DNA of 64,000 nt from Nocardioides salarius (lineage in GTDB: Bacteria; Actinomycetota; Actinomycetes; Propionibacteriales; Nocardioidaceae). The position numbers and the translations under genes are program-made. Location of the stretch: NCBI RefSeq assembly GCF_016907435.1, contig NZ_JAFBBZ010000001.1, positions 3,658,001 to 3,722,000 of the forward strand. The letters are read 5' to 3'. Positions 1-64,000 of this stretch are shown piece after piece. The notes under the pieces are model-generated. The model searched no databases. It was not told the DNA's origin and worked only from the letters and a program-made list of their open reading frames with translations. Positions within the stretch are counted from its first letter, which is position 1. The number at the start of each line of letters is the position of its first letter.

Positions 1-1118
1 CCGATGACCCGACCCGCACCTACCAGCTCGTGCAGTGGCTCGACGTGCTGGCGCTGCTGCACGAGCAGCACCCGGTGGCGATCGTGGTGCGCGACGCAGC
101 CTCGGGTGAGGTGCTGCGCGAGCGCACCGACCTGCCGGTGCTCACGGCGGTGGAGTTCCCCGAGCTGACCGCGCTCTACGACCGGCTCGACGCGAAGGTC
201 GTGCTCTACTGCAACAACTCGATGCTCAACTTCCAGTCGCTGCTCGACGGCCGTCGCCTGCACGTGCACATCAACCACGGCGAGAGCGACAAGCAGTCGA
301 TGGCCAGCAACAACGCGAAGGCATACGACCGGGTCTTCGTGGCCGGCGAGGCCGCGGTGCAGCGCCACGACAGCGGGCTGCTCGAGCTCGACACCCGTCG
401 GCTGGTGCGCACCGGGCGCCCCCAGCTCGACCTGCGCCCGGCGCCGCTGCTGGCGCCCAGCGCCCGTCGCACGGTGCTCTACGCCCCCACGTGGGAGGGC
501 GACGCCGACTACAACGACTACACCTCCCTCGACGTGCTGGGGGCGCTGATCGTCGAGGCCGTGCTGGAGGTGCCCGACGTGCGGCTGGTCTACAAGCCGC
601 ACCCCAAGATCGTCACCAGCACCACCCCGGCGGTGCGCGACGCGCACCTGGAGGTGCTGCGCCTGGTCGCCGAGGCCGGCGAGCGGGACCCCGGGGCGGG
701 GCACGCGCAGGTGCTGCGCGGCGACATCCTCGCGGTCATCCCCGACTGCGACGCGATGATCACCGACGTCTCCTCGGTCGGCCTCGACTGGCTCTACCTG
801 CGCACCGAGAAGCCGATCTTCCTCACCGACCGCCACCACGACGGTGAGCGGCTGCGCCGCGAGGTGCCCGTCAGCCGCTGCGCCGACGTGGTCGACAGCA
901 CGACGGTCGGCAGGCTCACGAGCCTGCTCACGGCGCGGCTCGAGCGCGACGAGCACCACCTGGCCCGGCTGGCGATGCGCCACCACTACTTCGACGACCT
1001 CCAGGTCGGCGACAGCACCCGCCACTTCCTCGACTCCGTCTCCGACCTGGTGCACCTGCGCGACCGCCTGGTCGGCGAGGTGGCCGGCGACGAGCAGGTC
1101 GTCGACACCATCGCCTGA
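1..1118 (+). CDS. CDP-glycerol glycerophosphotransferase family protein (5' end outside window)
   Basis: The frame is open to the left edge, so the N-terminus is missing; about 370 codons are visible. Family features seen are HINHGESDKQS, VLYAPTWEGD, VYKPHP and ITDVSSVGLDWLY followed by a KPIF segment, the order found in the C-terminal catalytic half of TagB/TagF-type poly(glycerophosphate) transferases. These enzymes move glycerol-phosphate units from CDP-glycerol onto a teichoic-acid type acceptor at the inner membrane face. The exact acceptor cannot be read from the sequence. A TagD-like cytidylyltransferase, which could make the CDP-activated donor, lies at the far end of the window (62996-63412), but the two are not in one operon. 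Confidence 0.8.
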   Translation, partial: DDPTRTYQLVQWLDVLALLHEQHPVAIVVRDAASGEVLRERTDLPVLTAVEFPELTALYDRLDAKVVLYCNNSMLNFQSLLDGRRLHVHINHGESDKQSMASNNAKAYDRVFVAGEAAVQRHDSGLLELDTRRLVRTGRPQLDLRPAPLLAPSARRTVLYAPTWEGDADYNDYTSLDVLGALIVEAVLEVPDVRLVYKPHPKIVTSTTPAVRDAHLEVLRLVAEAGERDPGAGHAQVLRGDILAVIPDCDAMITDVSSVGLDWLYLRTEKPIFLTDRHHDGERLRREVPVSRCADVVDSTTVGRLTSLLTARLERDEHHLARLAMRHHYFDDLQVGDSTRHFLDSVSDLVHLRDRLVGEVAGDEQVVDTIA

Positions 1119-1146
1119 GCCGCCCGCCAGGCACTACCGTCAGCGG

Positions 1147-1851
1147 ATGGCCCTGGTCCCCAGCCGCACCACGTCGCGCCGGCTCCGATCGGCGTACGTC
1201 GCCGTCGCGGCCCTGGACACCCTGCTCGCCGGCACCGCCGGCCGGCGGGCGCACCGGGCCAGGACGGTGACCAAGCCGCTGCTGATGCCGGTGCTGGCGG
1301 CGTCGCTCGCCACCGACCCGCGGGCGACGGGGTCGCCGCTGCGCACCACGACCCTCGCGGCGCAGGCCGGCGGGTGGGGCGGCGACGTGCTCCTCCTGGG
1401 CGCGGCCCCCGAGAGGTTCATGGCCGGCGCCGGCTCCTTCGCGCTGGGCCACGCTGCCTACATCGGCGGTTTCCGGTCGCGGCGCGGGGCACCACGCTGG
1501 CCGGCCCCGGCGGCCCTCGGGCTGCTGTGGGGGCTGACCGCGCCGCCGCTCGCGCTGGCCGCCGCGCGCCAGGACCGCCGGCTGGGCGCGACGATCGCGG
1601 CGTACTCGGCGGTGCTGACCTCGATGGCCGCCACCAGCACCCAGGTCGGCCCCTCGGTCGGGGCGGCGGCGCGGCGCCGCACCATGGCCGGTGCCGGGCT
1701 GTTCCTGCTCTCCGACGCGATCATCGGGCTGCGCGAGCTGTGGCTCACCGACCCGCCGCAGCGCCTCGAGTCGGCGGTGATGCTCACCTACGCAGCGGCC
1801 CAGCTGCTGCTCGCCGAGGGTGCCGCGCTGGCCGGCGACGGCACTGGGTGA
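1147..1851 (+). CDS. YhhN/TMEM86 family membrane protein (putative lysoplasmalogenase)
   Basis: The protein has 234 residues and is almost entirely hydrophobic helices separated by short Arg-rich loops, with the GHAAYIGGF and FLLSDAIIGLRE segments typical of the YhhN family. Human TMEM86B of this family hydrolyses lysoplasmalogen; bacterial members are usually annotated by homology only. The ATG at 1147 is 28 bases after the previous stop, so co-transcription with the upstream gene is possible. The substrate in this organism is unknown. Confidence 0.7.
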   Translation: MALVPSRTTSRRLRSAYVAVAALDTLLAGTAGRRAHRARTVTKPLLMPVLAASLATDPRATGSPLRTTTLAAQAGGWGGDVLLLGAAPERFMAGAGSFALGHAAYIGGFRSRRGAPRWPAPAALGLLWGLTAPPLALAAARQDRRLGATIAAYSAVLTSMAATSTQVGPSVGAAARRRTMAGAGLFLLSDAIIGLRELWLTDPPQRLESAVMLTYAAAQLLLAEGAALAGDGTG

Positions 1852-1882
1852 CCCGACGGGCCCGGGCCGGGACGAGGCCGGG

Positions 1883-2530
1883 TCAGGACGAGGCCGGGAC
1901 CCCCAGCTCGTCGAGCAGCCGACGGACCCGCCGCTCGATCTCGTCGCGGACCGCGCGCACCTGCGCCAGGTCCTGGCCCTCGGGGTCGTCGAGCGTCCAC
2001 TCCTCGTACCGCTTGCCCGGCAGCAGCGGGCAGGCCTCGCCGCAGCCCATGGTGACCACCACGTCGGCGGCACCGACGATCTCGTCGGTCCACGGCTTGG
2101 GGAACTCGGAGGAGATGTCGACGCCCCGCTCGGCCATCGCCGCCACCGCCACGTCGTTGAGCCCGCCGGCCGGCGCGGAGCCGCCGGACCAACCGACCAC
2201 GCGGTCGCCGGCCAGCTCCTCGAGCAGGCCCAGCGCCATCTGGGAGCGCCCGGAGTTGTGCACGCACAGGAACAGCACGACCGGCCGCCCGTCGTCGACG
2301 CGGCCCTCGGTGCGCGCGAGCGCCTGCAGGCGCTGGCGGGCGAACCGCTCGGCGAGGAGGGGGACGTAGTGGACCACCGACGCGGTCGCGCTCAGCTCGC
2401 GCACCGACGAGCGCAGCAGGCGGTCGATGGTCGCGCGGTTGAACGTGGCGGCGAACTCGGTGGCGAGGCGGTCGAGGGCTGCGTCGACGGCCACGCGGTG
2501 CTCGAGCGGGTCGGGGTGGTGGGTCGTCAC
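1883..2530 (-). CDS. arsC: arsenate reductase, low-molecular-weight phosphatase type, with N-terminal three-helix domain
   Basis: The protein has 215 residues and a GTG start. Residues 1-80 are a helical domain of the kind found before actinobacterial arsenate reductases. Residues about 85-210 are a LMW protein-tyrosine-phosphatase fold with the loop LCVHNSGRSQMA (C-x5-R-S) and a distal TMGCGEACP segment carrying two more Cys, as in Cys-relay arsenate reductases. It probably reduces arsenate to arsenite using a thiol cofactor, mycothiol being likely in an actinobacterium. It stands alone; the putative operator at 2549-2565 matches the one in front of the arsR-like gene at 58116, suggesting shared control. 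Confidence 0.85.
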   Translation of the reverse strand: MTTHHPDPLEHRVAVDAALDRLATEFAATFNRATIDRLLRSSVRELSATASVVHYVPLLAERFARQRLQALARTEGRVDDGRPVVLFLCVHNSGRSQMALGLLEELAGDRVVGWSGGSAPAGGLNDVAVAAMAERGVDISSEFPKPWTDEIVGAADVVVTMGCGEACPLLPGKRYEEWTLDDPEGQDLAQVRAVRDEIERRVRRLLDELGVPASS

Positions 2531-2548
2531 GGCGGTGCTCCTCAGTAG

Positions 2549-2565
2549 TTCAATGAATGTTGAGG
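2549..2565. promoter_or_regulatory. putative ArsR-type operator upstream of arsC
   Basis: The sequence TTCAATGAATGTTGAGG lies 19 bases upstream of the arsC start and contains the arms TCAA and TTGA six bases apart. The same motif with one change in the spacer occurs as a perfect inverted repeat at 58111-58128. A further GTTGAGG half-site lies at 2574-2580. Assignment to ArsR binding is inference from position and repetition. The rest of the gap 2531-2705 shows nothing else clear apart from the GGAGG before the next gene. Confidence 0.6.
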
Positions 2566-2705
2566 CAATACTCGTTGAGGCGACCGGCCCCGGTCAATCG
2601 GACGCGACGATGCCGTGACCTCAGGCCGGCTCTCGTAGGCTGGCAGCGCCGTGGGTTCCCCTGACGCCCTGTCGACGTCGTCACCCGCGGTGGAGGAACC
2701 ATCAC

Positions 2706-3394
2706 TTGGCAGCCCACCCCGCAGCCCCCGCGTCCCACTGCCCGAGCCTCGGCTCCGTCGTGCGCCGGGTCTGCTCCAGCCTGCTCGTGGCCGTCGTCGT
2801 GCCGGCGGTGCTCTTCTACGGCGTCTTCGCCCTGGCGGGGGTGTGGCCGGCGGTCGTGGCCGCCCTGCTCTGGTCGTACGGCGCCATCGGCTGGCGGCTG
2901 CTGACCGGGCGCCGCACCTCGGGACTGCTGGTCCTGGCTGCCGTGCTGCTGACCGGACGCACCCTGCTCTCGGTGCTGGCCGACAGCACCTGGCTCTACT
3001 TCCTGCAGCCGGTCATCAGCGACGGCGTCGTCGGGCTGCTCTTCCTGCTCTCGCTCGCCAGCGCCCGGCCGATGGTCGCCCGGCTGGCCGGCGACTTCTA
3101 CCCGATGGACCTCGAGATCGCGATGCGTCCGCGCATCCGGCGGCTCTTCTGGCACCTCACCGCTCTGTGGGCGGCGCTGGGGATCGGCAAGGCGGCGCTG
3201 ACCCTGTGGCTGCTGCAGACCCAGACGCTCGAGACCTTCGTGCTGGTCAAGAGCGCCTCGATGCTCGCCATCAACGTGCTGGCCGCGGTCGCCACGGTCG
3301 CGCTGGCCGCCTTCGTCGCCGGGCGCGAGGGCCTGCTCGGCTCCCCGCTCGCCCTGACGGACGCTGGTCGCCTCGCCCACCGTGGAGGGCATGA
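2706..3394 (+). CDS. VC0807-like integral membrane protein, 3' end uncertain
   Basis: A TTG start at 2706 is preceded by GGAGG at 2691-2695. The first 215 residues form about six hydrophobic segments (for example LLVAVVVPAVLFYGVFAL and FLQPVISDGVVGLLFLLS) and resemble small VC0807-type membrane proteins of unknown function. The frame has no stop before 4118 and would run through most of ppk2 as Arg/Ala-rich nonsense. Stops in the other two frames lie at 3355-3357 and at 3392-3394; the latter would give the ATGA overlap usual in this genome. A small frameshift near the end, natural or from sequencing, is likely, so the end given here is provisional. Confidence 0.5.
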
Positions 3395-4329
3395 CGACCA
3401 CCCCGTCCCACGCCGCGGAGCTCGACGAGATCGCGGACCTGAACGAGGAGCTGCGCCCCGAGGGCGACGAGCTCGACGACCTGGCCGGGCCGGAGGGCCT
3501 GCCGGCGTGGCGCCAGGGCTACCCGTACGACGCCAAGCTCGGCCGCCGCGACTACGAGCGGACCAAGCGCAGGCTGCAGATCGAGCTGCTGAAGCTGCAG
3601 GCGCACGTGAAGGACTCGGGCCTGCGGGTGGCCGTGCTCTTCGAGGGACGGGACGCGGCCGGCAAGGGCGGGGCGATCAAGCGCTTCACCGAGCACCTGA
3701 ACCCGCGTGGTGCCCGGGTGGTGGCGCTCGGCGTGCCCACCGAGCGCGAGCGCAGCGAGTGGTACTTCCAGCGCTACGTGCCGCACCTGCCCAGCGGCGG
3801 CGAGATCGTGCTCTTCGACCGGTCCTGGTACAACCGGGCCGGCGTGGAACGGGTGATGGGCTACTGCACGCCCACGCAGTACCTCAACTTCATGCGCGAG
3901 ACCCCCGAGCTCGAGCGGATGCTCGTGCGGTCGGGGATGCACCTGGTCAAGCTGTGGTTCTCGGTCTCGAAGCAGGAGCAGCTCGCCCGCTTCGAGGCCC
4001 GCGGCCAGGACCCGGTCAAGCAGTGGAAGCTCTCGCCGACCGACCTCGCGAGCCTCGACAAGTGGGAGGCCTACACCAGCGCCAAGCAGACGATGTTCTT
4101 CCACACCCACACCGGTGACGCGCCGTGGACGGTGATCAAGTCCAACGACAAGAAGCGCGCCCGGCTCGAGGCGATGCGGGTGCTGCTCTCGCGGTTCGAG
4201 TACCCGTCGAAGGACCACGAGCTGGTCGGTGGACCCGACCCGCAGCTCGTCGGGTCGCCCAAGGAGGTCACCGGTGTCGAGGACGGCCCGGCGCGACACT
4301 TCCCCAACCCGGTCGAGGCCTGGTCCTGA
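3391..4329 (+). CDS. ppk2: polyphosphate kinase 2 family protein
   Basis: The protein has 312 residues. It carries the PPK2 Walker A motif GRDAAGKGGAIKRF, the lid region with ERERSEWYFQRYVPHLP and the Walker B region FDRSWYNRAGVERVMGYC, as in single-domain PPK2 enzymes that transfer phosphate between polyphosphate and nucleoside mono- or diphosphates. About 45 acidic N-terminal residues precede the core. The ATG at 3391 was chosen over the GTG at 3382, although GGAGGG ends only one base before it, so the start is not certain. Class (NDP or NMP preference) cannot be fixed by eye. Confidence 0.9.
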   Translation: MTTTPSHAAELDEIADLNEELRPEGDELDDLAGPEGLPAWRQGYPYDAKLGRRDYERTKRRLQIELLKLQAHVKDSGLRVAVLFEGRDAAGKGGAIKRFTEHLNPRGARVVALGVPTERERSEWYFQRYVPHLPSGGEIVLFDRSWYNRAGVERVMGYCTPTQYLNFMRETPELERMLVRSGMHLVKLWFSVSKQEQLARFEARGQDPVKQWKLSPTDLASLDKWEAYTSAKQTMFFHTHTGDAPWTVIKSNDKKRARLEAMRVLLSRFEYPSKDHELVGGPDPQLVGSPKEVTGVEDGPARHFPNPVEAWS

Positions 4330-4353
4330 GCCTCCCGCGACCCTGGTCGGTCT

Positions 4354-5868
4354 TCACCGCTCGGCGGGCAGGTCGACCCGGAACCTCGCACCCCGCCCGG
4401 GGGCGGTGTCGACGCCGAGGGTGCCGCCGTGCGCCTGCACCAGCGAGCTGGCGATGGCCAGCCCGAGACCGGTGCCGCCGTCGGTGCGGTTGCGGGACTC
4501 GTCAGCGCGGTAGAACCGCTCGAACACCCGGCGCGCGTGGTCGGCGTCCATGCCGGGCCCCTCGTCGGCGACCTCGACCGCGACGCGCGCGGGCGCGCCG
4601 TCGTCGCCGCTGCGGGTGCTGACCGAGACCGTCACGCGGGTGTCCTCGGGCGTGTGCCGCAGCGCGTTGCCGAGCAGGTTGTCGAGCACCTGGCGCAGCC
4701 GGGGCGCGTCGCCCACGACGACGGGCAGCCCGTCGAGCGAGCCGACCTCGAGGACGACCGGGCGGTCCGGCTGCACCGCCCGTGCGCTCTCCACCGCCTC
4801 GGTCGTCAGGTCGAGCAGGTCGACCGGCTCGCTGGCCAGCGGCCGCTGCTGGTCCAGGCGCGCCAGCAGGAGCAGGTCCTCCACGAGCAGGCCCATGCGC
4901 TGCGCCTCCGACTCGATGCGCCCGACCACGCGGCGTACGCCGTCGTCGTCGCTGACCGCGCCCTGGCGGTAGAGCTCGGCGAAGCCGCGGATCGTGGTCA
5001 GCGGGGTGCGCAGCTCGTGGCTGGCGTCGGCGACGAAGCGGCGCATCCGCTCCTCCGACGTGCGCGCCGCCTGCTCGCCCGCCTCGCGCTCGGCGAAGGC
5101 CGACTCGACCCGGCCGAGCATCACGTTCAGCGCCGCCGCCAGCTGGCCGACCTCGGTGCGCTCGTCGGCCTCGGGCACCCGCTCGGACAGGTCGCCGGCG
5201 GCGATCGCGGCGGCCGTGCGCTCGACGTCCTGCAGCGGGCGCAGGCTGCCCCGCACGAGCAGGTAGCCGACCGCGCCGACCACGGCGAGCGTGACCACGC
5301 CGATGACCAGCAGCAGCAGCACCAGGCGGTCGAGGATGCCCTCCACGTCGTCGAGGCTCTGCGCGACCATCAGGGTGCCCGAGGAGCCGTCGGCCAGCGT
5401 CACCGGCACCGACCGGACCCGCCACCGGCCGTCACCGCTGACCGCCCCGACCGTGAAGGTGTCCTCGGCGTCCTCGGCGTCCTCGGCCGCGGGGTCGCTG
5501 GGCAGCAGCGGCAGCGGCTCGTCGTCGACGAGGTTGCTCGTGGGCCCCAGCACGACCTGGCCCGACTCGTCGACGACCTGCACCACGAACTCGCTGGGCA
5601 GCGGGCCGCGCCCCTGGGGGCCCCGGGAGCGGGTGGGCGTCTCGCCCAGCCCGGTGCTGCCCGCCAGGACCGGCGCCACCCCGCGCAGCTGCTCGTCGAC
5701 CCGGTCGAGCAGGTAGCCGCGCAGGGTCGCGTGAGTGGCCAGGCCGGAGCCGACCAGGGCCAGGGTCACCACCAGCAGCAGGGTCGCCACCAGCGCCCGG
5801 CGCAGCGGCACCCGCCCCACCAGCCCGGCCAGCCCGGCCGGCCCGGCCGGCCCGGCCAGCCCGCGCAC
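4354..5868 (-). CDS. two-component sensor histidine kinase
   Basis: The protein has about 504 residues from a GTG start. A short Gly/Ala/Pro-rich start leads to a membrane helix (LVATLLLVVTLALVGSGLA), an extracytoplasmic domain of about 150 residues with an acidic EDAEDAED repeat, a second helix, a HAMP domain, the HisKA box FVADASHELRTPLTTIRG and an HATPase domain (DNLLGNALRHTP, DEGPGMD, GTGLGLAI). It follows the response regulator gene by two bases and is surely its partner. The architecture resembles actinobacterial PhoR/TrcS-type kinases. The signal is unknown. Confidence 0.9.
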   Translation of the reverse strand: MRGLAGPAGPAGLAGLVGRVPLRRALVATLLLVVTLALVGSGLATHATLRGYLLDRVDEQLRGVAPVLAGSTGLGETPTRSRGPQGRGPLPSEFVVQVVDESGQVVLGPTSNLVDDEPLPLLPSDPAAEDAEDAEDTFTVGAVSGDGRWRVRSVPVTLADGSSGTLMVAQSLDDVEGILDRLVLLLLVIGVVTLAVVGAVGYLLVRGSLRPLQDVERTAAAIAAGDLSERVPEADERTEVGQLAAALNVMLGRVESAFAEREAGEQAARTSEERMRRFVADASHELRTPLTTIRGFAELYRQGAVSDDDGVRRVVGRIESEAQRMGLLVEDLLLLARLDQQRPLASEPVDLLDLTTEAVESARAVQPDRPVVLEVGSLDGLPVVVGDAPRLRQVLDNLLGNALRHTPEDTRVTVSVSTRSGDDGAPARVAVEVADEGPGMDADHARRVFERFYRADESRNRTDGGTGLGLAIASSLVQAHGGTLGVDTAPGRGARFRVDLPAER

Positions 5869-5870
5869 GC

Positions 5871-6590
5871 TCAGGCCCCGCTCGGGACGCGCAGCACGTA
5901 GCCGACGCCACGCACGGTGTGCAGCAGCCGCGGCTCGGTCGTGTCGACCTTGCGGCGCAGGTAGGAGACGTAGGACTCCACGACGTTGGCGTCGCCGCCG
6001 AAGTCGTACTGCCAGACCCGGTCGAGGATCTGGGCCTTGCTCAGCACCCGCCCGGGGTTCTGCAGGAAGTAGCGCAGCAGCTTGAACTCGGTGGGGGAGA
6101 GCGTGACCTCGCGCCCGTCCTTCCAGACCTGGTGGGAGTCCTCGTCGAGCTCGACGTCCTCGAAGCGGAACCGGGTCGACGGCACGCTCGCCGCGCCCTG
6201 CGTCGTACGCCGCAGGACCGCGCGGATGCGGGCCACGACCTCCTCGAGGCTGAACGGCTTGGTGACGTAGTCGTCGCCGCCGAGGGTCAGCCCCTGCACC
6301 TTGGCCTCGGCGCCGTCGCGCGCGGTCAGGAAGAGCACCGGGCACAGCCGGCCCTCGGAGCGCAGCCGGCGCACGACCTCGAAGCCGTCCATGCCCGGCA
6401 TCATCACGTCGAGGACCACCAGGTCGGGTCGCCAGTCGCGGGCCACGTCGAGGGCCGCCCGCCCGTCGGGGGCGGTGCGCACCTCGAAGCCGGAGAAGCG
6501 CAGGCTCGCCGCCAGCAGCTCGACGATGTTGGGCTCGTCGTCGACGACCAGGAGCCGGGCCTCGGGCGGGGTGCTCTGCGTCGGTGTCAC
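5871..6590 (-). CDS. OmpR/PhoB-type response regulator
   Basis: The protein has 239 residues. The receiver domain shows VVDDEPNI, the phospho-acceptor Asp in VVLDVMMPGMDGFE, T in FLTARD and K in DDYVTKPFS. The C-terminal winged helix contains LSPTEFKLLRYFLQNPGRVL and DFGGDANVVESYVSYLRRKVD, closely matching the PhoP/TcrX group of actinobacterial regulators. A GTG start at 6590 is preceded by AAGGA at good distance. It is transcribed just before the histidine kinase. Regulon unknown. Confidence 0.92.
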   Translation of the reverse strand: MTPTQSTPPEARLLVVDDEPNIVELLAASLRFSGFEVRTAPDGRAALDVARDWRPDLVVLDVMMPGMDGFEVVRRLRSEGRLCPVLFLTARDGAEAKVQGLTLGGDDYVTKPFSLEEVVARIRAVLRRTTQGAASVPSTRFRFEDVELDEDSHQVWKDGREVTLSPTEFKLLRYFLQNPGRVLSKAQILDRVWQYDFGGDANVVESYVSYLRRKVDTTEPRLLHTVRGVGYVLRVPSGA

Positions 6591-6764
6591 GCGACCATCC
6601 TTGCGCGCCGTCCCGGTCGGTGGCTGTGCGCTGCCTGGGAGGAACCTGTGAGTCACGGTCGCCGCGGCGGTGGCCCGGGGCTGCCGCCACCGCCGTCGCT
6701 GCCTACGATGGCCGGGTGCGTGGGGCCGCCGGGGTCCTGCGCGGCACGAGGGGGTCGGCGAGAC

Positions 6765-7586
6765 GTGAGCAGCGGACGGCACCGCGCGCCACGACCCGCG
6801 CCGCGAGCGGTGCCCCGTCGGCACCGGGCCGTGGTCGGCCTCGGCGCGGCAGGGGCGCTTGCGCTCGGCGCGCTGGCGATGCTGGGCCCGGTCGGCGCGG
6901 AGTCCTCGGTCGCCGAGGAGACCCCCGCGCCCGCTGCCGCCGACTCCGCGCCGAGGCGCACGGCCGCCTCGCTCGGCAACGTCGGAGCCGCCGTCGTCGA
7001 CCCGGTGCGCGGCCGCGACCCACGCCCCGAGCCGGAGCCGGAGCCGGAGCCCGAGCCGGTGCCGTACGCCGGCCCCGGCACCTTCGAGGTGGCCCCGGTC
7101 GAGCAGCCGCCACCCCCGGGCACCCTCACGACGTACACGGTCGAGGTCGAGCGCGGGCTGGCCGCCTCGGGCATCGACGCCGCCGAGGTCGCCGCGCAGG
7201 TGCGCGCCATCCTGGGCGACCCGCGCAGCTGGGTGCGCGGCGAGGCCGGGGTGCTCGAGCCCACCGCAGCCGACCCCGACCTGCGCATCCTGGTGACCAC
7301 GCCGGCCACCACCGACCGCTTCTGCGCCCCGCTCAACACCCGCGGCGAGCTGTCGTGCCGCAACGGGGGAGTGGTGGCGCTCAACGCGGTGCGCTGGGTG
7401 CGGGGCTCGCTGGCCTACGACGGGGGGCTGCGCGGCTACCGCCGCTACCTGGTCAACCACGAGGTCGGGCACGCGCTGGGCAACGGCCACGAGAGCTGCC
7501 CGGGCCCCGGCCTGCCCGCCCCGGTGATGCTGCAGCAGACCGTGGTCCTCGACGGCTGCGTGCCCAACGCCTGGCCGTATCCCTGA
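6765..7586 (+). CDS. secreted DUF3152 protein with HExxH metal motif
   Basis: The protein has about 273 residues from the GTG at 6765; an ATG at 6708 is a weaker alternative. An Arg-rich N-terminus precedes one hydrophobic segment (signal peptide or anchor), then a low-complexity linker with an alternating Pro-Glu run near residues 85-97, then the DUF3152 domain. That domain ends with HEVGHALGNGHESC, a zinc-peptidase-like HExxHxxGxxH motif, and has Cys residues likely to form disulfides. The function of the family is not established. The 174-base gap before it is the divergent promoter region with the response regulator; I see no clear operator there. Confidence 0.75.
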   Translation: MSSGRHRAPRPAPRAVPRRHRAVVGLGAAGALALGALAMLGPVGAESSVAEETPAPAAADSAPRRTAASLGNVGAAVVDPVRGRDPRPEPEPEPEPEPVPYAGPGTFEVAPVEQPPPPGTLTTYTVEVERGLAASGIDAAEVAAQVRAILGDPRSWVRGEAGVLEPTAADPDLRILVTTPATTDRFCAPLNTRGELSCRNGGVVALNAVRWVRGSLAYDGGLRGYRRYLVNHEVGHALGNGHESCPGPGLPAPVMLQQTVVLDGCVPNAWPYP

Positions 7587-7714
7587 GCTCGGCGCTGTTC
7601 GGGGATCGCCTGACGTCCCAGCAGCGGGAGACCACCGCCGCGACCTGGGCAACCTCGACCGCGAGACGAGGTGGAGGGGGTTCGCCCGGACTGGGGCGGG
7701 TCAGCGGGTCGGGT

Positions 7715-8587
7715 CTAGTAGGAGGTGACCGTGCTGAACGTGCTGCCGCCGTCGTCGCTGCGCAGGAGCTCGTCCTGGGTGGAGACGTAGACCGCACCCG
7801 ACGTCGTGACCGTCATCGCCTGCACCGCTCCATCCACCGTGGCCTGCTCGGACCACTCGTCGTCGGCGTCCTCGGCGGTGTGGACCTGGCCGGTGGGAGA
7901 GATGCCCACGAGACCGCCGTCCTCGGCCCAGTCCACGAGCATCAGCAGCGGCGCGTCCGTCAGCGGCGAGAAGCTCTCGCCGGCATCAGTGCTCAGGAGG
8001 AGCCCCGCCTCGCTGGTCGCCACCAGGGCATCGGAGCCCGGATCGGCAGCCACGTCGGCGACCGGCTCGGGCAGGGTGCGCTCGCTCCAGGTCAGCCCGG
8101 CGTCGAAGCTGCGCAGCAGTCGCACGGCGCCGTCGACGCCGTACAACGCGCTGCCAGCAGCGTCCAACGCGTGGAAGTCCGCTTCCCCGGCCAGGGAGAC
8201 CCCCTGCCAGGTCTGCCCAGCATCGCCCGAGGTGATGAGCCCCAGGGCCGCCGGGCCTTCCTCGCCGGGCCCGGGGTGGCCGCTGGCGTAGTAGTCGCCG
8301 CCGGCGGTGACGGTGAATCCCATCAGGTCGGTGTTCAGCTCCCCGACCGCCGAGGGGGCATCACCGTCGGCGCGCAGCGCGAAGAGTCCGTCGTGGGTGG
8401 CCAGGAGCAGCCGTCCGGTCCCGGGCTCCTCCGCCAAGCCGTGCACGTGGTCGGGGGAAAAGGCGGCCTCACCTTGCGTGGACTGCTCGCCACCTGAACA
8501 TCCGACCAGCGGAGCAGTCAGCAGCAGTGCTGCCGTGACGAGTGACCTGCGGCGAGCGCGGCCGGGGCGGGGGTGGAGGGTGGACAT
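7715..8587 (-). CDS. F510_1955-type BNR/sialidase-like lipoprotein
   Basis: The protein has 290 residues and a lipoprotein signal ending in LLTAPLVGCSGG. The remainder is a beta-propeller-like repeat protein (DHVHGLAEEPGTGRLLLATH, GFTVTAGGDYYASGHPG, LITSGDAGQTWQG, LRSFDAGLTW, LRSDDGGSTF), like the F510_1955 family often found in actinobacterial copper loci. Its role there is unproven. It is divergent from the BlaI/CopY regulator with a perfect inverted repeat in between, so it is probably controlled by it. A paralogue lies at 12449-13384. The 128 bases downstream (7587-7714) hold nothing I recognise. Confidence 0.75.
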   Translation of the reverse strand: MSTLHPRPGRARRRSLVTAALLLTAPLVGCSGGEQSTQGEAAFSPDHVHGLAEEPGTGRLLLATHDGLFALRADGDAPSAVGELNTDLMGFTVTAGGDYYASGHPGPGEEGPAALGLITSGDAGQTWQGVSLAGEADFHALDAAGSALYGVDGAVRLLRSFDAGLTWSERTLPEPVADVAADPGSDALVATSEAGLLLSTDAGESFSPLTDAPLLMLVDWAEDGGLVGISPTGQVHTAEDADDEWSEQATVDGAVQAMTVTTSGAVYVSTQDELLRSDDGGSTFSTVTSY

Positions 8588-8607
8588 CGATCGACCTTCC
8601 GGAGAGG

Positions 8608-8630
8608 GGCTACGAAGCACGATCGTAGCC
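8608..8630. promoter_or_regulatory. inverted repeat operator between lipoprotein and BlaI/CopY genes
   Basis: GGCTACGA and its exact complement TCGTAGCC are separated by seven bases. The repeat sits 21 bases before the lipoprotein start and 72 bases before the repressor ATG. Half-sites with a seven-base spacer also occur at 10908-10924 and 13589-13605 (TACTA, TAGTA). BlaI/MecI/CopY repressors bind such short TAC-type dyads, so this is a likely autoregulatory operator; binding is inferred. Confidence 0.65.
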
Positions 8631-8701
8631 AAGGGCTGGATGCGGGGCGCGACGCGGGGTGCGGGCTAGCATGGCGATCGGGCGACGGGACGGGGGGAGG
8701 C

Positions 8702-9088
8702 ATGGGTCTGGGGCCACTCGAGGCGGCGGTGATGGAACGACTCTGGTCCTGGGACCGCCCGGCAACCGTGCGCGACGTGCTCGAGGACATGACCCGACGA
8801 CCGCCGCTGGCCTATACCACCGTCATGACGGTGATGGACAATCTGCACCGCAAGGGCCTGTTGCTCAGGGAAAAGCAGGGGCGTGCCTACCTCTACCGCC
8901 CCACCGGGTCTCGCGAGAGCCACACGGCGGAGCTGATGGGGCAGGCGATGGTCGGCGCCAGCGACCGCAGCGGCGTCCTGCTGCGTTTCGTCGAACAGCT
9001 CAGCCCCGAGGACCTGGTGGCGTTGCGCGAACTGGTGGCTGACGCCGGTGAGCGTCCGGAAGCGGACCCCCAGCCTCCGCTGGCGTGA
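8702..9088 (+). CDS. BlaI/MecI/CopY family transcriptional repressor
   Basis: The protein has 128 residues. The winged helix runs MGLGPLEAAVMERLW through TTVMTVMDNLHRKGLL, followed by the wing REKQGRAYLYRP and a C-terminal dimerisation helix ending QLSPEDLVALRELV, the usual order for this family. GGGGGGAGG precedes the ATG. Partners of such repressors are usually M56 sensor peptidases; here the following M56 gene is broken, so signalling may be metal-dependent (CopY-like) or lost. Operator candidates are at 8608, 10908 and 13589. Confidence 0.88.
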   Translation: MGLGPLEAAVMERLWSWDRPATVRDVLEDMTRRPPLAYTTVMTVMDNLHRKGLLLREKQGRAYLYRPTGSRESHTAELMGQAMVGASDRSGVLLRFVEQLSPEDLVALRELVADAGERPEADPQPPLA

Positions 9089-9254
9089 TCGCCGCCTCGC
9101 TGCGCGGTCCGTGTCCTCCAACCGTGGTGACCCGAGCGGCCCACGCGGCTCTCTCGCCCGTCCAGCTCGACTGGGTGCTGGTCCACGAACGGGCGCACCT
9201 GCGCGCACGGCACCACCGCACGTGCTGGTCGCCCATGCCCTCGAGCGCTCGTGA
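9085..9254 (+). pseudogene. remnant of an M56 (BlaR1-like) metallopeptidase
   Basis: A GTG overlaps the repressor stop (GTGA), exactly where an M56 gene normally starts. After MIAASLRGP the frame jumps straight to LSPVQLDWVLVHERAHLRARHH, the M56 zinc motif (HExxH region), with all transmembrane segments between missing. The next conserved piece, HVLVAHALERS, is found only in another frame and ends at a stop. A normal family member has about 300 residues, so this copy has an internal deletion plus a frameshift. Confidence 0.7.
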
Positions 9255-9289
9255 GCAAGTGGGGACATGGGCGGCGATCGCGGGCGTCG

Positions 9290-10879
9290 TCACGCGCCAG
9301 CCGCTCGAGATCGGTCGGCCGGTGTCTCGACGGCCGTGTCCCGGCGCCGGAGGAGGCTCGACAGCGCAAGGCGGACGAGCAGCAATGTCAACGCCAGGAC
9401 TCCGACGACGTCGCTGAAGCGAGCGACCCGCACGCCTGGTGTCGTCGTGTCGTAGAGCCTTGCCTCGACGACCCGGGCCGCTGGTGTGGTCACGGGGAGC
9501 CGGGAGCGCACCGACCCGTCGGCGGCGATCAGGCCGCTCACGCCGTTCACCGATGAGACGACCATGTCACGTCCGGTCTCCACCGCTCGGGCGCGGGAGA
9601 TCAGGAACTGCTGCTCGGGTTGGGAGGTCCCGGTGAACGCGGCGTTGCTGGTCTGGACGACGACCAGGTCCGCGCCCGCCCGGACCTGGGCGCCGATCGT
9701 GTCGGCGTAGGCGACGTCGAAGCAGATCCCGACCGCCAGGTCGAGACTTCCAGCGGGCAGTGGCTTCGGTGCTTCGGCACCCGCGAGCATGTCGCGCGGG
9801 ATCTCGTCCAGGCGCGGGGAGATCCAGGCCAGTCGGTCCCGCCACGGGATGTACTCGCCGAACGGCACGGGATGTGCCTTCGTGTAGCGGCCGCCCGGGC
9901 CGTCACGACCCCAGAGGAGCGACTGGTTGAGGGCCGTGCCGGCGGTGGGGCCCTCGGCGATCGCGGCGATGAGCAGTGGCGCGTCGCCGGTCGCCACCAC
10001 GCTGGCCTCGACCGCAGCGCGGACCGCGGGATCCACCAGCGGGTCGGCCGGTAGCGAGCTCTCCGGCCACACGACCAGGTCGAGGAGCGGTTGATCCGAG
10101 GCGCGCAGCTCCTCGGACAGTGCTTGGGTCAGGGCGAGGTGGCTGGCCAGGATCGCCTCGCGGTGTTCCAGCACCCTGGTGCCGTCGCCGGGGACGTCTC
10201 CTTGCACGATCGCCACCCGTGCGGTCTCGGTGCTGGGGCCGGGGTCGGTGGTCGAGCCGGCGACGAGCAGTGATGCGAGGCACAGGGTGACGGCCACGCG
10301 ACCTGCCGTGTCGTGCACGCCCTCGCTGCGTGGTCGACGGACGTCGGTTGCCCGAGCCAGCCAGGTGACGGGTCGACGGGTGACGACCACTCCCGCCCAG
10401 GCCAGCAGGAGGCTGGTCCCGCCGACCCCGGCGAACGCCAGGAGGCCGGACCAGGGGGTGTCGAGCGCGGTGGTCCCCAACCGCCCCCAGGGCAGGCCCC
10501 CCAGCGGCCAGCTCGATCGCGCAGCCTCCACGCCCCACCAGGTCGCCGCCAGCACCAGGGTGCTGCCCCGTCGGGCGCCGGTGGCACGCGCGAGCAGGGC
10601 GGTGATGGCCGTGCCGGCCGCCCCCCAGGTCACCAGTGCGCCCCAGGCGAGCGGTCCGGTCGAGGCGATCACCCACCACAGGTGGGTCGACCAGAAGGCG
10701 AGACCGAACGAGAGCCCGCCCGTCAGGGCGCCTCGCCATGAGCGTGCCCTGCTCCAGCCCACCAGGACCGCACCCACCGCCAGCGGTGCGAACCAGCGGA
10801 CCGTCGCCGAGTCGAAGGCGAGGCCCAGCGCCAGCGCCGCCGCCGTTGATCCGAGCACCGTGACCGCTGTGCGAATCAT
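9290..10879 (-). CDS. lnt: apolipoprotein N-acyltransferase
   Basis: The protein has 529 residues. The N-terminal part has about seven membrane segments; the C-terminal part is a nitrilase-like domain with catalytic Glu in VVWPESSLP, Lys in YTKAHPVPFGEYIPW and Cys in VGICFDVAYAD. Lnt adds the third acyl chain to lipoproteins at the outer face of the membrane. Actinobacteria often have an Lnt elsewhere on the chromosome; this one sits in a metal-resistance region rich in lipoproteins, with a TACTA-N7-TAGTA repeat 29 bases before its start, so it may be an inducible extra copy. A short fragment of a second copy lies at 13492-13570. Confidence 0.88.
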   Translation of the reverse strand: MIRTAVTVLGSTAAALALGLAFDSATVRWFAPLAVGAVLVGWSRARSWRGALTGGLSFGLAFWSTHLWWVIASTGPLAWGALVTWGAAGTAITALLARATGARRGSTLVLAATWWGVEAARSSWPLGGLPWGRLGTTALDTPWSGLLAFAGVGGTSLLLAWAGVVVTRRPVTWLARATDVRRPRSEGVHDTAGRVAVTLCLASLLVAGSTTDPGPSTETARVAIVQGDVPGDGTRVLEHREAILASHLALTQALSEELRASDQPLLDLVVWPESSLPADPLVDPAVRAAVEASVVATGDAPLLIAAIAEGPTAGTALNQSLLWGRDGPGGRYTKAHPVPFGEYIPWRDRLAWISPRLDEIPRDMLAGAEAPKPLPAGSLDLAVGICFDVAYADTIGAQVRAGADLVVVQTSNAAFTGTSQPEQQFLISRARAVETGRDMVVSSVNGVSGLIAADGSVRSRLPVTTPAARVVEARLYDTTTPGVRVARFSDVVGVLALTLLLVRLALSSLLRRRDTAVETPADRSRAAGA

Positions 10880-10898
10880 CGCGGAGAGCCAATGGCGT

Positions 10899-11025
10899 GA
10901 CGCTTCATACTAGTGACGATAGTAGCGGGGAGTCCTGGGGGCTCAGGGACGTCTTCCACACCTTGTTCCATCCAGGCGAACACGGCGCGTCCAGTGCACG
11001 GATCTGCGCTGCACTGTGAGCGGTC
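10899..11025 (+). pseudogene. truncated copy of the 5' end of the ion-channel gene at 13629
   Basis: The stretch from GCGTGACGCTTCATACTAGT to about 11025 matches 13578-13753 closely, including operator, GGGGAGTCCT, the coding segment for LRDVFHTLFHP and the following ARICAAL. About 60 bases including the start codon are deleted, and a TGA follows the ALHC-equivalent position, so no channel can be made. It is one half of the decayed duplication described in the findings. The rest of the gap up to 11079 has no recognisable content. Confidence 0.75.
10908..10924. promoter_or_regulatory. TACTA-N7-TAGTA operator upstream of lnt
   Basis: TACTA and TAGTA flank the seven bases GTGACGA. The element is identical to that at 13589-13605 and lies 29 bases upstream of the lnt start on the minus strand. 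Its dyad form fits a BlaI/CopY-type repressor, one of which is encoded at 8702. Regulation is inferred. Confidence 0.55.
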
Positions 11026-11079
11026 CGACGACGAGAACGGCGAAGTCTCTGAGGCACCCGCCCCGTTGAAATGACCCTT

Positions 11080-11099
11080 GTAGCCGCACCATAGGCTAC
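11080..11099. promoter_or_regulatory. inverted repeat just upstream of DUF6153 gene
   Basis: GTAGCC and GGCTAC are separated by eight bases and end six bases before the GTG at 11105. The arms equal those of the repeat at 8608-8630 (GGCTAC), but the half-site order is reversed. It could be an operator or part of a promoter; with so short a distance to the start the transcript would be nearly leaderless. Confidence 0.4.
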
Positions 11100-11104
11100 G
11101 GCGT

Positions 11105-11605
11105 GTGAGGCGAATGGGATTGGTCCCAGCGCGGCGCCGCGGGGGGTCCTCCGGCGTACGCCTCCTCGTGCTGCTCGTGACATTGGCCGGGCTTTCCTCC
11201 ATGCACGGCCTGTCCGATCACGGGACCGCGAGCCATGGCCCCGCCGAGTCGTACCGCACGGGCACCCACCAAGCCATGGGGGCCGGGTCCACCAATACCG
11301 TGGACGACGTCACCATGCGCATCCACACGGCCGCCGACGTGACGGGCACCAGCTTGGACACCGCCATGAAGAGCGGCGGTGCCGCTCCCACCAGCGGCGT
11401 CGTCGAGTCCGGAGACATGTACGTCGGGATGGCTCTGTGTCTGGCGCTCCTAGCCGGCGCGATCTTCCTGGCGCTGCGTCGCCGCGGTCTCTCGTACCCG
11501 CTCTCTTCGGTCGTGACCACGAACACGAGCCGGGGCGTCCTTCCGTCGCGCACTCGCGACTCTGACCCGCCCGACTTGTACGCCCTCTCGATCCAAAGGT
11601 GCTGA
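11105..11605 (+). CDS. DUF6153 family small membrane protein
   Basis: The protein has 166 residues (GTG at 11105; ATG at 11114 also possible). An Arg-rich N-terminus and a hydrophobic segment end at SSMHGLSDHG, followed by a His/Ser/Thr-rich extracytoplasmic stretch, a second membrane helix (MYVGMALCLALLAGAIFLALRR cut at its ends) and a conserved-looking tail DLYALSIQRC. The MHGL-DHG and tail signatures fit the DUF6153 family, which often travels with DUF305 and copper genes. No biochemical role is known. DUF305 follows after 101 bases. Confidence 0.65.
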   Translation: MRRMGLVPARRRGGSSGVRLLVLLVTLAGLSSMHGLSDHGTASHGPAESYRTGTHQAMGAGSTNTVDDVTMRIHTAADVTGTSLDTAMKSGGAAPTSGVVESGDMYVGMALCLALLAGAIFLALRRRGLSYPLSSVVTTNTSRGVLPSRTRDSDPPDLYALSIQRC

Positions 11606-11614
11606 CAGGCGCTG

Positions 11615-11647
11615 CCACCGAGCTCTCCGCATCGTGAGCTCGGGTGG
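11615..11647 (+). terminator. hairpin after the DUF6153 gene
   Basis: CCACCGAGCTC pairs with GAGCTCGGGTGG (one bulged base) around a ten-base loop, ten bases after the DUF6153 stop. No T-run follows, as is usual for terminators in GC-rich actinobacteria. It could also act as a 5' leader structure for the DUF305 gene. Confidence 0.45.
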
Positions 11648-11706
11648 TCCTCGCGCCCGCACGTACCTCACGCCGCGTCTGTGCGGCATCAAGGAAAGAG
11701 ACAACT

Positions 11707-12324
11707 GTGTTCGCCCTTACCCGCATCAAGAACGTCGCCATCGCCAGCGCTGCCGTCCTCGCCCTGTCCGGCGCCCTCGCTGCCTGCGGCGACGATGCGA
11801 CCGACGCCACCGCCGACCCCTCCGCGGGACGGACAGCCGAGAACGGCGACGTCTTCAACGGCGCCGACGTGCAGTTCGCCACCGACATGATCCCCCACCA
11901 CGCCCAAGCCATCGAGATGGTCGCTCTCACCCAGGGACGCGTCCTGGACCCCGAGGTTGCCGCCATCGCCGACGAGATCCGAGGCGCACAGGAGCCCGAG
12001 ATCCAGACCATGACGACGTGGCTGACCGACTGGGGCCAGGACGTCCCTGACGCATCAAGCGGCATGGACATGGGTGGCGACGACATGTCGAGCATGTCGG
12101 GGATGATGAGCCCCGACGAGATGACTGGCCTGGCCGAGGCTTCCGACGCCGAGTTCCAGGACATGTGGATCGAGATGATGATCGCGCACCACACCGGCGC
12201 GATCGAGATGGCACAGGCCGAACAGGGCAACGGCGAGTTCCCGGATGCGATTGCGCTGGCCAAGGAGATCGAGTCCGCTCAGCAGATCGAGATCGAGCAG
12301 CTTGAAGGCCTGCTCAGCCCCTGA
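11707..12324 (+). CDS. DUF305 family lipoprotein
   Basis: The protein has 205 residues from a GTG preceded by AAGGAAAG. The lipoprotein signal ends in LSGALAACGDD. Two DUF305 half-repeats each carry the signature histidines: FATDMIPHHAQAIEM and MMIAHHTGAIEMAQ. Between them is a Met/Asp-rich segment (GMDMGGDDMSSMSGMM) suited to binding soft metals such as copper. DUF305 proteins are ferritin-like four-helix proteins common in copper and silver resistance regions; the exact role is unsettled. Confidence 0.85.
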   Translation: MFALTRIKNVAIASAAVLALSGALAACGDDATDATADPSAGRTAENGDVFNGADVQFATDMIPHHAQAIEMVALTQGRVLDPEVAAIADEIRGAQEPEIQTMTTWLTDWGQDVPDASSGMDMGGDDMSSMSGMMSPDEMTGLAEASDAEFQDMWIEMMIAHHTGAIEMAQAEQGNGEFPDAIALAKEIESAQQIEIEQLEGLLSP

Positions 12325-12330
12325 CCCCGG

Positions 12331-12350
12331 GCTTCACGCCCCGGTGAAGC
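12331..12350 (+). terminator. hairpin after DUF305 gene
   Basis: GCTTCAC and GTGAAGC form a perfect seven-base stem around GCCCCG, starting seven bases after the DUF305 stop. It looks like a factor-independent-like terminator without a T-tract. The remaining bases to 12448 show no other feature and only a weak GAAAG before the next ATG. Confidence 0.5.
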
Positions 12351-12448
12351 GGCCTCACCCAGCAAGCGTTTCCCCCGCCCCTGGGTGGGGCCGCTCGGGT
12401 CCCTCATCTGTTGCCGGCTCATGCGGCTCACACACGAAAGCACCGTCG

Positions 12449-13384
12449 ATGAACACCTCACATTCCGTCTCTGTGCCGTACCGCACCCCTCAGGGACCTC
12501 CCGCCCCCAAGCGCCGAGCAGCGCTGATCATCGGCGGCACCGGGGCTCTGCTCGCCGTCGCCCTCATGGTCTGGGTGCTCAGGGGCGACGATCATTCGAG
12601 CGCACCCGGGGCTGTCGGAGCCGGCGGGACCGTCGCAGTCGGACACATCCACGGCATCGGCATCGATCCTGGCAACGACCGCCTCTACGTCGGCGCGCAC
12701 GAGGGCGTATTCGCGGTCGGCGACAGCGGAGAGGTGCAGCCGGTCGGCACCGAACGTTTCGACACGATGGGCTTCACCGTGGCCGGGCCAGGTCGGTTCC
12801 TTGCCAGCGGGCACCCCCAGCTCGACAGCAACCGTGCCCCGCACCTGGGGCTCTTCGAGTCGAGTGACACCGCAGCAACGTGGTCGAGCGCGAGCCTCGA
12901 AGGCGAGGCCGACTTCCATGCCCTGGATTCGACCGAGACCCGCATCTGGGGTGCTGACTCGGTGGGCGGGCGGCTGCTGACCAGCTCCGACGGTCGTGAG
13001 TGGGACCTGCTCGCCGAGGGCCAGTTCATCGACGTCGCGGCTGATCCGACCGACCCAGAACGCGCCCTGGCCACCGACAGCACGGGACGGCTGCGCTCAT
13101 ACGCAGCGACCGGTGACGAGAGTGGGCTCTCCGGAGCCCCGGTCCTGACCTTCCTCGACTGGCCCACCGACGACGAGCTGGGCGGACTCGCTCCCGACGG
13201 CACGACCCTGCTCTCGCGCGACCAGGGCGCCACCTGGCAGACACGGGCCAGATTGCCCGGCAGCCCCTCCGCGTTCGAGGCCGGCGACGAGGCCTGGTAC
13301 GCCGCGAGCGACGCCGGCCTGTTCACCTCCAGCGATGACGGGGCGACCTGGACGCCGTTGTTCACCTACCAGGGCACACCATGA
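12449..13384 (+). CDS. F510_1955-type BNR/sialidase-like exported protein
   Basis: The protein has 311 residues. It has a cytoplasmic Pro/Arg-rich N-terminus, one membrane helix (ALIIGGTGALLAVALMVWVL) and a beta-propeller-like domain matching the protein at 7715-8587 block by block: GHIHGIGIDPGNDRLYVGAHEGVF, TMGFTVAGPGRFLASGHPQ, GEADFHALDS, TSSDDGATW (long blocks given only in part). Unlike its paralogue it lacks a lipobox Cys and is probably membrane-anchored. Family role in metal resistance is inferred from context only. Confidence 0.72.
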   Translation: MNTSHSVSVPYRTPQGPPAPKRRAALIIGGTGALLAVALMVWVLRGDDHSSAPGAVGAGGTVAVGHIHGIGIDPGNDRLYVGAHEGVFAVGDSGEVQPVGTERFDTMGFTVAGPGRFLASGHPQLDSNRAPHLGLFESSDTAATWSSASLEGEADFHALDSTETRIWGADSVGGRLLTSSDGREWDLLAEGQFIDVAADPTDPERALATDSTGRLRSYAATGDESGLSGAPVLTFLDWPTDDELGGLAPDGTTLLSRDQGATWQTRARLPGSPSAFEAGDEAWYAASDAGLFTSSDDGATWTPLFTYQGTP

Positions 13385-13491
13385 CAGGCGCGCACAGACG
13401 AGCGCCTGGACATGCTCAGCCTTGTACGACGCAGAGCCGCGGCGCACACCGCGCGCAACCTGTCATGACCCCCCCACGTCTGGGGAGCAGG

Positions 13492-13570
13492 TCGCGGCCA
13501 GCCAGGGTGCTGTCCCGTCGGGCGCCGGTGGCATGCGCGAGCAGGGCGGTGTTGGCCGTGCCCCGCCGCC
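13492..13570 (-). pseudogene. internal fragment of lnt
   Basis: About 80 bases match lnt near 10548-10620 with few changes (CGTCGGGCGCCGGTGGCA, CGAGCAGGGCGGTG). The match stops abruptly and resumes with the lnt upstream region (GGCGTGACACTTGTACTAGT), so roughly 270 bases of the lnt 5' end are deleted and the 3' two thirds are absent. It is the counterpart of the truncated channel gene at 10899-11025. Confidence 0.7.
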
Positions 13571-13588
13571 CCGGTGGCGTGACACTTG

Positions 13589-13605
13589 TACTAGTGACGA
13601 TAGTA
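13589..13605. promoter_or_regulatory. TACTA-N7-TAGTA operator upstream of the ion-channel gene
   Basis: The same 17 bases as at 10908-10924, here 23 bases before the channel ATG. Conservation of both arms and spacer in the two decayed copies, while flanking bases differ, is consistent with a protein-binding site; the BlaI/CopY regulator at 8702 is the nearest candidate. Confidence 0.55.
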
Positions 13606-13628
13606 ATGGGGAGTCCTAGGGTGGTGGC

Positions 13629-14474
13629 ATGGACGTGGTGACCGCCGTCGTGGGTGCTCTCCTGGTGCTGCTGGCGCTCAGGGACGTCTTCCACACCCTG
13701 TTCCATCCCGGCGACCACGGCGCGTTCAGTGCGCGGATCTGCGCTGCGCTGTGGGCGGTGGGCTCACGGGCCGGCCGACGGGGCGAGCTGCTAGCGGGAC
13801 CACTGTCCGTCGTCCTGGCCATGCTGCTGTGGATCGCCCTGCTGGTCGCCGGGTTCGCCCTGCTCTACCTCCCGCTGCTCCCGGCTGGCGCGACGTACGG
13901 GCACGGCGTGCCCAGCCGGGGCGGGGTCGAGGGGGCTGCCTACCTCTCGTCGGTCGCCCTCGCGACCCTGGGCCTGGGCGACGTGGTCCTGACCCAGCCC
14001 TGGGCGCGGCTGCTGGTCCCGTTGCAGGGACTGCTGGGTTTCGGCGTGCTCACCGCGGCCATCGGGTGGACCAGCCAGATCTACCCGGCGTTGGCGCGGC
14101 GCCGCTCCCTCGCCCTCGACCTCAGTGCCGCCCTGCGAGCGACGGCTCACGACCGGGTCGCCGTCGACCAGCTGCACCGATGGACAGCTGCCCTGAGCGC
14201 CGTCACGGTCGACCTGGTGCAGAACTCCGAGACGTTCTACTTCCGTGAGAGCGACCCCCGGCTCGGTCTCGGGTCGCTCCTCAGAGATCTCGACCTCGTG
14301 ACCGCCGCTGCACGTGAAGGCGTCGAAGACCCCTCGGACCGGCAGGTCGCGCAGGGCGCGCTCGACGAGCTCGTGGATCATCTGCTCGTGGTCCTCAGCG
14401 CACAGTTCGACCTACCGACAGACCGGTCGGGGATGCTGGCCGCGTTGGCACCGCGAGGCGCCGCCAAGGACTGA
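13629..14474 (+). CDS. ion channel family membrane protein
   Basis: The protein has 281 residues. It starts with a membrane helix, then RDVFHTLFHPG, two further helices and a pore-loop like segment AAYLSSVALATLGLGDVV before another helix; ATLGLGD occupies the place of the potassium filter TVGYGD but lacks the Tyr. The C-terminal 130 residues are soluble and helical. Family Ion_trans_2-like by layout; ion selectivity is uncertain because of the altered filter. A deleted copy of its 5' end is at 10899-11025. Confidence 0.7.
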   Translation: MDVVTAVVGALLVLLALRDVFHTLFHPGDHGAFSARICAALWAVGSRAGRRGELLAGPLSVVLAMLLWIALLVAGFALLYLPLLPAGATYGHGVPSRGGVEGAAYLSSVALATLGLGDVVLTQPWARLLVPLQGLLGFGVLTAAIGWTSQIYPALARRRSLALDLSAALRATAHDRVAVDQLHRWTAALSAVTVDLVQNSETFYFRESDPRLGLGSLLRDLDLVTAAAREGVEDPSDRQVAQGALDELVDHLLVVLSAQFDLPTDRSGMLAALAPRGAAKD

Positions 14475-14529
14475 GCCTTCCTGGTCGTGCCTCCCGGATC
14501 TGGAGCCACGCTCTCGGCACAATCGCCCC

Positions 14530-16281
14530 ATGCCCCCCGAACCCACCCACCGACGTTCCCTCGTGAAGGCGGCCGTCGTCGGCGGTGTCGCCGTCGGCGC
14601 GGTCGGGGTCGCCGTGCGACTCGACCCCTCCTCACGCCCCGACGACGACCTCGCGCCCGGCGGCGCCCTCGAGCTCTCCGCCGACAGCGGGTCGGATGTG
14701 AAGTCCCTCGAGGTGCGCCTCGACGACACGATGCTGCGCCGCTCCTCGCAGGCGCGCTGGTCGACCAGGGCGCTGCCCACCTCCGTGCACTCCATGGTCG
14801 CGGTGACCTGGCAGGGCGAGAGCACCGCCGAGGTGTCGGTGCGCTCGAAGGTCGCCGGCCAGTGGGGCCAGTGGGCGGTGCTGCCGACCCTCGACGACCA
14901 CCCCGACCCCACCGACGCCGAGGACACCGCGGTCAATGGCACCCACCTGCGCTGGGTGGGCCCCGCCGAGGGCGTGCAGGTGCAGGTCAGCGGCGTGCGC
15001 CCCGAGGCGCTGACCCTGGTGCTGCTGCACCCCGCGCCGCGGCCCGAGGACGAGCTCGACGAGGTGCCGGCCTCGCTGGTCGCCGGGCGCTCCACGGCCG
15101 CGCGCCAGGGCGAGCCGGTGCCGCGGCCCGCGATCCGCACCCGCAAGCAGTGGGGCGCCACGGAGTCCTGGCGCGACGGCTCGCCGCGCTACAACTCCAC
15201 CATCGAGCAGCTGCACGTGCACCACAGCGCCAGCGGCAACGACTACGCCCCGGCCGACGTGCCGGCGATCATCCGCGGCTTCTACCGCTACCACACCCAG
15301 AACCTGGGCTGGAGCGACATCGCCTACAACTTCCTCGTCGACAAGTACGGCCGGCTCTGGGAGGGCCGGGCCGGCGGCGTGACCAAGCCGGTGCGCGGCG
15401 CGCACACCCTCGGCTTCAACGCCACCTCGGCCGGCGTCGCGGCCATCGGCAACTACGAGGTCGCCGGGCCGTCGAAGAAGATGCTGGGCGCGCTGGCCGA
15501 CCTCGCGGCCTGGAAGCTCGACCAGTACGGCCGCAAGCCGCGGGGCAAGATCACGGTGCGCTCGGAGGGCAGCGACAGGTACGCCGCCGGCGCGATGGCG
15601 ACGCTGCGCATCATCGACGGCCACCGCGACACCAACGACACAGCCTGCCCCGGCAAGCTGCTCTACGCCCGGCTCGACGACGTGCGCTCCGAGGCCCACC
15701 GGATCGTCAAGAGGTACCGCAGCAGCACGCCGAAGGTGCGGGCCACCCGGCGCCCCGAGGTCACCGGTCGCAGCCGACCGGGCAAGCCGCTCAAGCTCGA
15801 CCCGGGAGCCTACGAGCCCTCGGGCGCCAAGGTCAGCGTGCAGTGGCGCCGCGACGGCAAGGCCGTGAGCGGGGCCACCGGCCTGCGCTACCGCTGCACC
15901 GAGGCCGACCTGGGCAGCGAGATCACCGCCCTGGTCAGGGCCACCAGCCCGGGGGCGGAGCCCACCCAGGACGTCGTCTCCGCCGGCCGGGTCACCACGC
16001 CGGTCAAGGTGGTGCCCTCGGCACGCTCGCGGCGCGGGCGGGTGCGCGTGCTGGTCGACTTCGTGCCGCCCCGGGGGCTGGCGGTGACGCCGACCGGGCG
16101 GGTGAGCATCAAGGTCGGCAGCCGCACCAAGACCGTGCCCCTGCGCGACGGCAAGGTGCGCACCACGCTGGGCAAGCGCCGTCCCATGCGGCCGGGCCAG
16201 CGCCGGGTCGTGGTCACCTACACCGGCGACCGCTCCTGCAACCCCTCGCAGCGCGAGACGACGGTCGAGATCGTCAGCTGA
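14530..16281 (+). CDS. secreted N-acetylmuramoyl-L-alanine amidase (PGRP/Amidase_2) with Ig-like tail
   Basis: The protein has 583 residues. The N-terminus HRRSLVKAAVVGGVAVGAVG resembles a Tat signal. Residues about 205-385 are the amidase domain: QLHVHHSASGNDY (zinc His), a GLGWSDIAYNFLVD-like segment reading LGWSDIAYNFLVDKYG, WEGRAGG, HTLGFNATSAGVAAIGNYE and DGHRDTNDTACPGK with the second His and Cys. The C-terminal 200 residues are beta-rich, ending in an Ig-like repeat with YTGDRSCNPS. It should cleave the amide between MurNAc and the stem peptide outside the cell. The gene is not in an obvious operon. Confidence 0.87.
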   Translation: MPPEPTHRRSLVKAAVVGGVAVGAVGVAVRLDPSSRPDDDLAPGGALELSADSGSDVKSLEVRLDDTMLRRSSQARWSTRALPTSVHSMVAVTWQGESTAEVSVRSKVAGQWGQWAVLPTLDDHPDPTDAEDTAVNGTHLRWVGPAEGVQVQVSGVRPEALTLVLLHPAPRPEDELDEVPASLVAGRSTAARQGEPVPRPAIRTRKQWGATESWRDGSPRYNSTIEQLHVHHSASGNDYAPADVPAIIRGFYRYHTQNLGWSDIAYNFLVDKYGRLWEGRAGGVTKPVRGAHTLGFNATSAGVAAIGNYEVAGPSKKMLGALADLAAWKLDQYGRKPRGKITVRSEGSDRYAAGAMATLRIIDGHRDTNDTACPGKLLYARLDDVRSEAHRIVKRYRSSTPKVRATRRPEVTGRSRPGKPLKLDPGAYEPSGAKVSVQWRRDGKAVSGATGLRYRCTEADLGSEITALVRATSPGAEPTQDVVSAGRVTTPVKVVPSARSRRGRVRVLVDFVPPRGLAVTPTGRVSIKVGSRTKTVPLRDGKVRTTLGKRRPMRPGQRRVVVTYTGDRSCNPSQRETTVEIVS

Positions 16282-16296
16282 GCCCGGTGCTCGCCC

Positions 16297-17700
16297 TCAC
16301 CCGAGGGCGAGCACGGGCCCCGCGACCAGGCCGAGAGCGACCGCACCGGCGGCGCAGCCCATCGCGAGCCCGGCCGGAAGCCGCCGCGTGGTGCTGTCCT
16401 CGTCCTGGCCCTCGTCCTGGCCCGCCGGGGCCAGGCAGGTCGCCAGCCAGCGCAGGTAGTAGGCCAGGCTCAGCACCGTGTTGGCCGCGACCAGCACGGC
16501 CAGCCACGCCAGCCCGGCCTCCCAGGTGACCGCAATGGTGGCGACCTTGGCCACGAAGACCGCGGTGGGCGGGGTGCCCACCAGGCCGAGCAGCGCCACG
16601 CCGAGCGCGGCGACCAGCCCGGGTCGGCGCCGCGCGACGCCACGCCACTGGTCCACGCGCACGCGCTCCGGCTCGGCGCGCAGCACGGCGAAGCAGGCCA
16701 GGTTGGTCACGGCGTAGCCGGCGAGGAAGAGCAGCACCGCCGGGCGGGCCCGCTCGACGCTCGGCACGGCGGCCACCACGGCGAGCAGGTAGCCGACCTG
16801 GCTGATGGTCGACCAGCCCAGCAGCCGGCGCACGTCGCCCTGGGTGAGCGCCGCCAGGTTCCCCGCGGTCATGCCCAGCGCGGCCAGGGCGGCCACCAGC
16901 AGCGGCCACACGTCCTGGCGGGGCAGCGCCTCGAGCAGCCGCATCACCGCCACCACCGCCCCCAGCTTGGGCACCGTGGTCAGGAAGGCGGCGCTGGTGA
17001 CCCACGAGCCCTGCACCGCGTCGGGCACCCAGAAGTGCGCCGGCACCGCCCCGGCCTTGAACAGCAGCCCGAAGGCGACCAGCACCACTCCGGCGGCCCC
17101 GGCGGCGGCCGGCGCGTCGCGCACCCCGGCGCCCAGGTCGGCGTACGCCGTGGTGCCCGCGAGGCCGAAGAGGACGCCGGCCCCCAGCATCAGCACGATG
17201 CCCGAGAGCGCACCGACCAGGTAGGTCTTGAGCGCGGCCTCGGGGGCGGTGGCGGCCGCGGACAGCCCGATCAGCCCGTAGAGGGGGATGCTGGCCAGCA
17301 GGAAGCCGACCACGAGCACGGCGAGGTCGGTGGCCCCGCCCACCACCAGCACGCCGTCGGCCCCCAGCAGGAGCAGGACGTAGACCTCGCTCTCGCGGGG
17401 GTGCCCGGCCACCTCGTCGCCGGCCAGCACCAGCAGCACGAGCAGGGCGACGCCGACCACGAGCCGCAGCAGCCCGGTCGTCTCGTCGACCGCGAACGTG
17501 CCCGAGAACGCGGTGGTCGCGCCGGACAGCAGGCCGCGGACCGCGGCGGCGAGGAAGACCAGCCCCGTCAGCGCGGCCACCGCCCGGACGCGGCGCTGGC
17601 GCAGCCGCGGGGTCCACGACCCCAGCAGCAGGCAGCCGACCGCCCCGAGCAGGAGCACCAGCTCGGGCAGCAGCGCCAGGACGCTCGTGGTCATGCTCAT
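16297..17700 (-). CDS. nuoN: NADH-quinone oxidoreductase subunit N-like proton-pumping protein
   Basis: The protein has 467 residues and about 14 membrane helices. Antiporter-like signatures include the Lys of LKTYLVGALSG, LFKAGAVPAHFWVPD and the discontinuous helix around QGDVRRLLGWSTISQVGY. It is the last gene of an operon transcribed from about 24.2 kb down to here in the order A, B/D-like, H, J, K, L, M, N. It ends 16 bases from the convergent amidase gene, with no room for a long terminator. Confidence 0.88.
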   Translation of the reverse strand: MSMTTSVLALLPELVLLLGAVGCLLLGSWTPRLRQRRVRAVAALTGLVFLAAAVRGLLSGATTAFSGTFAVDETTGLLRLVVGVALLVLLVLAGDEVAGHPRESEVYVLLLLGADGVLVVGGATDLAVLVVGFLLASIPLYGLIGLSAAATAPEAALKTYLVGALSGIVLMLGAGVLFGLAGTTAYADLGAGVRDAPAAAGAAGVVLVAFGLLFKAGAVPAHFWVPDAVQGSWVTSAAFLTTVPKLGAVVAVMRLLEALPRQDVWPLLVAALAALGMTAGNLAALTQGDVRRLLGWSTISQVGYLLAVVAAVPSVERARPAVLLFLAGYAVTNLACFAVLRAEPERVRVDQWRGVARRRPGLVAALGVALLGLVGTPPTAVFVAKVATIAVTWEAGLAWLAVLVAANTVLSLAYYLRWLATCLAPAGQDEGQDEDSTTRRLPAGLAMGCAAGAVALGLVAGPVLALG

Positions 17701-17704
17701 GGCG

Positions 17705-19198
17705 TCACCGGGACACCAGGGCGGCCGCCGCGGCGGCCGCGGGCTCGAGGAGGTCGAGCAGCGGACGCGGAGCCAGGCCGATCGCCACCGCCAGGACGAG
17801 CAGCACGGCGATCGGCGCCCACTCGCGGGCCCGGAGGTCGGCGAAGCCCTCGGCGAGCCCGCTCACGGGACCGGTGAGCAGCTGCTGGACCGCACGCAGC
17901 AGCACCGCCGTCATCAGCAGGATGCCCAGCAGGGCCACCGCGCTCCAGGGCACCACCGCGACGGCGCCGGCGAAGACCTGCAGCTCGGCGACGAAGCCGG
18001 AGAGCCCCGGCAGGCCCAGCGAGCCCAGGGCCGCCAGCACCAGGAGGGCGGCGAAGCGGGGGGCGTCCGCGGCGAGCCCGCCGTACGCCGCCAGGTCGTA
18101 GCTCTCGCGGCGGGTCCAGAGCACCCCGGCCAGCAGGAACAGCGCGCTGGTCAGCAGGCCGTGGCTGACCATCTGGGTCGCCGCGCCGGTGACCGCGGTG
18201 GCCCGGGCCCCGTCGTCGGCCGGGCCGTCTCCCAGCATCCCGGCCGCCCCGACGGCCAGCACGACGTAGCCCATGTGGTTGACCGAGGTGTAGGCGACCA
18301 TCCGCTTCAGGTCGCTCTGCGCCAGCGCCACCAGCGCGCCCCACAGCACCGAGACGACGCCGACGGCCACGAGCACCGGTGCCCAGGCGCGCCAGGCCTC
18401 GGGCAGCATCGGCATCGCGATCCGCACGAACCCGTAGGTGCCGAGCTTGAGCATCACGCCGGCCAGCACGGCCGACCCGATCGCCGGCGCGTCGGTGTGC
18501 GCGGGCGGCAGCCAGGTGTGGAACGGCACGGTCGGGGTCTTGACGGCCAGCCCGAGCAGCACCGCGCCGAGCACCAGCACCCCGGTGGCGCCGCTGCCCT
18601 GCAGCGGCGGGTCGGCCGACAGCGCAACCATGTCGAAGGTGCGTGGCTCGGAGGCGACGTAGAGGCCGATGAAGCCGAGCAGCAGCGCCAGGGAGCCCAG
18701 GAAGGTGTAGAGGAAGAACTGCAGCGCCGAGCGCGCCCGGTCGCCGTGGCCCCAGCCGTGGATGGAGAAGTACATGCCCACGATGGACAGGTCGAAGAAG
18801 AGGAAGAAGACGATCAGGTCGGCGGCGGCGAAGACCCCCAGGCAGGTGGTCTCGAGGGCCAGGAACAGGGCGGCCTGCAGGCGGGGGCGCTGCTCGTCGC
18901 CGAGCGCGTAGACCGCGCACGCGGCGAACACGACGGTGGTCATCAGGACCAGTGCCAGCGAGAGCCCGTCGAGCCCGACGTGGTAGCTCGCCCCCAGGCC
19001 GGGGATCCACTGCACCTGCTGCTCGAAGGCCAGGGCGCCCGGGCCCGGGTCCTCGAACCGGGCCCACAGCACCGCGGCCAGCACCACCTCGAGGGTCGTC
19101 ACGCCCACGAAGGCCCACCGGGCCCACCGGTCGGGGACGGCCGGGACCAGCAGCGCGGCCGCGGCGAGCAGGGGGAGGAGCACCAGGACGGAGAGCAC
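17705..19198 (-). CDS. nuoM: NADH-quinone oxidoreductase subunit M-like protein
   Basis: The protein has 497 residues from a GTG start. It contains the NuoM landmarks YHVGLDGLSLALVLMTT, FFLFFDLSIVGMYF with the membrane acidic residue, VKTPTVPFHTWLPPAHTDAP and SDLKRMVAYTSVNHMGYV. The usual membrane Glu of NuoM is replaced by Asp in FFLFFDLS, which may matter for proton transfer. Four bases separate it from nuoN, three from nuoL. Confidence 0.9.
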   Translation of the reverse strand: MLSVLVLLPLLAAAALLVPAVPDRWARWAFVGVTTLEVVLAAVLWARFEDPGPGALAFEQQVQWIPGLGASYHVGLDGLSLALVLMTTVVFAACAVYALGDEQRPRLQAALFLALETTCLGVFAAADLIVFFLFFDLSIVGMYFSIHGWGHGDRARSALQFFLYTFLGSLALLLGFIGLYVASEPRTFDMVALSADPPLQGSGATGVLVLGAVLLGLAVKTPTVPFHTWLPPAHTDAPAIGSAVLAGVMLKLGTYGFVRIAMPMLPEAWRAWAPVLVAVGVVSVLWGALVALAQSDLKRMVAYTSVNHMGYVVLAVGAAGMLGDGPADDGARATAVTGAATQMVSHGLLTSALFLLAGVLWTRRESYDLAAYGGLAADAPRFAALLVLAALGSLGLPGLSGFVAELQVFAGAVAVVPWSAVALLGILLMTAVLLRAVQQLLTGPVSGLAEGFADLRAREWAPIAVLLVLAVAIGLAPRPLLDLLEPAAAAAAALVSR

Positions 19199-19201
19199 GC
19201 T

Positions 19202-21139
19202 CTACCTCAGACTTCCGACGAGGACGACCAGGGACACGACGACGAGCACGAGCAGCAGCAGGGCGACCTGCTGCAGGTAGTAGTGGTGCAGCTGGCCGCT
19301 CGCCGAGCTGCGGCGCACCGCGCGCCCGCCCCGGACCAGCGCGCCGGCCACGCCGTGGACCGCCCGGTGGGTGCCGGCGTCGGCGCGGTCGGAGCCGTGG
19401 GCGGAGGCCAGCCCCGCTGTCCCGACGCCGGTCACGGCGCGGGCCAGCACCCGGTCGTCGGCGCGGGCGGAGACCCCCGCGAGACGCGCCGTCGCCCCCG
19501 CGGCACCGGTCACGGCACGGGCGAGCACCCGGTCGTCGACCCGGGCGGCCGCCTCGGCGAGGCGCACGGTCGGTCGCACCACCGTCAGGTGCACCGCGGT
19601 CTCCAGGCGCAGCCAGTCGTGCAGCCACGCGCGCAGCGGCCGCAGCGGCGCGGGTGCCTCACGGCCCCGTCCGACCAGCCACGCGGTGGCGCCGGCCACG
19701 GCGAGCACGAGCACCGACGAACCGACCAGCTCGGGCCACGTCGGGTCGGCGGGCACCCGGCCGGGGAGCCGCTCGAGCACCGCCGGCAGGGCCAGCACCC
19801 CGAGGAGCACCGCCCCGAGTGCGAGCGGGGCCAGCGCCACCGGGATCCGGCGCGGCACCCGCCCCGTCTGCTCGGCCGGTCGGGCAGGGACAGGACGCGC
19901 GAGGTGCACCAGCGCGAGCACCGCGTAGCCCGCCGCGAGCGCGGTGGCCACCAGGGCGGCGGCGTACAGAGCAGCCGACTCGGCGTGGGCGGCGGCCAGC
20001 ACGGCGTCCTTGGTGCCCCACAGCGACAGGGGCGGCAGCCCGGCGAGCGCGAGCAGGGCGGCCACGGCCAGGACACCGAGGGCCGGCCAGCGTCGGGCAG
20101 CGCCGGTGAGCACGTCGAGCCGCTTGCTGCCCAGCGCCTCGAGCCAGGCACCGGCCGCCAGGAACAGCAGCGCCTTGACCGCGGCGTGGGCGACCAGGTG
20201 GGCGGTGCCGGCCGCGGTCGCACCGACGCCCGCGGCGAGCACGACGAAGCCGAGCTGGGCGCTGGTGGAGGCCGCCAGCAGGAGCTTGAGGTCGGTCTGG
20301 GTGAGGGCCACCGCCCCGAGGACCACGGCGGTGGCGGCGCCGAGCCAGGCGGCGGTCGGCGCGGCCCAGCCGGTGGCCTCGAGCAGCGGCGACAGCCGCA
20401 CCAGCAGGTAGCCGCCGAGGGCCACCATGGCTGCGGAGTGCAGCAGCGCCGAGACGGGGCTCGGCCCGTCCATGGCGCGGGCCAGCCAGAAGGAGAACGG
20501 CAGCTGGGCCGCCTTGCCGAGCGCAGCCACCAGCACCCCGCCTGCGGCGACGTCGCGCCAGCCGCCCTCGATGCCGGCCAGCGCGTCGAGCGAGAGGTCG
20601 GTGCCGCCGGCCAGGGCGGCCGCCGTCGCCAGGTAGAGACCCAGGTCGGCGGCGCGGGTGGTGAGGAAGGCGGTGGCCCCCGAGGCCACCCGGCCGGGGT
20701 CGGCGTAGCGGTAGCCGATCAGTGCGTACGACGCCGCGCCCATCAGCTCCCAGCCCACCAGCAGCCCCGGCAGGCTGGTGGCCAGGACGGTCAGCGCCGC
20801 CGCCGCGGTGAAGAGCAGCATCAGCCCGGTGAAGCGCGGCTCCCGGGTCTCGGGCACGCCCCCGGCCACGACCAGCACCAGCGTGGCGACGACCAGGACG
20901 GTGGGCAGCAGCACCTCGGCCGGACCACTCGTGGTCAGCCCCCACCGGGATCCGGCGACGAACGGCACCGACACCTCCGCGCCGGCGACGACCGCGGGCA
21001 CCGATGCCGTCGCCGCGGCGGCGAGGGTGGCCCCTCCGGCGGCCGCCGACCACCGGGACGGGCCGGCCAGCACCAGCACGGCCCCGACGGCCGCGGGCAC
21101 CGCGACGACGAGGACGAGCAGCAGGTCGGGGGCGCTCAC
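19202..21139 (-). CDS. nuoL: NADH-quinone oxidoreductase subunit L-like protein
   Basis: The protein has 645 residues from the GTG at 21139, which overlaps the nuoK stop (GTGA). Conserved parts are GLLVGWELMGAASYALIGYR, ATAFLTTRAADLGLYL, KAAQLPFSFWLARAMDGPSPVSALLHSA (given in pieces by these anchors) and TDLKLLLAASTSAQLGF. The C-terminal lateral-helix region has a tandem duplication of about 25 residues (DDRVLARAVTGAAG and DDRVLARAVTGVG), then YYLQQVALLLL. The duplication is not part of usual NuoL. Confidence 0.88.
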   Translation of the reverse strand: MSAPDLLLVLVVAVPAAVGAVLVLAGPSRWSAAAGGATLAAAATASVPAVVAGAEVSVPFVAGSRWGLTTSGPAEVLLPTVLVVATLVLVVAGGVPETREPRFTGLMLLFTAAAALTVLATSLPGLLVGWELMGAASYALIGYRYADPGRVASGATAFLTTRAADLGLYLATAAALAGGTDLSLDALAGIEGGWRDVAAGGVLVAALGKAAQLPFSFWLARAMDGPSPVSALLHSAAMVALGGYLLVRLSPLLEATGWAAPTAAWLGAATAVVLGAVALTQTDLKLLLAASTSAQLGFVVLAAGVGATAAGTAHLVAHAAVKALLFLAAGAWLEALGSKRLDVLTGAARRWPALGVLAVAALLALAGLPPLSLWGTKDAVLAAAHAESAALYAAALVATALAAGYAVLALVHLARPVPARPAEQTGRVPRRIPVALAPLALGAVLLGVLALPAVLERLPGRVPADPTWPELVGSSVLVLAVAGATAWLVGRGREAPAPLRPLRAWLHDWLRLETAVHLTVVRPTVRLAEAAARVDDRVLARAVTGAAGATARLAGVSARADDRVLARAVTGVGTAGLASAHGSDRADAGTHRAVHGVAGALVRGGRAVRRSSASGQLHHYYLQQVALLLLVLVVVSLVVLVGSLR

Positions 21140-21438
21140 TCGTGCAGCTCCGTGGCCATGTCGGTCATGTCGGAGCCGGCACGCCGGTGCAGCAGGGTGG
21201 CGACAGCGAAGCCGGTGGCCATCTCGACGGTCATCGCCGCCAGCACCACCAGCAGCAGGACCTGGCCGGAGGGGTCGGGGGAGAGGAACCACCAGAAGCC
21301 GCCGAGCGCGAGGAGCACGCCGGCGATCATCAGCTCCAGGCCCATCATCACCATCACCACGACCTGCTGCGAGAGGGCGCCGTAGAGGCCCACGGCCAGC
21401 AGGGCCGAGGCCACGAGCAGGACGGTCTCGAGGGTCAT
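21136..21438 (-). CDS. nuoK: NADH-quinone oxidoreductase subunit K-like protein
   Basis: The protein has 100 residues and three membrane helices. GLELMIAGVLLAL carries the first conserved membrane Glu of NuoK, and VLAAMTVEMATGFAVATL the second. It overlaps nuoJ and nuoL by four bases each, so translation is probably coupled. Confidence 0.9.
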   Translation of the reverse strand: MTLETVLLVASALLAVGLYGALSQQVVVMVMMGLELMIAGVLLALGGFWWFLSPDPSGQVLLLVVLAAMTVEMATGFAVATLLHRRAGSDMTDMATELHE

Positions 21439-22007
21439 CGGCGCTCCTCGCGGCGGTCGAGGGCGGGCGGGTCGAGGGCGGGCTGGTCGAGGTCGTCGCC
21501 CATCCGGTCGTAGCGGGTGCGCGAGGACGACAGCAGCACGCCCACGACGATCGTGGCGACCATGACCGGGCCGACGACCATCATCACCAGCATGTGGCTC
21601 TCCATGATGGCGGTGCCCAGCGCCTCGGTGACGTCGGGCGAGGGCGAGCCCCGGCGCTCGGGCCAGGGCACCAGGACCGCGCCGCTGCCCAGGGCCACGA
21701 AGGTCGCGACCGCGACCCCGATGGCGGCGCGGTGCGAGTGCACCATGCTCATCGGCATCAGCGCTGGGTTCATCCCCATGAACATGACCATGTAGACGGC
21801 CATCACGGCCATCTCCATCACCATCATCAGCACCACGACCACCCCGAGGTAGGACTGCTGCATCAGCAGCAGCGCGCCCCCGGTGGCCACGAACGAGGCC
21901 GCCAAGGCGTACGTCGCCCGCGCCATCGAGTCGACCACGAAGACCAGCACGCCCATCGCCACCGCCACCAGCGCGCAGGCCCAGAAGGCGACATCGACCA
22001 GACCCAT
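21435..22007 (-). CDS. nuoJ: NADH-quinone oxidoreductase subunit J-like protein
   Basis: The protein has 190 residues from the ATG at 22007; a GTG at 22025 that overlaps the nuoH stop is an alternative adding six residues. Five helices are visible; MARATYALAASFVATGGALLLM and YLGVVVVLMMVMEMAVMAVY (conserved third-helix region) match NuoJ. The third helix and the loop after it are unusually rich in Met (MVMFMGMNPALMPMSM). The C-terminus is charged. Confidence 0.85.
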   Translation of the reverse strand: MGLVDVAFWACALVAVAMGVLVFVVDSMARATYALAASFVATGGALLLMQQSYLGVVVVLMMVMEMAVMAVYMVMFMGMNPALMPMSMVHSHRAAIGVAVATFVALGSGAVLVPWPERRGSPSPDVTEALGTAIMESHMLVMMVVGPVMVATIVVGVLLSSSRTRYDRMGDDLDQPALDPPALDRREERR

Positions 22008-22021
22008 CGTGCTCACCGGGC

Positions 22022-22942
22022 TCACCGGCCCGCCACGACGACGATGCCGACGACGAGGTCCTGCAGCACCACCAGCGGCAGCAGCACCGTCCACAGCGGC
22101 TCCATCAGCCGGTGCACCCGCAGGGCGGGCAGCCGGCCGGCCACCCAGGCCAGCGCCGCGGTGAGCAGCAGCGCCTTGAGGAGCACCCAGACCGCCCCGG
22201 GCAGCCACGGTCCCGACGCGCCACCCAGGAAGAGCGGCACCGCCACGGCGGCACCCGCACCGAGCAGGGCGTAGCGCGCCGCGCGCACCACCAGCGCGTC
22301 CGGCCCCGACAGCTCGGCCAGCACCCCCTCGGCGCTCTCGCGTCCGGCCGGTGCGACGAGCGGCCCGAGCACCGAGAAGCCGAGCACCCCCAGCAGGTAG
22401 GCGACGAAGGCGACCGGCATCCACGCGGCGTACCAGAGCGAGCCCTGGGCGCCGGCGACGACGGCGAGGTCGAGGCTGCCGGCGGCCAGGGCCGGCGCGA
22501 CCAGCGCGAACATCAGCGGCAGCTCGTAGGCGAGGGCGAGCGCCAGGAAGCGGTAGCCGCCGACGAGGCCGACCACGGAGTTGGCGCCCCAGCCCACCAG
22601 CCAGACGAAGGCCCACACGAGGATGTCGAGGGTGTTGGCCCACACCACGCCGAGCGAGCCGGGCAGCAGCGCTGCGTCCTCGAGCGGCACAAGTGCGACC
22701 AGCAGCACGGCCACGGGCAGCAGCGACCAGCCGGCGAGGCGCCAGAGCAGCCGGTCGGCCGAGATCGTGTCGCGCCGGCGCTGGCGCAGCAGCCGGGCCG
22801 TCTCGCGGGGGGCGTGCAGCACGGCGTCGCCGCCGCTGCGACCGGTCGCGACGGCGTACGACGCGCTGGCCGTCCAGGCGAGCACGAAGGTCAGCAGCAG
22901 GACCCCGGCGGCGCCGGTGGTGGCCGCGAGCGCCTCAGTCAC
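22022..22942 (-). CDS. nuoH: NADH-quinone oxidoreductase subunit H-like protein
   Basis: The protein has 306 residues and about eight membrane helices, with AYELPLMFALVAPALAAGS, PLVAPAGRESAEGVLAELSG and a C-terminal MEPLWTVLLPL. NuoH normally binds quinone and contacts NuoB/NuoD. Several usually invariant loop residues (for example the EREIPG-like loops) are replaced here, so this is a divergent member. It overlaps the upstream NuoB/D-like gene by eight bases. Confidence 0.82.
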   Translation of the reverse strand: MTEALAATTGAAGVLLLTFVLAWTASASYAVATGRSGGDAVLHAPRETARLLRQRRRDTISADRLLWRLAGWSLLPVAVLLVALVPLEDAALLPGSLGVVWANTLDILVWAFVWLVGWGANSVVGLVGGYRFLALALAYELPLMFALVAPALAAGSLDLAVVAGAQGSLWYAAWMPVAFVAYLLGVLGFSVLGPLVAPAGRESAEGVLAELSGPDALVVRAARYALLGAGAAVAVPLFLGGASGPWLPGAVWVLLKALLLTAALAWVAGRLPALRVHRLMEPLWTVLLPLVVLQDLVVGIVVVAGR

Positions 22943-23894
22943 GACCGGCTCCTGCGGCTGACGGCTCTAGCAGCGGTGCGTGGGTGGCGACCAGCAGGCG
23001 CACGTCGCCCAGGTCATGGCCCTCGAGCAGGGACGCCAGCGCCTCGTCGTCGAGCCGGTGCGTCGAGACGTCGATGCGCTCGTCGAGCAGCCGCCCGAGG
23101 ACGTCGGTCACGGAGTGCGGCAGCACGTGGTGCTGGGCCAGGCGGGTCAGGTGGGCACGCAGCCGGCGGCCTCCGCCGTCGAGCTCGGGTCCCGGTCGCT
23201 GGTCGCGCACCGCCCGCGCACGCGCGGCCCAGACGTCGTCGCCGACCAGGGACAGCACGCGGGCCACGGCGTCCCAGGCCGCGACGGCGGCCGGCACGTG
23301 GGTGGGGCTCGCCGGGCGCTGCACCTCGACGTGCGCCACGACGTCGCCGTGCAGCCGGGTGTGCAGCTCGAGACCGCCGGGCCAGTGGTCGAGCAGGGGG
23401 CCGAGCGGGTGCACCAGGACGTCCATCTCCAGCCCGTCGCGGTCGTCGTCGCCCTCGGCGAGCGGGATGCCTCCCGGTGCCATCTCCATGTCGCCGTGGT
23501 CCATGTCGCCGTGGTCCATGTCGTCCTCGACCCAGGAGCCCGCGGGTTCGCGGTCGCGCTCGCGGGCGTCGAGGCGCTGCTGCGGGTCGTCGCGCAGGGA
23601 CGCCTGGGCCCTGTCGAGCTCGGCGACGACGTCGTCGGGGCCGGTGGGACAGGCCCGGGTCCGGGGGCCCGGCAGCTGGTCCCAGAGCAGGTCGACGGCG
23701 CTGGCCAGCTCTTCGGGCACGCTGCCTGCCAGGAGCAGCACGTCGGCGCTCCCCGGCGCTGTGCCGGGGGGCCAGCCGCGGCGGTCGAGCTCGCGCTCGG
23801 CCGCCATCCGTGCCTGCGTGCCGCCCGGCATCTCGATCACGAGCACCCGCGGACGGCTGGTCGCGGCACGTACGAGGAGCTGTCTCAGGCCCAA
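22935..23894 (-). CDS. degenerate NuoB/NuoD-like protein lacking Fe-S ligands
   Basis: The protein has 319 residues; the TTG at 23894 is preceded by GAGGGGG and overlaps the nuoA stop. Residues 10-95 (RVLVIEMPGG, GSADVLLLAGSVPEELASAV, WDQLPGPRTRACP) resemble a NuoB core but contain a single Cys, so the N2 cluster cannot be held. A linker DDMDHGDMDHGDMEM follows, then GLEMDVLVHPLGPLLDHWPG and LHGDVVAHVEV, reminiscent of the NuoD start, and a helical tail. It sits where NuoB-C-D would be and probably caps the membrane arm. Metal binding by the linker is possible. The assignment is from position and weak similarity. Confidence 0.55.
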   Translation of the reverse strand: MGLRQLLVRAATSRPRVLVIEMPGGTQARMAAERELDRRGWPPGTAPGSADVLLLAGSVPEELASAVDLLWDQLPGPRTRACPTGPDDVVAELDRAQASLRDDPQQRLDARERDREPAGSWVEDDMDHGDMDHGDMEMAPGGIPLAEGDDDRDGLEMDVLVHPLGPLLDHWPGGLELHTRLHGDVVAHVEVQRPASPTHVPAAVAAWDAVARVLSLVGDDVWAARARAVRDQRPGPELDGGGRRLRAHLTRLAQHHVLPHSVTDVLGRLLDERIDVSTHRLDDEALASLLEGHDLGDVRLLVATHAPLLEPSAAGAGRD

Positions 23895-24226
23895 CGGAAG
23901 GCCCCCTCGCGGCGTGCCCAGGCAACGGCACTCAGCAGGATCGCCAGGAAGGCGAACATCTCGATGACGGCGCCGGGGCCGAGGTCCTCGACGACGACCG
24001 CCCAGGGGTACATGAAGAGCATCTCGACGTCGAAGGCCAGGAAGACGACGCTGGCCGCGTACCAGCGCGGGTGGTAGCGCGACAGCGCGTGCTGCAGCGG
24101 CACCCGACCTGAGGTGTGCGGCAGCACCAGCAGCGGCGTGGAGTCCACCGTGAGGACCCGGTGCCACACGAGGAGGGTGAGCAGCACCCCGGCCACCAGT
24201 GCCAGCGTGGTGACGAGCTCGAGCAC
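23885..24226 (-). CDS. nuoA: NADH-quinone oxidoreductase subunit A-like protein
   Basis: The protein has 113 residues and three helices. The GTG at 24226 has GAGGAGG just upstream. YHPRWYAASVVFLAFDVEMLFMYPWAV contains the conserved FDVE of the second helix (motif given within 27 residues by its key part FLAFDVEMLFMYPWA). It is the first gene of the operon and divergent from the ArsR gene at 24286, with a dyad operator between. Confidence 0.87.
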   Translation of the reverse strand: MLELVTTLALVAGVLLTLLVWHRVLTVDSTPLLVLPHTSGRVPLQHALSRYHPRWYAASVVFLAFDVEMLFMYPWAVVVEDLGPGAVIEMFAFLAILLSAVAWARREGAFRWA

Positions 24227-24244
24227 AGTGCCTCCTCTTCCGCA

Positions 24245-24266
24245 TGTCCGTACGATGGTGCGGACA
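24245..24266. promoter_or_regulatory. dyad operator between the nuo-like operon and arsR-type gene
   Basis: TGTCCG and CGGACA are exact complements separated by ten bases, starting 18 bases before nuoA and ending 19 bases before the ArsR ATG. Position and form suggest that the ArsR protein represses itself and perhaps the complex-I-like operon. Binding is inferred. Confidence 0.6.
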
Positions 24267-24285
24267 AGCCTAGGAGAGGAGCTAC

Positions 24286-24660
24286 ATGAGCGTCCACACC
24301 CATCCGGTTGACCGGGCCGCGGTCGCACGGGCCCGTGACCGGCTCCCGTCCGCCGAGGTCGCCTCCGACGTGACCAGCGTGCTCACGCTGATCGCCGACC
24401 CGACCCGCATGCGCCTGCTGTTCGCGCTCGACGCCGCCGAGGAGCTGTGCGTGGGCGACCTGGCGCTCGCCCTGGAGGTCAGCGAGGACGCTGCCAGCTA
24501 TGGCCTGCGGATGCTGCGCACCGCTGGCCTGGTGCGCCGGCGCCGCGAGGGAAGGATGGGGTTCTACCGACTGGCTGACGGGTTCCCAGAGCCGTTGCGC
24601 CAGCACTGCCTGCTGCGGCTGGGAGAGATGGGCACGCACTCCGAGGAGGACCTGACGTGA
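24286..24660 (+). CDS. ArsR/SmtB family metal-responsive repressor (CadC/CmtR type)
   Basis: The protein has 124 residues. The winged helix shows LIADPTRMRLLFALDAAEELCVGDLALAL, where ELCVGD is the Cys motif of Cd/Pb sensors (CadC, CmtR); the recognition helix is SEDAASYGLRMLRTAGLV and the wing RRREGRMGFYRL. The N-terminal HTHP and the C-terminal H and C residues could add ligands. GGAGAGGAG precedes the ATG. A small membrane protein and a multicopper oxidase follow in overlap, pointing to copper or another soft metal as signal. Confidence 0.87.
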   Translation: MSVHTHPVDRAAVARARDRLPSAEVASDVTSVLTLIADPTRMRLLFALDAAEELCVGDLALALEVSEDAASYGLRMLRTAGLVRRRREGRMGFYRLADGFPEPLRQHCLLRLGEMGTHSEEDLT

Positions 24661-24827
24661 TGCCGAGCGAGCTGGTGGTCATTCTTCAGGCCCTGGTGAA
24701 GGCACAGGGGACCCCCGGCGTCGAGAGCGGCGGCTGGGGTGTCGCCGACATCCGCTCGTGGTTGGTGACGCTGCTCGTGCTGGGCCTGCTCGCCGTCGTG
24801 GCGTGGTGGGCGCGAGGGCGGCGGTGA
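24660..24827 (+). CDS. small single-helix membrane protein
   Basis: The protein has 55 residues (MPSELVVILQALVKAQGTPG at its start) with one C-terminal membrane helix ending AVVAWWARGRR. The ATG overlaps the ArsR stop (TGATG) and its TGA overlaps the GTG start of the multicopper oxidase, so it is translated as part of this operon. No family recognised. Confidence 0.6.
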   Translation: MPSELVVILQALVKAQGTPGVESGGWGVADIRSWLVTLLVLGLLAVVAWWARGRR

Positions 24828-26314
24828 GCGCCGGCGGGTCGGGTCCGCAGGAGCGGGGGGTCACGCGCCGCGGGGCGCTGCGGATCGGCGGCGTCGGCCT
24901 GCTGGCGGCGGGCGCGGGAGCCGCTGGCTGGTGGCGCTTCGGGCCGGAGTCGGCCCTCGAGCCCCGCACCGGTGCGGCACTGGTGGAGCCGGCGGTCGTG
25001 AGCAGCGAGTCGGGCCTCCTGGACGTGCGGCTCGTGGCTGGTCGTGGGGAGCGCCTGGTGGCGGGGCGACGGGCCGACGTCCTCGGCTACAACGACGGGC
25101 TGCCGGGCCCGACGCTGCGGGTGCGACCGGGCGACACCCTGCGCATCGAGCTGGTGAACCGGCTCGATGCGCCCACCAACCTCCACGTGCACGGGTTGCA
25201 CGTGTCCCCGGAGGGCAACGGCGACAACGTCTTCGTGGCCGTGCAGCCGGGGGAGTCGTTCGAGTACGAGCACCGGTTGCCCGACGACCACCCGCCGGGG
25301 GTGTTCTGGTACCACCCCCACCACCACGGCAACGTGGCCGACCAGGTCTTCGGGGGCCTGTACGGCGCCATCGTGGTCGAGGATCCCCCCGACGCCGCCG
25401 GCGGTGCGGAGGTCGAGGTGGCCCGTGAGCGGGTGTTGGTCGTCTCCGACATCAGCCTCGACGAGTCCGGGTCCCTCAAGGGGGCCTCGATGCAGGACCG
25501 GATGATGGGTCGCGAGGGCGACCTGGTGCTGGCCAACGGCCAGGTGATGCCCGTCCTCGAGGCGCGTCCTGGCGAGCGGGAGCGGTGGCGGGTGGTCAAC
25601 GCCTGCGTCTCGCGCTACCTGGAGCTCGACCTCGGCGACCAGCAGCTGGACCTGGTGGCACGCGACCTCGGTCCGCTGACCGAGCCCAGCGCGGGGGAGG
25701 CCGTCGTGCTGGCTCCCGGCAACCGGGCCGACATGGTGCTGACGGCGGTCTCCGGCTCCACCACGGTCCGGCTCGTGCCGGTCGACCGGGGTGAGTCGGG
25801 GATGGGCGGGATGATGGGCGGCGACGGAGCCGCGTCAGATGCGGTCGACCTGCTGACCTTCGAGGTGGCGGGGACCGTTGTCGGGGGCGGGCGTCCCCTG
25901 CCCAGCCCCGTGGCGGCGCGCGACCTGCGCGGCCAGGAGCCCACGCGCCGCCGCGAGCTCGTCCTCGAGACCGGCATGGGGATGGGCGGGATGAGCTTCA
26001 CCTTCGGAGGGCGCGCGTTCGACCCGGACCGCACCGACCAGGAGGTCGCCCTCGAGGCCGTCGAGGACTGGACGATCCGCAACGACAGCTCGATGGACCA
26101 TCCGTTCCACCTGCACGTGTGGCCGATGCAGGTGCTCGACGCCGGTGACGGTCCGGTGCAGGACCCGGTGTGGCGCGACGTGGTCAACGTCCCGGCGCGT
26201 GGGACGGTGACGGTCCGGGTGGCCTTCGACCTGCCCGGCCGCACCGTCTACCACTGCCACGTCCTCGACCACGAGGACGCCGGCATGATGGGCGTCGTCC
26301 GGGTCGGGGGGTGA
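24824..26314 (+). CDS. Tat-exported multicopper oxidase
   Basis: The protein has 496 residues. The N-terminus TRRGALRIGGVGLLAAGAGA is a twin-arginine signal. Copper ligands are visible in all four expected motifs: LHVHGLHV, WYHPHHHG, HPFHLHVW and YHCHVLDHEDAGMMG (T1 Cys and axial Met). Met-rich patches MGGMMGGDG and GMGMGGM resemble the CueO/CopA Met-rich segments. It likely oxidises Cu(I) or organic substrates outside the membrane. It is translationally coupled to the ArsR gene through the small protein. Confidence 0.92.
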   Translation: MSAGGSGPQERGVTRRGALRIGGVGLLAAGAGAAGWWRFGPESALEPRTGAALVEPAVVSSESGLLDVRLVAGRGERLVAGRRADVLGYNDGLPGPTLRVRPGDTLRIELVNRLDAPTNLHVHGLHVSPEGNGDNVFVAVQPGESFEYEHRLPDDHPPGVFWYHPHHHGNVADQVFGGLYGAIVVEDPPDAAGGAEVEVARERVLVVSDISLDESGSLKGASMQDRMMGREGDLVLANGQVMPVLEARPGERERWRVVNACVSRYLELDLGDQQLDLVARDLGPLTEPSAGEAVVLAPGNRADMVLTAVSGSTTVRLVPVDRGESGMGGMMGGDGAASDAVDLLTFEVAGTVVGGGRPLPSPVAARDLRGQEPTRRRELVLETGMGMGGMSFTFGGRAFDPDRTDQEVALEAVEDWTIRNDSSMDHPFHLHVWPMQVLDAGDGPVQDPVWRDVVNVPARGTVTVRVAFDLPGRTVYHCHVLDHEDAGMMGVVRVGG

Positions 26315-26333
26315 GCCCGGCGCGAGGGAATCC

Positions 26334-26699
26334 TCAGGAGCCGGACTGGGCGGCTGCCTCGGCCTTGGCCTTCTCGACGTCGAGGGCGCGCACGGCCCCG
26401 ATCAGCTCGCCGAGCGCCGGCGCGGGCAGGGCGCCCGGCTGGGCGAAGACGAGGGTGCCGCCCTTGAAGGCCATCAGCGTCGGGATCGAGGTGATGTTGG
26501 CCGCGGCGGCCAGGCTCTGCTCGGCCTCGGTGTCGACCTTGGCGAAGACGATGTCGCTGTTCTCCTCCGAGGCCTTCTCGAAGACCGGTGCGAACTGGCG
26601 GCACGGGCCGCACCAGGAGGCCCAGAAGTCGACCAGGACGATCTCGTTGTCGCTGATGGTGGTCTCGAACGTGGCGGCGGTCAGGTCGGTGGTGGCCAT
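26334..26699 (-). CDS. trxA: thioredoxin
   Basis: The protein has 121 residues with the active site VDFWASWCGPCRQF, FAKVDTEAEQ and the cis-Pro SIPTLMAFKGG. The last 15 residues form an Ala/Glu-rich tail. The ATG at 26699 has AGGAG at good distance. A CCCCTAGGGG palindrome lies 34 bases upstream, so the gene is probably induced together with the persulfide genes at 32-35 kb rather than being the housekeeping thioredoxin. Confidence 0.92.
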   Translation of the reverse strand: MATTDLTAATFETTISDNEIVLVDFWASWCGPCRQFAPVFEKASEENSDIVFAKVDTEAEQSLAAAANITSIPTLMAFKGGTLVFAQPGALPAPALGELIGAVRALDVEKAKAEAAAQSGS

Positions 26700-26728
26700 C
26701 GGGTGGTCTCCTGTTCGGTCGGAAGTGG

Positions 26729-27616
26729 TCATCCCCTAGGGGGGTTACTGGTCCCAACAGGTGTCGCCTGGTCGTTGTTCCCGCCCGCGTCGCGGCGCAC
26801 CCGGCGCAGCGCCGTGAGCCCGGCCACGACGAGGACCGCGGCAGGCACGACCCACAGGGGGATGGCGGCCGCCCACTCGCCGATCGCCTGCTGGGCGGCG
26901 AACTCGAGGTCGACCGTGTCGACGCCCAGCACGCCGGTGATGCCCGCGGTGCCGTCGTAGCGCAGGAACAGGACCCCGATGACGATGAAGAGCACGCCGG
27001 CGACCGCGGAGGTGGTGTGCACGCTGACGCGGCCCCACGACAGCGTGCGACCGCGCAGCCACCGCCGGCTGCCCAGGTCGTAGCGGTCCCACAGTGCGGC
27101 CAGGACCAGCAGGGGCGCGGCCATGCCCAGCGCGTAGACGGCCAGCAGCACCCCGCCCTGCCAGGGCGAGCCGGAGGTCGCGGCCACCGTCAGGATCGCG
27201 CCCAGCACCGGGCCGGAGCAGAAGCCGGCCAGGCCGTACACGGCGCCCAGCACCAGCGTCGACGCCCAGCCGCTGCCGCTGCGCGAGCCCGCCCACGACT
27301 GCAGGCGCGCCGAGAACGGCACGGCGAAGCCGCGCCCGAGCAGCTGCAGCACGCCGAGGGTGATGATCGTCCAGCCCGCGACCGCGATCAGGGTGCTGCG
27401 GTGGCCGTAGAACAGCTCGGAGGCGAAGCCGGCGCCGGTGCCCAGTGGCACCAGGGTCAGCAGCAGGCCGAGGTAGAAGACCGTCGTGCGGGCCACCAGG
27501 GCACGGGCGTCGGCGAAGGCGTAGGCGAAGAACGACGGCAGCAGCAGCGCGCTGCACGGCGAGAGCAGCGCCAGCACGCCGGCGGCGAAGGCCGCGACCA
27601 CGCCGATCTCGGTCAT
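26729..27616 (-). CDS. CcdA/DsbD-type thiol-redox membrane protein
   Basis: The protein has 295 residues and six to seven membrane helices. The first helix has LLSPCSALLLPSFFAYAF and the fourth YGLAGFCSGPVLGAIL, the two Cys that pass reducing equivalents across the membrane in CcdA. It is the last of four overlapping genes (ArsR-rhodanese, CPVC membrane protein, DsbA-like, this). It probably keeps an extracytoplasmic thiol protein, here the DsbA-like one, reduced. Confidence 0.85.
   Translation of the reverse strand: MTEIGVVAAFAAGVLALLSPCSALLLPSFFAYAFADARALVARTTVFYLGLLLTLVPLGTGAGFASELFYGHRSTLIAVAGWTIITLGVLQLLGRGFAVPFSARLQSWAGSRSGSGWASTLVLGAVYGLAGFCSGPVLGAILTVAATSGSPWQGGVLLAVYALGMAAPLLVLAALWDRYDLGSRRWLRGRTLSWGRVSVHTTSAVAGVLFIVIGVLFLRYDGTAGITGVLGVDTVDLEFAAQQAIGEWAAAIPLWVVPAAVLVVAGLTALRRVRRDAGGNNDQATPVGTSNPPRG
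26731..26746. promoter_or_regulatory. CsoR/CstR-type operator upstream of trxA
   Basis: ATCCCCTAGGGGGGTT has a perfect CCCCTAGGGG core and overlaps the stop codon of the ccdA-like gene. The same core occurs at 34668-34682 next to the CsoR-family gene. GC-rich tract-flanked TA palindromes of this type are known targets of CsoR/CstR proteins. Confidence 0.6.
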
Positions 27617-28356
27617 CGGGAGGCGGTGTCGTCAGCGGCGGCGTCGGCGGCGTCCTCGATGACCTGCTCGAAGGTCGCGGTCGGCTGCGCACCGATCACC
27701 GGCTGGCCGTTGATGATGAACGCCGGGGTGCCGGTGACCCCGATCTGCTGGCCCTCGGTGAAGTCCGCCGCCATCGCCTGCTGCGCCTGGGGGCTGGCCA
27801 TGTCGCGGCGGAAGTCGGCGACGTCGAGCCCGATCTCCTCGGCGATGGCGTCGAGGTACTCCTGGTCGATCGCGCCGCTGTTGGGGCTGGGCTGGTCGGC
27901 GTACATCGCGTCGTGGAACTCCCAGAACCTGCCCTGCGCAGCAGCGGCACGTCCGGCCAGGGCGGCGGTGGCCGACTCCTGGCCCAGGTAGGGGAAGTCG
28001 CGCCACTCGATGCGCAGGGTGCCGTCCTCCACGTACTGCTCCACCAGCTCCGGCTCGGTGTCCCGGGCGAACTTCCCGCAGAAGGGGCACTGGAACTCGG
28101 AGTAGCTGACCATCACGACGGGGGCGTCCACGTCGCCGAGGGCCATCGGGTCGCCCTTCTCCCGGCGCGGCAGCTGGGCGAGCGGGTCGTCATCCGGCGC
28201 CACCTGGGGCGAGGTGTCGGTGACCTCGGCGCGGGCGCCGGCGTCGGGCTGGGAGTCGTCCGAGCCGCCGGTGCCGACGAGCACGCCGACCAGGGCGACG
28301 GCGGCGATGCCGGCCACGGCGAGCGGGACGACGGGGGAGGTGCGCTTGCGGGTCAC
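27613..28356 (-). CDS. DsbA-like thiol oxidoreductase, membrane-anchored or secreted
   Basis: The protein has 247 residues: an N-terminal membrane helix (VVPLAVAGIAAVALVGVLVG), an acidic linker, then a DsbA/thioredoxin_4 domain with YSEFQCPFCGKFARD as active site and the cis-Pro loop VTGTPAFIINGQPV. It overlaps both neighbours by four bases. Together with the CcdA-like protein it forms a plausible extracytoplasmic disulfide or persulfide handling pair. Confidence 0.87.
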   Translation of the reverse strand: MTRKRTSPVVPLAVAGIAAVALVGVLVGTGGSDDSQPDAGARAEVTDTSPQVAPDDDPLAQLPRREKGDPMALGDVDAPVVMVSYSEFQCPFCGKFARDTEPELVEQYVEDGTLRIEWRDFPYLGQESATAALAGRAAAAQGRFWEFHDAMYADQPSPNSGAIDQEYLDAIAEEIGLDVADFRRDMASPQAQQAMAADFTEGQQIGVTGTPAFIINGQPVIGAQPTATFEQVIEDAADAAADDTASR

Positions 28357-28826
28357 GAGGGATCACTCCGGACGGTGGAGGCGGGCACGTTCGTGGGGGT
28401 GGCGCAGCTGCTCTCGCCGGCCAGGCGGCGCTGCAACGCCCAGGCCAGCAGGGCGACGGCGACGAGCTGGAGGAGGGGCTGGACGGGCTCGAACCAGGTC
28501 ATCGCGCCGGCGCTGCCGAGGGCGAGGAGCACGAGCTTGTTGCAGACCGGGCAGCCGACGGCGAAGAAGGTGAGCGTGCCGCCGATCCAGCCGCCCCGCC
28601 CGGCGGGGTCGGGCCCCTGCTGCTCCGGTGCGGCGACGTACGTCGCCACCAGCAGGCCGGCCAGCAGCGAGGAGACGACCAGCGACGGCCAGGCCCACCA
28701 GGTCGGGGGCACCTCGCGGCCGAAGATCGGGGTGTCGACCAGGTCGGTGGGTACGGCCACGACCAGCGCGAACGCCAGGCTCGCCACGACGGCGGCGCCC
28801 CAGCGGCGCGGCGTCCAGGCGGTCAT
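28353..28826 (-). CDS. small four-helix membrane protein with CPVC motif
   Basis: The protein has 157 residues. Hydrophobic segments surround FFAVGCPVCNKLVLLAL, placing a CxxC pair at or in the membrane, as in several thiol-redox membrane proteins; the C-terminus has one more Cys. I do not recognise the family with certainty. Its position between the ArsR-rhodanese and DsbA-like genes, with four-base overlaps on both sides, suggests a part in the same redox pathway. Confidence 0.6.
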   Translation of the reverse strand: MTAWTPRRWGAAVVASLAFALVVAVPTDLVDTPIFGREVPPTWWAWPSLVVSSLLAGLLVATYVAAPEQQGPDPAGRGGWIGGTLTFFAVGCPVCNKLVLLALGSAGAMTWFEPVQPLLQLVAVALLAWALQRRLAGESSCATPTNVPASTVRSDPS

Positions 28827-29491
28827 GCGCCGACCTCGACGGGGTGCCCGTGGGTGCGCCACTCGAGCATCCCGTCCTCGAGGCGGCGGGCATCGATGCC
28901 GGCGGCGGCCAGGATGCGCACCGCGTCGTGGGCCATCACGCAGAACGCGCCGCGGCAGTAGGCGATGACCGGGCCACGGGCGCGCAGGTCGTCGACCGCG
29001 GTGGCCAGCTCCTCCAGCGGCACGCTGCGGGCCCCCGGCACGTGCCCGGCGAGGAACTCCTCGACGGGGCGCACGTCGATGACGTCGGCGCTGCCCTCGT
29101 CGAGGGCCGCCGCGAGGTCGTCGCGGGTCACCAGGCCGACCTCGCCGGAGCCGGGCACGTCGAGGTAGGCCGCCAGGGCGCGCTCCACGTCGGCCGAGCG
29201 GTGCCGGCCCACGGTGCGCAGGGCGTCGTACAGAGCCGCGACGTCGTCACCGGCGAGGCGGTAGTGCACGCGCGTGCCCTCGCGCCGGGTGCTGACCAGG
29301 TTGGCCAGCTTGAGCACCTGCAGGTGGGCCGAGACCGTGGTGACGCCCATGCCCGCGGCGCGGGCCAGCGCGTCGACGGTGCGTTCGCCCTGGGCCAGCA
29401 GGTCGACCAGCTCGAGGCGGCGCGGGCTGGCGAAGGCCTTGCCGACCACCCCGAGCTCGTCGAAGAGGGAGCTGCGTCGCTCGTCGTCCAT
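28823..29491 (-). CDS. ArsR-family regulator fused to a rhodanese domain
   Basis: The protein has 222 residues. Residues 1-95 are a winged helix (AFASPRRLELVDLLAQGERTV, VTTVSAHLQVLKLANLV, STRREGTRVHYRL). Residues 120-215 are a rhodanese domain with VIDVRPVEEFLAGHVPGARS and the loop IAYCRGAFC holding the catalytic Cys. Such fusions are thought to sense or process sulfane sulfur. The ATG at 29491 has GAGGA before it. It leads a four-gene overlapping operon, with a dyad operator eight bases upstream of the start. Confidence 0.87.
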   Translation of the reverse strand: MDDERRSSLFDELGVVGKAFASPRRLELVDLLAQGERTVDALARAAGMGVTTVSAHLQVLKLANLVSTRREGTRVHYRLAGDDVAALYDALRTVGRHRSADVERALAAYLDVPGSGEVGLVTRDDLAAALDEGSADVIDVRPVEEFLAGHVPGARSVPLEELATAVDDLRARGPVIAYCRGAFCVMAHDAVRILAAAGIDARRLEDGMLEWRTHGHPVEVGA

Positions 29492-29498
29492 CCATTCC

Positions 29499-29514
29499 TC
29501 CAATGATCTTTGGA
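29499..29514. promoter_or_regulatory. dyad operator before the ArsR-rhodanese operon
   Basis: TCCAA and TTGGA flank six bases (TCCAATGATCTTTGGA). It lies within 25 bases of the start codon, where an autorepressor would block transcription or leader translation. It overlaps the Shine-Dalgarno region, so transcription is likely to start close by. Confidence 0.55.
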
Positions 29515-29598
29515 AGACCGTACCCGAGGCGTGGGGACGCGCAAGGGCCGGCGGGAGGTGTCCCTCCCGCCGGCCCTCCGGTCACGTGCGGTGGTGCG

Positions 29599-29799
29599 TC
29601 AGCGGCCCAGCAGGCGGCTGAACCAGCCGCCCTGGGAGCCGGCGCCCTTGGCTGCCTCCCGCGCCTCGCGGAGCTCGGCCTGGGAGTGCCCGGGGCACCA
29701 CTGGCCGGCGGGGACGCTCGCCTTGACCTGGGCGACGTGGTTGCCGCAGCCGGCCCAGGTGGTCTTCTGGCAGGTCTTGCAGGTGGTGGGGCGGCACAT
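29599..29799 (-). CDS. small Cys-rich protein, putative zinc ribbon
   Basis: The protein has 66 residues starting MCRPTTCKTCQKTTWAGCGNHV, with five Cys and two His in the first 40 residues, then a Glu/Ala-rich and basic tail. Short proteins with this CxPTTCxxCxKTTWxGCGxH signature are common in actinobacteria and are uncharacterised. It stands alone on the minus strand upstream of the MMPL stop region; the gaps on both sides are short and show nothing else. Confidence 0.65.
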   Translation of the reverse strand: MCRPTTCKTCQKTTWAGCGNHVAQVKASVPAGQWCPGHSQAELREAREAAKGAGSQGGWFSRLLGR

Positions 29800-29866
29800 G
29801 GTGCCTCTCCTTCCCGCGGCCTCGGCCGCAGTCGTCGTTCAGTCGTGGATCAGTCGTCGTGGGGGA

Positions 29867-32038
29867 TCAGTCGTGGGCGAAGGTGATGTTCGGCAGCACC
29901 TTGCGCAGCCAGGCCGGGGTGTACCAGGCGGCGTTGCCGGTCAGGCGCAGCATCACCGGCAGCAGCACCAGGCGCACCAGGAAGGCGTCGAGCAGCACCG
30001 CGATGCCGAGCACCACACCCATCTCCTTGGGCGGGATCGGGCCGGAGAGGGCGAAGGTGAAGAACACCGCCACCATCACCGCGCCGGCCGCGAAGATGAC
30101 CCGGCCCGAGTGGGCCAGCGAGCCGACCATCGCCTGCTTGGGGTCGCCGGTGCGCTCGTAGTGCTCCTTGGCCGAGGCCAGCAGGAAGACCGTGTAGTCC
30201 ATGGCGATCGCGAAGATCATCGCGAAGAAGAACACCGGCGCCCAGGCGTCGAGGAAGCCCTGGGGCTCGAAGCCGAGGAAGTCGGCGCCGTAGCCCTCCT
30301 GGAAGATCAGCCGGGCCACACCGAAGGCCGCGGCCGTCGAGAGCAGGCTGGCCAGGGTGCCCAGCAGCGAGATGAGCGGTGCCTGCAGGGCGAAGAGCAG
30401 CAGCAGGAAGCCGAGCACCATCACGATGCCGATCACCAGCGGGGTGGACTCGTCGAGCTGGGCCTTGAGGTCGAGGTTCTCGACCGCGGCGCCACCGACG
30501 AGCGCGGACTCCGGCAGGTCGCCCCGCAGCCGGTCGACGGTCTCGCCGAGCTTGGGGTCGGACGGGTCGACGGTCGGGACGGCCTGGATGAGCACCAGGT
30601 CGCTGTCGTCGCTGGCCGGCATCGGGGGCATCGCGCCGGCGATGCCCCCGTCGGCCTGCAGGGTGGCGGCGGTCTCGTCGGCGTCGGCCGCGTCGGCGAC
30701 CACCTGGAGGGTGCCGGGGGCGCCCTCACCGAACGACTCCTGGACCAGGTCGTAGCCGACCCGGGCCGAGGACTCCTCGGGCAGCACCTTGATCGAGGGC
30801 ATCGCAGTCTTCAGGCCCATGATCGGCGCTGCGAGCGCGAGCAGGACCACCAGCGAGGCCAGGCCCCAGACCAGCGGGCGCTTCCACAGCCGCTCGCCCC
30901 AGGCCTCGAAGCGCGGCGAGCGGTGCTCACCGGACTTCGACCAGGGCAGCGCGCCCTTGTTGATCTTGTCGTCGAGCTTGTTGAGCACCAGCGGCAGCAG
31001 GGTCAGCGTGGCGGCGAGGATGAAGACGACCGAGAGCATGATGCCGCCGGCCATCGAGCGGAACGAGGGCGAGGGCACGATCATCACCGCGGACAGCGAG
31101 ACCAGCACGGTCAGGCCCGAGAGGAGCACGGCCTTGCCGGCGGTGTCCATCATCTGCGCGATCGCCCACGGCTTGTCGTGCGGCCGCGCGGCCCGGGCGG
31201 CGCGGTAGCGCACCACCAGGAACAGCGCGTAGTCGATGCCCAGCGCCAGGGCGAACATCATCGCGAAGTTCATCGCCCAGATCGAGACCGGCACCAGCTC
31301 GTTGATCAGCACCAGCGAGCCCGCCGAGGCGACGAGGCCGGAGAGGGTCAGGATGAGCGGGAGCCCGGCAGCGACCAGGGCTCCGAAGGCCAGCACCAGG
31401 ATGGCCATGGTCACCGGCCACGACATCAGCTCGGACTGCAGCATCGCCTCGAGGTTGGCCTCGTTGAAGTCCGACCACAGCAGCGACGAGCCGGTCGGGT
31501 TGACCTGGACCGTGTCCGTGGACAGGCCCTGCAGCTCCTCCTTGATGTCGGTCGCGACGCGCACCATCTCGTTGGTGTCGACGCCGGCGCCGGCCAGCAC
31601 GATGGCGGTCGAGCCGTCCTCCGACAGGGTCGCGCCCGGCTGGGGCGCGATCACGTCGGCGATGCGCGGCTCGTCCTCGAGGATCGCGGTGACCTCGGCG
31701 ATGACGGCCTTGCCCTCACCCTCGGTGACCGGGCCCTCGTCGGAGTGCACGACGACCTGGATCGCCGAGGAGGCGTTGCCGCCGAAGCTGTCGCGGGCCA
31801 GCTCGCGCGCGGCCACGGATTCGGAGCCGTCGGCCTGCCAACCGGCACCGGAGAGGTTCTTCTCGACCTGTGGGGCGAAGACGCCCAGCCCGACGATCAG
31901 CAGGGCCCACACGATCGCCACGAGCTTGCCGTGGCTGGTGACCCACAGGCCCAGGCGGCCCAGGGGGCCGGCCGAGGGCGGTGCGGTCTCGTCGGAAGGG
32001 GTCCCGGCCCGGTGGGCCGGGGTCGTGGTGGTGCTCAT
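29867..32038 (-). CDS. MMPL/RND-type membrane transporter
   Basis: The protein has 723 residues with the MMPL layout: helix 1 after a Pro/Thr-rich start (LVAIVWALLIVGLGVFAPQV), a first extracytoplasmic loop, five helices including ALGIDYALFLVVRYR, a cytoplasmic loop, helix 7, a second loop and a last five-helix block with AIAMDYTVFLLASAKEHYERT. The two membrane GxDY motifs are the proton-relay segments. Substrate unknown. It follows the TauE-like gene by 31 bases, so it may belong to the persulfide operon. Confidence 0.87.
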   Translation of the reverse strand: MSTTTTPAHRAGTPSDETAPPSAGPLGRLGLWVTSHGKLVAIVWALLIVGLGVFAPQVEKNLSGAGWQADGSESVAARELARDSFGGNASSAIQVVVHSDEGPVTEGEGKAVIAEVTAILEDEPRIADVIAPQPGATLSEDGSTAIVLAGAGVDTNEMVRVATDIKEELQGLSTDTVQVNPTGSSLLWSDFNEANLEAMLQSELMSWPVTMAILVLAFGALVAAGLPLILTLSGLVASAGSLVLINELVPVSIWAMNFAMMFALALGIDYALFLVVRYRAARAARPHDKPWAIAQMMDTAGKAVLLSGLTVLVSLSAVMIVPSPSFRSMAGGIMLSVVFILAATLTLLPLVLNKLDDKINKGALPWSKSGEHRSPRFEAWGERLWKRPLVWGLASLVVLLALAAPIMGLKTAMPSIKVLPEESSARVGYDLVQESFGEGAPGTLQVVADAADADETAATLQADGGIAGAMPPMPASDDSDLVLIQAVPTVDPSDPKLGETVDRLRGDLPESALVGGAAVENLDLKAQLDESTPLVIGIVMVLGFLLLLFALQAPLISLLGTLASLLSTAAAFGVARLIFQEGYGADFLGFEPQGFLDAWAPVFFFAMIFAIAMDYTVFLLASAKEHYERTGDPKQAMVGSLAHSGRVIFAAGAVMVAVFFTFALSGPIPPKEMGVVLGIAVLLDAFLVRLVLLPVMLRLTGNAAWYTPAWLRKVLPNITFAHD

Positions 32039-32069
32039 GGGGGTCCGTTCTGTGAGTCAGGTCTGTGGG

Positions 32070-32894
32070 TCAGAGCAGCGCCGGGAAGGCGCGGGCGGCG
32101 GTGTAGACCGCGACGCCCAGGACGAGGAGCGTGAAGGCTCCCTGGAGCTTGTCGGTGTCGATCCGGTCGGCCAGGCGGGCGCCCAGCACAGCGGCGATGG
32201 ACGAGGCGATGGTGAGCGCCAGGACCAGCCACCAGTCGGGAGCGGCACCGGCGCCGGCACGCACGACCAGGGCCGAGGCCGAGGTGATGGTGATGACCAC
32301 CAGCGACGTGCCGACGGCGTACGTCATCGGCAGCGCCAGGGCCAGCAGCAGCGCCGGCACGACCAGGAACCCGCCGCCCACGCCGAGGAAGCCGGTCAGC
32401 AGGCCGACCACGGTGGCGGTGACGAGCACCTTGAGCGCGCGCGGGCAGTTGCAGGCGAAGGTGGGGCTGAAGGTGATGATCGGGTCGTCGAGACCCGGCC
32501 GGCCGCCCCGGTCGGGCTTCGTCGGGTCGCTGTGGGCGAGCCGGCGCCAGGCCATCAGGGCGCCCACGAGCAGCATCAGCGCCGCGAAGCAGGCCAGCAG
32601 CACGTCGTCGCTGACCAGCGCGGCACCGGTGGCGCCCGCGGCCGCGCCGCCGATCGCGACGACGCCGAAGACGACGCCGCGTCCCAGCAGCACGTTGCCC
32701 TGGCGGTGCGCGGAGACGGCGCCGGCCAGCGACGTCACCCCCACCACCACCAGCGAGCCGGTCGTGGCCTGCGTGGCCGACTGGTCGAGCAGGTAGACCA
32801 GCACCGGCACGGCCAGGATCGACCCGCCGCCGCCGAGCGCGCCCAGGGACAGCCCGATGAGCGCGCCGGCGGCGACGGCGAGGACGAAGGTCAC
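32070..32894 (-). CDS. TauE/SafE family sulfite or sulfonate exporter
   Basis: The protein has 274 residues and about eight helices. Both TauE repeats show the Gly-rich start: IGLSLGALGGGGSILAVPVL and GFLGVGGGFLVVPALLL. A central soluble loop has FACNCPRAL, with two Cys that might bind a thiol or metal. The GTG start is immediately upstream-adjacent to the MBL-rhodanese stop. In CstR-controlled clusters such a protein removes sulfite made by persulfide dioxygenase. Confidence 0.85.
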   Translation of the reverse strand: MTFVLAVAAGALIGLSLGALGGGGSILAVPVLVYLLDQSATQATTGSLVVVGVTSLAGAVSAHRQGNVLLGRGVVFGVVAIGGAAAGATGAALVSDDVLLACFAALMLLVGALMAWRRLAHSDPTKPDRGGRPGLDDPIITFSPTFACNCPRALKVLVTATVVGLLTGFLGVGGGFLVVPALLLALALPMTYAVGTSLVVITITSASALVVRAGAGAAPDWWLVLALTIASSIAAVLGARLADRIDTDKLQGAFTLLVLGVAVYTAARAFPALL

Positions 32895-32896
32895 GC

Positions 32897-34282
32897 TCAG
32901 GCCTCGGGGCCGACCAGGTGCAGGCCGACCTTCTCGGCGTTCTCGAAGCTGTCGTCGATCGAGACCAGGTCGCGACCGGCGGCCGCCAGGAAGGAGGCGG
33001 CGACCGAGGCGCGGTAGCCCCCGGCGCAGTGCACCCAGACCTCGCCCTCGGGCACCTCGTCGACGCGCCGCGGGATCTCGTGGATCGGGATGTTGACGGC
33101 GCCGTCGATCGCGGCCTTCTCGTGCTCGTCGACGCGACGGACGTCGAGCACGACCACCGGACGGTGGTGGCGTACCTGGGCGAGGTCGGCGAAGGTGGCG
33201 GTCTCGAAGCTGCCGAGGTTGCGGTCGCTCCAGTCCTTCGGGCCGCCGGTGGCGTGCGCCGCCGGGCGGTCGATGCCGATGCGCACCAGCTCGCGCTGGG
33301 CCTCGGCGACGTCGTCGGCGCTCTCGCCGAGCAGGGTCACCGGGGTGCCCCACTCGATGAGCCAGCCCAGGTACGTCGCGAACCCGCCGTCGAGCCCGAA
33401 GTTCACCGTGCCGGGCGCGTGACCGGCCGCGAAGGCGGTGCGGTTGCGCAGGTCGACGACCCACTCGCCGGCCTCGATGCGCCGGCGCAGCTCGGCCGCG
33501 TCGGCGCGCTCGGGGGTGCTCAGGTCGGGGGCGTCGGGGCCTTCGGCGTTGCGGCGGCCCATCTGCGCGTAGTACGCGGGGTAGGCGCCCAGGCCGTCGA
33601 GCAGCTCGCGGACGTAGGTCTCCTCGTCCTGGGTCAGCACCGGGTTCTGCGACTTCTCCTGGCCGATGGTCGAGGAGGTCGCGTCGCTCTGGGTGGCCGA
33701 GCAGAACGAGCCGAAGCCGTGGGTCGGGAAGACCTCGGCTTCGTCGGGCAGCTCCTCGGCCAGCTTGTGCGCCGAGGCGTGCTGGTGGCGCACCAGGGCG
33801 TCGGTGTGCTCGGGGCCCATCAGGTCGGGCCGGCCGGTCGCGCCGAAGAGCAGCGAGCCGCCGGTGAAGACGGCGAACGGCTCGCCGCCGTCGGTGACGG
33901 CGTACGACAGGTGGGTGAAGGTGTGGCCGGGGGTGGCGATGGCGCGCACCGCGATCCGGTCGCCGACCTCGACGACCTCGCCGTCGGCGACGGGGGTGCG
34001 CTCGAAGGAGACGTCGTCCTCGCCGTTGACGAGGTAGGCGGCGCCGGTCTCGCGGGCCAGGGCGAGCCCGCCGGTCACGTAGTCGTTGTGGATGTGGGTC
34101 TCGAAGACGTGCGTGAGCCGCACGCCGTCGGACTCGAGGATCTCGAGGACCCGGTCGATGTCGCGCTGCGGGTCGACCACGATGGCGACCTCGCCGTCGT
34201 GGACGACGTAGCTGCGGTCGCCGAGGGTGGAGGTCTCGATGACCCGCACGGTCAGCTCGTCCTGCTGGGTGTGCTCGCTCAT
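32897..34282 (-). CDS. MBL-fold persulfide dioxygenase-rhodanese fusion (CstB/BlhA-like)
   Basis: The protein has 461 residues. Residues 1-240 are a metallo-beta-lactamase fold with ETHIHNDYVTG, ATPGHTFTHLSY, TGGSLLFGATGRPDL and FPTHGFGS, the ETHE1-type iron site (HxHxD and later His and Asp). Two rhodanese-like domains follow: an inactive one (VDLRNRTAFAAGHAPG) and a C-terminal one with WVHCAGGYRAS holding the catalytic Cys. It should oxidise low-molecular-weight persulfides to sulfite or thiosulfate. It lies between the rhodanese and TauE genes. Confidence 0.9.
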   Translation of the reverse strand: MSEHTQQDELTVRVIETSTLGDRSYVVHDGEVAIVVDPQRDIDRVLEILESDGVRLTHVFETHIHNDYVTGGLALARETGAAYLVNGEDDVSFERTPVADGEVVEVGDRIAVRAIATPGHTFTHLSYAVTDGGEPFAVFTGGSLLFGATGRPDLMGPEHTDALVRHQHASAHKLAEELPDEAEVFPTHGFGSFCSATQSDATSSTIGQEKSQNPVLTQDEETYVRELLDGLGAYPAYYAQMGRRNAEGPDAPDLSTPERADAAELRRRIEAGEWVVDLRNRTAFAAGHAPGTVNFGLDGGFATYLGWLIEWGTPVTLLGESADDVAEAQRELVRIGIDRPAAHATGGPKDWSDRNLGSFETATFADLAQVRHHRPVVVLDVRRVDEHEKAAIDGAVNIPIHEIPRRVDEVPEGEVWVHCAGGYRASVAASFLAAAGRDLVSIDDSFENAEKVGLHLVGPEA

Positions 34283-34290
34283 GGTGCTCC

Positions 34291-34593
34291 TCACTTCTCG
34301 GTCGGACGGCCGGCGCGGATCCACGCGGACGTGCCGCCGGCGATGTTGACGGCGTCGAAGCCCGATCCGGTCAGGAAGTCGGTCATCGCGCCGCTGCGGT
34401 TGCCCGAGGCGCAGACCACGTAGGTGGTGGTCTCCTTGTCGAGCTCGTCGGTGCGGCCGGGCAGCTGGCCCATCGGGATGTTCACGGCGCCGGGCAGGTG
34501 GCCGTCGGCGTACTCGGAGGGCTCCCGCACGTCCACCACGGTGGCGCCCTGCTCGAGCGCTGCGGCGGCCTGGTCGATGTCGATCTCTCGCAT
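34291..34593 (-). CDS. single-domain rhodanese
   Basis: The protein has 100 residues with VVDVREPSEYADGHLPGAVN, the active loop YVVCASGNRSGAM and a C-terminal GGTSAWIRAGRP. It should transfer sulfane sulfur to or from thiols in the cytoplasm. It is the first gene of the minus-strand persulfide operon, next to the CsoR-type operators. Confidence 0.92.
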   Translation of the reverse strand: MREIDIDQAAAALEQGATVVDVREPSEYADGHLPGAVNIPMGQLPGRTDELDKETTTYVVCASGNRSGAMTDFLTGSGFDAVNIAGGTSAWIRAGRPTEK

Positions 34594-34633
34594 GTCGTCT
34601 CCTCTGCGAAGTGGTCGGGAGGGCTCGCTCTCG

Positions 34634-34682
34634 AACCCCTGGGGGGGATGCTTGCCAACCTAGCACAACCCCCTAGGGGGAT
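34634..34682. promoter_or_regulatory. two CsoR/CstR-type operators in the divergent promoter
   Basis: AACCCCTGGGGGGGAT (34634-34649) and ACCCCCTAGGGGGAT (34668-34682) face the rhodanese operon on one side and the DUF302-csoR genes on the other. G-tract/C-tract palindromes with a central TA are typical sites of CsoR and CstR tetramers. A third site lies at 26731. The overlap with ATGTATAGT suggests that the second site covers a promoter element for the plus-strand genes. Confidence 0.7.
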
Positions 34683-34746
34683 GTATAGTTCGTGGAGCAA
34701 GCAGCCACGTCACCCGTCCGGGTGACGACTCGACGAGAGGACGTCC

Positions 34747-35169
34747 ATGAGCAGCTACACGATCAGCACGACCCTGGACCGCCCGTACGACGAGACCGTC
34801 GAGGCGGTGCGCGAGCAGCTGGCGGAGGCCGGCTTCGGGGTCCTCACGGAGATCGACCTCAAGGCCACCTTGAAGAAGAAGCTCGACGTCGACGTCGCGC
34901 CCCAGGTCATCCTGGGCGCCTGCCGTCCGCAGCTGGCGCACCAGGCGCTGGAGGTCGAGCCCTCGATCGCCGCGCTGCTGCCCTGCAACGTGGTCGTGCG
35001 CGCGCTCGACGACACCACCACCGTCGTCGAGGCCTTTGACCCCGACGTCATGATGTCGGTGGGACTCGGGGACGCCGACGGTCCTGCCGGCGACGCGATC
35101 CGCAGCGTCGCCACCGATGCCCGCGAGCGCCTCTCGAAGGCCCTCGCCTCCCTGGAAGGAACCACCTGA
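34747..35169 (+). CDS. DUF302 family protein
   Basis: The protein has 140 residues, is soluble and matches the DUF302 fold layout: YDETVEAVREQLAEAGFGVLTEID, APQVILGACRPQLAHQAL, LLPCNVVV. The Cys of GACRP and LPCN are typical. GAGAGGA precedes the ATG. It overlaps the CsoR-family gene (TGATG) and is divergent from the rhodanese operon. The biochemical role is unknown, but it repeatedly occurs in sulfur and metal stress loci. Confidence 0.85.
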   Translation: MSSYTISTTLDRPYDETVEAVREQLAEAGFGVLTEIDLKATLKKKLDVDVAPQVILGACRPQLAHQALEVEPSIAALLPCNVVVRALDDTTTVVEAFDPDVMMSVGLGDADGPAGDAIRSVATDARERLSKALASLEGTT

Positions 35170-35435
35170 TGGACCTCGAGCCCGACGAGATCAAGGCGAT
35201 CATCACCCGGATGAAGCGCGCCAACGGCCACCTGGCCAGCGTGATCCGGATGATGGAGGAGGGCTCGGACTGCGAGTCCGTGCTCACCCAGCTCGCCGCG
35301 GTCAACAAGGCGCTCTCGCGTGCCGGCTACGCCATCGTGGCCACCGGCCTGCAGCAGTGCCTGACCGCCAACGACGACGACCTCGACGGGGTCGACGTCA
35401 AGAAGATGGAGAAGCTCTTCCTGGCGCTGGCCTGA
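35169..35435 (+). CDS. CsoR/CstR family regulator, persulfide-sensor type
   Basis: The protein has 88 residues and is all-helical, with the family start IKAIITRMKRANGHLASVIRM. Cys35 (SDCESV) and Cys64 (LQQCLT) are 29 residues apart, as in the family. The His that CsoR copper sensors place four residues before the second Cys is Gly60 here, so the Cu(I) site is incomplete. That is the pattern of CstR, which reacts with persulfides, and it agrees with the neighbouring rhodanese and persulfide dioxygenase genes. Confidence 0.85.
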   Translation: MDLEPDEIKAIITRMKRANGHLASVIRMMEEGSDCESVLTQLAAVNKALSRAGYAIVATGLQQCLTANDDDLDGVDVKKMEKLFLALA

Positions 35436-35476
35436 GCCACGCCGGCCGGGGCCCGCGCGGGCGGTAGCCTGCGGCC

Positions 35477-36010
35477 ATGGCCTCCCTGCTGCTGACCGTC
35501 ATCGGCGACGACCGGCCGGGGCTGGTCTCGGCCGTCTCCGCGCTCGTGGAGGCGCGCGGCGGCTCCTGGCAGCGCAGCCAGCTGACCCGCCTGGCCGGGA
35601 AGTTCGCCGGCATCGCGCTGGTCGAGGTGCCCGACACCCAGCGCGCCGGGCTCGAGGAGGCTCTCGCGGCGCTCGCCGCCGAGGGCCTCACGGTGCGCGT
35701 GGAGGACGCCGGGCCGGCCGACGCCCAGCCCGCTGACGGGCCCGCGACCTTCACCCTGCACCTGGTCGGCCAGGACCACCCGGGCATCGTCGCCGAGATC
35801 TCCTCGGCGCTGGCCGCGCGCGGCGTGGGCATCGAGGAGCTGCTCACCGACGTCGTCGACGCCCCGATGGGCGGCGGCACCCTCTTCGAGGCCCGCGCCA
35901 CCCTGCGGATGCCTCCCGGCGCCAACGCCGAGGTCCGCGCCGACCTCGAGCGCCTCGCCGACGAGCTGATGGTCGACCTCGAGCTCGACCCGGCCCGAAC
36001 TTCGCGCTGA
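35477..36010 (+). CDS. tandem ACT-domain protein (GcvR-like)
   Basis: The protein has 177 residues with two ACT domains: LLLTVIGDDRPGLVSAVSALV and FTLHLVGQDHPGIVAEISSAL. Proteins of this form bind amino acids and act as regulators; GcvR of enteric bacteria is the named example. The partner here is unknown. Its stop codon lies inside a 22-base tandem repeat. Confidence 0.8.
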   Translation: MASLLLTVIGDDRPGLVSAVSALVEARGGSWQRSQLTRLAGKFAGIALVEVPDTQRAGLEEALAALAAEGLTVRVEDAGPADAQPADGPATFTLHLVGQDHPGIVAEISSALAARGVGIEELLTDVVDAPMGGGTLFEARATLRMPPGANAEVRADLERLADELMVDLELDPARTSR

Positions 36011-36053
36011 CCCGGCCTGAACTTCCCGCTGACCCGGCCCGAACCTTCCCGCC
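35987..36053. repeat. three tandem 22-base units spanning a stop codon
   Basis: Units start at 35987, 36009 and 36031: GACCCGGCCCGAACTTCGCG plus CT, then copies with one to three changes (GACCCGGCCTGAACTTCCCG plus CT; the last has an extra base). The first ends in the stop codon of the ACT gene (CGC-TGA). A related pair abuts the selB stop at 48538-48578. It fills the space between two convergent genes and could serve as a terminator substitute. Confidence 0.75.
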
Positions 36054-36060
36054 AGGTCGC

Positions 36061-36480
36061 TCAACCCGAGTGGTTGGCCTCCCACGAGCGCGCGACCAGC
36101 TCGCGCAGCACCTCGTGGTCGAGCTCCTCGAACCGCTTGACGTAGAGACAGCCCTTGCCGGTCGTGTGCGGCCCCAGCCGCTCGAGCAGGTCGCGGTTGC
36201 TGTCGTAGTAGGTGAGCCCGTAGAGCGTCAGCGCCGCCTTGCGCGGCGCCAGCCCGATCGCGAACCACTGGTGCTGCTTGCCGTCGGCGGTCGTGTAGTC
36301 CTGGCGGCCGAACCCGACCATCGAGGCTCCCCACATCCGCGGCTCGGCGCCGCTGACCTCCCGCATCAGCGCCAGCGCCGCCAGGGCGTCCTCGCGGCGG
36401 CGCGGCTGCTCGACCGAGTCGAGGTAGGCCTCGACGTCCGCGGTGGTCGGCTGGGTCTTGCGGGTGTCCCTGTCGGCCAT
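36061..36480 (-). CDS. DUF1801 family protein
   Basis: The protein has 139 residues. The domain shows DVEAYLDSVEQPRRREDALAAL, MWGASMVGFGRQDY, WFAIGLAPRKAALTLY and YVKRFEELDHEVLRELV, the usual blocks of the YdhG-like DUF1801 family. It is a small soluble protein of unknown function. It is convergent with the ACT gene and divergent from the next membrane protein. Confidence 0.85.
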   Translation of the reverse strand: MADRDTRKTQPTTADVEAYLDSVEQPRRREDALAALALMREVSGAEPRMWGASMVGFGRQDYTTADGKQHQWFAIGLAPRKAALTLYGLTYYDSNRDLLERLGPHTTGKGCLYVKRFEELDHEVLRELVARSWEANHSG

Positions 36481-36516
36481 GGGCACGATGCTCGCAGACC
36501 CCGCTAGCGTGGCCGG

Positions 36517-37212
36517 ATGCACCCGACCGGCGACGCCACGCGGGCGCCCATGACGCGCCCGGCGCGCGGCAGCGTCGTACGACTGGCGCTGCTGGGGGCC
36601 CTGGTGCTGGCGCTCCTGCTGGCCTGGGCGACCGGGCGGGTGCCCGAGGTCTCGTCGCTGCGCGAGCGGGTCGACGACGCCGGCGCGTGGGGCCCGCTCG
36701 CCTTCGTGCTGGGGTACGCCGCGCTCGCGCTGCTGCCGACCCCCAAGGGGCTGATGACGGCGCTGGGGGCGGTGCTCTTCGGCTTCGTCGTCGGCGCGGT
36801 GCTGGCGTGGGGGGCGGCGATGCTGGCGGCGCTGGTCGCCTTCGGGCTCAGCCGGCTGCTGGGACGTGAGGCCGTCGACCGGCTGGTCGGGGGCCGCCTC
36901 GACCGGGTCGACACGCTCTTCCGCGAGCACGGGCTGGTCGCGGTCGTCGCGGTCCGGCTGGTGCCGGTGGTGCCCTACACGGCGATCAACTACGCGGCGG
37001 GCCTGGTGCCGCTGGGCCTGGGCGCCTACCTGCTCGGCACCGCGGTGGGGATGGTGCCCGGCACCATCGCCTACGCCGCGCTGGGGGCCTTCGGCACCAG
37101 CCCCGGGCGACTCTTCGCAGGGCTGGCGGTGCTCGTGGCGCTGACGGTGCTCGCGGCGCTGGCCGGTCGACGGATGCTGCGGGGAGGACACGCCGAGGGG
37201 GCGGGCACGTGA
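36517..37212 (+). CDS. TVP38/TMEM64 (VTT domain) membrane protein
   Basis: The protein has 231 residues; an ATG 33 bases downstream is an alternative start. The VTT core is visible: LALLPTPKGLMTALGAVLFGFVVG, LSRLLGREAVDRL and VRLVPVVPYTAINYAAGLVPLG, with the re-entrant helix motifs of DedA/TVP38 proteins, probable lipid scramblases. It overlaps the following antiporter by four bases. Confidence 0.82.
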   Translation: MHPTGDATRAPMTRPARGSVVRLALLGALVLALLLAWATGRVPEVSSLRERVDDAGAWGPLAFVLGYAALALLPTPKGLMTALGAVLFGFVVGAVLAWGAAMLAALVAFGLSRLLGREAVDRLVGGRLDRVDTLFREHGLVAVVAVRLVPVVPYTAINYAAGLVPLGLGAYLLGTAVGMVPGTIAYAALGAFGTSPGRLFAGLAVLVALTVLAALAGRRMLRGGHAEGAGT

Positions 37213-38465
37213 GCGAGCTGCTGCTGCTGGCCCTGACCGTGCTGGGCTACGCGCTGGTCTCGTCGCGGCTCAGCCTGTCGCCGGTCACCGCGCCGATGGT
37301 CTTCACCGGCGTCGGCCTGCTGGCCGGGGCTGCCGGGCTGGTCGACCTCGAGCTGGACGGCGAGGTCGTCACCGTGCTCGTCGAGGTCACACTCACGCTG
37401 GTGCTCTTCACCGACGCCATCCGCATCGACCTGCGCGAGCTGCGGCGCCATCTCGGACTGCCGGTGCGCCTGCTGGGCGTGGGCCTGCCGCTGACGATCC
37501 TCGCGGGCACGCTCGCGGGCGCGCTGCTGCTGCCCGGGCTCGGGCTGGTGGGGGCCGCGCTGCTCGCCGCGGTGCTGGCGCCGACGGACGCGGCCCTCGG
37601 GCTGGCCGTGGTCAGCGACCGGCGGCTGCCGGTGCGCATCCGCCAGGCGGTCAATGTCGAGAGCGGGCTCAACGACGGCATCGCGCTGCCGGTGGTCACC
37701 GTGCTGCTGGCGGTCGCGGTGGCCGACGGTGCCGCCGGCGCCGGGACCGACGGGTGGTGGAGCCTGGCGCTGGCCCAGGTCGGGGCCGGTGTCGGCGCGG
37801 GCGCGGTCGCCGGGCTGGTGGGCGGTTGGCTCCTCGACCGGCGCTCCCGAGCCGGGGCCGTCGAGGGCGTCTACCGCCAGTTGGCCGCGCTGGGCGTCGT
37901 CGCGGCGGCGTACGCCGGGGCGGTGCTGCTGGGCGGCAACGGCTTCATCGCCGCCTTCACCGCCGGCCTGGCCTTCGGCCACGTCGCGCGCGGGCACTGC
38001 GCGCACGTGCAGGACTTCACCGAGGACGAGGGCGAGCTGCTCACCGTCACCACGTTCCTGGTCTTCGGGGCCGTGCTGGTGGGGCCGGTGCTCGACGAGG
38101 TCACCTGGCGCTCGGCGGCGTACGCCGTGTGCTCGCTGACCGTGGTGCGCCTGCTGCCGGTGCTGGTCGCGCTCGCCGGCTCGCGGACCCTGCTCGAGAC
38201 GAGGCTGTTCCTGGGGTGGTTCGGCCCGCGCGGGCTGGCCTCGATCCTCTTCGCGCTGCTCGTGGTGGAGGAGGCCGGCGGCCCGACGGGGGAGGCGGTC
38301 TTCGAGGTGGCCTGCCTGACGGTGCTGCTCAGCGTGGCGCTGCACGGGCTGAGCGCGTCGACGTGGTCGGCGCGGCTGGCGCGACGGCTCGACGAGGTCG
38401 GCCGGGACCGGGCCGAGCACGGGGCGGCCGCCGAGATGCCGACCCGGCGCCGGCTCTCGCCCTGA
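37209..38465 (+). CDS. cation:proton antiporter (CPA1/NhaP type)
   Basis: The protein has 418 residues and about 12 helices. Key segments are VLAPTDAALGLAVV and NVESGLNDGIALPVV with the paired acidic ND residues of CPA1 antiporters, and WFGPRGLASILFALLV. It should exchange Na+ or K+ for H+. It is translationally coupled to the VTT protein. Confidence 0.87.
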   Translation: MSELLLLALTVLGYALVSSRLSLSPVTAPMVFTGVGLLAGAAGLVDLELDGEVVTVLVEVTLTLVLFTDAIRIDLRELRRHLGLPVRLLGVGLPLTILAGTLAGALLLPGLGLVGAALLAAVLAPTDAALGLAVVSDRRLPVRIRQAVNVESGLNDGIALPVVTVLLAVAVADGAAGAGTDGWWSLALAQVGAGVGAGAVAGLVGGWLLDRRSRAGAVEGVYRQLAALGVVAAAYAGAVLLGGNGFIAAFTAGLAFGHVARGHCAHVQDFTEDEGELLTVTTFLVFGAVLVGPVLDEVTWRSAAYAVCSLTVVRLLPVLVALAGSRTLLETRLFLGWFGPRGLASILFALLVVEEAGGPTGEAVFEVACLTVLLSVALHGLSASTWSARLARRLDEVGRDRAEHGAAAEMPTRRRLSP

Positions 38466-38481
38466 ACCCGCACCACCCAAC

Positions 38482-38495
38482 GAGAACGTGTTCTA
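38482..38495. promoter_or_regulatory. KstR-like operator
   Basis: GAGAACGTGTTCTA lies 11 bases before the next ATG and fits the steroid regulator KstR consensus TnnAACnnGTTnnA except at the first base. The following gene is a steroid-5-alpha-reductase-fold protein, which makes such control plausible. No KstR gene is in the window. Confidence 0.4.
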
Positions 38496-38505
38496 GTCTG
38501 CCGGG

Positions 38506-39372
38506 ATGAGCAAGGGTGCGTCGCTGGCGCGGATCGCGGTCCTCTACCTCGCCGCGGCGGGCGCCGGTCTGGCGTGGCTGCTGGTCGGGCCCGCCACGCC
38601 GTGGCTGGTGCTCGACACGCTGCTGGCCGACGTGGTGGCGACGCTGGTCGTCTTCGCCGGGAGCCGGCTGTGGGGCAGCTCGTCGTGCTACGACGCCTGG
38701 TGGAGCGTCGCGCCGCCGCTGCTGCTGGCGTGGTGGTGGGTCGAGCGCGACCCCGACGCCGACCCCGTGCGCCTGGGCCTGGTGGCGCTGGTGGTGGGCC
38801 TGTGGGCGGTGCGGCTGACCGCCAACTGGGCGATCACCTACCCGGGGCTGCCGCACGAGGACTGGCGCTACCCGCTGCTGCGGGCGCGGGCCCCGCGAGC
38901 CGCCCTGCTCGTCGACCTGACCGGTGTGCACCTGGTGCCGACGCTCCAGGTCTTCCTCGCCACCCTGCCGGTGCTGGTGGTGACGCGCTCGGCGCGCGAG
39001 GTGGGCTGGCTCGACGCGCTCGCGCTGGTCGTCGGTCTCGGGGCCGTGCTGCTGCAGCACGTCTCCGACCGCCAGCTGCACCGCTTCACCCGCGCCCGCA
39101 CGCCGGGCCAGGTCCTCGACACCGGACCCTGGGCCTGGTCGCGGCACCCCAACTACTTCGGCGAGCTGCTGTTCTGGGTGTCGGTGGCCCTCTTCGGTCT
39201 CGCCGCCGCCCCCGACCTGTGGTGGTGGGTGCTGCCGGGTCCGGTGCTGGTGCTGGCGATCCTGCTCGGCGCGAGCATCCCGATGATGGACGCGCGCAGC
39301 CTCGAGCGCCGACCGGGCTACCAGGAGGTCATCGACCGGGTGCCGGCGCTGGTGCCGCGCCCGCCGCGGTGA
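38506..39372 (+). CDS. DUF1295 (steroid 5-alpha-reductase-like) membrane protein
   Basis: The protein has 288 residues and about eight helices. The C-terminal reductase motif is clear: LDTGPWAWSRHPNYFGELLFW and a final LERRPGYQEVIDRVPALVP. Family members are NAD(P)H-dependent lipid or steroid reductases or methyltransferase-like membrane enzymes. The substrate is unknown; the KstR-like site upstream hints at steroids. The FAD oxidoreductase gene overlaps its stop. Confidence 0.85.
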   Translation: MSKGASLARIAVLYLAAAGAGLAWLLVGPATPWLVLDTLLADVVATLVVFAGSRLWGSSSCYDAWWSVAPPLLLAWWWVERDPDADPVRLGLVALVVGLWAVRLTANWAITYPGLPHEDWRYPLLRARAPRAALLVDLTGVHLVPTLQVFLATLPVLVVTRSAREVGWLDALALVVGLGAVLLQHVSDRQLHRFTRARTPGQVLDTGPWAWSRHPNYFGELLFWVSVALFGLAAAPDLWWWVLPGPVLVLAILLGASIPMMDARSLERRPGYQEVIDRVPALVPRPPR

Positions 39373-40553
39373 GCGGCGGACGGGCGCCCGGCCCGGTCCG
39401 GGTGGTGGTCGCCGGCCTCGGCGACACCGGGGTGCTCAGCGCCGTCGAGCTGCTGCGCCGGCGACCGGCGCTGCAGGTCACCGGCGTCTCGCCGACCACC
39501 GGCCTGGTCAGCGGCCAGGAGCTCGGGCTGCGGCTGACGCGTCCCCAGGAGTGGTCGCGCGACTACCGCACGCCGTACGCCGCCTTCCGTCGGCTCGAGC
39601 GCGCCGCGGTGGTGCACGGCCGGCTGGTCGGGCTCGACGCCGCCGCCCGCAGCGTGTCCGTCGAGGAGGCCGAGCAGGCCGGCGGGGCGCGGCGCGACCT
39701 CGGCTACGACGTGCTGGTGGTGGCCACCGGGGTGGCCAACGGGTTCTGGCGCTCCGACGCCGTGCGCGACGACGCGGAGGTGGCCCGGGCCCTGCGCGCC
39801 GACCACGAGCGACTGGCCGCCGCCCGGTCGGTGCTGGTGGTCGGCGGCGGCGCGGCCGCGGTCAGCGCCGCCGGCAACATCGCCGAGACGTGGCCCGGTC
39901 GGTCGGTCCGGCTGGCCTTCCCCGGCGAGCGGGCCCTGCCGCAGCACCACGGCCGCACCTGGGCCCACGTGCGCGGACGTCTGGAGGCTGCCGGCGTGCG
40001 CCTGCTCGCGGGGCACCGCGCGGTGCTGCCCGACCCGGCCGGGCTCGAGCGGCTGGGGACCGGGCCGGTGCGCTTCAGCACCGGCCAGCCACCCGTCGAG
40101 GCCGACGTCGTGCTGTGGGCCGTGGGCCGGGTGCGCCCGCACACGGGGTGGCTGCCGCCCGCGCTGCTCGACGACGGCGGCTTCGTGCGGGTCGACCCGC
40201 AGCTGCGGGTGCCCGGCTGCGAGGGCGTCTTCGCCATCGGCGACGTCGCCGCCAGCGACCCGCTGCGCAGCTCGGCACGCAACTTCGGGCACCGGCTGCT
40301 GGCCGGCAATGTGCTCGCCCACCTCGACGGCCGTCCGCTGGCCGACCTGCTGGTGCCCGGGCGGCGGTGGGGCTCGGTGCTCGGGCCGCAGCGCGACGGG
40401 ATGCGCGTCTACGGTCCCACCGGCCGCGGTGCGCGTGTGCCGCGGTGGGCGCTCGACCGGGTGCTGCAGCCGTGGGTGGTGCGCCGCGCGATCTACGGCG
40501 GCGTACGCCGCGGCGACGGCCCAGCGGACTTGTCAGGGGGCTCTGGCGCTTGA
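39369..40553 (+). CDS. FAD-dependent pyridine nucleotide-disulfide type oxidoreductase
   Basis: The protein has 394 residues from a GTG that overlaps the previous stop. Landmarks are an N-terminal dinucleotide fold VRVVVAGLGDTGVLSAVELL, VLVVATGVANG, a second NAD(P) fold SVLVVGGGAAAVSAAGNIAE and GVFAIGDVAASD near the end. The first motif is GLGDTG rather than GxGxxG. It resembles type-II NADH dehydrogenase/FSP1-like oxidoreductases. The last codons lie in a palindromic region, and the stop is within a hairpin stem. Confidence 0.8.
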   Translation: MSGGRAPGPVRVVVAGLGDTGVLSAVELLRRRPALQVTGVSPTTGLVSGQELGLRLTRPQEWSRDYRTPYAAFRRLERAAVVHGRLVGLDAAARSVSVEEAEQAGGARRDLGYDVLVVATGVANGFWRSDAVRDDAEVARALRADHERLAAARSVLVVGGGAAAVSAAGNIAETWPGRSVRLAFPGERALPQHHGRTWAHVRGRLEAAGVRLLAGHRAVLPDPAGLERLGTGPVRFSTGQPPVEADVVLWAVGRVRPHTGWLPPALLDDGGFVRVDPQLRVPGCEGVFAIGDVAASDPLRSSARNFGHRLLAGNVLAHLDGRPLADLLVPGRRWGSVLGPQRDGMRVYGPTGRGARVPRWALDRVLQPWVVRRAIYGGVRRGDGPADLSGGSGA

Positions 40554-40605
40554 GGGGTGTTGCAACCCCTGACAAGCGCAGGAGTCCCCGGCCGGCCGGG
40601 GACTC
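40529..40605. terminator. bidirectional terminator with nested palindromes
   Basis: Hairpin one is GCGCTTGAGGGGT (from 40546) pairing with AACCCCT and CAAGCGC (to 40579) with a two-base bulge. An alternative pairing joins CTTGTCAGGGG (40529-40539) with CCCCTGACAAG (40566-40576). A second element, 40582-40605, is a perfect 24-base palindrome made of GAGTCCCCGGCC and its complement. It separates two convergent genes and overlaps both stop codons. Confidence 0.7.
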
Positions 40606-41500
40606 ATGCAGCCCGCTCCGCCGGGCGCGCGCTGGTCCGCGCGGCCCGGCGCCGCAGCCGGGAGACGACGAGGGTCAGGGTGACCAGCGCGAGCACGATG
40701 AGCGCCCAGCCGCCCGGCCCGACCGCGCCGACCACGTCGACGATCGCGCGCTGCAGCGCCGCCGCGGCGCCGATCACGGGGTCGTCGGCGGCGTCCGCGC
40801 CGCCCAGGATCCGCAGCTCCCACCAGCCGTAGTAGGCGACGTAGGCGCCGGCGACGACCAGCACCGCACCGGCCACGCGGGGCGCCCAGGCGCCCGAGCG
40901 GCGCAGGCGCTGCACGGTGGTGGGGGAGGCCAGGGCGGTCGCCACGGCCAGGGCGCCGACCACCGAGCCCATCCCGGCGGCGTACGCCGCGAAGAGCGCG
41001 ACGCCCTCGAGCACCGAGTCGCTGCGGAAGCCCGCGACCACGACGGCCAGGAACGGTGCGACGGTGCACGACAGCGAGGCCACGGCGTACCCGGCGCCGA
41101 AGCCGGTCATCGACCAGAACGACCGCTGCAGGGGCCGTGCCCGGCGTGGGCGGCGGCCCAGCCGCGGCAGCGACGGCAGCACCAGCCGGCGGCCCGCGAC
41201 CAGCCACGCGCCCACCAGCGCGAGGGCCACGCCCAGGACCACCGTCACCCACGGCAGGTGCCGCTGCACCTGCGAGACGACGGGTGCCACGGCCAGGCCG
41301 AAGACCAGGAAGACGCCCGAGAACCCGAGCGTCATCGCGCCGGTCAGGCCCAGCGCGCGCAGCACGGCGCGGGAGCGGTCGGGGGAGTCGTCACCCGCGA
41401 CCAGCAGCGAGACGTACGCCGGCAGCAGCGCGAAGCCGCACGGGTTGACGGCCGCCAGCATCCCGGCCCCGAGGGCGACGGCGAGCAGTCCCTCGGACAC
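40604..41500 (-). CDS. CcdA-type cytochrome c biogenesis/thiol transporter
   Basis: The protein has 298 residues. The first helix has AAVNPCGFALLPAYVSLLV and a later one ASLSCTVAPFLAVVV, the two CcdA Cys. About seven helices are visible. It follows a TlpA-like lipoprotein gene by nine bases, a usual pair for reducing extracytoplasmic disulfides, for example in haem attachment. The cytochrome c genes themselves are not in the window. Confidence 0.85.
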   Translation of the reverse strand: MSEGLLAVALGAGMLAAVNPCGFALLPAYVSLLVAGDDSPDRSRAVLRALGLTGAMTLGFSGVFLVFGLAVAPVVSQVQRHLPWVTVVLGVALALVGAWLVAGRRLVLPSLPRLGRRPRRARPLQRSFWSMTGFGAGYAVASLSCTVAPFLAVVVAGFRSDSVLEGVALFAAYAAGMGSVVGALAVATALASPTTVQRLRRSGAWAPRVAGAVLVVAGAYVAYYGWWELRILGGADAADDPVIGAAAALQRAIVDVVGAVGPGGWALIVLALVTLTLVVSRLRRRAARTSARPAERAA

Positions 41501-41509
41501 GGGGCAGCC

Positions 41510-42133
41510 TCAGCCGGCCTGCTCGACCAGGTCGTCGACGATCCCGGCCAGCTCGGCCTCGTCGAGGTAGCCCTCGGCGCGCACCTCGCCGTCGGCGTCG
41601 AGGACCAGGTAGGTGCTCTGCGCGGTCACCCCGTAGTGGCGCCACACCGACCCGTCGGCGTCGGAGAGGTTGGTGACCGCGGGGTCGACGGAGGCGGCGA
41701 ACTCGGCGATCGCGTCGGCGTCGTCCTGCGCGCCCACCCCGATGACGGCGACGTCGTCGCCGTGGGTGCTCGCGAGCTCGCCGACGCCGGAGATCTGCGC
41801 ACGGCAGGTGGGGCACCACGGCGCCCAGAACCACAGCACCGCCGGCTTGCCGGCCAGGTCGGCCCCGTCCCAGCCGGCACCGTCGACGGTGCTCGAGGAG
41901 ACGTCGTACAGCGGGTTGCCGGGGTTGCCTGGGTTGTCTGCCGTGCCAGCAGCCGGGGGAGAGGCCGCGTCGTCCGGGGCGGTCGACGGCGTCGGGCTCG
42001 CCGAGCCGGTGCTGGTGCCGGTGGTGTCGCTGCTCGTGGTGGGACCGGTGCTGGTGCCGCAGGCGGCGAGCAGCAGGACGCCGACCACCAGCCCCGCGCC
42101 GGTGCGGGCGGATCGGAGCCGGTGCGCGTTCAT
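41510..42133 (-). CDS. TlpA-like thioredoxin-fold lipoprotein
   Basis: The protein has 207 residues. The lipoprotein signal ends LLAACGTS; a Ser/Thr/Pro-rich linker follows, then a redoxin domain with LWFWAPWCPTCRAQ and a later QSTYLVLDADG. It is likely kept reduced by the CcdA-type protein encoded downstream. The divergent 122-base gap to the ABC transporter carries both promoters; no clear operator was found. Confidence 0.87.
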   Translation of the reverse strand: MNAHRLRSARTGAGLVVGVLLLAACGTSTGPTTSSDTTGTSTGSASPTPSTAPDDAASPPAAGTADNPGNPGNPLYDVSSSTVDGAGWDGADLAGKPAVLWFWAPWCPTCRAQISGVGELASTHGDDVAVIGVGAQDDADAIAEFAASVDPAVTNLSDADGSVWRHYGVTAQSTYLVLDADGEVRAEGYLDEAELAGIVDDLVEQAG

Positions 42134-42255
42134 GCTGCCAGCCTAGGCCGCTCGCCCAGCGGTCGCCCCGACCGCAGGGCGGACCGGGGTGGTGCGCTCC
42201 ACCGTCGCGGGGCAGGATGCTGCGGCGGCGACCACCACTCGGAAGGACGTCATCG

Positions 42256-43182
42256 ATGAACCCCACCCGTCGCGCCCTGCTGGGCGGCACCGCCGGCCTG
42301 CTGCTGCTGGCAGCGTGCGGTGACGGCACCGACGACGGCTCCGGAGCCGGGGCGTCGGGCGGCTCGACCGCGGTGCTGAGGATCTCGGCGATCCCCGACC
42401 AGGACCCCGAGCAGCTCAACCGGCTCTACGGCCTGGTCGCCGACGCTGTTGCCGACGCCACCGGGCTCGAGGTCTCCTACGAGGCCGTCACCGACTACAC
42501 CGCCGTGGTGCGGGCCTTCGAGGTCGGCGACATCCACCTGGCCTGGATGGGCGGGTTGACCGGGGTGCAGGCCCGCAGCCGCGTCGAGGGCGCCCGGGCC
42601 ATCGCCCAGCGCGACATCGACGCCGACTTCCACAGCCTCTTCATCGCCACCGCGGCCTCGGGCCTCGAGCCGTTCGACGACACCGAGGGGCTCACCGCGC
42701 TGCGCGGGCACAGCCTGACCTTCGGCTCCGACACCTCGACCTCGGGCCGCCTGATGCCGCAGTACTTCATGGAGCAGGCCGGGCTCGACGTCGCCGACCT
42801 CAGGGGCGCGCCGGGCTTCAGCGGCTCGCACGACGCCACGATCGAGGCGGTCGCCAGCGGCAGCTTCGAGGTGGGTGCCGTCAACGAGCAGGTCTGGCGG
42901 GCCACCGTCGACGCCGGCGAGGTCGACCTCTCCGACGTGGTGGTGCTGTGGCGCACGCCGGGGTACGCCGACTACCACTGGCTGGCGCGCCCCGACCTCG
43001 ACGAGACCTTCGGGGCGGGCACCACCGACGCCATCGCCCGGATGCTCTTCGGGCTCGACCCCGCCGACCCCGACGACGCCGCCGTCCTCGACCTCTTCGG
43101 GGCCACCTCGTTCGTGCCGACCGAGAACGAGAACTACGACCAGATCGAGGCGGTCGCGAAGGACCTGGGGCTGCTGGCGTGA
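42256..43182 (+). CDS. PhnD-type ABC transporter substrate-binding lipoprotein (possible selenate/oxyanion binder)
   Basis: The protein has 308 residues: a lipoprotein signal (RRALLGGTAGLLLLAACGDG) and a PhnD-like fold with RISAIPDQDPEQLNRLYGLV, WMGGLTGVQARSRV, AIAQRDIDADFHSLFIA, TFGSDTSTSGRLMPQYF and GFSGSHDATIEAV. This set of blocks is typical of proteins annotated as putative selenate ABC transporter binding proteins rather than true phosphonate binders; I know this naming from databases and cannot check it here. The selenocysteine genes 3-6 kb downstream make selenium uptake an attractive role. ATPase and permease genes overlap in series. Confidence 0.75.
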   Translation: MNPTRRALLGGTAGLLLLAACGDGTDDGSGAGASGGSTAVLRISAIPDQDPEQLNRLYGLVADAVADATGLEVSYEAVTDYTAVVRAFEVGDIHLAWMGGLTGVQARSRVEGARAIAQRDIDADFHSLFIATAASGLEPFDDTEGLTALRGHSLTFGSDTSTSGRLMPQYFMEQAGLDVADLRGAPGFSGSHDATIEAVASGSFEVGAVNEQVWRATVDAGEVDLSDVVVLWRTPGYADYHWLARPDLDETFGAGTTDAIARMLFGLDPADPDDAAVLDLFGATSFVPTENENYDQIEAVAKDLGLLA

Positions 43183-43943
43183 ACGAGGCCGGGGCGGGGC
43201 CCGTCGTCAGGCTCACCAGGGTCTCGCGCCGGTTCGGCGACCGCGACGCGCTGGCCGACCTCGACCTCGACGTCCACCGCGGCGAGCGGGTCGCGCTGCT
43301 GGGCTCCAGCGGCGCCGGCAAGAGCACGCTGCTCGCACTGCTCAACGGCTCGCTGCGACCCACCGGGGGCACCGTCGAGCTGCTGGACCAGCGGCCCGAC
43401 CTGCTCGGGGCCCGGGCGCGACGCCGGTTGCAGGCCCGCATCGGCACCGTGCACCAGCGCCTCGACCTCGTCGAGCAGGTGCGGGTCCTCCACAACGTCA
43501 ACGCGGGTCGGCTGGGCCGGATGAGCACCGCGACCGCGCTGCGCTCGCTGGTGTGGCCCACCGGGATGGCCGAGGTGCGCGGCGTGCTCGAGCAGGTGGG
43601 CCTGGGCTGGGCCGTGCACGAGCGCACCGAGCGGCTCAGCGGCGGCGAGCGGCAACGGGTCGCCATCGCGCGGCTGCTGCTGCAGCGCCCCGAGCTGGTG
43701 CTGGCCGACGAGCCCGTCTCGAGCCTCGACCCGGCGCGGGCCGCGGAGGTCCTGCGCCTGCTCACCGAGGTCGGCCAGCAGCAGGGCGCCGCCGCCCCCA
43801 CCCTCGTCGTCAGCCTGCACCAGCCCGCCCTGGCCCGGGCCCACTGCACCCGCGCCATCGGGCTGCGCGAGGGCCGCATCGCCTTCGACGTCGCCGCTCC
43901 CGACCTCGCCGAGCACCACCTCGAGGAGCTCTACGTCCTGTGA
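43179..43943 (+). CDS. PhnC-type ABC transporter ATPase
   Basis: The protein has 254 residues from a GTG overlapping the previous stop. Walker A is LLGSSGAGKSTLLAL, the signature LSGGERQRVAIARLLLQ, Walker B PELVLADEPVSSLDP and the H-loop SLHQP. The middle contains HQRLDLVEQVRVLHNVNAG, as in PhnC. It energises the fused permease encoded next. Confidence 0.9.
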   Translation: MNEAGAGPVVRLTRVSRRFGDRDALADLDLDVHRGERVALLGSSGAGKSTLLALLNGSLRPTGGTVELLDQRPDLLGARARRRLQARIGTVHQRLDLVEQVRVLHNVNAGRLGRMSTATALRSLVWPTGMAEVRGVLEQVGLGWAVHERTERLSGGERQRVAIARLLLQRPELVLADEPVSSLDPARAAEVLRLLTEVGQQQGAAAPTLVVSLHQPALARAHCTRAIGLREGRIAFDVAAPDLAEHHLEELYVL

Positions 43944-45628
43944 CGACCCTCGACGCAGCGCCGTCGCGCACCGCACCGCGTCGGGGCGCCAGCGCTCGGA
44001 GCGTCCGGGCGCGCCGACTGGTCGCCTTCGCCGTCGTGGTGCTGCCGCTGGCCTGGGCCTGCTTGCGCACCCTCGACGGCAGCGTCGACCTGGTCAACAC
44101 CGGCGGGCTCGCGCTGGTCGACGACCTCCTCGGCAAGGCGCTCGACCCCGCTCTCGACGCCGAGTTCCTGGCGGTCGTCTGGCGCGCGCTGCTGGTGACC
44201 GTCGCCTTCGCGCTGCTCGGCACAGCCGGGGCGCTCGTGCTCGGCGCCGTGGGCGGGCTGGTGCTCAGCGACGTCGCCTGGGGCCAGCGCCCCGGCCGGT
44301 GGGTGGGCGTCGTACGCCTGCCGTTGCGGGGGGTGCTGGTGGCTGCGCGCTCGATCCACGAGCTCGTGTGGGCGCTGCTGCTGGTCAGCGTGCTCGGCCT
44401 CGACCCGCTCGCCGCGGTGGTCGCCATCGCGGTGCCGTTCGGCGCGCAGACCGCGAAGGTCGTCGCCGACACCCTCGACTCCACCGCGCGCGGCCCCCTG
44501 GAGGCGCTGCGCTCGGCCGGCGCGGCGCCGGTGCCGGCGCTGGCCTACGGGCTCCTGCCCGGCGCGCTGCCACTGCTGCTGTCCTACGCCTTCTACCGGT
44601 TCGAGTGCGCCATCCGGTCGGCGGTGATCCTCGGCGTCGTGGGGGTCGGCGGGTTGGGCCAGGAGCTCGTGGTGAGCCTGCAGTCGCGCAACTGGGACGA
44701 GGTGTGGACCCTGATCGGGGCGGTGCTCCTGCTCTCGGCGGTCGTCGACCTGTGGAGCACCCGCGTGCGCACCGGCCTGGCGGTGGCCAGCTGCTCGGAC
44801 TGGTCGAGCGGGCGCACCGGCGCACCGGCGACCGGCTCGCGGTGGGTGCGGTGGTCGGGGTGGGCGCTGCTGCCGATGCTCGTGGTCGCCTGGTGGTACG
44901 CCGACGTCTCCTGGGCCGGGCTGTTCTCCGAGCGCACCCGTGAGCTGTCGGGGCGCCTGGTCGACGACCTGCTGCCGCCGGCCCTGCCGCCGGGTGGGTG
45001 GTCGACGCTGAGCGCGGGCGTGCTCGACACCATCGCGATGGCGGTGCTGGCCATGGCGGTCGCGGTGGTGCTGACCCTCGCGGTCGGTCCGCTGGCCTCG
45101 CGGCCGCGCCGCGACCGGGACGGACGAGGCGGCGGGGTGCTGCGCTGGGGCGCCTGGGGCGTGGCCCGGCTGCTCCTGCTGGCGCTGCGCTCGGTGCCGC
45201 CCACGGTCTGGGCCGTCGTCGCGCTGCTGGCCTTCTTCCCCGGCATCCTGCCCGGCGCCGTCGCGCTGGGGCTCTACACCGGCGGCATCCTGGGGCGCCT
45301 GGTGGCGGAGGCGTGGGAGTCGGTGCCGCTGCGCCCGCGTACGGCCCTGCAGGACGTGGGGGTGGCCCGCTCGGTGGCGGGGCTGGCCGCCACGGTGCCC
45401 GCGGGGGCGCAGTCGCTGGTGACCTACACGCTCTACCGCTTCGAGATCTGCGTGCGCGACACCGCGGTGGTCGGGGTCGTGGGCGCTGCGGGGCTGGGCC
45501 GGCTGCTGCAGGAGAACCTCAACCTGTTCCGGTTCCCGGTGGTCACCACGCTGCTGCTGGCCTCCTTCGCCGTGTCGGTGGCCGCCGAGCTCGCCGGGCG
45601 CCGGATCCGCCGCGCGCTGGCCGCCTGA
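43940..45628 (+). CDS. fused double PhnE-type ABC permease
   Basis: The protein has 562 residues and consists of two permease domains in one chain. Each has the cytoplasmic coupling region and end motif: SYAFYRFECAIRSAVILGVV with GGLGQEL in the first half, and TYTLYRFEICVRDTAVVGVV with AGLGRLL in the second. Normally two copies of a single-domain PhnE make the channel; here they are joined, with about 60 residues between. A hairpin follows the gene. Confidence 0.88.
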   Translation: MTTLDAAPSRTAPRRGASARSVRARRLVAFAVVVLPLAWACLRTLDGSVDLVNTGGLALVDDLLGKALDPALDAEFLAVVWRALLVTVAFALLGTAGALVLGAVGGLVLSDVAWGQRPGRWVGVVRLPLRGVLVAARSIHELVWALLLVSVLGLDPLAAVVAIAVPFGAQTAKVVADTLDSTARGPLEALRSAGAAPVPALAYGLLPGALPLLLSYAFYRFECAIRSAVILGVVGVGGLGQELVVSLQSRNWDEVWTLIGAVLLLSAVVDLWSTRVRTGLAVASCSDWSSGRTGAPATGSRWVRWSGWALLPMLVVAWWYADVSWAGLFSERTRELSGRLVDDLLPPALPPGGWSTLSAGVLDTIAMAVLAMAVAVVLTLAVGPLASRPRRDRDGRGGGVLRWGAWGVARLLLLALRSVPPTVWAVVALLAFFPGILPGAVALGLYTGGILGRLVAEAWESVPLRPRTALQDVGVARSVAGLAATVPAGAQSLVTYTLYRFEICVRDTAVVGVVGAAGLGRLLQENLNLFRFPVVTTLLLASFAVSVAAELAGRRIRRALAA

Positions 45629-45651
45629 CCGGGCCGCCGGGGACTCCTGCA

Positions 45652-45668
45652 GGCCTCGTTTGGAGGCC
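45652..45668 (+). terminator. hairpin after the ABC transporter operon
   Basis: GGCCTC and GAGGCC pair around GTTTG, 24 bases after the permease stop. The hairpin lies close before the GGAGG of the next gene. Confidence 0.5.
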
Positions 45669-45697
45669 CCTCGGAGGATGGAGGGGGAGGCCAAGAC

Positions 45698-47480
<1,783 letters not shown>

Positions 47481-47524
47481 GCCCCGTGAGCCCGGCGGGG
47501 CCGGGGGCCGCCGGGGAGGGTCGG

Positions 47525-48430
47525 TCAGGGCAGCGGCGAGGGCGTGATCGTGCCCGGCAGACCGAGCACCGCCAGGGTGCGCGCCGCCATCTGCTCCTCG
47601 CCGAGCGCGTTGGGGTGCACGATGACCGGGTTGGTGCCGGCGAGCACCGGCTCGACCCACCGGGTGCCCGGCAGCTGGCAGGCGTCGTGGCCGTCGGAGA
47701 CCTTGTTGAGGTTCACGTACGTCGACCCGGTGGCCTTCGCCGCGCGCTTGACGGCGTTGTTGAGGGTGCGCTGGATGGTGCGCAGGTAGGGCACGTCGCC
47801 ACGGGCCACGGGCATCAGCGGGTAGCAGCCCTCGCGGCGGGGCATGATCCACGGGTAGCCCAGGATGGCGACCTCGGCCTTGGGTGCCCGGCGGTGCACG
47901 TCGCGCAGCGCCCGGCGGACCGCCGGGAAGGTCGTCTCGCGGATGGTGTCGGTGAAGGAGTCGCCGTACTGCTCCTTGCAGGGGCTGCCCTGCCCGAGCG
48001 TGGTGACACCGGCGGCGCCGCACTGCAGGATCGAGTTGATGAAGACGCTGCTGTCGTTGCCGCCGATGGTCATCGTGACCAGCCGGGTCCGCCGGCTCAG
48101 CGCGTCGAGCTGGGGTGCCACGCCGGGGTACTGGGAGCCGCGGTAGTCGCCGGTGTCGGCGGCGCCGCAGGTGACGTCGCTCAGCCGGGCGCCCACGGCC
48201 TCTGCCAGGACGTGCGGGTAGTTGCGCAGCGAGCGCAGGCACTGCACCGGGGCGGCGGGGTCGAGCGGCAGCACCCCCGACGCGGCGCTGTAGGAGTCGC
48301 CCATCGCGACGTAGCGCAGGCCCACGCGCTCGGCGGTCGCCGGCTCGGCGACGGCCGTGGTGCCGGAGGGCAGCAGGGTGCCGACCAGGGCGAGGGCGGC
48401 GGCGGCGAGCAGGGCGGGGCGACGGGACAC
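47525..48430 (-). CDS. secreted SGNH/GDSL hydrolase
   Basis: The protein has 301 residues from a GTG start with a signal peptide (ALLAAAALALVGTLLPSGTTAVA). Catalytic blocks are VAMGDSYSAASG (Ser), MTIGGNDSSVF (Gly, Asn) and VIVHPNALGEEQMA (His); six Cys could make disulfides, as in Streptomyces-type secreted lipases/esterases. The substrate is unknown. It sits alone between the frameshifted gene and the sel genes. Confidence 0.87.
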   Translation of the reverse strand: MSRRPALLAAAALALVGTLLPSGTTAVAEPATAERVGLRYVAMGDSYSAASGVLPLDPAAPVQCLRSLRNYPHVLAEAVGARLSDVTCGAADTGDYRGSQYPGVAPQLDALSRRTRLVTMTIGGNDSSVFINSILQCGAAGVTTLGQGSPCKEQYGDSFTDTIRETTFPAVRRALRDVHRRAPKAEVAILGYPWIMPRREGCYPLMPVARGDVPYLRTIQRTLNNAVKRAAKATGSTYVNLNKVSDGHDACQLPGTRWVEPVLAGTNPVIVHPNALGEEQMAARTLAVLGLPGTITPSPLP

Positions 48431-48537
48431 GGAGACTCCAGGCGGCGGCGGGTGGGTGCACGGGTGCCGATGACGGCTCGCGAAGGTTAGGCGGGTGCAG
48501 TGGCGTGCGCCACACCCCGCCCACGGTGCGGACGGCC

Positions 48538-48578
48538 GGAACTGTTGCCGGCTCGCGGGGAACTGGCGCCGGCTCGCG
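48538..48578. repeat. two tandem 20-21-base units abutting the selB stop codon
   Basis: GGAACTGTTGCCGGCTCGCG (48538-48557) and GGAACTGGCGCCGGCTCGCG (48559-48578) differ at two positions. The second touches the selB stop. Read on the minus strand they follow CGC-TGA just as the 22-base units follow the stop at 36008. The rest of the 48431-48537 gap shows no other feature. Confidence 0.65.
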
Positions 48579-50363
48579 TCAGCGGGGGGTGCGCAGGCGC
48601 CGGGTGTCGTCGGCGAGCCGGACGGTGCGGCCGGTGCGGTCGAGGTGGGCCAGCAGCGCGAGGGCGACGCGACGGCTGGTGCCCAGGGCGGTGCGGGCGG
48701 CGGTGACGGGGAACGGCTGGTCGAGACCGCCGAGCACCGCCAGCGCCTCCTCGTCGGCGCCGGCGCGCACCACCACGCCGCCGCCTAGGTGGAGCACCGC
48801 ACCGGCCCGGTCGAGGCGGGCCAGGGCCCGGGCGTCGAGGCCCAGCTCGCGCAGCCGGTCGGCGCCGGGCGCGACGAACGGGCCCGACGCGAGCTCCTCG
48901 CGCAGCTGCGCCAGGGCCGGGACGAGGTCGGCGGGGACGTCGGGGGCCCCTGCGGCGCCGGTGCGCCAGCGGCCGTCCTCCAGGCGGGCCGGCGGTGCGC
49001 CGGTGCCGCCCAGCACCGGCTCCAGCAGGGCGGGATCGGGCAGGCGGGCGGCCTTCGCGAGCTCGGCGGGCGCCAGCCCGTCGGCGGCAGCGGGCTCGGC
49101 CAGCGCCGCCGACGCCAGTTCCAGGGCCACCGCCGCCCGGGCCGGGTCGAGCAGCCAGCCGCCGGCGCGCACCGTGCCCGCCGGTGCCGCGGCGGGGTCG
49201 AGCCCGGCCCGGCGCAGGTCGTCGTCGCGGGCCAGGCCGCGCACCCGCAGGTCGGCGGCGGTGGTCCCGTCGAGGCCGGCCAGGTCGACCGCCCGCGCCC
49301 GGGCCGCGCCGCGGCGGCGCAGCGAGGGCGGGCGCGGGTCGAGCACGCGCACGCCGCGCACGACCCGGTCGCCGGTCGAGCGCAGCACCGCGCGGTCGCC
49401 CACGCGCAGCGGCAGCGGCCGGTCGAGCCGCAGCCGGGCCAGCCCCGGGGCGAGCGGGCGCGCGTGCACGGCGAGCTGGGCCGAGCCGACGTGCAGCAGC
49501 GGTCGCTCGGGCAGGGCGTCGAGGTCGGGGCCGCTGACCTCGACGTCGACCACGTCGACGCCGAGGAACGCGCCCGGGGTCAGGAGCGCGTCGCCGCGGC
49601 CCAGCGCGGCCACCGCGCCGGGGGAGCGGTCGGCCAGCGCGAGCGCCACCCGGGCCACCCCGCTCACCGCGTCGCGCCGGCGTCCCAGCGACTCCACGCG
49701 GCGCACCCGTACCGTCCCGCCCGGCCCCGCCAGCTCGTCGCCCTCGCGGGCGGTGCCCGCGGGCAGGGTGCCGGTGACCACCGTGCCGGTGCCGCGCACG
49801 TGGAAGACCCGGTCGACCCACAGCCGCACGTCGGCGCCCGGGTCGGGCGCGGGCACCCCGGCGAGCACGCGCGCGAGCGCGGCCCCGACCTCCTGGCGCA
49901 GGGCGCTGACGCCCGCCTCGTCGCCGGCCCGGGTCACGACGTGCGGCACCCCGGCCAGGCCGGTGCGGGCGAGCTCATCGTGGGCCCGGGCAAGGGCCGG
50001 CGCGGGGTCGGCCAGGTCGGCGCGCGAGACCACCAGCAGGCCGTGCCGCACGCCCAGGGCGTCGAGCACCGCGAGGTGCTCGGCGGTCTGCGGCATCCAC
50101 GGGTCGTCGGCGGCCACCACCAGCACCGCGACCGGCACCGGCCCGACGCCGGCGAGCATCGTGGACACGAAGCGCTCGTGGCCCGGCACGTCGACGAAGG
50201 CCACCTCGCCCGTGCCCGGCAGGTCCATCCACGCGTAGCCCAGCTCGATGGTCAGCCCGCGCCGCTTCTCCTCGGCCAGCCGGTCGGGGTCGGCCCCGGT
50301 CAGGGCACGCACCAGCGTCGACTTGCCGTGGTCGACGTGGCCCGCGGTCGCCACCACGTGCAC
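48579..50363 (-). CDS. selB: selenocysteine-specific elongation factor SelB
   Basis: The protein has 594 residues from a GTG directly after the selA stop. The GTPase domain has TAGHVDHGKSTLVRALTG, the switch LTIELGYAW, VDVPGHERFVSTM and VSRADL. EF-Tu-like beta domains follow (FHVRGTGTVVTGTL), and the C-terminal 200 residues are winged-helix repeats that in this family bind the SECIS hairpin. It should deliver Sec-tRNA to the UGA in the fdh mRNA encoded across the divergent promoter. Confidence 0.95.
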   Translation of the reverse strand: MHVVATAGHVDHGKSTLVRALTGADPDRLAEEKRRGLTIELGYAWMDLPGTGEVAFVDVPGHERFVSTMLAGVGPVPVAVLVVAADDPWMPQTAEHLAVLDALGVRHGLLVVSRADLADPAPALARAHDELARTGLAGVPHVVTRAGDEAGVSALRQEVGAALARVLAGVPAPDPGADVRLWVDRVFHVRGTGTVVTGTLPAGTAREGDELAGPGGTVRVRRVESLGRRRDAVSGVARVALALADRSPGAVAALGRGDALLTPGAFLGVDVVDVEVSGPDLDALPERPLLHVGSAQLAVHARPLAPGLARLRLDRPLPLRVGDRAVLRSTGDRVVRGVRVLDPRPPSLRRRGAARARAVDLAGLDGTTAADLRVRGLARDDDLRRAGLDPAAAPAGTVRAGGWLLDPARAAVALELASAALAEPAAADGLAPAELAKAARLPDPALLEPVLGGTGAPPARLEDGRWRTGAAGAPDVPADLVPALAQLREELASGPFVAPGADRLRELGLDARALARLDRAGAVLHLGGGVVVRAGADEEALAVLGGLDQPFPVTAARTALGTSRRVALALLAHLDRTGRTVRLADDTRRLRTPR

Positions 50364-51668
50364 TCAGCGACCCCCTTCGGCGTCGTGCGCGAGCAGGCGC
50401 CGTACGCCGTCGGCGAGGGCGTGGTCGTCGGCGGGCGGCAGCGCCAGCAGGTCGAGCAGCAGCCGCCCCTCGTGCACGTGGCCCACGATCGCGGGCGAGC
50501 CGTGGCGCAGGGGCGCGGCCAGCCGGTGCGGCAGCGCGACGGCGGCGCTGGGCAGCGGCACCCCGGGCGCGCCCCCGCCGCCGACACGGCCCTGCGAGGC
50601 CACGGCCTCGGCCGGCGCGCCGATCGCGGCGGCCAGGCGGCGGGCGCGCTCGAGCAGCTCGTCGGGGCGGGTGGCCAGCGCGGCCGCGACCGGGGGCACC
50701 GGCCCGGTCAGGGTGGCCTCGAGCGCGGCCAGGGTCAGCTTGTCGACGCGCAGGGCGCGGGCGAAGGGGTGGCGCCGCAGCCGTTGGACGAGCCCGGTCT
50801 CGCCGAGCAGCAGCCCGGCCTGGGGGCCGCCCAGCAGCTTGTCGCCCGAGGCGGTGACCAGGTCGGCGCCGGCGCGCAGCGTGGTGGCGGCGTCGGGCTC
50901 GTCGGGCAGGCGCGGGTGCGGGGCGAGCAGCCCCGACCCGATGTCGGCCACGACCGGCACCCCCAGCCCCTGCAGCCCCTCGACGGGCACGGCGGAGGTG
51001 AAGCCCTCGACGCGGAAGTTGGAGGGGTGCACCTTGAGGACGAACGCCGTGCGGTCGGTGACCGCCCGCTCGTAGTCCTCGCGGCGGACCCGGTTGGTGG
51101 TGCCGACCTCGCGCAGCCGCGCCCCCAGCGACTCCATCAGCTCGGGGATGCGGAAGCCGTCGCCGATCTCGACCAGCTCGCCGCGCGAGACCACGACCTC
51201 GCGCCCGGCCGCGAGCGCGCAGGTCACAAGCGCCAGGGCAGCGGCGCCGTTGTTGACCACGTGCACCCCGCCGGCGTCGGGCACGGCCGCGGCGAGCGCG
51301 GCGAGGGCCGCCGCGCCGCGGCGTCCGCGCAGACCGGTCTCGAGGTCGAGCTCGACGTCGGTTGCACCGGCCGCCAGCGCCAGGGCGTCGACGGCGGCCG
51401 CCGACAGCGGTGCCCGGCCCAGGTTGGTGTGCACCACCACGCCGGTGGCGTTGAGCACGCGTCGCATCGACACCGGCGCGGCCGGCAGCGCGGCGAGCAC
51501 CGCGGCCACCACCTCGTCGGGCGCCAGGCGGGCCTCGCGGCAGGCCGTCTGGGCCTCGGCGACCGCGGCCTTCACCCGCGCCCGGCCCAGCCGCTCCAGG
51601 GTCGGCGCCAGGGCCGGGTCGCCCAGCACGGTGTCGGTGCGCGGGACCCGGCGGCGGGCGTCCTCCAC
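50364..51668 (-). CDS. selA: L-seryl-tRNA(Sec) selenium transferase
   Basis: The protein has 434 residues from a GTG start. SelA features are RRVLNATGVVVHTNLGRAPLS, VVNNGAAALAL, VSRGELVEIGDGFRIPEL, KVHPSNFRVEGF and the PLP lysine in ASGDKLLGGPQAG. The enzyme turns seryl-tRNA(Sec) into selenocysteyl-tRNA(Sec) with selenophosphate. It is directly followed by selB and preceded, 33 bases upstream, by selC on the same strand, so the three may share a promoter. Confidence 0.95.
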   Translation of the reverse strand: MEDARRRVPRTDTVLGDPALAPTLERLGRARVKAAVAEAQTACREARLAPDEVVAAVLAALPAAPVSMRRVLNATGVVVHTNLGRAPLSAAAVDALALAAGATDVELDLETGLRGRRGAAALAALAAAVPDAGGVHVVNNGAAALALVTCALAAGREVVVSRGELVEIGDGFRIPELMESLGARLREVGTTNRVRREDYERAVTDRTAFVLKVHPSNFRVEGFTSAVPVEGLQGLGVPVVADIGSGLLAPHPRLPDEPDAATTLRAGADLVTASGDKLLGGPQAGLLLGETGLVQRLRRHPFARALRVDKLTLAALEATLTGPVPPVAAALATRPDELLERARRLAAAIGAPAEAVASQGRVGGGGAPGVPLPSAAVALPHRLAAPLRHGSPAIVGHVHEGRLLLDLLALPPADDHALADGVRRLLAHDAEGGR

Positions 51669-51701
51669 GGGGGTCCTCCGGCGACGGTTGCTGGGCAGAG
51701 C

Positions 51702-51796
51702 TGGCGGAGGCGGACGGGAATCGAACCCGCCTGACCGGGATGCCCGGTCACAACGGCTTTGAGGGCCGCGCCCGTCACCAGACGAGGTACGCCTCC
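51702..51796 (-). tRNA. selC: tRNA-Sec (anticodon TCA)
   Basis: Ninety-five bases read on the minus strand fold as a tRNA-Sec. The acceptor GGAGGCG pairs with CGCCTCC, followed by G and an encoded CCA. The anticodon loop CCTCAAA has TCA at 51760-51762. A long variable arm TGACCGG/CCGGTCA and the T arm with GGTTCGATTCC follow. The length and extra arm are those of bacterial selC. It stands between selA and fdhA. Confidence 0.93.
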
Positions 51797-51906
51797 GTGC
51801 TCAACATAGCCCGGAGTCGTCTCGCCCCCGTCCCACCCCCGGGCCCGCCACGCCCCACCCCCTCGGGTGCTGGCAACCGGGTAGGCGGTGCGGCAGGGTG
51901 CAGCCC

Positions 51907-54900
51907 ATGGAGCAGTTCCTCGGGTGGCCGCTGGTGCGGCAGGTCCTCGGTCGAGACAAGCTGGGCCGCGGGGCGGCGGCGATGTCGCAGCGCAGCCGCA
52001 CCCTGGAGCCGCGCACCGTGCAGGCCGACCGGGTCGTCGACTCGGTCTGCCCGTTCTGCGCCGTGGGCTGCGCCCAGAAGGTCTTCGTCAAGGACGAGAA
52101 GGTCGTGCAGATCGAGGGTTCCGCGGCGAGCCCGATCTCGCGGGGGCGGCTGTGCCCCAAGGGCAGCGCCAGCAAGCAGCTGGTCACCTCGTCCAGCCGG
52201 GTCACCAAGGTCCGCTACCGCCGCCCGCACGGCACCGAGTGGGAGGACCTCGACCGCGAGACCGCGCTCGACATGATCGCCGACCGCGTCATCGCCACCC
52301 GCAAGCAGTTCTGGCAGTGGGAGGACGAGGAGGGGCGGCGCACGCGCCGCACCCTCGGCATCGCCAGCCTCGGAGGGGCAGCCCTCGACAACGAGGAGAA
52401 CTACCTCATGAAGAAGCTGTACACGGCCATGGGGGCGATACAGATCGAGAACCAGGCCCGTATTTGACACTCCTCCACGGTGCCCGGTCTGGGTACCTCG
52501 TTCGGCCGTGGTGGGGCTACCACCAGCTTGCAGGACCTGCAGAACGCTGACTGCATCCTCATCGAGGGCTCCAACATGGCGGAGGCCCACCCGGTGGGCT
52601 TCCAGTGGGTGATGGAGGCCAAGCGCCGGGGCGCGACGGTCATCCACGTCGACCCCCGGTTCACGCGCACCTCGGCGGTCTCCGACCTGCACGTCCCGAT
52701 CCGCGCGGGCAGCGACATCGCCTTCCTGGGCGGGCTGGTCAACCACGTGCTGAGCAACGACCTCGACTTCCGTGAGTACGTCGTGGCCTACACCAACGCC
52801 GCCAACGTCATCGACGCCGACTACCAGGGCCCCGACGACCTCGACGGGCTGTTCTCCGGCTTCGACCCCGAGACCGGGCAGTACGACCCGATCTCGTGGC
52901 GCTACGAGCCGCCCGAGGAGATGAACGAGGAGGAGCGCCAGCGCGACCGCGAGCTGCGCGAGGAGGCCGACGCGGCCGCGACCGGTGACGACGCCAAGCG
53001 CTCGCACCAGGCTGCCCGCTCCGAGAGCCACGGCTCGGGAGGAGCGCCGGTCAACTGGAAGGGGCTGCGTGACGAGACGCTGCAGCACCCGCGCTGCGTC
53101 TTCCAGATCCTCAAGCGGCACTTCGCGCGCTACACCCCCGAGATGGTCGAGCAGGCCTGCGGCATCCGGCCCGAGCAGCTGCGCCAGGTGGCCGAGGCCC
53201 TGACCACCAACAGCGGTCGCGAGCGCACCACCGCGTTCGCGTACGCCGTGGGCTGGACCCACCACAGCACCGGCGCCCAGATGATCCGGACCGCCTCGAT
53301 CCTGCAGCTGCTGCTGGGCAACATCGGGCGTCCGGGCGGCGGGATCCTGGCGCTGCGCGGGCACGCCAGCATCCAGGGCTCCACCGACATCCCGACGCTG
53401 TTCAACATCCTGCCGGGCTACCTGCCGATGCCGCTGGCCGACCACCACCAGAGCCTCGACGAGTGGGTGCGTGCCGACGAGGGCAAGGCGGGCTTCTGGG
53501 GCAACATCCGCTCCTACGCCGTCAGCCTGCTCAAGTCCTACTGGGGCGACGCGGCCACGCCCGAGAACGACTTCTGCTTCGACTACCTGCCGCGCCTGAC
53601 CGGCGACCACTCGACGTACAGCACGGTCAAGGGGCAGATCGAGGGCAGGGTCAAGGGCTACTTCCTGGTGGGGGAGAACCCCGCCGTGGGCTCGGCCAAC
53701 GGCAAGATGCAGCGCCTGGGGATGGCCAACCTCGACTGGCTGGTCGTGCGCGACCTGCAGATGATCGAGTCCGCGGACTTCTGGAAGAACGGCCCCGAGA
53801 TCGAGACCGGCGAGCTGGTCACCGAGGAGATCGGCACCGAGGTCTTCTTCCTGCCCGCGGCCAACCACGTCGAGAAGGCCGGCTCGTTCACCCAGACCCA
53901 GCGGATGCTGCAGTGGCGCGACCAGGCGGTCCAGCCGCCGGGCGACTGCCAGAGCGAGCTGGAGTTCTACGTCGACCTCGGCAACCGGATCCGCGAGAAG
54001 CTCGCCGGCTCCACCGACGAGATGGACCGTCCACTGCTCGACCTGGCCTGGGACTACCCGGTCGACGAGCACGGCGAGCCCGACGCCGAGGCGGTGCTGC
54101 GGGAGATCAACGGCACCGGGCCCGACGGGGCACCGCTCTCGTCCTACACCGAGCTGAAGGCCGACGGGTCGACCTCCTGCGGCTGCTGGATCTACTGCGG
54201 CGTCTTCGCCGACGGGGTCAACCAGGCCCGGCGGCGCAAGCCGCACTGGGAGCAGGACCAGGTGGCCTCCGAGTGGGGCTGGGTGTGGCCCGCCAACCGG
54301 CGCATCCTCTACAACCGGGCCTCGGCCGCCCCCGACGGCACCCCCTGGAGCGAGCGCAAGCGCTACGTGTGGTGGGACGCCGGGCAGGGTCGCTGGACCG
54401 GCTCCGACGTGCCCGACTTCGTCGTGGACCGGGCGCCCGACCACGTGCCGGAGGACGGCGCGAAGGGTCCCGACGCCATCGGCGGCCAGGACCCGTTCGT
54501 GATGCAGACCGACGGCAAGGGCTGGCTCTTCGCCCCGGTCGGGGTCGCCGACGGTCCGCTGCCGGCGCACTACGAGCCGCCCGAGTCGCCGGTGCACAAC
54601 CCGGTCTACGCCCAGCAGAACAACCCCGGGCGCAAGCAGCTCTCGACCCCGTCGAACCCGATCAACCCGAGCTTCTCGGAGGTGTTCCCCTACGTGTTCA
54701 CCACCTACCGGCTCACCGAGCACCACACGACGGGGGCGATGAGCCGGACCCTGCCCTACCTCACCGAGCTGCAGCCCGAGCCGTTCTGCGAGGTCTCCCC
54801 GCGCCTGGCCGCCGAGCGCGGCCTCGAGCACGGCCAGTGGGTGACCATCGTGACCGCCCGCACCGCCATCGAGGCACGGGTGCTGGTGACCGAGCGGCTG

Positions 54901-55170
54901 CGCTCGCTGCGGCTGGGTGAGCAGTGGGTCGAGCAGGTCGGCCTGCCCTACCACTGGGGCGTCAACGGCATCTCGAAGGGCGACTCGCCCAACGACCTGG
55001 TCAACGTGACGATGGACCCCAACGTCTCGATCCAGGACAAGGTCGGCACCTGCGACATCCGCCCCGGCCGCCGCCCGCGCGGCGCCGACCTGACGGCGTA
55101 CGTCGACGACTACCGCAGGCGCGCCGGCGTCGACCTGGACCACCCCACCGACGGAGGCACCGACACGTGA
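51907..55170 (+). CDS. fdhA: selenocysteine-containing formate dehydrogenase alpha subunit
   Basis: The protein has 1087 residues if the TGA at 52465-52467 is read as selenocysteine 187. An N-terminal [4Fe-4S] motif CPFCAVGC with a later Cys in GRLCPKG is followed by the molybdopterin region; the Sec context is NQARI-U-HSSTVPGLG, as in E. coli FdnG (UHGPTVA). Downstream are FGRGGATTSLQDL, IHVDPRFTRTSAVSDLHVPI, RPGGGILALRGHASIQGSTD and HWGVNG near the end. No twin-arginine signal is present. It should oxidise formate to CO2 (or work in reverse) and pass electrons to the Fe-S beta subunit. ATG 51907 was chosen; GTG 51898 is possible. Confidence 0.95.
52465..52500 (+). promoter_or_regulatory. 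in-frame Sec TGA with SECIS-like hairpin
   Basis: TGA at 52465-52467 lies in the fdhA frame, which is open for 186 codons before and 900 after. Eighteen bases later a hairpin has the stem GGTGCCC/GGGTACC (one G-T pair) and the apical loop GGTCT (52486-52490). The GGUCU loop at this distance is, from memory, the SelB-binding feature of the E. coli fdhF element. Confidence 0.88.
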
Positions 55171-56141
55171 GCAGGCTCAGCGAGTTCCTGTCCCCCGAGT
55201 CCCTGTGGGGACGCCTCGACGACCCCAGCGAGAACGCGGGCTACGAGGAGCACCCGCCCCGCAAGGGCTTCTTCACCGACACCTCGGTGTGCATCGGCTG
55301 CAAGGCCTGCGAGGTGGCGTGCAAGGAGTGGAACCAGGTGCCCGACGACGGCTACCTGCTGACCGGGATGTCCTACGACAACACCCAGCAGCTCGGCGCC
55401 AGCACCTGGCGCCACGTCGCCTTCATCGAGCAGCCGGTGGGAGCGCCCTCGACGGGGGCGCCGCCCACCGACCTGGGGATGCCGGGCAGCAAGCCACCCG
55501 GCTGGGAGCGCGAGGTGACGCTGGGCGAGGACCTCGTCGACGGCGACCCGCAGGGCGCGGCCTCCGGCGACAGCGGGGTGCGGTGGCTGATGTCGTCCGA
55601 CGTGTGCAAGCACTGCACGCACGCCGCCTGCCTCGACGTCTGCCCGACCGGCTCGCTGTTCCGCACCGAGTTCGGCACCGTGGTGGTGCAGGAGGACATC
55701 TGCAACGGCTGCGGCTACTGCGTGCCGGCCTGCCCCTACGGCGTCATCGACCAGCGCAAGCCCGACGGGCGCGCCTTCAAGTGCACGCTGTGCTACGACC
55801 GGCTCAAGGAGGGCCAGACGCCCGCCTGCGCACAGGCCTGCCCGACCGAGTCGATCCAGTTCGGCGACCTCGACGAGCTGCGCGAGCGCGCGGACGCCCG
55901 GGTCGAGCAGCTGCACGACCAGGGCGTCGACGTGGCCCGGCTCTACGGCGCCGACCCCGACGACGGGGTGGGCGGCGACGGGGCGTTCTTCCTGCTGCTC
56001 GACGAGCCGGAGGTCTACGGCCTGCCGCCCGACCCGGTGGTGACCACGCGCGACCTGGGCTCGATGTGGCGCCACGTCGGGGCCGGTGCGCTGGCCCTGG
56101 CCGGTCTCGGCGCCGCGTCCTTCCTGGGGAGGCGCCGATGA
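55167..56141 (+). CDS. fdhB: formate dehydrogenase Fe-S (beta) subunit
   Basis: The protein has 324 residues; the GTG overlaps the fdhA stop (GTGA). Four [4Fe-4S] motifs are seen: CIGCKACEVACKEW, CKHCTHAACLDVCP, CNGCGYCVPACPYG and CTLCYDRLKEGQTPACAQACP. A C-terminal helix (VGAGALALAGLGAASFLG-RRR) anchors it in the membrane, as in FdnH. It connects the alpha subunit with the NrfD protein encoded next. Confidence 0.93.
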   Translation: MSRLSEFLSPESLWGRLDDPSENAGYEEHPPRKGFFTDTSVCIGCKACEVACKEWNQVPDDGYLLTGMSYDNTQQLGASTWRHVAFIEQPVGAPSTGAPPTDLGMPGSKPPGWEREVTLGEDLVDGDPQGAASGDSGVRWLMSSDVCKHCTHAACLDVCPTGSLFRTEFGTVVVQEDICNGCGYCVPACPYGVIDQRKPDGRAFKCTLCYDRLKEGQTPACAQACPTESIQFGDLDELRERADARVEQLHDQGVDVARLYGADPDDGVGGDGAFFLLLDEPEVYGLPPDPVVTTRDLGSMWRHVGAGALALAGLGAASFLGRRR

Positions 56142-57091
56142 AGCGTGGCGAGCAGTCGATGGTGCCGGAGCCGGAGTTCCAGTCCTACTACGGGCGCCCG
56201 ATCCTCAAGGAACCGACCTGGAAGACCCCCGACGTCCCGATCTACCTGTGGATCGGTGGCATCGCCGGCGGCTCGTCGCTGCTGGCCGAGGGAGCGGCGC
56301 TCAGCGGACGCCCGGGCCTCGAGCGGGTCACCCGGCTGACCGCGGCCACCGGCGCCGCGATCGGCACCGTCGCGCTGGTGCACGACCTGGGCCGCCCCGA
56401 GCGGTTCCTCAACATGCTGCGGGTCTTCAAGCCGACCTCGCCCCTGTCGGTCGGCTCCTACATCCTCGCGCCGTTCAGCACCCTCGCCGGCGCCGCCGCG
56501 GCCTCGAACGTGACCGGGGTGGCGCCCCGCCTGGGCCGCCTGGCCGGGGCCGGGGCCGCCGTGTTCGGCCCGCCCCTGGCCACCTACACCGCCGCGCTGT
56601 TCTCCAACACCGCGATCCCGGTCTGGCACGAGGCGCACCGCGAGCTGCCGTTCGTCTTCGGCAGCTCCGCGGCCGCCGCGGCGGGCGGCACCGCCATGAT
56701 GCTGGCTCCCGCGGCCGAGAGCGGCCCCGCGGTGCGGATGGCGGGTGTCGGCGCGGTCGCCGAGCTCGGCATCGGCCGCGTGATGGAGCAGCGGCTCGGC
56801 ATGCTCGCCGAGCCCTACGAGAAGGGACTGGCCGGCAAGCTGACCAAGCTCTCGCGCGCCCTGACCGTCACCGGGCTGGGGCTGAGCGCGCTCGGGCAGC
56901 GTCGTCCGTGGCTGCGCCGGGTGGCCGGGGCGTCGTACTCCGCCGGCTCGCTGGCGCTGCGCTTCGCGGTCTTCGAGGCCGGCAAGGAGTCCGCGCGCGA
57001 CCCCAAGTACGTCGTGGTGCCGCAGCGAGAGCGCATTCGCGCCCGAGAGGAGGAGGCGCGTCGCCAGGGATCGGGCACTGTGTGCGTGTGA
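56138..57091 (+). CDS. nrfD: NrfD/PsrC-type membrane subunit of formate dehydrogenase
   Basis: The protein has 317 residues; the ATG overlaps the fdhB stop (ATGA). NrfD-like blocks are YLWIGGIAGGSSLLAEGA, LVHDLGRPERFLNMLRVFKPTSPLSVGSY (anchor RPERFLNMLRVFKPTSPLS) and TAALFSNTAIPVWHEAHRELPFVF. About eight helices. It replaces the cytochrome b subunit FdnI and probably exchanges electrons with menaquinone. A cytoplasmic basic tail ends the protein. Confidence 0.88.
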   Translation: MKRGEQSMVPEPEFQSYYGRPILKEPTWKTPDVPIYLWIGGIAGGSSLLAEGAALSGRPGLERVTRLTAATGAAIGTVALVHDLGRPERFLNMLRVFKPTSPLSVGSYILAPFSTLAGAAAASNVTGVAPRLGRLAGAGAAVFGPPLATYTAALFSNTAIPVWHEAHRELPFVFGSSAAAAAGGTAMMLAPAAESGPAVRMAGVGAVAELGIGRVMEQRLGMLAEPYEKGLAGKLTKLSRALTVTGLGLSALGQRRPWLRRVAGASYSAGSLALRFAVFEAGKESARDPKYVVVPQRERIRAREEEARRQGSGTVCV

Positions 57092-58095
57092 CCGGTGAGA
57101 CGACTCCGCAAGACACCCTCCGACTGACCCAGCACGCCTCCGGGGGCGGCTGCGCCTGCAAGGTGCCGCCCGGCGAGCTCGAACGCGTGCTGGCCGGGCT
57201 GCCGGTGGCCGCCGGCGCCGACCTGCTGGTCGGGCTCGAGCACGGTGACGACGGAGCGGTGGTGCGCCTCGACGCCGACCGCGCCGTGGTGCTGACCACC
57301 GACTTCTTCACCCCGGTCGTCGACGACCCCTACGACTGGGGGCGGATCGCGGCCGCCAACGCGCTCTCCGACGTCTACGCGATGGGCGGGGAGCCGCTGG
57401 TCGCGGTCAACCTGCTGGCCTGGCCGCGCGACCGGATCCCCTTCGAGGTGGCCGCCGAGGTGCTGCGCGGGGGAGCGGCGACCTGTGCCGAGGCCGGTTG
57501 CCTGCTCGCCGGCGGGCACAGCATCGACGACCCGGAGCCCAAGTACGGCCTGGCCGTGACCGGCACCGCCGACCCGTCCCGGCTGCTGCGCAACGACGCC
57601 GCGGCGCCCGGCACCCCGCTGACGCTGACCAAGCCGCTGGGCCTCGGGGTGCTCAACAACCGCCACAAGGCGACCGGCGAGGTCTTCGAGGAGGCGGTCG
57701 CGGTGATGACCGCGCTCAACCGCGACGCCTCGCGCGCCGCGCTGGTCGCGGGCCACACCGCCGCCACCGACGTCACCGGCTTCGGGCTGCTGGGCCACCT
57801 CTACAAGATGTGCCGGGCCAGCGGGGTGGACGCGGTGGTCGACGCCGCGGCCGTGCCCTACCTCGAGCCGGCGCGGGCGTCGTACGCCGCCGGGTTCGTG
57901 CCGGGCGGCAGCCGCCGCAACCTCGACTGGGTGCGCCCCCACCTCGATGCCGGGGTCGACGAGGACGAGCTGGTGCTGCTGGCCGACGCGCAGACCTCCG
58001 GGGGCCTGCTGGTCGCCGGTGAGCTGCCCGGCCACCCGGTGGTGGGCGAGGTCGTGGCCCGTGCCGGGGAGGGCACCCGCATCACCGTGCGCTGA
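57088..58095 (+). CDS. selD: selenide, water dikinase (selenophosphate synthetase)
   Basis: The protein has 335 residues; the GTG overlaps the nrfD stop. The N-terminal active site is ASGGGCACKVPPG with Cys (not Sec) and the essential Lys. Further blocks: VVLTTDFFTPVVDDPYDWGRIAAANALSDVYAMGG (key part TTDFFTPVVDDPYDWG), GGHSIDDPEPKYGLAVTG, KPLGLGVLNN and DVTGFGLLGHL. It makes selenophosphate for SelA from selenide and ATP. Being last in the fdh operon ties selenium activation to the only selenoprotein seen here. Confidence 0.95.
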   Translation: MTGETTPQDTLRLTQHASGGGCACKVPPGELERVLAGLPVAAGADLLVGLEHGDDGAVVRLDADRAVVLTTDFFTPVVDDPYDWGRIAAANALSDVYAMGGEPLVAVNLLAWPRDRIPFEVAAEVLRGGAATCAEAGCLLAGGHSIDDPEPKYGLAVTGTADPSRLLRNDAAAPGTPLTLTKPLGLGVLNNRHKATGEVFEEAVAVMTALNRDASRAALVAGHTAATDVTGFGLLGHLYKMCRASGVDAVVDAAAVPYLEPARASYAAGFVPGGSRRNLDWVRPHLDAGVDEDELVLLADAQTSGGLLVAGELPGHPVVGEVVARAGEGTRITVR

Positions 58096-58110
58096 CATCT
58101 GGTTGAATAG

Positions 58111-58128
58111 CCTCAATGGATGTTGAGG
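58111..58128. promoter_or_regulatory. ArsR operator covering the start codon of the arsR-phosphatase gene
   Basis: CCTCAATGGATGTTGAGG is a perfect inverted repeat (six-base arms, six-base spacer) and contains the ATG at 58116. The motif recurs at 2549-2565 before arsC. A repressor bound here would block either a near-leaderless transcript or initiation of translation. Confidence 0.7.
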
Positions 58129-58859
58129 CGAATGGGGAGGCGCTCGCGGTGCGGGTGGCCCGGCACGCGGCGCTGGCCGACGAGGCGCGGCTGCGCGTCG
58201 TCGACCTGCTGAGCCTGGGCGACGCCTCGCCCGGGGAGCTGCGGGCGGCGCTCGGGCTGAGCTCGAACCTGCTGGCCCACCACCTCGGGGTGCTCGAGCG
58301 CGCCGGGCTCGTGCGCCGCCACCCCTCGCAGGCCGACCGGCGGCGCAGCTACGTGACCCTGCTGCCCGGCGCCCTCGACGCGCTCCTGGTCACCGGCTCG
58401 GACGCCCAGGAGGCCCTGGCCGCGCGGCGGGTGGTCTTCGTGTGCACCGCCAACTCCGCGCGCTCCCAGCTGGCGGCGGCGCTGTGGAACAGCGCGGCGA
58501 CGGTGCCGGGCGTCTCGGCGGGCACCCACCCCGCCGACCAGGTCGCCCCCGGTGCCCGAGCGGTCGCCCAGCGCCGCGGCCTGCACCTGGCCGGCTCCCC
58601 GGTGCGGCTCGCCGACGTCGCCGCCGACGGCGACCTGCTGGTCACCGTCTGCGACCGGGCCCACGAGGAGCTCGCCGGCCGCGAGCCCCTGGGCCCGCAC
58701 TGGTCGGTGCCCGACCCGGTGCCCGTTGGCACCGACGACGCCTTCGACGACGCCGCCACCGAGATCGAGCGCCGCGTCGCCCTGCTGGCCACCCGGATGA
58801 GCCCCCGGACGAGCCCCCAGCAAGGCCCGGAGCCCCACCACCCCGAGGAGAACGCATGA
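58116..58859 (+). CDS. ArsR regulator fused to a low-molecular-weight phosphatase (arsenate reductase) domain
   Basis: The protein has 247 residues. Residues 10-90 are a winged helix (LADEARLRVVDLLSLGDASP, GLSSNLLAHHLGVLERAGLV, DRRRSYVTL). Residues 108-228 are a LMW-phosphatase domain with VVFVCTANSARSQLAAALWN (C-x5-R-S). It probably senses arsenite or antimonite and represses from the dyad at its own start; whether the phosphatase half is catalytic or a sensor is unknown. The start could lie downstream at a GTG, since the ATG sits inside the operator. Overlaps the next gene by four bases. Confidence 0.85.
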   Translation: MDVEANGEALAVRVARHAALADEARLRVVDLLSLGDASPGELRAALGLSSNLLAHHLGVLERAGLVRRHPSQADRRRSYVTLLPGALDALLVTGSDAQEALAARRVVFVCTANSARSQLAAALWNSAATVPGVSAGTHPADQVAPGARAVAQRRGLHLAGSPVRLADVAADGDLLVTVCDRAHEELAGREPLGPHWSVPDPVPVGTDDAFDDAATEIERRVALLATRMSPRTSPQQGPEPHHPEENA

Positions 58860-59314
58860 CCAGCACCACCGACCACTCCGGCCACGCCGACGTCCCGCAG
58901 GTCGTCTTCGCCTGCGTGCGCAACGGCGGCCGCTCCGTGATCAGCCGGGTGCTGACCGAGCACTACGCGCAGGGCCGGGTCAGCGCGCTCTCGGCCGGCA
59001 CCCAGCCCGGCGAGCACATCCACCCCGAGGTCGCCGACGCCCTCGAGCGGCTCGGCCTCGACACCTCGCAGGAGGTGCCGACCCGGCTCACCCGCGAGAC
59101 CATCGCCGCCAGCACCATGGCCATCACGCTGGGCTGCGGCGAGGAGTGCCCCTACGTGCCCGGCGTGCGGTACGTCGACTGGCCGGTCGCCGACCCGGGC
59201 GGGCAGGACCCCGAGACCGTGCGCGCGATCGTGGCCGACCTCGACGAGCGGGTCCGCGGGCTGCTCGTCGAGCTGGTGCCCGACCTCGACCTGGGGCCCT
59301 CAGTCCTCGCCTGA
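58856..59314 (+). CDS. arsC: arsenate reductase-like LMW phosphatase
   Basis: The protein has 152 residues with VVFACVRNGGRSVISRVLTE (C-x5-R-S; N and G replace the more usual S residues) and AITLGCGEECPYVPGVRYVDW with the two additional Cys. It lacks the helical N-terminal domain of the enzyme at 1883. It is coupled to the ArsR fusion and convergent, with 15 bases overlap, with the ArsO-like gene. Confidence 0.82.
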   Translation: MTSTTDHSGHADVPQVVFACVRNGGRSVISRVLTEHYAQGRVSALSAGTQPGEHIHPEVADALERLGLDTSQEVPTRLTRETIAASTMAITLGCGEECPYVPGVRYVDWPVADPGGQDPETVRAIVADLDERVRGLLVELVPDLDLGPSVLA

Positions 59315-60490
59315 GCCGGCGGACCGGTCGACCAGGGCCTCGACCGCGGCCACGGACTCCCGCGCGGGGCGACCCGCGCCGACCAGCGTCGCCGACGCCG
59401 GCCCGCACCAGTCGCCGTACCCCAGCAGCAGCACGCGGGGCTCCCCGGCCGCCTGCACCGGCATCGTGCCGCCCGCCGGCGCCTCGGTGAGCAGGTGACC
59501 GTCGGCGGAGGCCAGGCCCAGGGAGCGCATGTGACCCAGCGCCGGCCGGAAGCCGGTGGCCCACACCACCGCGTCGAGCGGCTCCTCGTGCCCGTCGGGC
59601 CAGCGCGCGCCGGGGCGGGTCAGCCGCTCGACCATCGGCACCGCACGCAGCCCGCCCCGGTCGCGCGCCTCGCGGACCGCGGGCACGGCGACGATGTCGC
59701 CGAGCGAGGCCACGCTCCGGGCCGGCCGGCCGGCGGCCCGGTCGCGCACCGCCTGGGTGGCGGTCTCGAAGAGCACCCGCCCGTCGACGTGGTCGGGCAG
59801 GTAGCGCGGCGGGCGCAGCGCCGCCCAGTGCAGCCGCTCGACGCTCGGCAGCAGGTCGGCGGCGACCTGGGCCGCGGAGTTCGCGCCACCGACGACCAGC
59901 ACGCGCTGCCCGGCGTACGCCGTGGGGCCGCGGTAGCCGGCGGTGTGCACCTGGGTGCCCTCGAACTCGTCGGCGCCGGGCACGGCCGGCACGAAGGGCC
60001 GCGACTGCGTGCCGGTGGCGCTGATCACCGAGCGGGCCGACCAGTCGCCGTGGTCGGTGCGCACCCGCAGCCGCTCGCCGTGGTCGCGGCGCACCTCGTG
60101 GACCCGCACCGGGCGGCGCACGTCGAGGCCGTAGCGCTGCTCGTAGTCGCGCAGGTAGGCGACCACGTGGGAGGCGGGCGGGTTGTCCTCGCCGCTCCAG
60201 CGCGGCATCGGCCAGCCGGGCAGCGAGCTGTAGGCGGCGGGGGAGAAGAGCCGCAGGCTCGGCCACGTCTCGGGCCAGGAGCCACCCGGCCGGTCGTGCG
60301 CGTCGAGGACCACCCACGACAGCGCGCGGTCGCCGCGCCGGCGCCGCTCGCGGTCGGCCCGCTGCAGGTAGAACCCGGCCGCCAGCCCGGCCTGCCCGGC
60401 CCCGATGACGCACACGTCGACCTGGGGGTCGGTGCCCCGGCGCTCGCTCACCCGCCCGACCCTAGACAGCGCCGTCGTCCTTTCGGTCAT
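59300..60490 (-). CDS. arsO: ArsO-like FAD-dependent NAD(P)H monooxygenase
   Basis: The protein has 396 residues; a GTG 39 bases downstream (60451) is an alternative start. FAD fold DVCVIGAGQAGLAAGFYLQ, then GGSWPETWPSLRLFSPAAYSSLPGW (core GGSWPETWPSLRLFSPA), ISATGTQSRP, NADPH fold VLVVGGANSAAQVAADL and the ArsO-like end LLGYGDWCGPASATLVGAGR. ArsO genes occur in arsenic loci; the exact reaction is not established. Its place beside the ars pair supports the name. Confidence 0.78.
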   Translation of the reverse strand: MTERTTALSRVGRVSERRGTDPQVDVCVIGAGQAGLAAGFYLQRADRERRRRGDRALSWVVLDAHDRPGGSWPETWPSLRLFSPAAYSSLPGWPMPRWSGEDNPPASHVVAYLRDYEQRYGLDVRRPVRVHEVRRDHGERLRVRTDHGDWSARSVISATGTQSRPFVPAVPGADEFEGTQVHTAGYRGPTAYAGQRVLVVGGANSAAQVAADLLPSVERLHWAALRPPRYLPDHVDGRVLFETATQAVRDRAAGRPARSVASLGDIVAVPAVREARDRGGLRAVPMVERLTRPGARWPDGHEEPLDAVVWATGFRPALGHMRSLGLASADGHLLTEAPAGGTMPVQAAGEPRVLLLGYGDWCGPASATLVGAGRPARESVAAVEALVDRSAGSGED

Positions 60491-60590
60491 TTCCCCTGGC
60501 CCTCCCGGACATCGTTGGCCCCCGGGGGCTGCGCGCGCGGCTCGGCGTCAGTAGCCTCCGGCTCAGACACGTGACGACGAGGTGGTGGCA

Positions 60591-61532
60591 GTGGTGGTGC
60601 GCAGGCGCAGGGTGGTGACCCGGCGCGACCGCGACGTGCGCCTGGGCTACGCCGGCCTGCTGGTCGGCGCGGGCTCCTTCGTCGCGGCGCTGGTGGTGAC
60701 CACGACCCTGGTCGACGTGCTGCCCGACCTGGGCGCCGAGAAGCCGGTGCTGGCCGCCCAGCAGCGGGTCCTGACGGGCGCGCAGCTGCGGCCCGAGGCC
60801 CCCGGCCCCCTGTCCCGGCGCCCGGCCCCCGAGGCCACCGACCGGGCCGAGGGCCAGCCCGCGGCGCCCGTGGCCCAGCCCGGGGCCACGCCGGCCGAGC
60901 CCGTCACCCAGTCCGTCGCCCAGCCCGTCGCCCAGCCGGCGCCCTCGGCATCCGGACCTCGCGGCCCGCAGGGTCCCGCGCCCAGCCCGCCCAGCACCCC
61001 GCCCAGCACCCCGCCCGGCAACCCCGGCACCCCGCCGGGCGGCGGAGGCGAGGGGCCGGTCTCCTCGCTGCTCGACCCCGTGGCCGCCGCGGTCACCCAG
61101 AGCCTCGACGAGCTCACCGGCGGGCTGTCGCAGCCGGCCGGCGCCACCGTGGTCCGGGTGGTCGACACCCTGGGCGAGGTCGCCGACCGCCCCTTCGGGG
61201 ACCAGGTCGAGCAGCTCGACCAGTTCAAGCAGGTCAAGCAGCTCGACCAGTTCAAGCAGGTCGAGCAGGTCCGCGGCTCAGCGGCGGAAGGCCTTGGCCA
61301 CGACGCGGAACGGCTTCTCGTCGTGCCTGGCCACGCCCGAGCACGAGTAGGGCTTGTCCTCGTGGCAGTCGAAGCTCGTCGAGGTGTTGACGAACGAGAC
61401 GGTGACCGACTCCACCGTGGAGGCCGAGAACGGCACCGAGGTGCTGGCCCGGCCGTCGTCGTCGAAGCTGAGGATCCGCTGCGTGCCGGCTCCCTTCGTG
61501 GTGGTCACGGTCACCGCGGCCATCGGCCGTGA
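60591..61532 (+). CDS. Pro/Gln/Ala-rich single-helix protein, C-terminus doubtful
   Basis: An Arg-rich N-terminus and one membrane helix (AGLLVGAGSFVAALVVTTTL) are followed by a long low-complexity Pro, Ala and Gln region (SVAQPVAQPAP, PPSTPPSTPPGNPGTPPGG), a short helix-prone part and a double repeat VEQLDQFKQVKQLDQFKQVE. After 61278 the frame is antisense to the next gene and looks non-coding, so the true end may be lost by frameshift. I do not recognise a family. The GTG at 60591 was preferred for its GAGGTGG spacing; GTG 60582 is possible. Confidence 0.45.
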   Translation: MVVRRRRVVTRRDRDVRLGYAGLLVGAGSFVAALVVTTTLVDVLPDLGAEKPVLAAQQRVLTGAQLRPEAPGPLSRRPAPEATDRAEGQPAAPVAQPGATPAEPVTQSVAQPVAQPAPSASGPRGPQGPAPSPPSTPPSTPPGNPGTPPGGGGEGPVSSLLDPVAAAVTQSLDELTGGLSQPAGATVVRVVDTLGEVADRPFGDQVEQLDQFKQVKQLDQFKQVEQVRGSAAEGLGHDAERLLVVPGHARARVGLVLVAVEARRGVDERDGDRLHRGGRERHRGAGPAVVVEAEDPLRAGSLRGGHGHRGHRP

Positions 61533-62900
61533 GGCCGAGCCCGGCCCGTCCAGCACCAGCCGCAGGCGCCACCTGCGCCCCTTGAGGGCCGCGGCGGGGC
61601 TCAGGTCGACGTGCTTGGCGGCCATGTGGTCGACCGCGGTGCGCCGGGTCGCGGTGGGCGAGTCCTTGGTCAGCCGCGCGCTGGCCGCCCGGGTGGGGCT
61701 GGGCCAGTGCCGGCCCTCGGCGTACGACGCGCGGGTGTCGAGGTTGGCGGCGACGAAGCGGGTGTACTCGCGGCTGAAGCCGCCCTTCGACCGCAGCACC
61801 CTGGTCAGGGCCTTGGTCGAGTAGTCGCGCCCGGCGCCGCGGAACTGTCCCGCCTGCTTCCACACCTTCGCCACGAGGGCGTTGCCGTGGCGCTGGCTCA
61901 GGTGCTCCCACCACGCCCAGTTGCCGTAGTGGCGCCCGAAGGTGGTGCTGAAGACGTCGAGGGGCGCGTCGGGCACCCGCACCTGGCCCACGGGCAGGTA
62001 CTGCCGGTTGTCGTTCACGTCGTCGGCGAAGCGCTCCTCGACCCACGTCGCGGTCGACTCCATCAGCCAGCGGTCCTCGCGGTAGTCGTAGTTGAACTGG
62101 ATCGCGTGGAAGAACTCGTGGGCGGCGGTGACGCGCAGCGTGTCCTTGGGCTTGCGGCCGTACTCGGAGCGGGCGAAGTCGTCGTCGAGCACGCAGTAGC
62201 CGTTGGCCAGGCGCTTGTTGCCCTTGACGAGGTACTCGGGGGAGCAGTAGCCGTAGAGGCGCTGGCCGCTGAGCTCCTTGAGGTAGACGTCGAACTTGCC
62301 GTTGCCGCCGTTCTCCCGCTTCGGCAGGGAGCGGTCGCTGACCGGGGTGCGGTAGCCGAGCCGGCCGGTCTCGAAGTCCCACACCCGCTCCATCACCGCG
62401 AGCGTGGTGCGCACCCACGCCTGGCTGGAGGGCTTGTCGGCGCCCTTGGTCACGTAGTGGACGCACACGTGGTCGCCGCAGATCCGCTTCGAGCGGCTGG
62501 CGTAGCCCTGGCCGACCGGGTCGGCGTCGCCGTCGGTGGGCCGGGCCAGCAGCGCCTCGCCCAGGTCGCGCTCGTCGTCGGCGAGACGGGGCAGCGCGAC
62601 CTGCAGGTCGCGCAGCGCCAGGGTCGCCTCGCGGGCCTCGCCGACGGCCTGTCCCGGGCCGCGCCCCTGCGCGGAGCCGGCCAGGCCGAGCGCCTCGCGG
62701 GCGGCGGCGAGCGCCTGCTGCGGGTCGTCGCCCGGGTCGCCCGTCTCACCCGGGCCGGCGGGGAGGGCCGGGACGTCGGAGAGGTCGGGCCCGGGGGTGG
62801 AGGCGCCGGCCGTGCTCGTGAGCAGGGCGGCGGCGATGGCGACGGCGAGCGCCGCCGCGGTCGTGCGGCGGCGGGGCGGGGCGGCGGGTCTGCGGCGCAT
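61278..62900 (-). CDS. secreted HExxH metalloprotease-like protein
   Basis: The protein has 540 residues with a signal peptide (ALAVAIAAALLTSTAGAST). After an acidic, helical segment comes CGDHVCVHYV and LAVMERVWDFETGRLGYRTP, then TAAHEFFHAIQFNYDYREDRWLMESTATWVEE (key parts AAHEFFHAIQFNY and MESTATWVEE), a gluzincin-like HExxH plus downstream Glu, and a C-terminal beta domain with four Cys. Proteins of this layout are found in Nocardioides-like genomes as MXAN_6640-type putative metalloproteases; the substrate is unknown. Confidence 0.75.
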   Translation of the reverse strand: MRRRPAAPPRRRTTAAALAVAIAAALLTSTAGASTPGPDLSDVPALPAGPGETGDPGDDPQQALAAAREALGLAGSAQGRGPGQAVGEAREATLALRDLQVALPRLADDERDLGEALLARPTDGDADPVGQGYASRSKRICGDHVCVHYVTKGADKPSSQAWVRTTLAVMERVWDFETGRLGYRTPVSDRSLPKRENGGNGKFDVYLKELSGQRLYGYCSPEYLVKGNKRLANGYCVLDDDFARSEYGRKPKDTLRVTAAHEFFHAIQFNYDYREDRWLMESTATWVEERFADDVNDNRQYLPVGQVRVPDAPLDVFSTTFGRHYGNWAWWEHLSQRHGNALVAKVWKQAGQFRGAGRDYSTKALTRVLRSKGGFSREYTRFVAANLDTRASYAEGRHWPSPTRAASARLTKDSPTATRRTAVDHMAAKHVDLSPAAALKGRRWRLRLVLDGPGSASRPMAAVTVTTTKGAGTQRILSFDDDGRASTSVPFSASTVESVTVSFVNTSTSFDCHEDKPYSCSGVARHDEKPFRVVAKAFRR

Positions 62901-62995
62901 CGTGGTCCTAGCGTCGGGGGCCTGCGTCTGGGGCCCGCGGGAGGTCTGGACCACCTTGCACCGCCCCGGCGCCCACGGCCGGCCGGACGCGCCGG

Positions 62996-63412
62996 TCAGC
63001 CGGTCGCGGAGATCTTCTCGATCAGCGCGGTCGTCGAGATGGCGGGGGTGCGCGGCAGGTAGACGACGTCGCAGATGTCGCGGAACTCGTCGAAGCGGCC
63101 CTCCCAGTCGTCGCCCATCACCAGCACGTCGGCGCCGTGCTCGAGGATGTAGTCGCGCTTGAGCTCGAGGCTCTCCTCCAGGAAGACGGCGTGCACCGGC
63201 TTGAGCGCGGCCACGATCGCCATCCGCTCGCCCTCGCTGAAGACAGGCTCGCGACCCTTCTTGCGCATGTTCAGCTCGTCGGCGGAGACGCCCACCACGA
63301 GCCGGTCGCCGAGGGCCGCGGCGCGCTCGATGACGCGCAGGTGCCCGACGTGGAAGACGTCGAAGGTCCCGAAGGTGATCACGGTGCGGGCCGTGGATGA
63401 GGGTGCCGACAT
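62996..63412 (-). CDS. TagD/GCT-type cytidylyltransferase
   Basis: The protein has 138 residues from the ATG at 63412. It has the nucleotidyltransferase motif VITFGTFDVFHVGHLRVIER, VVGVSADELNMRKKGREPVFSEGERM and a late ISTTALIEKI. TagD makes CDP-glycerol from CTP and glycerol-3-phosphate; related enzymes use other phospho-alcohols. The glycerophosphotransferase at the window start would use such a product. Divergent from the DUF445 gene. Confidence 0.85.
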   Translation of the reverse strand: MSAPSSTARTVITFGTFDVFHVGHLRVIERAAALGDRLVVGVSADELNMRKKGREPVFSEGERMAIVAALKPVHAVFLEESLELKRDYILEHGADVLVMGDDWEGRFDEFRDICDVVYLPRTPAISTTALIEKISATG

Positions 63413-63459
63413 GCCGCGAAGTCTCGCACCAGACACCCGTGCGCGAGAATCTGGCCTTG

Positions 63460-64000
63460 ATGAGCACCCAGACCGCGGCCCCGGCCCCTCGCACCGACAC
63501 CACGCAGGACGACGTACGCCGTCGCGCGCTGCGCCGCATGCGCAGCGTGGCGCTGGGGCTGCTGCTCCTGGCGGCCGTCGTCTACGCCCTGACCCGTGGC
63601 GCCGACGGCTTCTGGGGGTTCGTCAACGCCGGCGCCGAGGCGTCGATGGTGGGCGCGATCGCCGACTGGTTCGCGGTGACTGCGCTGTTCCGGCACCCCC
63701 TGGGCATCCCGATCCCGCACACGGCGCTGATCCCGCGCCGCAAGGACGACCTGGGCCGCGGCCTGCAGGAGTTCGTCGGCGAGAACTTCCTGCAGGAGGA
63801 CGTCGTGCGCGAGCGCGTCGGCGCCGCCCAGGTCGCGGCCCGGGTCGGCGCCTGGCTCTCCAAGCCCGAGCACTCGCGGCGGGTGGTCGACGAGGTGGCC
63901 GAGGTGGTCGCCACCGGGTTGGCCAAGGTGCGCGACGAGCACGTGCGCAGCCTGGTCGAGGACGCGCTGGTGCCGCGCTTCCGCGAGGAGCCGATCTCGC
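63460..64000 (+). CDS. DUF445 family membrane protein (3' end outside window)
   Basis: The ATG at 63460 opens a frame that runs to the right edge (180 codons seen). One membrane helix (VALGLLLLAAVVYALTRG) is followed by GAEASMVGAIADWFAVTALFRHPLGIPIPHTALIPRRKDDLG (core AIADWFAVTALFRHPLGIPI) and GEFVGENFL-like GLQEFVGENFLQ, the hallmark of DUF445 (YjiN-like) proteins. Function unknown. Confidence 0.85.
   Translation, partial: MSTQTAAPAPRTDTTQDDVRRRALRRMRSVALGLLLLAAVVYALTRGADGFWGFVNAGAEASMVGAIADWFAVTALFRHPLGIPIPHTALIPRRKDDLGRGLQEFVGENFLQEDVVRERVGAAQVAARVGAWLSKPEHSRRVVDEVAEVVATGLAKVRDEHVRSLVEDALVPRFREEPIS

Follow-up and report, generated by a model that had tools for sequence, protein, structure and literature searches.

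Respiratory complex I (NDH-1) has 14 subunits, and it has long been asked how the chemistry at one of its ends is linked to the movement of protons at the other. Among its described relatives, 11-subunit complex-I-like enzymes such as that of Desulfitobacterium, in the part of the account available, lack the NADH module (PMC11238625), and Ehr/Mbx-type hydrogenase-related complexes are members of the complex-I superfamily that have lost catalytic metal ligands and are thought to couple a redox reaction (PMC6349859). Mrp cation/proton antiporters have antiporter-like subunits of the L/M/N type, a K-type subunit (MrpC) and no redox centre. The closest described gene set is the "partial NDH-1" or "partial nuo" operon, nuoA-hypothetical-nuoHJKLMN, of Salinispora, Streptomyces and Kocuria (PMC3314556, PMC4018334, PMC6002675, PMC6676996), the patchy spread of which was ascribed to horizontal transfer in the passages available. 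In those passages, Penn and Jensen, and then later authors, interpreted it as a marine adaptation operon, with a proton pump serving marine or osmotic adaptation (PMC3314556, PMC6002675, PMC6676996).

The window analyzed here, 64,000 nucleotides of the Nocardioides salarius genome, carries on its minus strand, at 16297-24226, eight contiguous genes in the same order, including a hypothetical protein gene after nuoA, tightly packed and mostly overlapping: A, BD, H, J, K, L, M, and N. The first-pass annotation had described seven Nuo-type membrane genes plus one NuoB/D-like gene and no C, E, F, G or I; all eight genes were indeed present, and neither the open reading frames nor Pfam revealed any of these five missing genes within the operon. 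The A, H, J, K, L, M and N assignments were all above the curated Pfam cut-offs. This arrangement is far beyond chance, the same gene order being found again in more than 50 loci.

The operon shares with respiratory complex I the orthologues of A, H, J, K, L, M and N, the NuoB fold and most proton-channel residues, but has no recognisable C, D, E, F, G or I and no N2 ligands, has a new Met/His core, and forms a separate NuoM clade. The 11-subunit enzyme, as far as its partly available account goes, lacks only the NADH module (PMC11238625), whereas the window operon, from which NuoE/F/G are likewise absent, is also without C and I, and its B subunit has no cluster ligands. Unlike the Ehr/Mbx-type complexes (PMC6349859), it has no recognisable large catalytic subunit or FeS ligand; no large subunit homologous to [NiFe] hydrogenase/NuoD was found by profile, the C-terminal region of BD being poorly modelled. 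It differs from Mrp antiporters in having NuoA, H, J and a NuoB-type cap, its best family matches were to Nuo and not to Mrp, and MrpE/F/G were not found in the operon. The published accounts of the partial nuo operon, in their available parts, do not include the cluster-free NuoB identity, the copper context, the CsoR sites or the Met ladder reported below, and we found no paper in the open-access literature that connects the operon with copper, recognises the hypothetical gene as NuoB or mentions the Met ladder. On the evidence that follows, the complex probably handles copper ions instead of electrons, and its genes are often plasmid-borne among copper-resistance genes.

The BD gene (22935..23894, minus strand, TTG start, overlapping A) encodes the hypothetical protein, with a NuoB-fold domain (residues 1-115) without FeS ligands, a Met/His-rich linker and a C-terminal domain. 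No Pfam family was matched and NCBIfam NuoB was matched only weakly (E 2e-4), but a profile of 19 homologues found NuoB/NDUFS7 of solved complex I structures in the PDB (hmmsearch, E about 1e-8) and aligned with canonical NuoB by hhalign (prob 96, E 3e-9). The AlphaFold model, with pLDDT mostly above 80 over residues 1-115, matched NuoB chains with a structural Z of up to 9.9 over residues 1-120; it covers the NuoB domain only, the C-terminal part being of low confidence. By profile and structure comparison, the N-terminal half is clearly NuoB. The D part of the initial "NuoB/D-like" label was not supported: hhalign with NuoD gave a probability of 0.2%, and PDB matches of the C-terminal half reached only E about 2. 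Judged by eye, a GP-x-LxGD spacing in BD recalls the N-terminus of NuoD, without being significant, and the protein should better be read as NuoB plus a C-terminal domain without assigned homology.

The single Cys of the window BD, which had been pointed out from the sequence, is non-conserved in the alignment; at the N2 ligand positions, the canonical NuoB of this genome shows CC...C...C, and the N2 Cys ligands were absent from all 19 aligned BD members. Ordinary NADH-quinone electron transfer is thus impossible, as had been proposed, with the N2 ligands gone and no input arm. The linker contains a metal-binding-type stretch at residues 126-138 (23481..23519, minus strand), MDHG(D)MDHGDMEM. 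Among 35 unique BD linkers, the median was 20% His and 10% Met, His and Met together came to 20 residues (median), MDHG repeats were typical, and no linker was poor in both. BD of Roseivivax and Acuticoccus has no His-rich stretch, and in these genera NuoJ carries a long His-rich tail at its C-terminus instead; a shorter His-rich tail is found on the NuoJ C-terminus of Halomonas. A metal-binding-type tail has thus been kept, though on different subunits, the BD linker or, in Pseudomonadota, the NuoJ tail.

The N. salarius genome (4.47 Mb, one contig) contains a complete canonical 14-gene nuo operon near 2.73 Mb, a search for which had been suggested as a check, and, genome-wide, a single NuoB, a single NuoD and a single NuoF, all of them inside this canonical operon. 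No spare electron-input genes were found in the genome. An ion pump powered by another redox partner standing in for the missing input arm, close to what was first suggested, is compatible with the intact membrane arm and with the formate dehydrogenase near the operon on a Halomonas plasmid. We consider it highly improbable, given that BD has no FeS ligands, the genome has no spare NuoB, NuoD or NuoF, and no constant oxidoreductase neighbour was seen among 56 operon sites. The idea of a driving partner was left unsupported in this way and by substitutions that point to metal binding, while that of an ion-translocating module agrees with the retained membrane arm.

A second 8-gene operon of a distinct type lies in the same genome at 3.63 Mb (about 3629250-3637760), 50 kb from the first. 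It adjoins another multicopper oxidase gene, an F510_1955-like gene and a P-type metal ATPase gene, and a long repeat of the MDHGGHEG type is found in its BD. One copy of each operon type is likewise present in another Nocardioides genome. Between the second copy and that of another genome of the genus, DNA identity is 94%, against only 89% for the canonical nuo operons of the two genomes, which indicates recent transfer.

The operon was found in about 27 of 394 sampled Actinomycetes genomes, scattered across many families, counting matches well above the ~30-bit background from canonical NuoB; its occurrence outside Actinomycetes rests on plasmids. Plasmid carriers included Mycobacterium, Rhodococcus, Gordonia, Pseudonocardia, Arthrobacter, Curtobacterium and others in Actinomycetota, and Halomonas, Vreelandella, Roseivivax, Acuticoccus and Martelella in Pseudomonadota, with the Martelella copy interrupted and that of Vreelandella annotated in fragments. 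In the NuoM tree, all complete copper-type sequences grouped in a single clade (support 100/99), separate from canonical NuoM. The operon is thus conserved, mobile and of one clade across Actinomycetota and Pseudomonadota. On mobilizable plasmids of the clinical mycobacteria M. avium and M. intracellulare, the operon lies beside copZ, a metal P-type ATPase gene and the nocobactin-type synthase gene nbtC. On the Halomonas sp. KO116 plasmid (L042:19798-27908), it is followed by egtB/egtD for ergothioneine biosynthesis and by formate dehydrogenase, and adjoins a full pco/cop copper cluster.

The membrane subunits are under purifying selection in two more diverged comparisons, with dN/dS of 0.03-0.33, lowest in J and K; the comparison with the very close N. 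cremeus rests on few changes. BD was the least constrained of the operon (dN/dS 0.35-0.58). A decaying nuo remnant without function might be suspected from BD, which evolves quickly and is short in the window copy, but this reading is barely credible beside the constraint on the membrane subunits, the gene order conserved in two phyla, the spread by plasmids and the transfer indicated by the 94% versus 89% identity.

In the window, a divergent ArsR/SmtB-type metalloregulator gene (24286..24660, plus strand) and a CueO/CopA-type multicopper oxidase gene (24758..26314, plus strand), both recognized by profile matches, lie upstream of nuoA. Downstream of the operon, genes for a DUF305 protein (11644..12324, plus strand), a recurrent neighbour in copper islands, and for an F510_1955-like protein (12245..13384, plus strand; true start probably downstream), also a recurrent neighbour, were located. 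A search for copper markers (CopA, CopZ, CsoR, multicopper oxidase, DUF305, F510_1955, and CueR) in the flanks of 56 operon sites detected at least one at 37 sites and at least two at 25, compared to none in 20 random 19-kb control regions, nearly all from carrier genomes. The association held with query-donor sites removed (28 of 45, p 6e-7) and at the unbiased genome-survey sites alone (13 of 20, p 6e-6). Genes cueR, copA, copZ, pco, csoR and those for multicopper oxidases adjoin the operon on plasmids of both phyla. At about one-third of the sites no copper marker was present within the flanks examined, and some of these do carry a CsoR-type operator. In an unbiased Pfam tally of 124 neighbouring proteins at 12 mostly marker-free sites, rhodanese was commonest (6), followed by metallo-beta-lactamase (4), and no single alternative partner was seen.

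Nine loci, including some that are closely related, have the CsoR-type operator TACCCC-N3-GGGGTA, or a one-letter variant, in the region upstream of nuoA; 380 kb of control DNA gave no match. These sites agree with the S. lividans CsoR consensus ATATACCCCTNAGGGGTATAT (PMC3902906). A CueR-type operator was searched for upstream of nuoA and none was found. In the window, the signal for a conserved ArsR operator was weak; the dyad TGTCCG-N10-CGGACA between nuoA and arsR (24245..24266) is a weak candidate, imperfect in N. cremeus. As a family, not at every site, the operon is strongly linked genetically to copper genes and copper-type operators. The metal or stress role first proposed from the regulator and the oxidase was borne out and sharpened to copper by the markers and the CsoR-type operators.

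In the membrane subunits most proton-channel residues are retained, and in NuoJ, NuoK and NuoA invariant new Met residues surround the carboxylates kept in the proton path. NuoL (19202..21139, 645 aa) retains E131, K209, H234, K285, H318, K322 and K377. NuoM (17705..19198, 497 aa) keeps K220, K251 and E405 and has Asp136 at the position of the canonical Glu in all 49 aligned copper-type sequences. In NuoN (16297..17700, 467 aa), the TM5 Glu is replaced by Leu (134), Lys385 is kept, and Lys215 is kept in 35 of 41 sequences. By these residues the proton channels are largely intact. In the NuoH-like subunit (22022..22942, 306 aa), E140, E210 and R131 are kept and several canonical quinone-side charges (189E, 192R, 199E, 201E, and 223E) are lost. 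These four genes are on the minus strand, as are the following three.

The Met content, compared with that of ten canonical operons of the same class, averaged 10.3% in the family's NuoJ versus 3.9% in canonical NuoJ, and 9.8% versus 5.1% in NuoK; L, M, N and H were poorer in Met than their canonical counterparts, so the gain in J and K is not a general bias. In NuoJ (21435..22025, 196 aa), assigned by Pfam and belonging to a Met-rich family, residues M67, M68, E71, M72, M75, M79, M83, M85, M92, M94, H96 and M145 were invariant among 65 unique sequences from both phyla, and none of the 12 is present in canonical J. Five of them, M68-M72-M75-M79-M83, make up together with E71 a Met ladder in the membrane that canonical NuoJ does not have; here M68 replaces a canonical conserved Tyr and E71 a canonical conserved Ala of TM3. 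The ladder of TM3 and the next loop (residues 67-96, 21738..21827) reads MM-ME-M..M...M.M.M.MNPALMPMSMVH; the structure model of J (pLDDT 56) was too poor for placing it. NuoK (21136..21438, 100 aa) gained the invariant M29, M31, M69 and M73 beside the retained E35 and E72. The NuoA-like subunit (23885..24226, 113 aa, GTG start), assigned by Pfam, gained H46 and H52 and, beside the retained D66 and E68, M69 and M72; NuoH gained M144, four residues past E140. The new Met residues of A, H and K are at most 4 residues from retained carboxylates. These invariant substitutions by Met, His and Glu speak for metal binding and not for electron transfer.

With redox lost, proton channels largely kept, soft-metal ligands around the carboxylate path and a copper-regulated setting, a proton-coupled Cu(I) exporter would be the simplest single explanation. 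Most likely, the operon encodes a redox-free, copper-handling membrane complex derived from complex I that serves copper resistance and would work as a Cu(I)/H+ exchanger, a reading to which we give about an even chance; copper binding, transport, its direction and its coupling are what we infer. In this reading, BD would cap the membrane arm as a NuoB without a cluster, and its His/Met-rich linker, or in Pseudomonadota the His-rich NuoJ tail, would gather cytosolic Cu(I) and hand it to a chamber lined with the new Met residues beside the retained carboxylates of NuoA, NuoH, NuoK and NuoJ. From there, Cu(I) may travel along the TM3 Met ladder of NuoJ in exchange for protons entering via the NuoL/M/N/K channels, which would provide the driving force, and be exported to the multicopper oxidase outside. 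Somewhat short of an even chance is the evolutionary picture in which the proton-coupled membrane arm of complex I was converted to a Cu(I)/H+ exchanger, the redox arm being reduced to a NuoB cap that has no cluster and bears a tail for collecting copper, and the central carboxylate path becoming a Met-lined copper route.

Several points speak against an exporter, among them the poor J model and the roughly one-third of sites at which no copper marker was seen in the flanks examined. The metal-binding tails could alternatively serve for sensing or storage. The central carboxylate path of complex I follows the membrane rather than crossing it, and a way for copper through the membrane is therefore not evident. 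The window copy is under an ArsR-type regulator rather than CsoR.

The main rival, possible but rather unlikely, is a copper-induced complex that would itself transport no copper but act as a Na+(K+)/H+ antiporter or a proton conductor and bring pH, proton motive force or osmotic balance back to normal, with the Met/His residues sensing copper and gating. The proton residues retained in L, M, N and K would suit it, and it is close to the proton pumping or osmoadaptation already proposed for the partial nuo operon (PMC3314556, PMC6002675, PMC6676996). Genes of the K+ channel type near 10 of the 56 operon sites, sometimes close before nuoA (plasmids of Acuticoccus, Martelella, and Pseudarthrobacter), fit either this antiporter or the exporter; in the window, such an ion-channel gene lies at 13629-14474. 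The antiporter leaves unexplained the approximately 12 invariant Met/His residues in the NuoJ core and the new Met residues beside the carboxylates of A, H and K. A restriction to marine or hyperosmotic habitats was not seen, carriers having come from soil, human sputum, sediment, a glacier and metal sulfide rock besides the sea, which weakens the marine reading.

A copper importer or metallation device loading cuproenzymes, e.g., the adjacent multicopper oxidase, has in its favour that Met ladders also occur in copper importers and that a multicopper oxidase gene is present in the flanks of 23 of the 56 sites. It is nevertheless improbable in surroundings that are resistance islands with CopA, CsoR and CueR, and regulation through CsoR sites implies induction by excess copper.

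If the Cu(I) exporter is correct, it would represent a new class of heavy-metal transporter and, to our knowledge, the first member of the complex-I superfamily whose coupling is to a soft metal ion and not to redox chemistry. A natural redox-free version, its coupling path rebuilt from metal ligands, would reveal what the membrane arm is capable of on its own and offer a simpler system for testing coupling. The copper reading would, moreover, account for a gene set found widely among actinobacteria and on plasmids, those of clinical mycobacteria included, that is annotated as NADH dehydrogenase and has been attributed to marine adaptation.

Beside the multicopper oxidase gene of the window, a cluster of thioredoxin/DsbD/DsbA-like genes ends with a gene for an ArsR-type regulator fused to a rhodanese domain (28823-29503). 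Public records of repeat-rich BD genes (L041:14376-15413, L046:14376-15485, and L010:9059-10162) split them, call antisense open reading frames or mask them with N, and such mis-annotation may be the reason the protein stayed "hypothetical."
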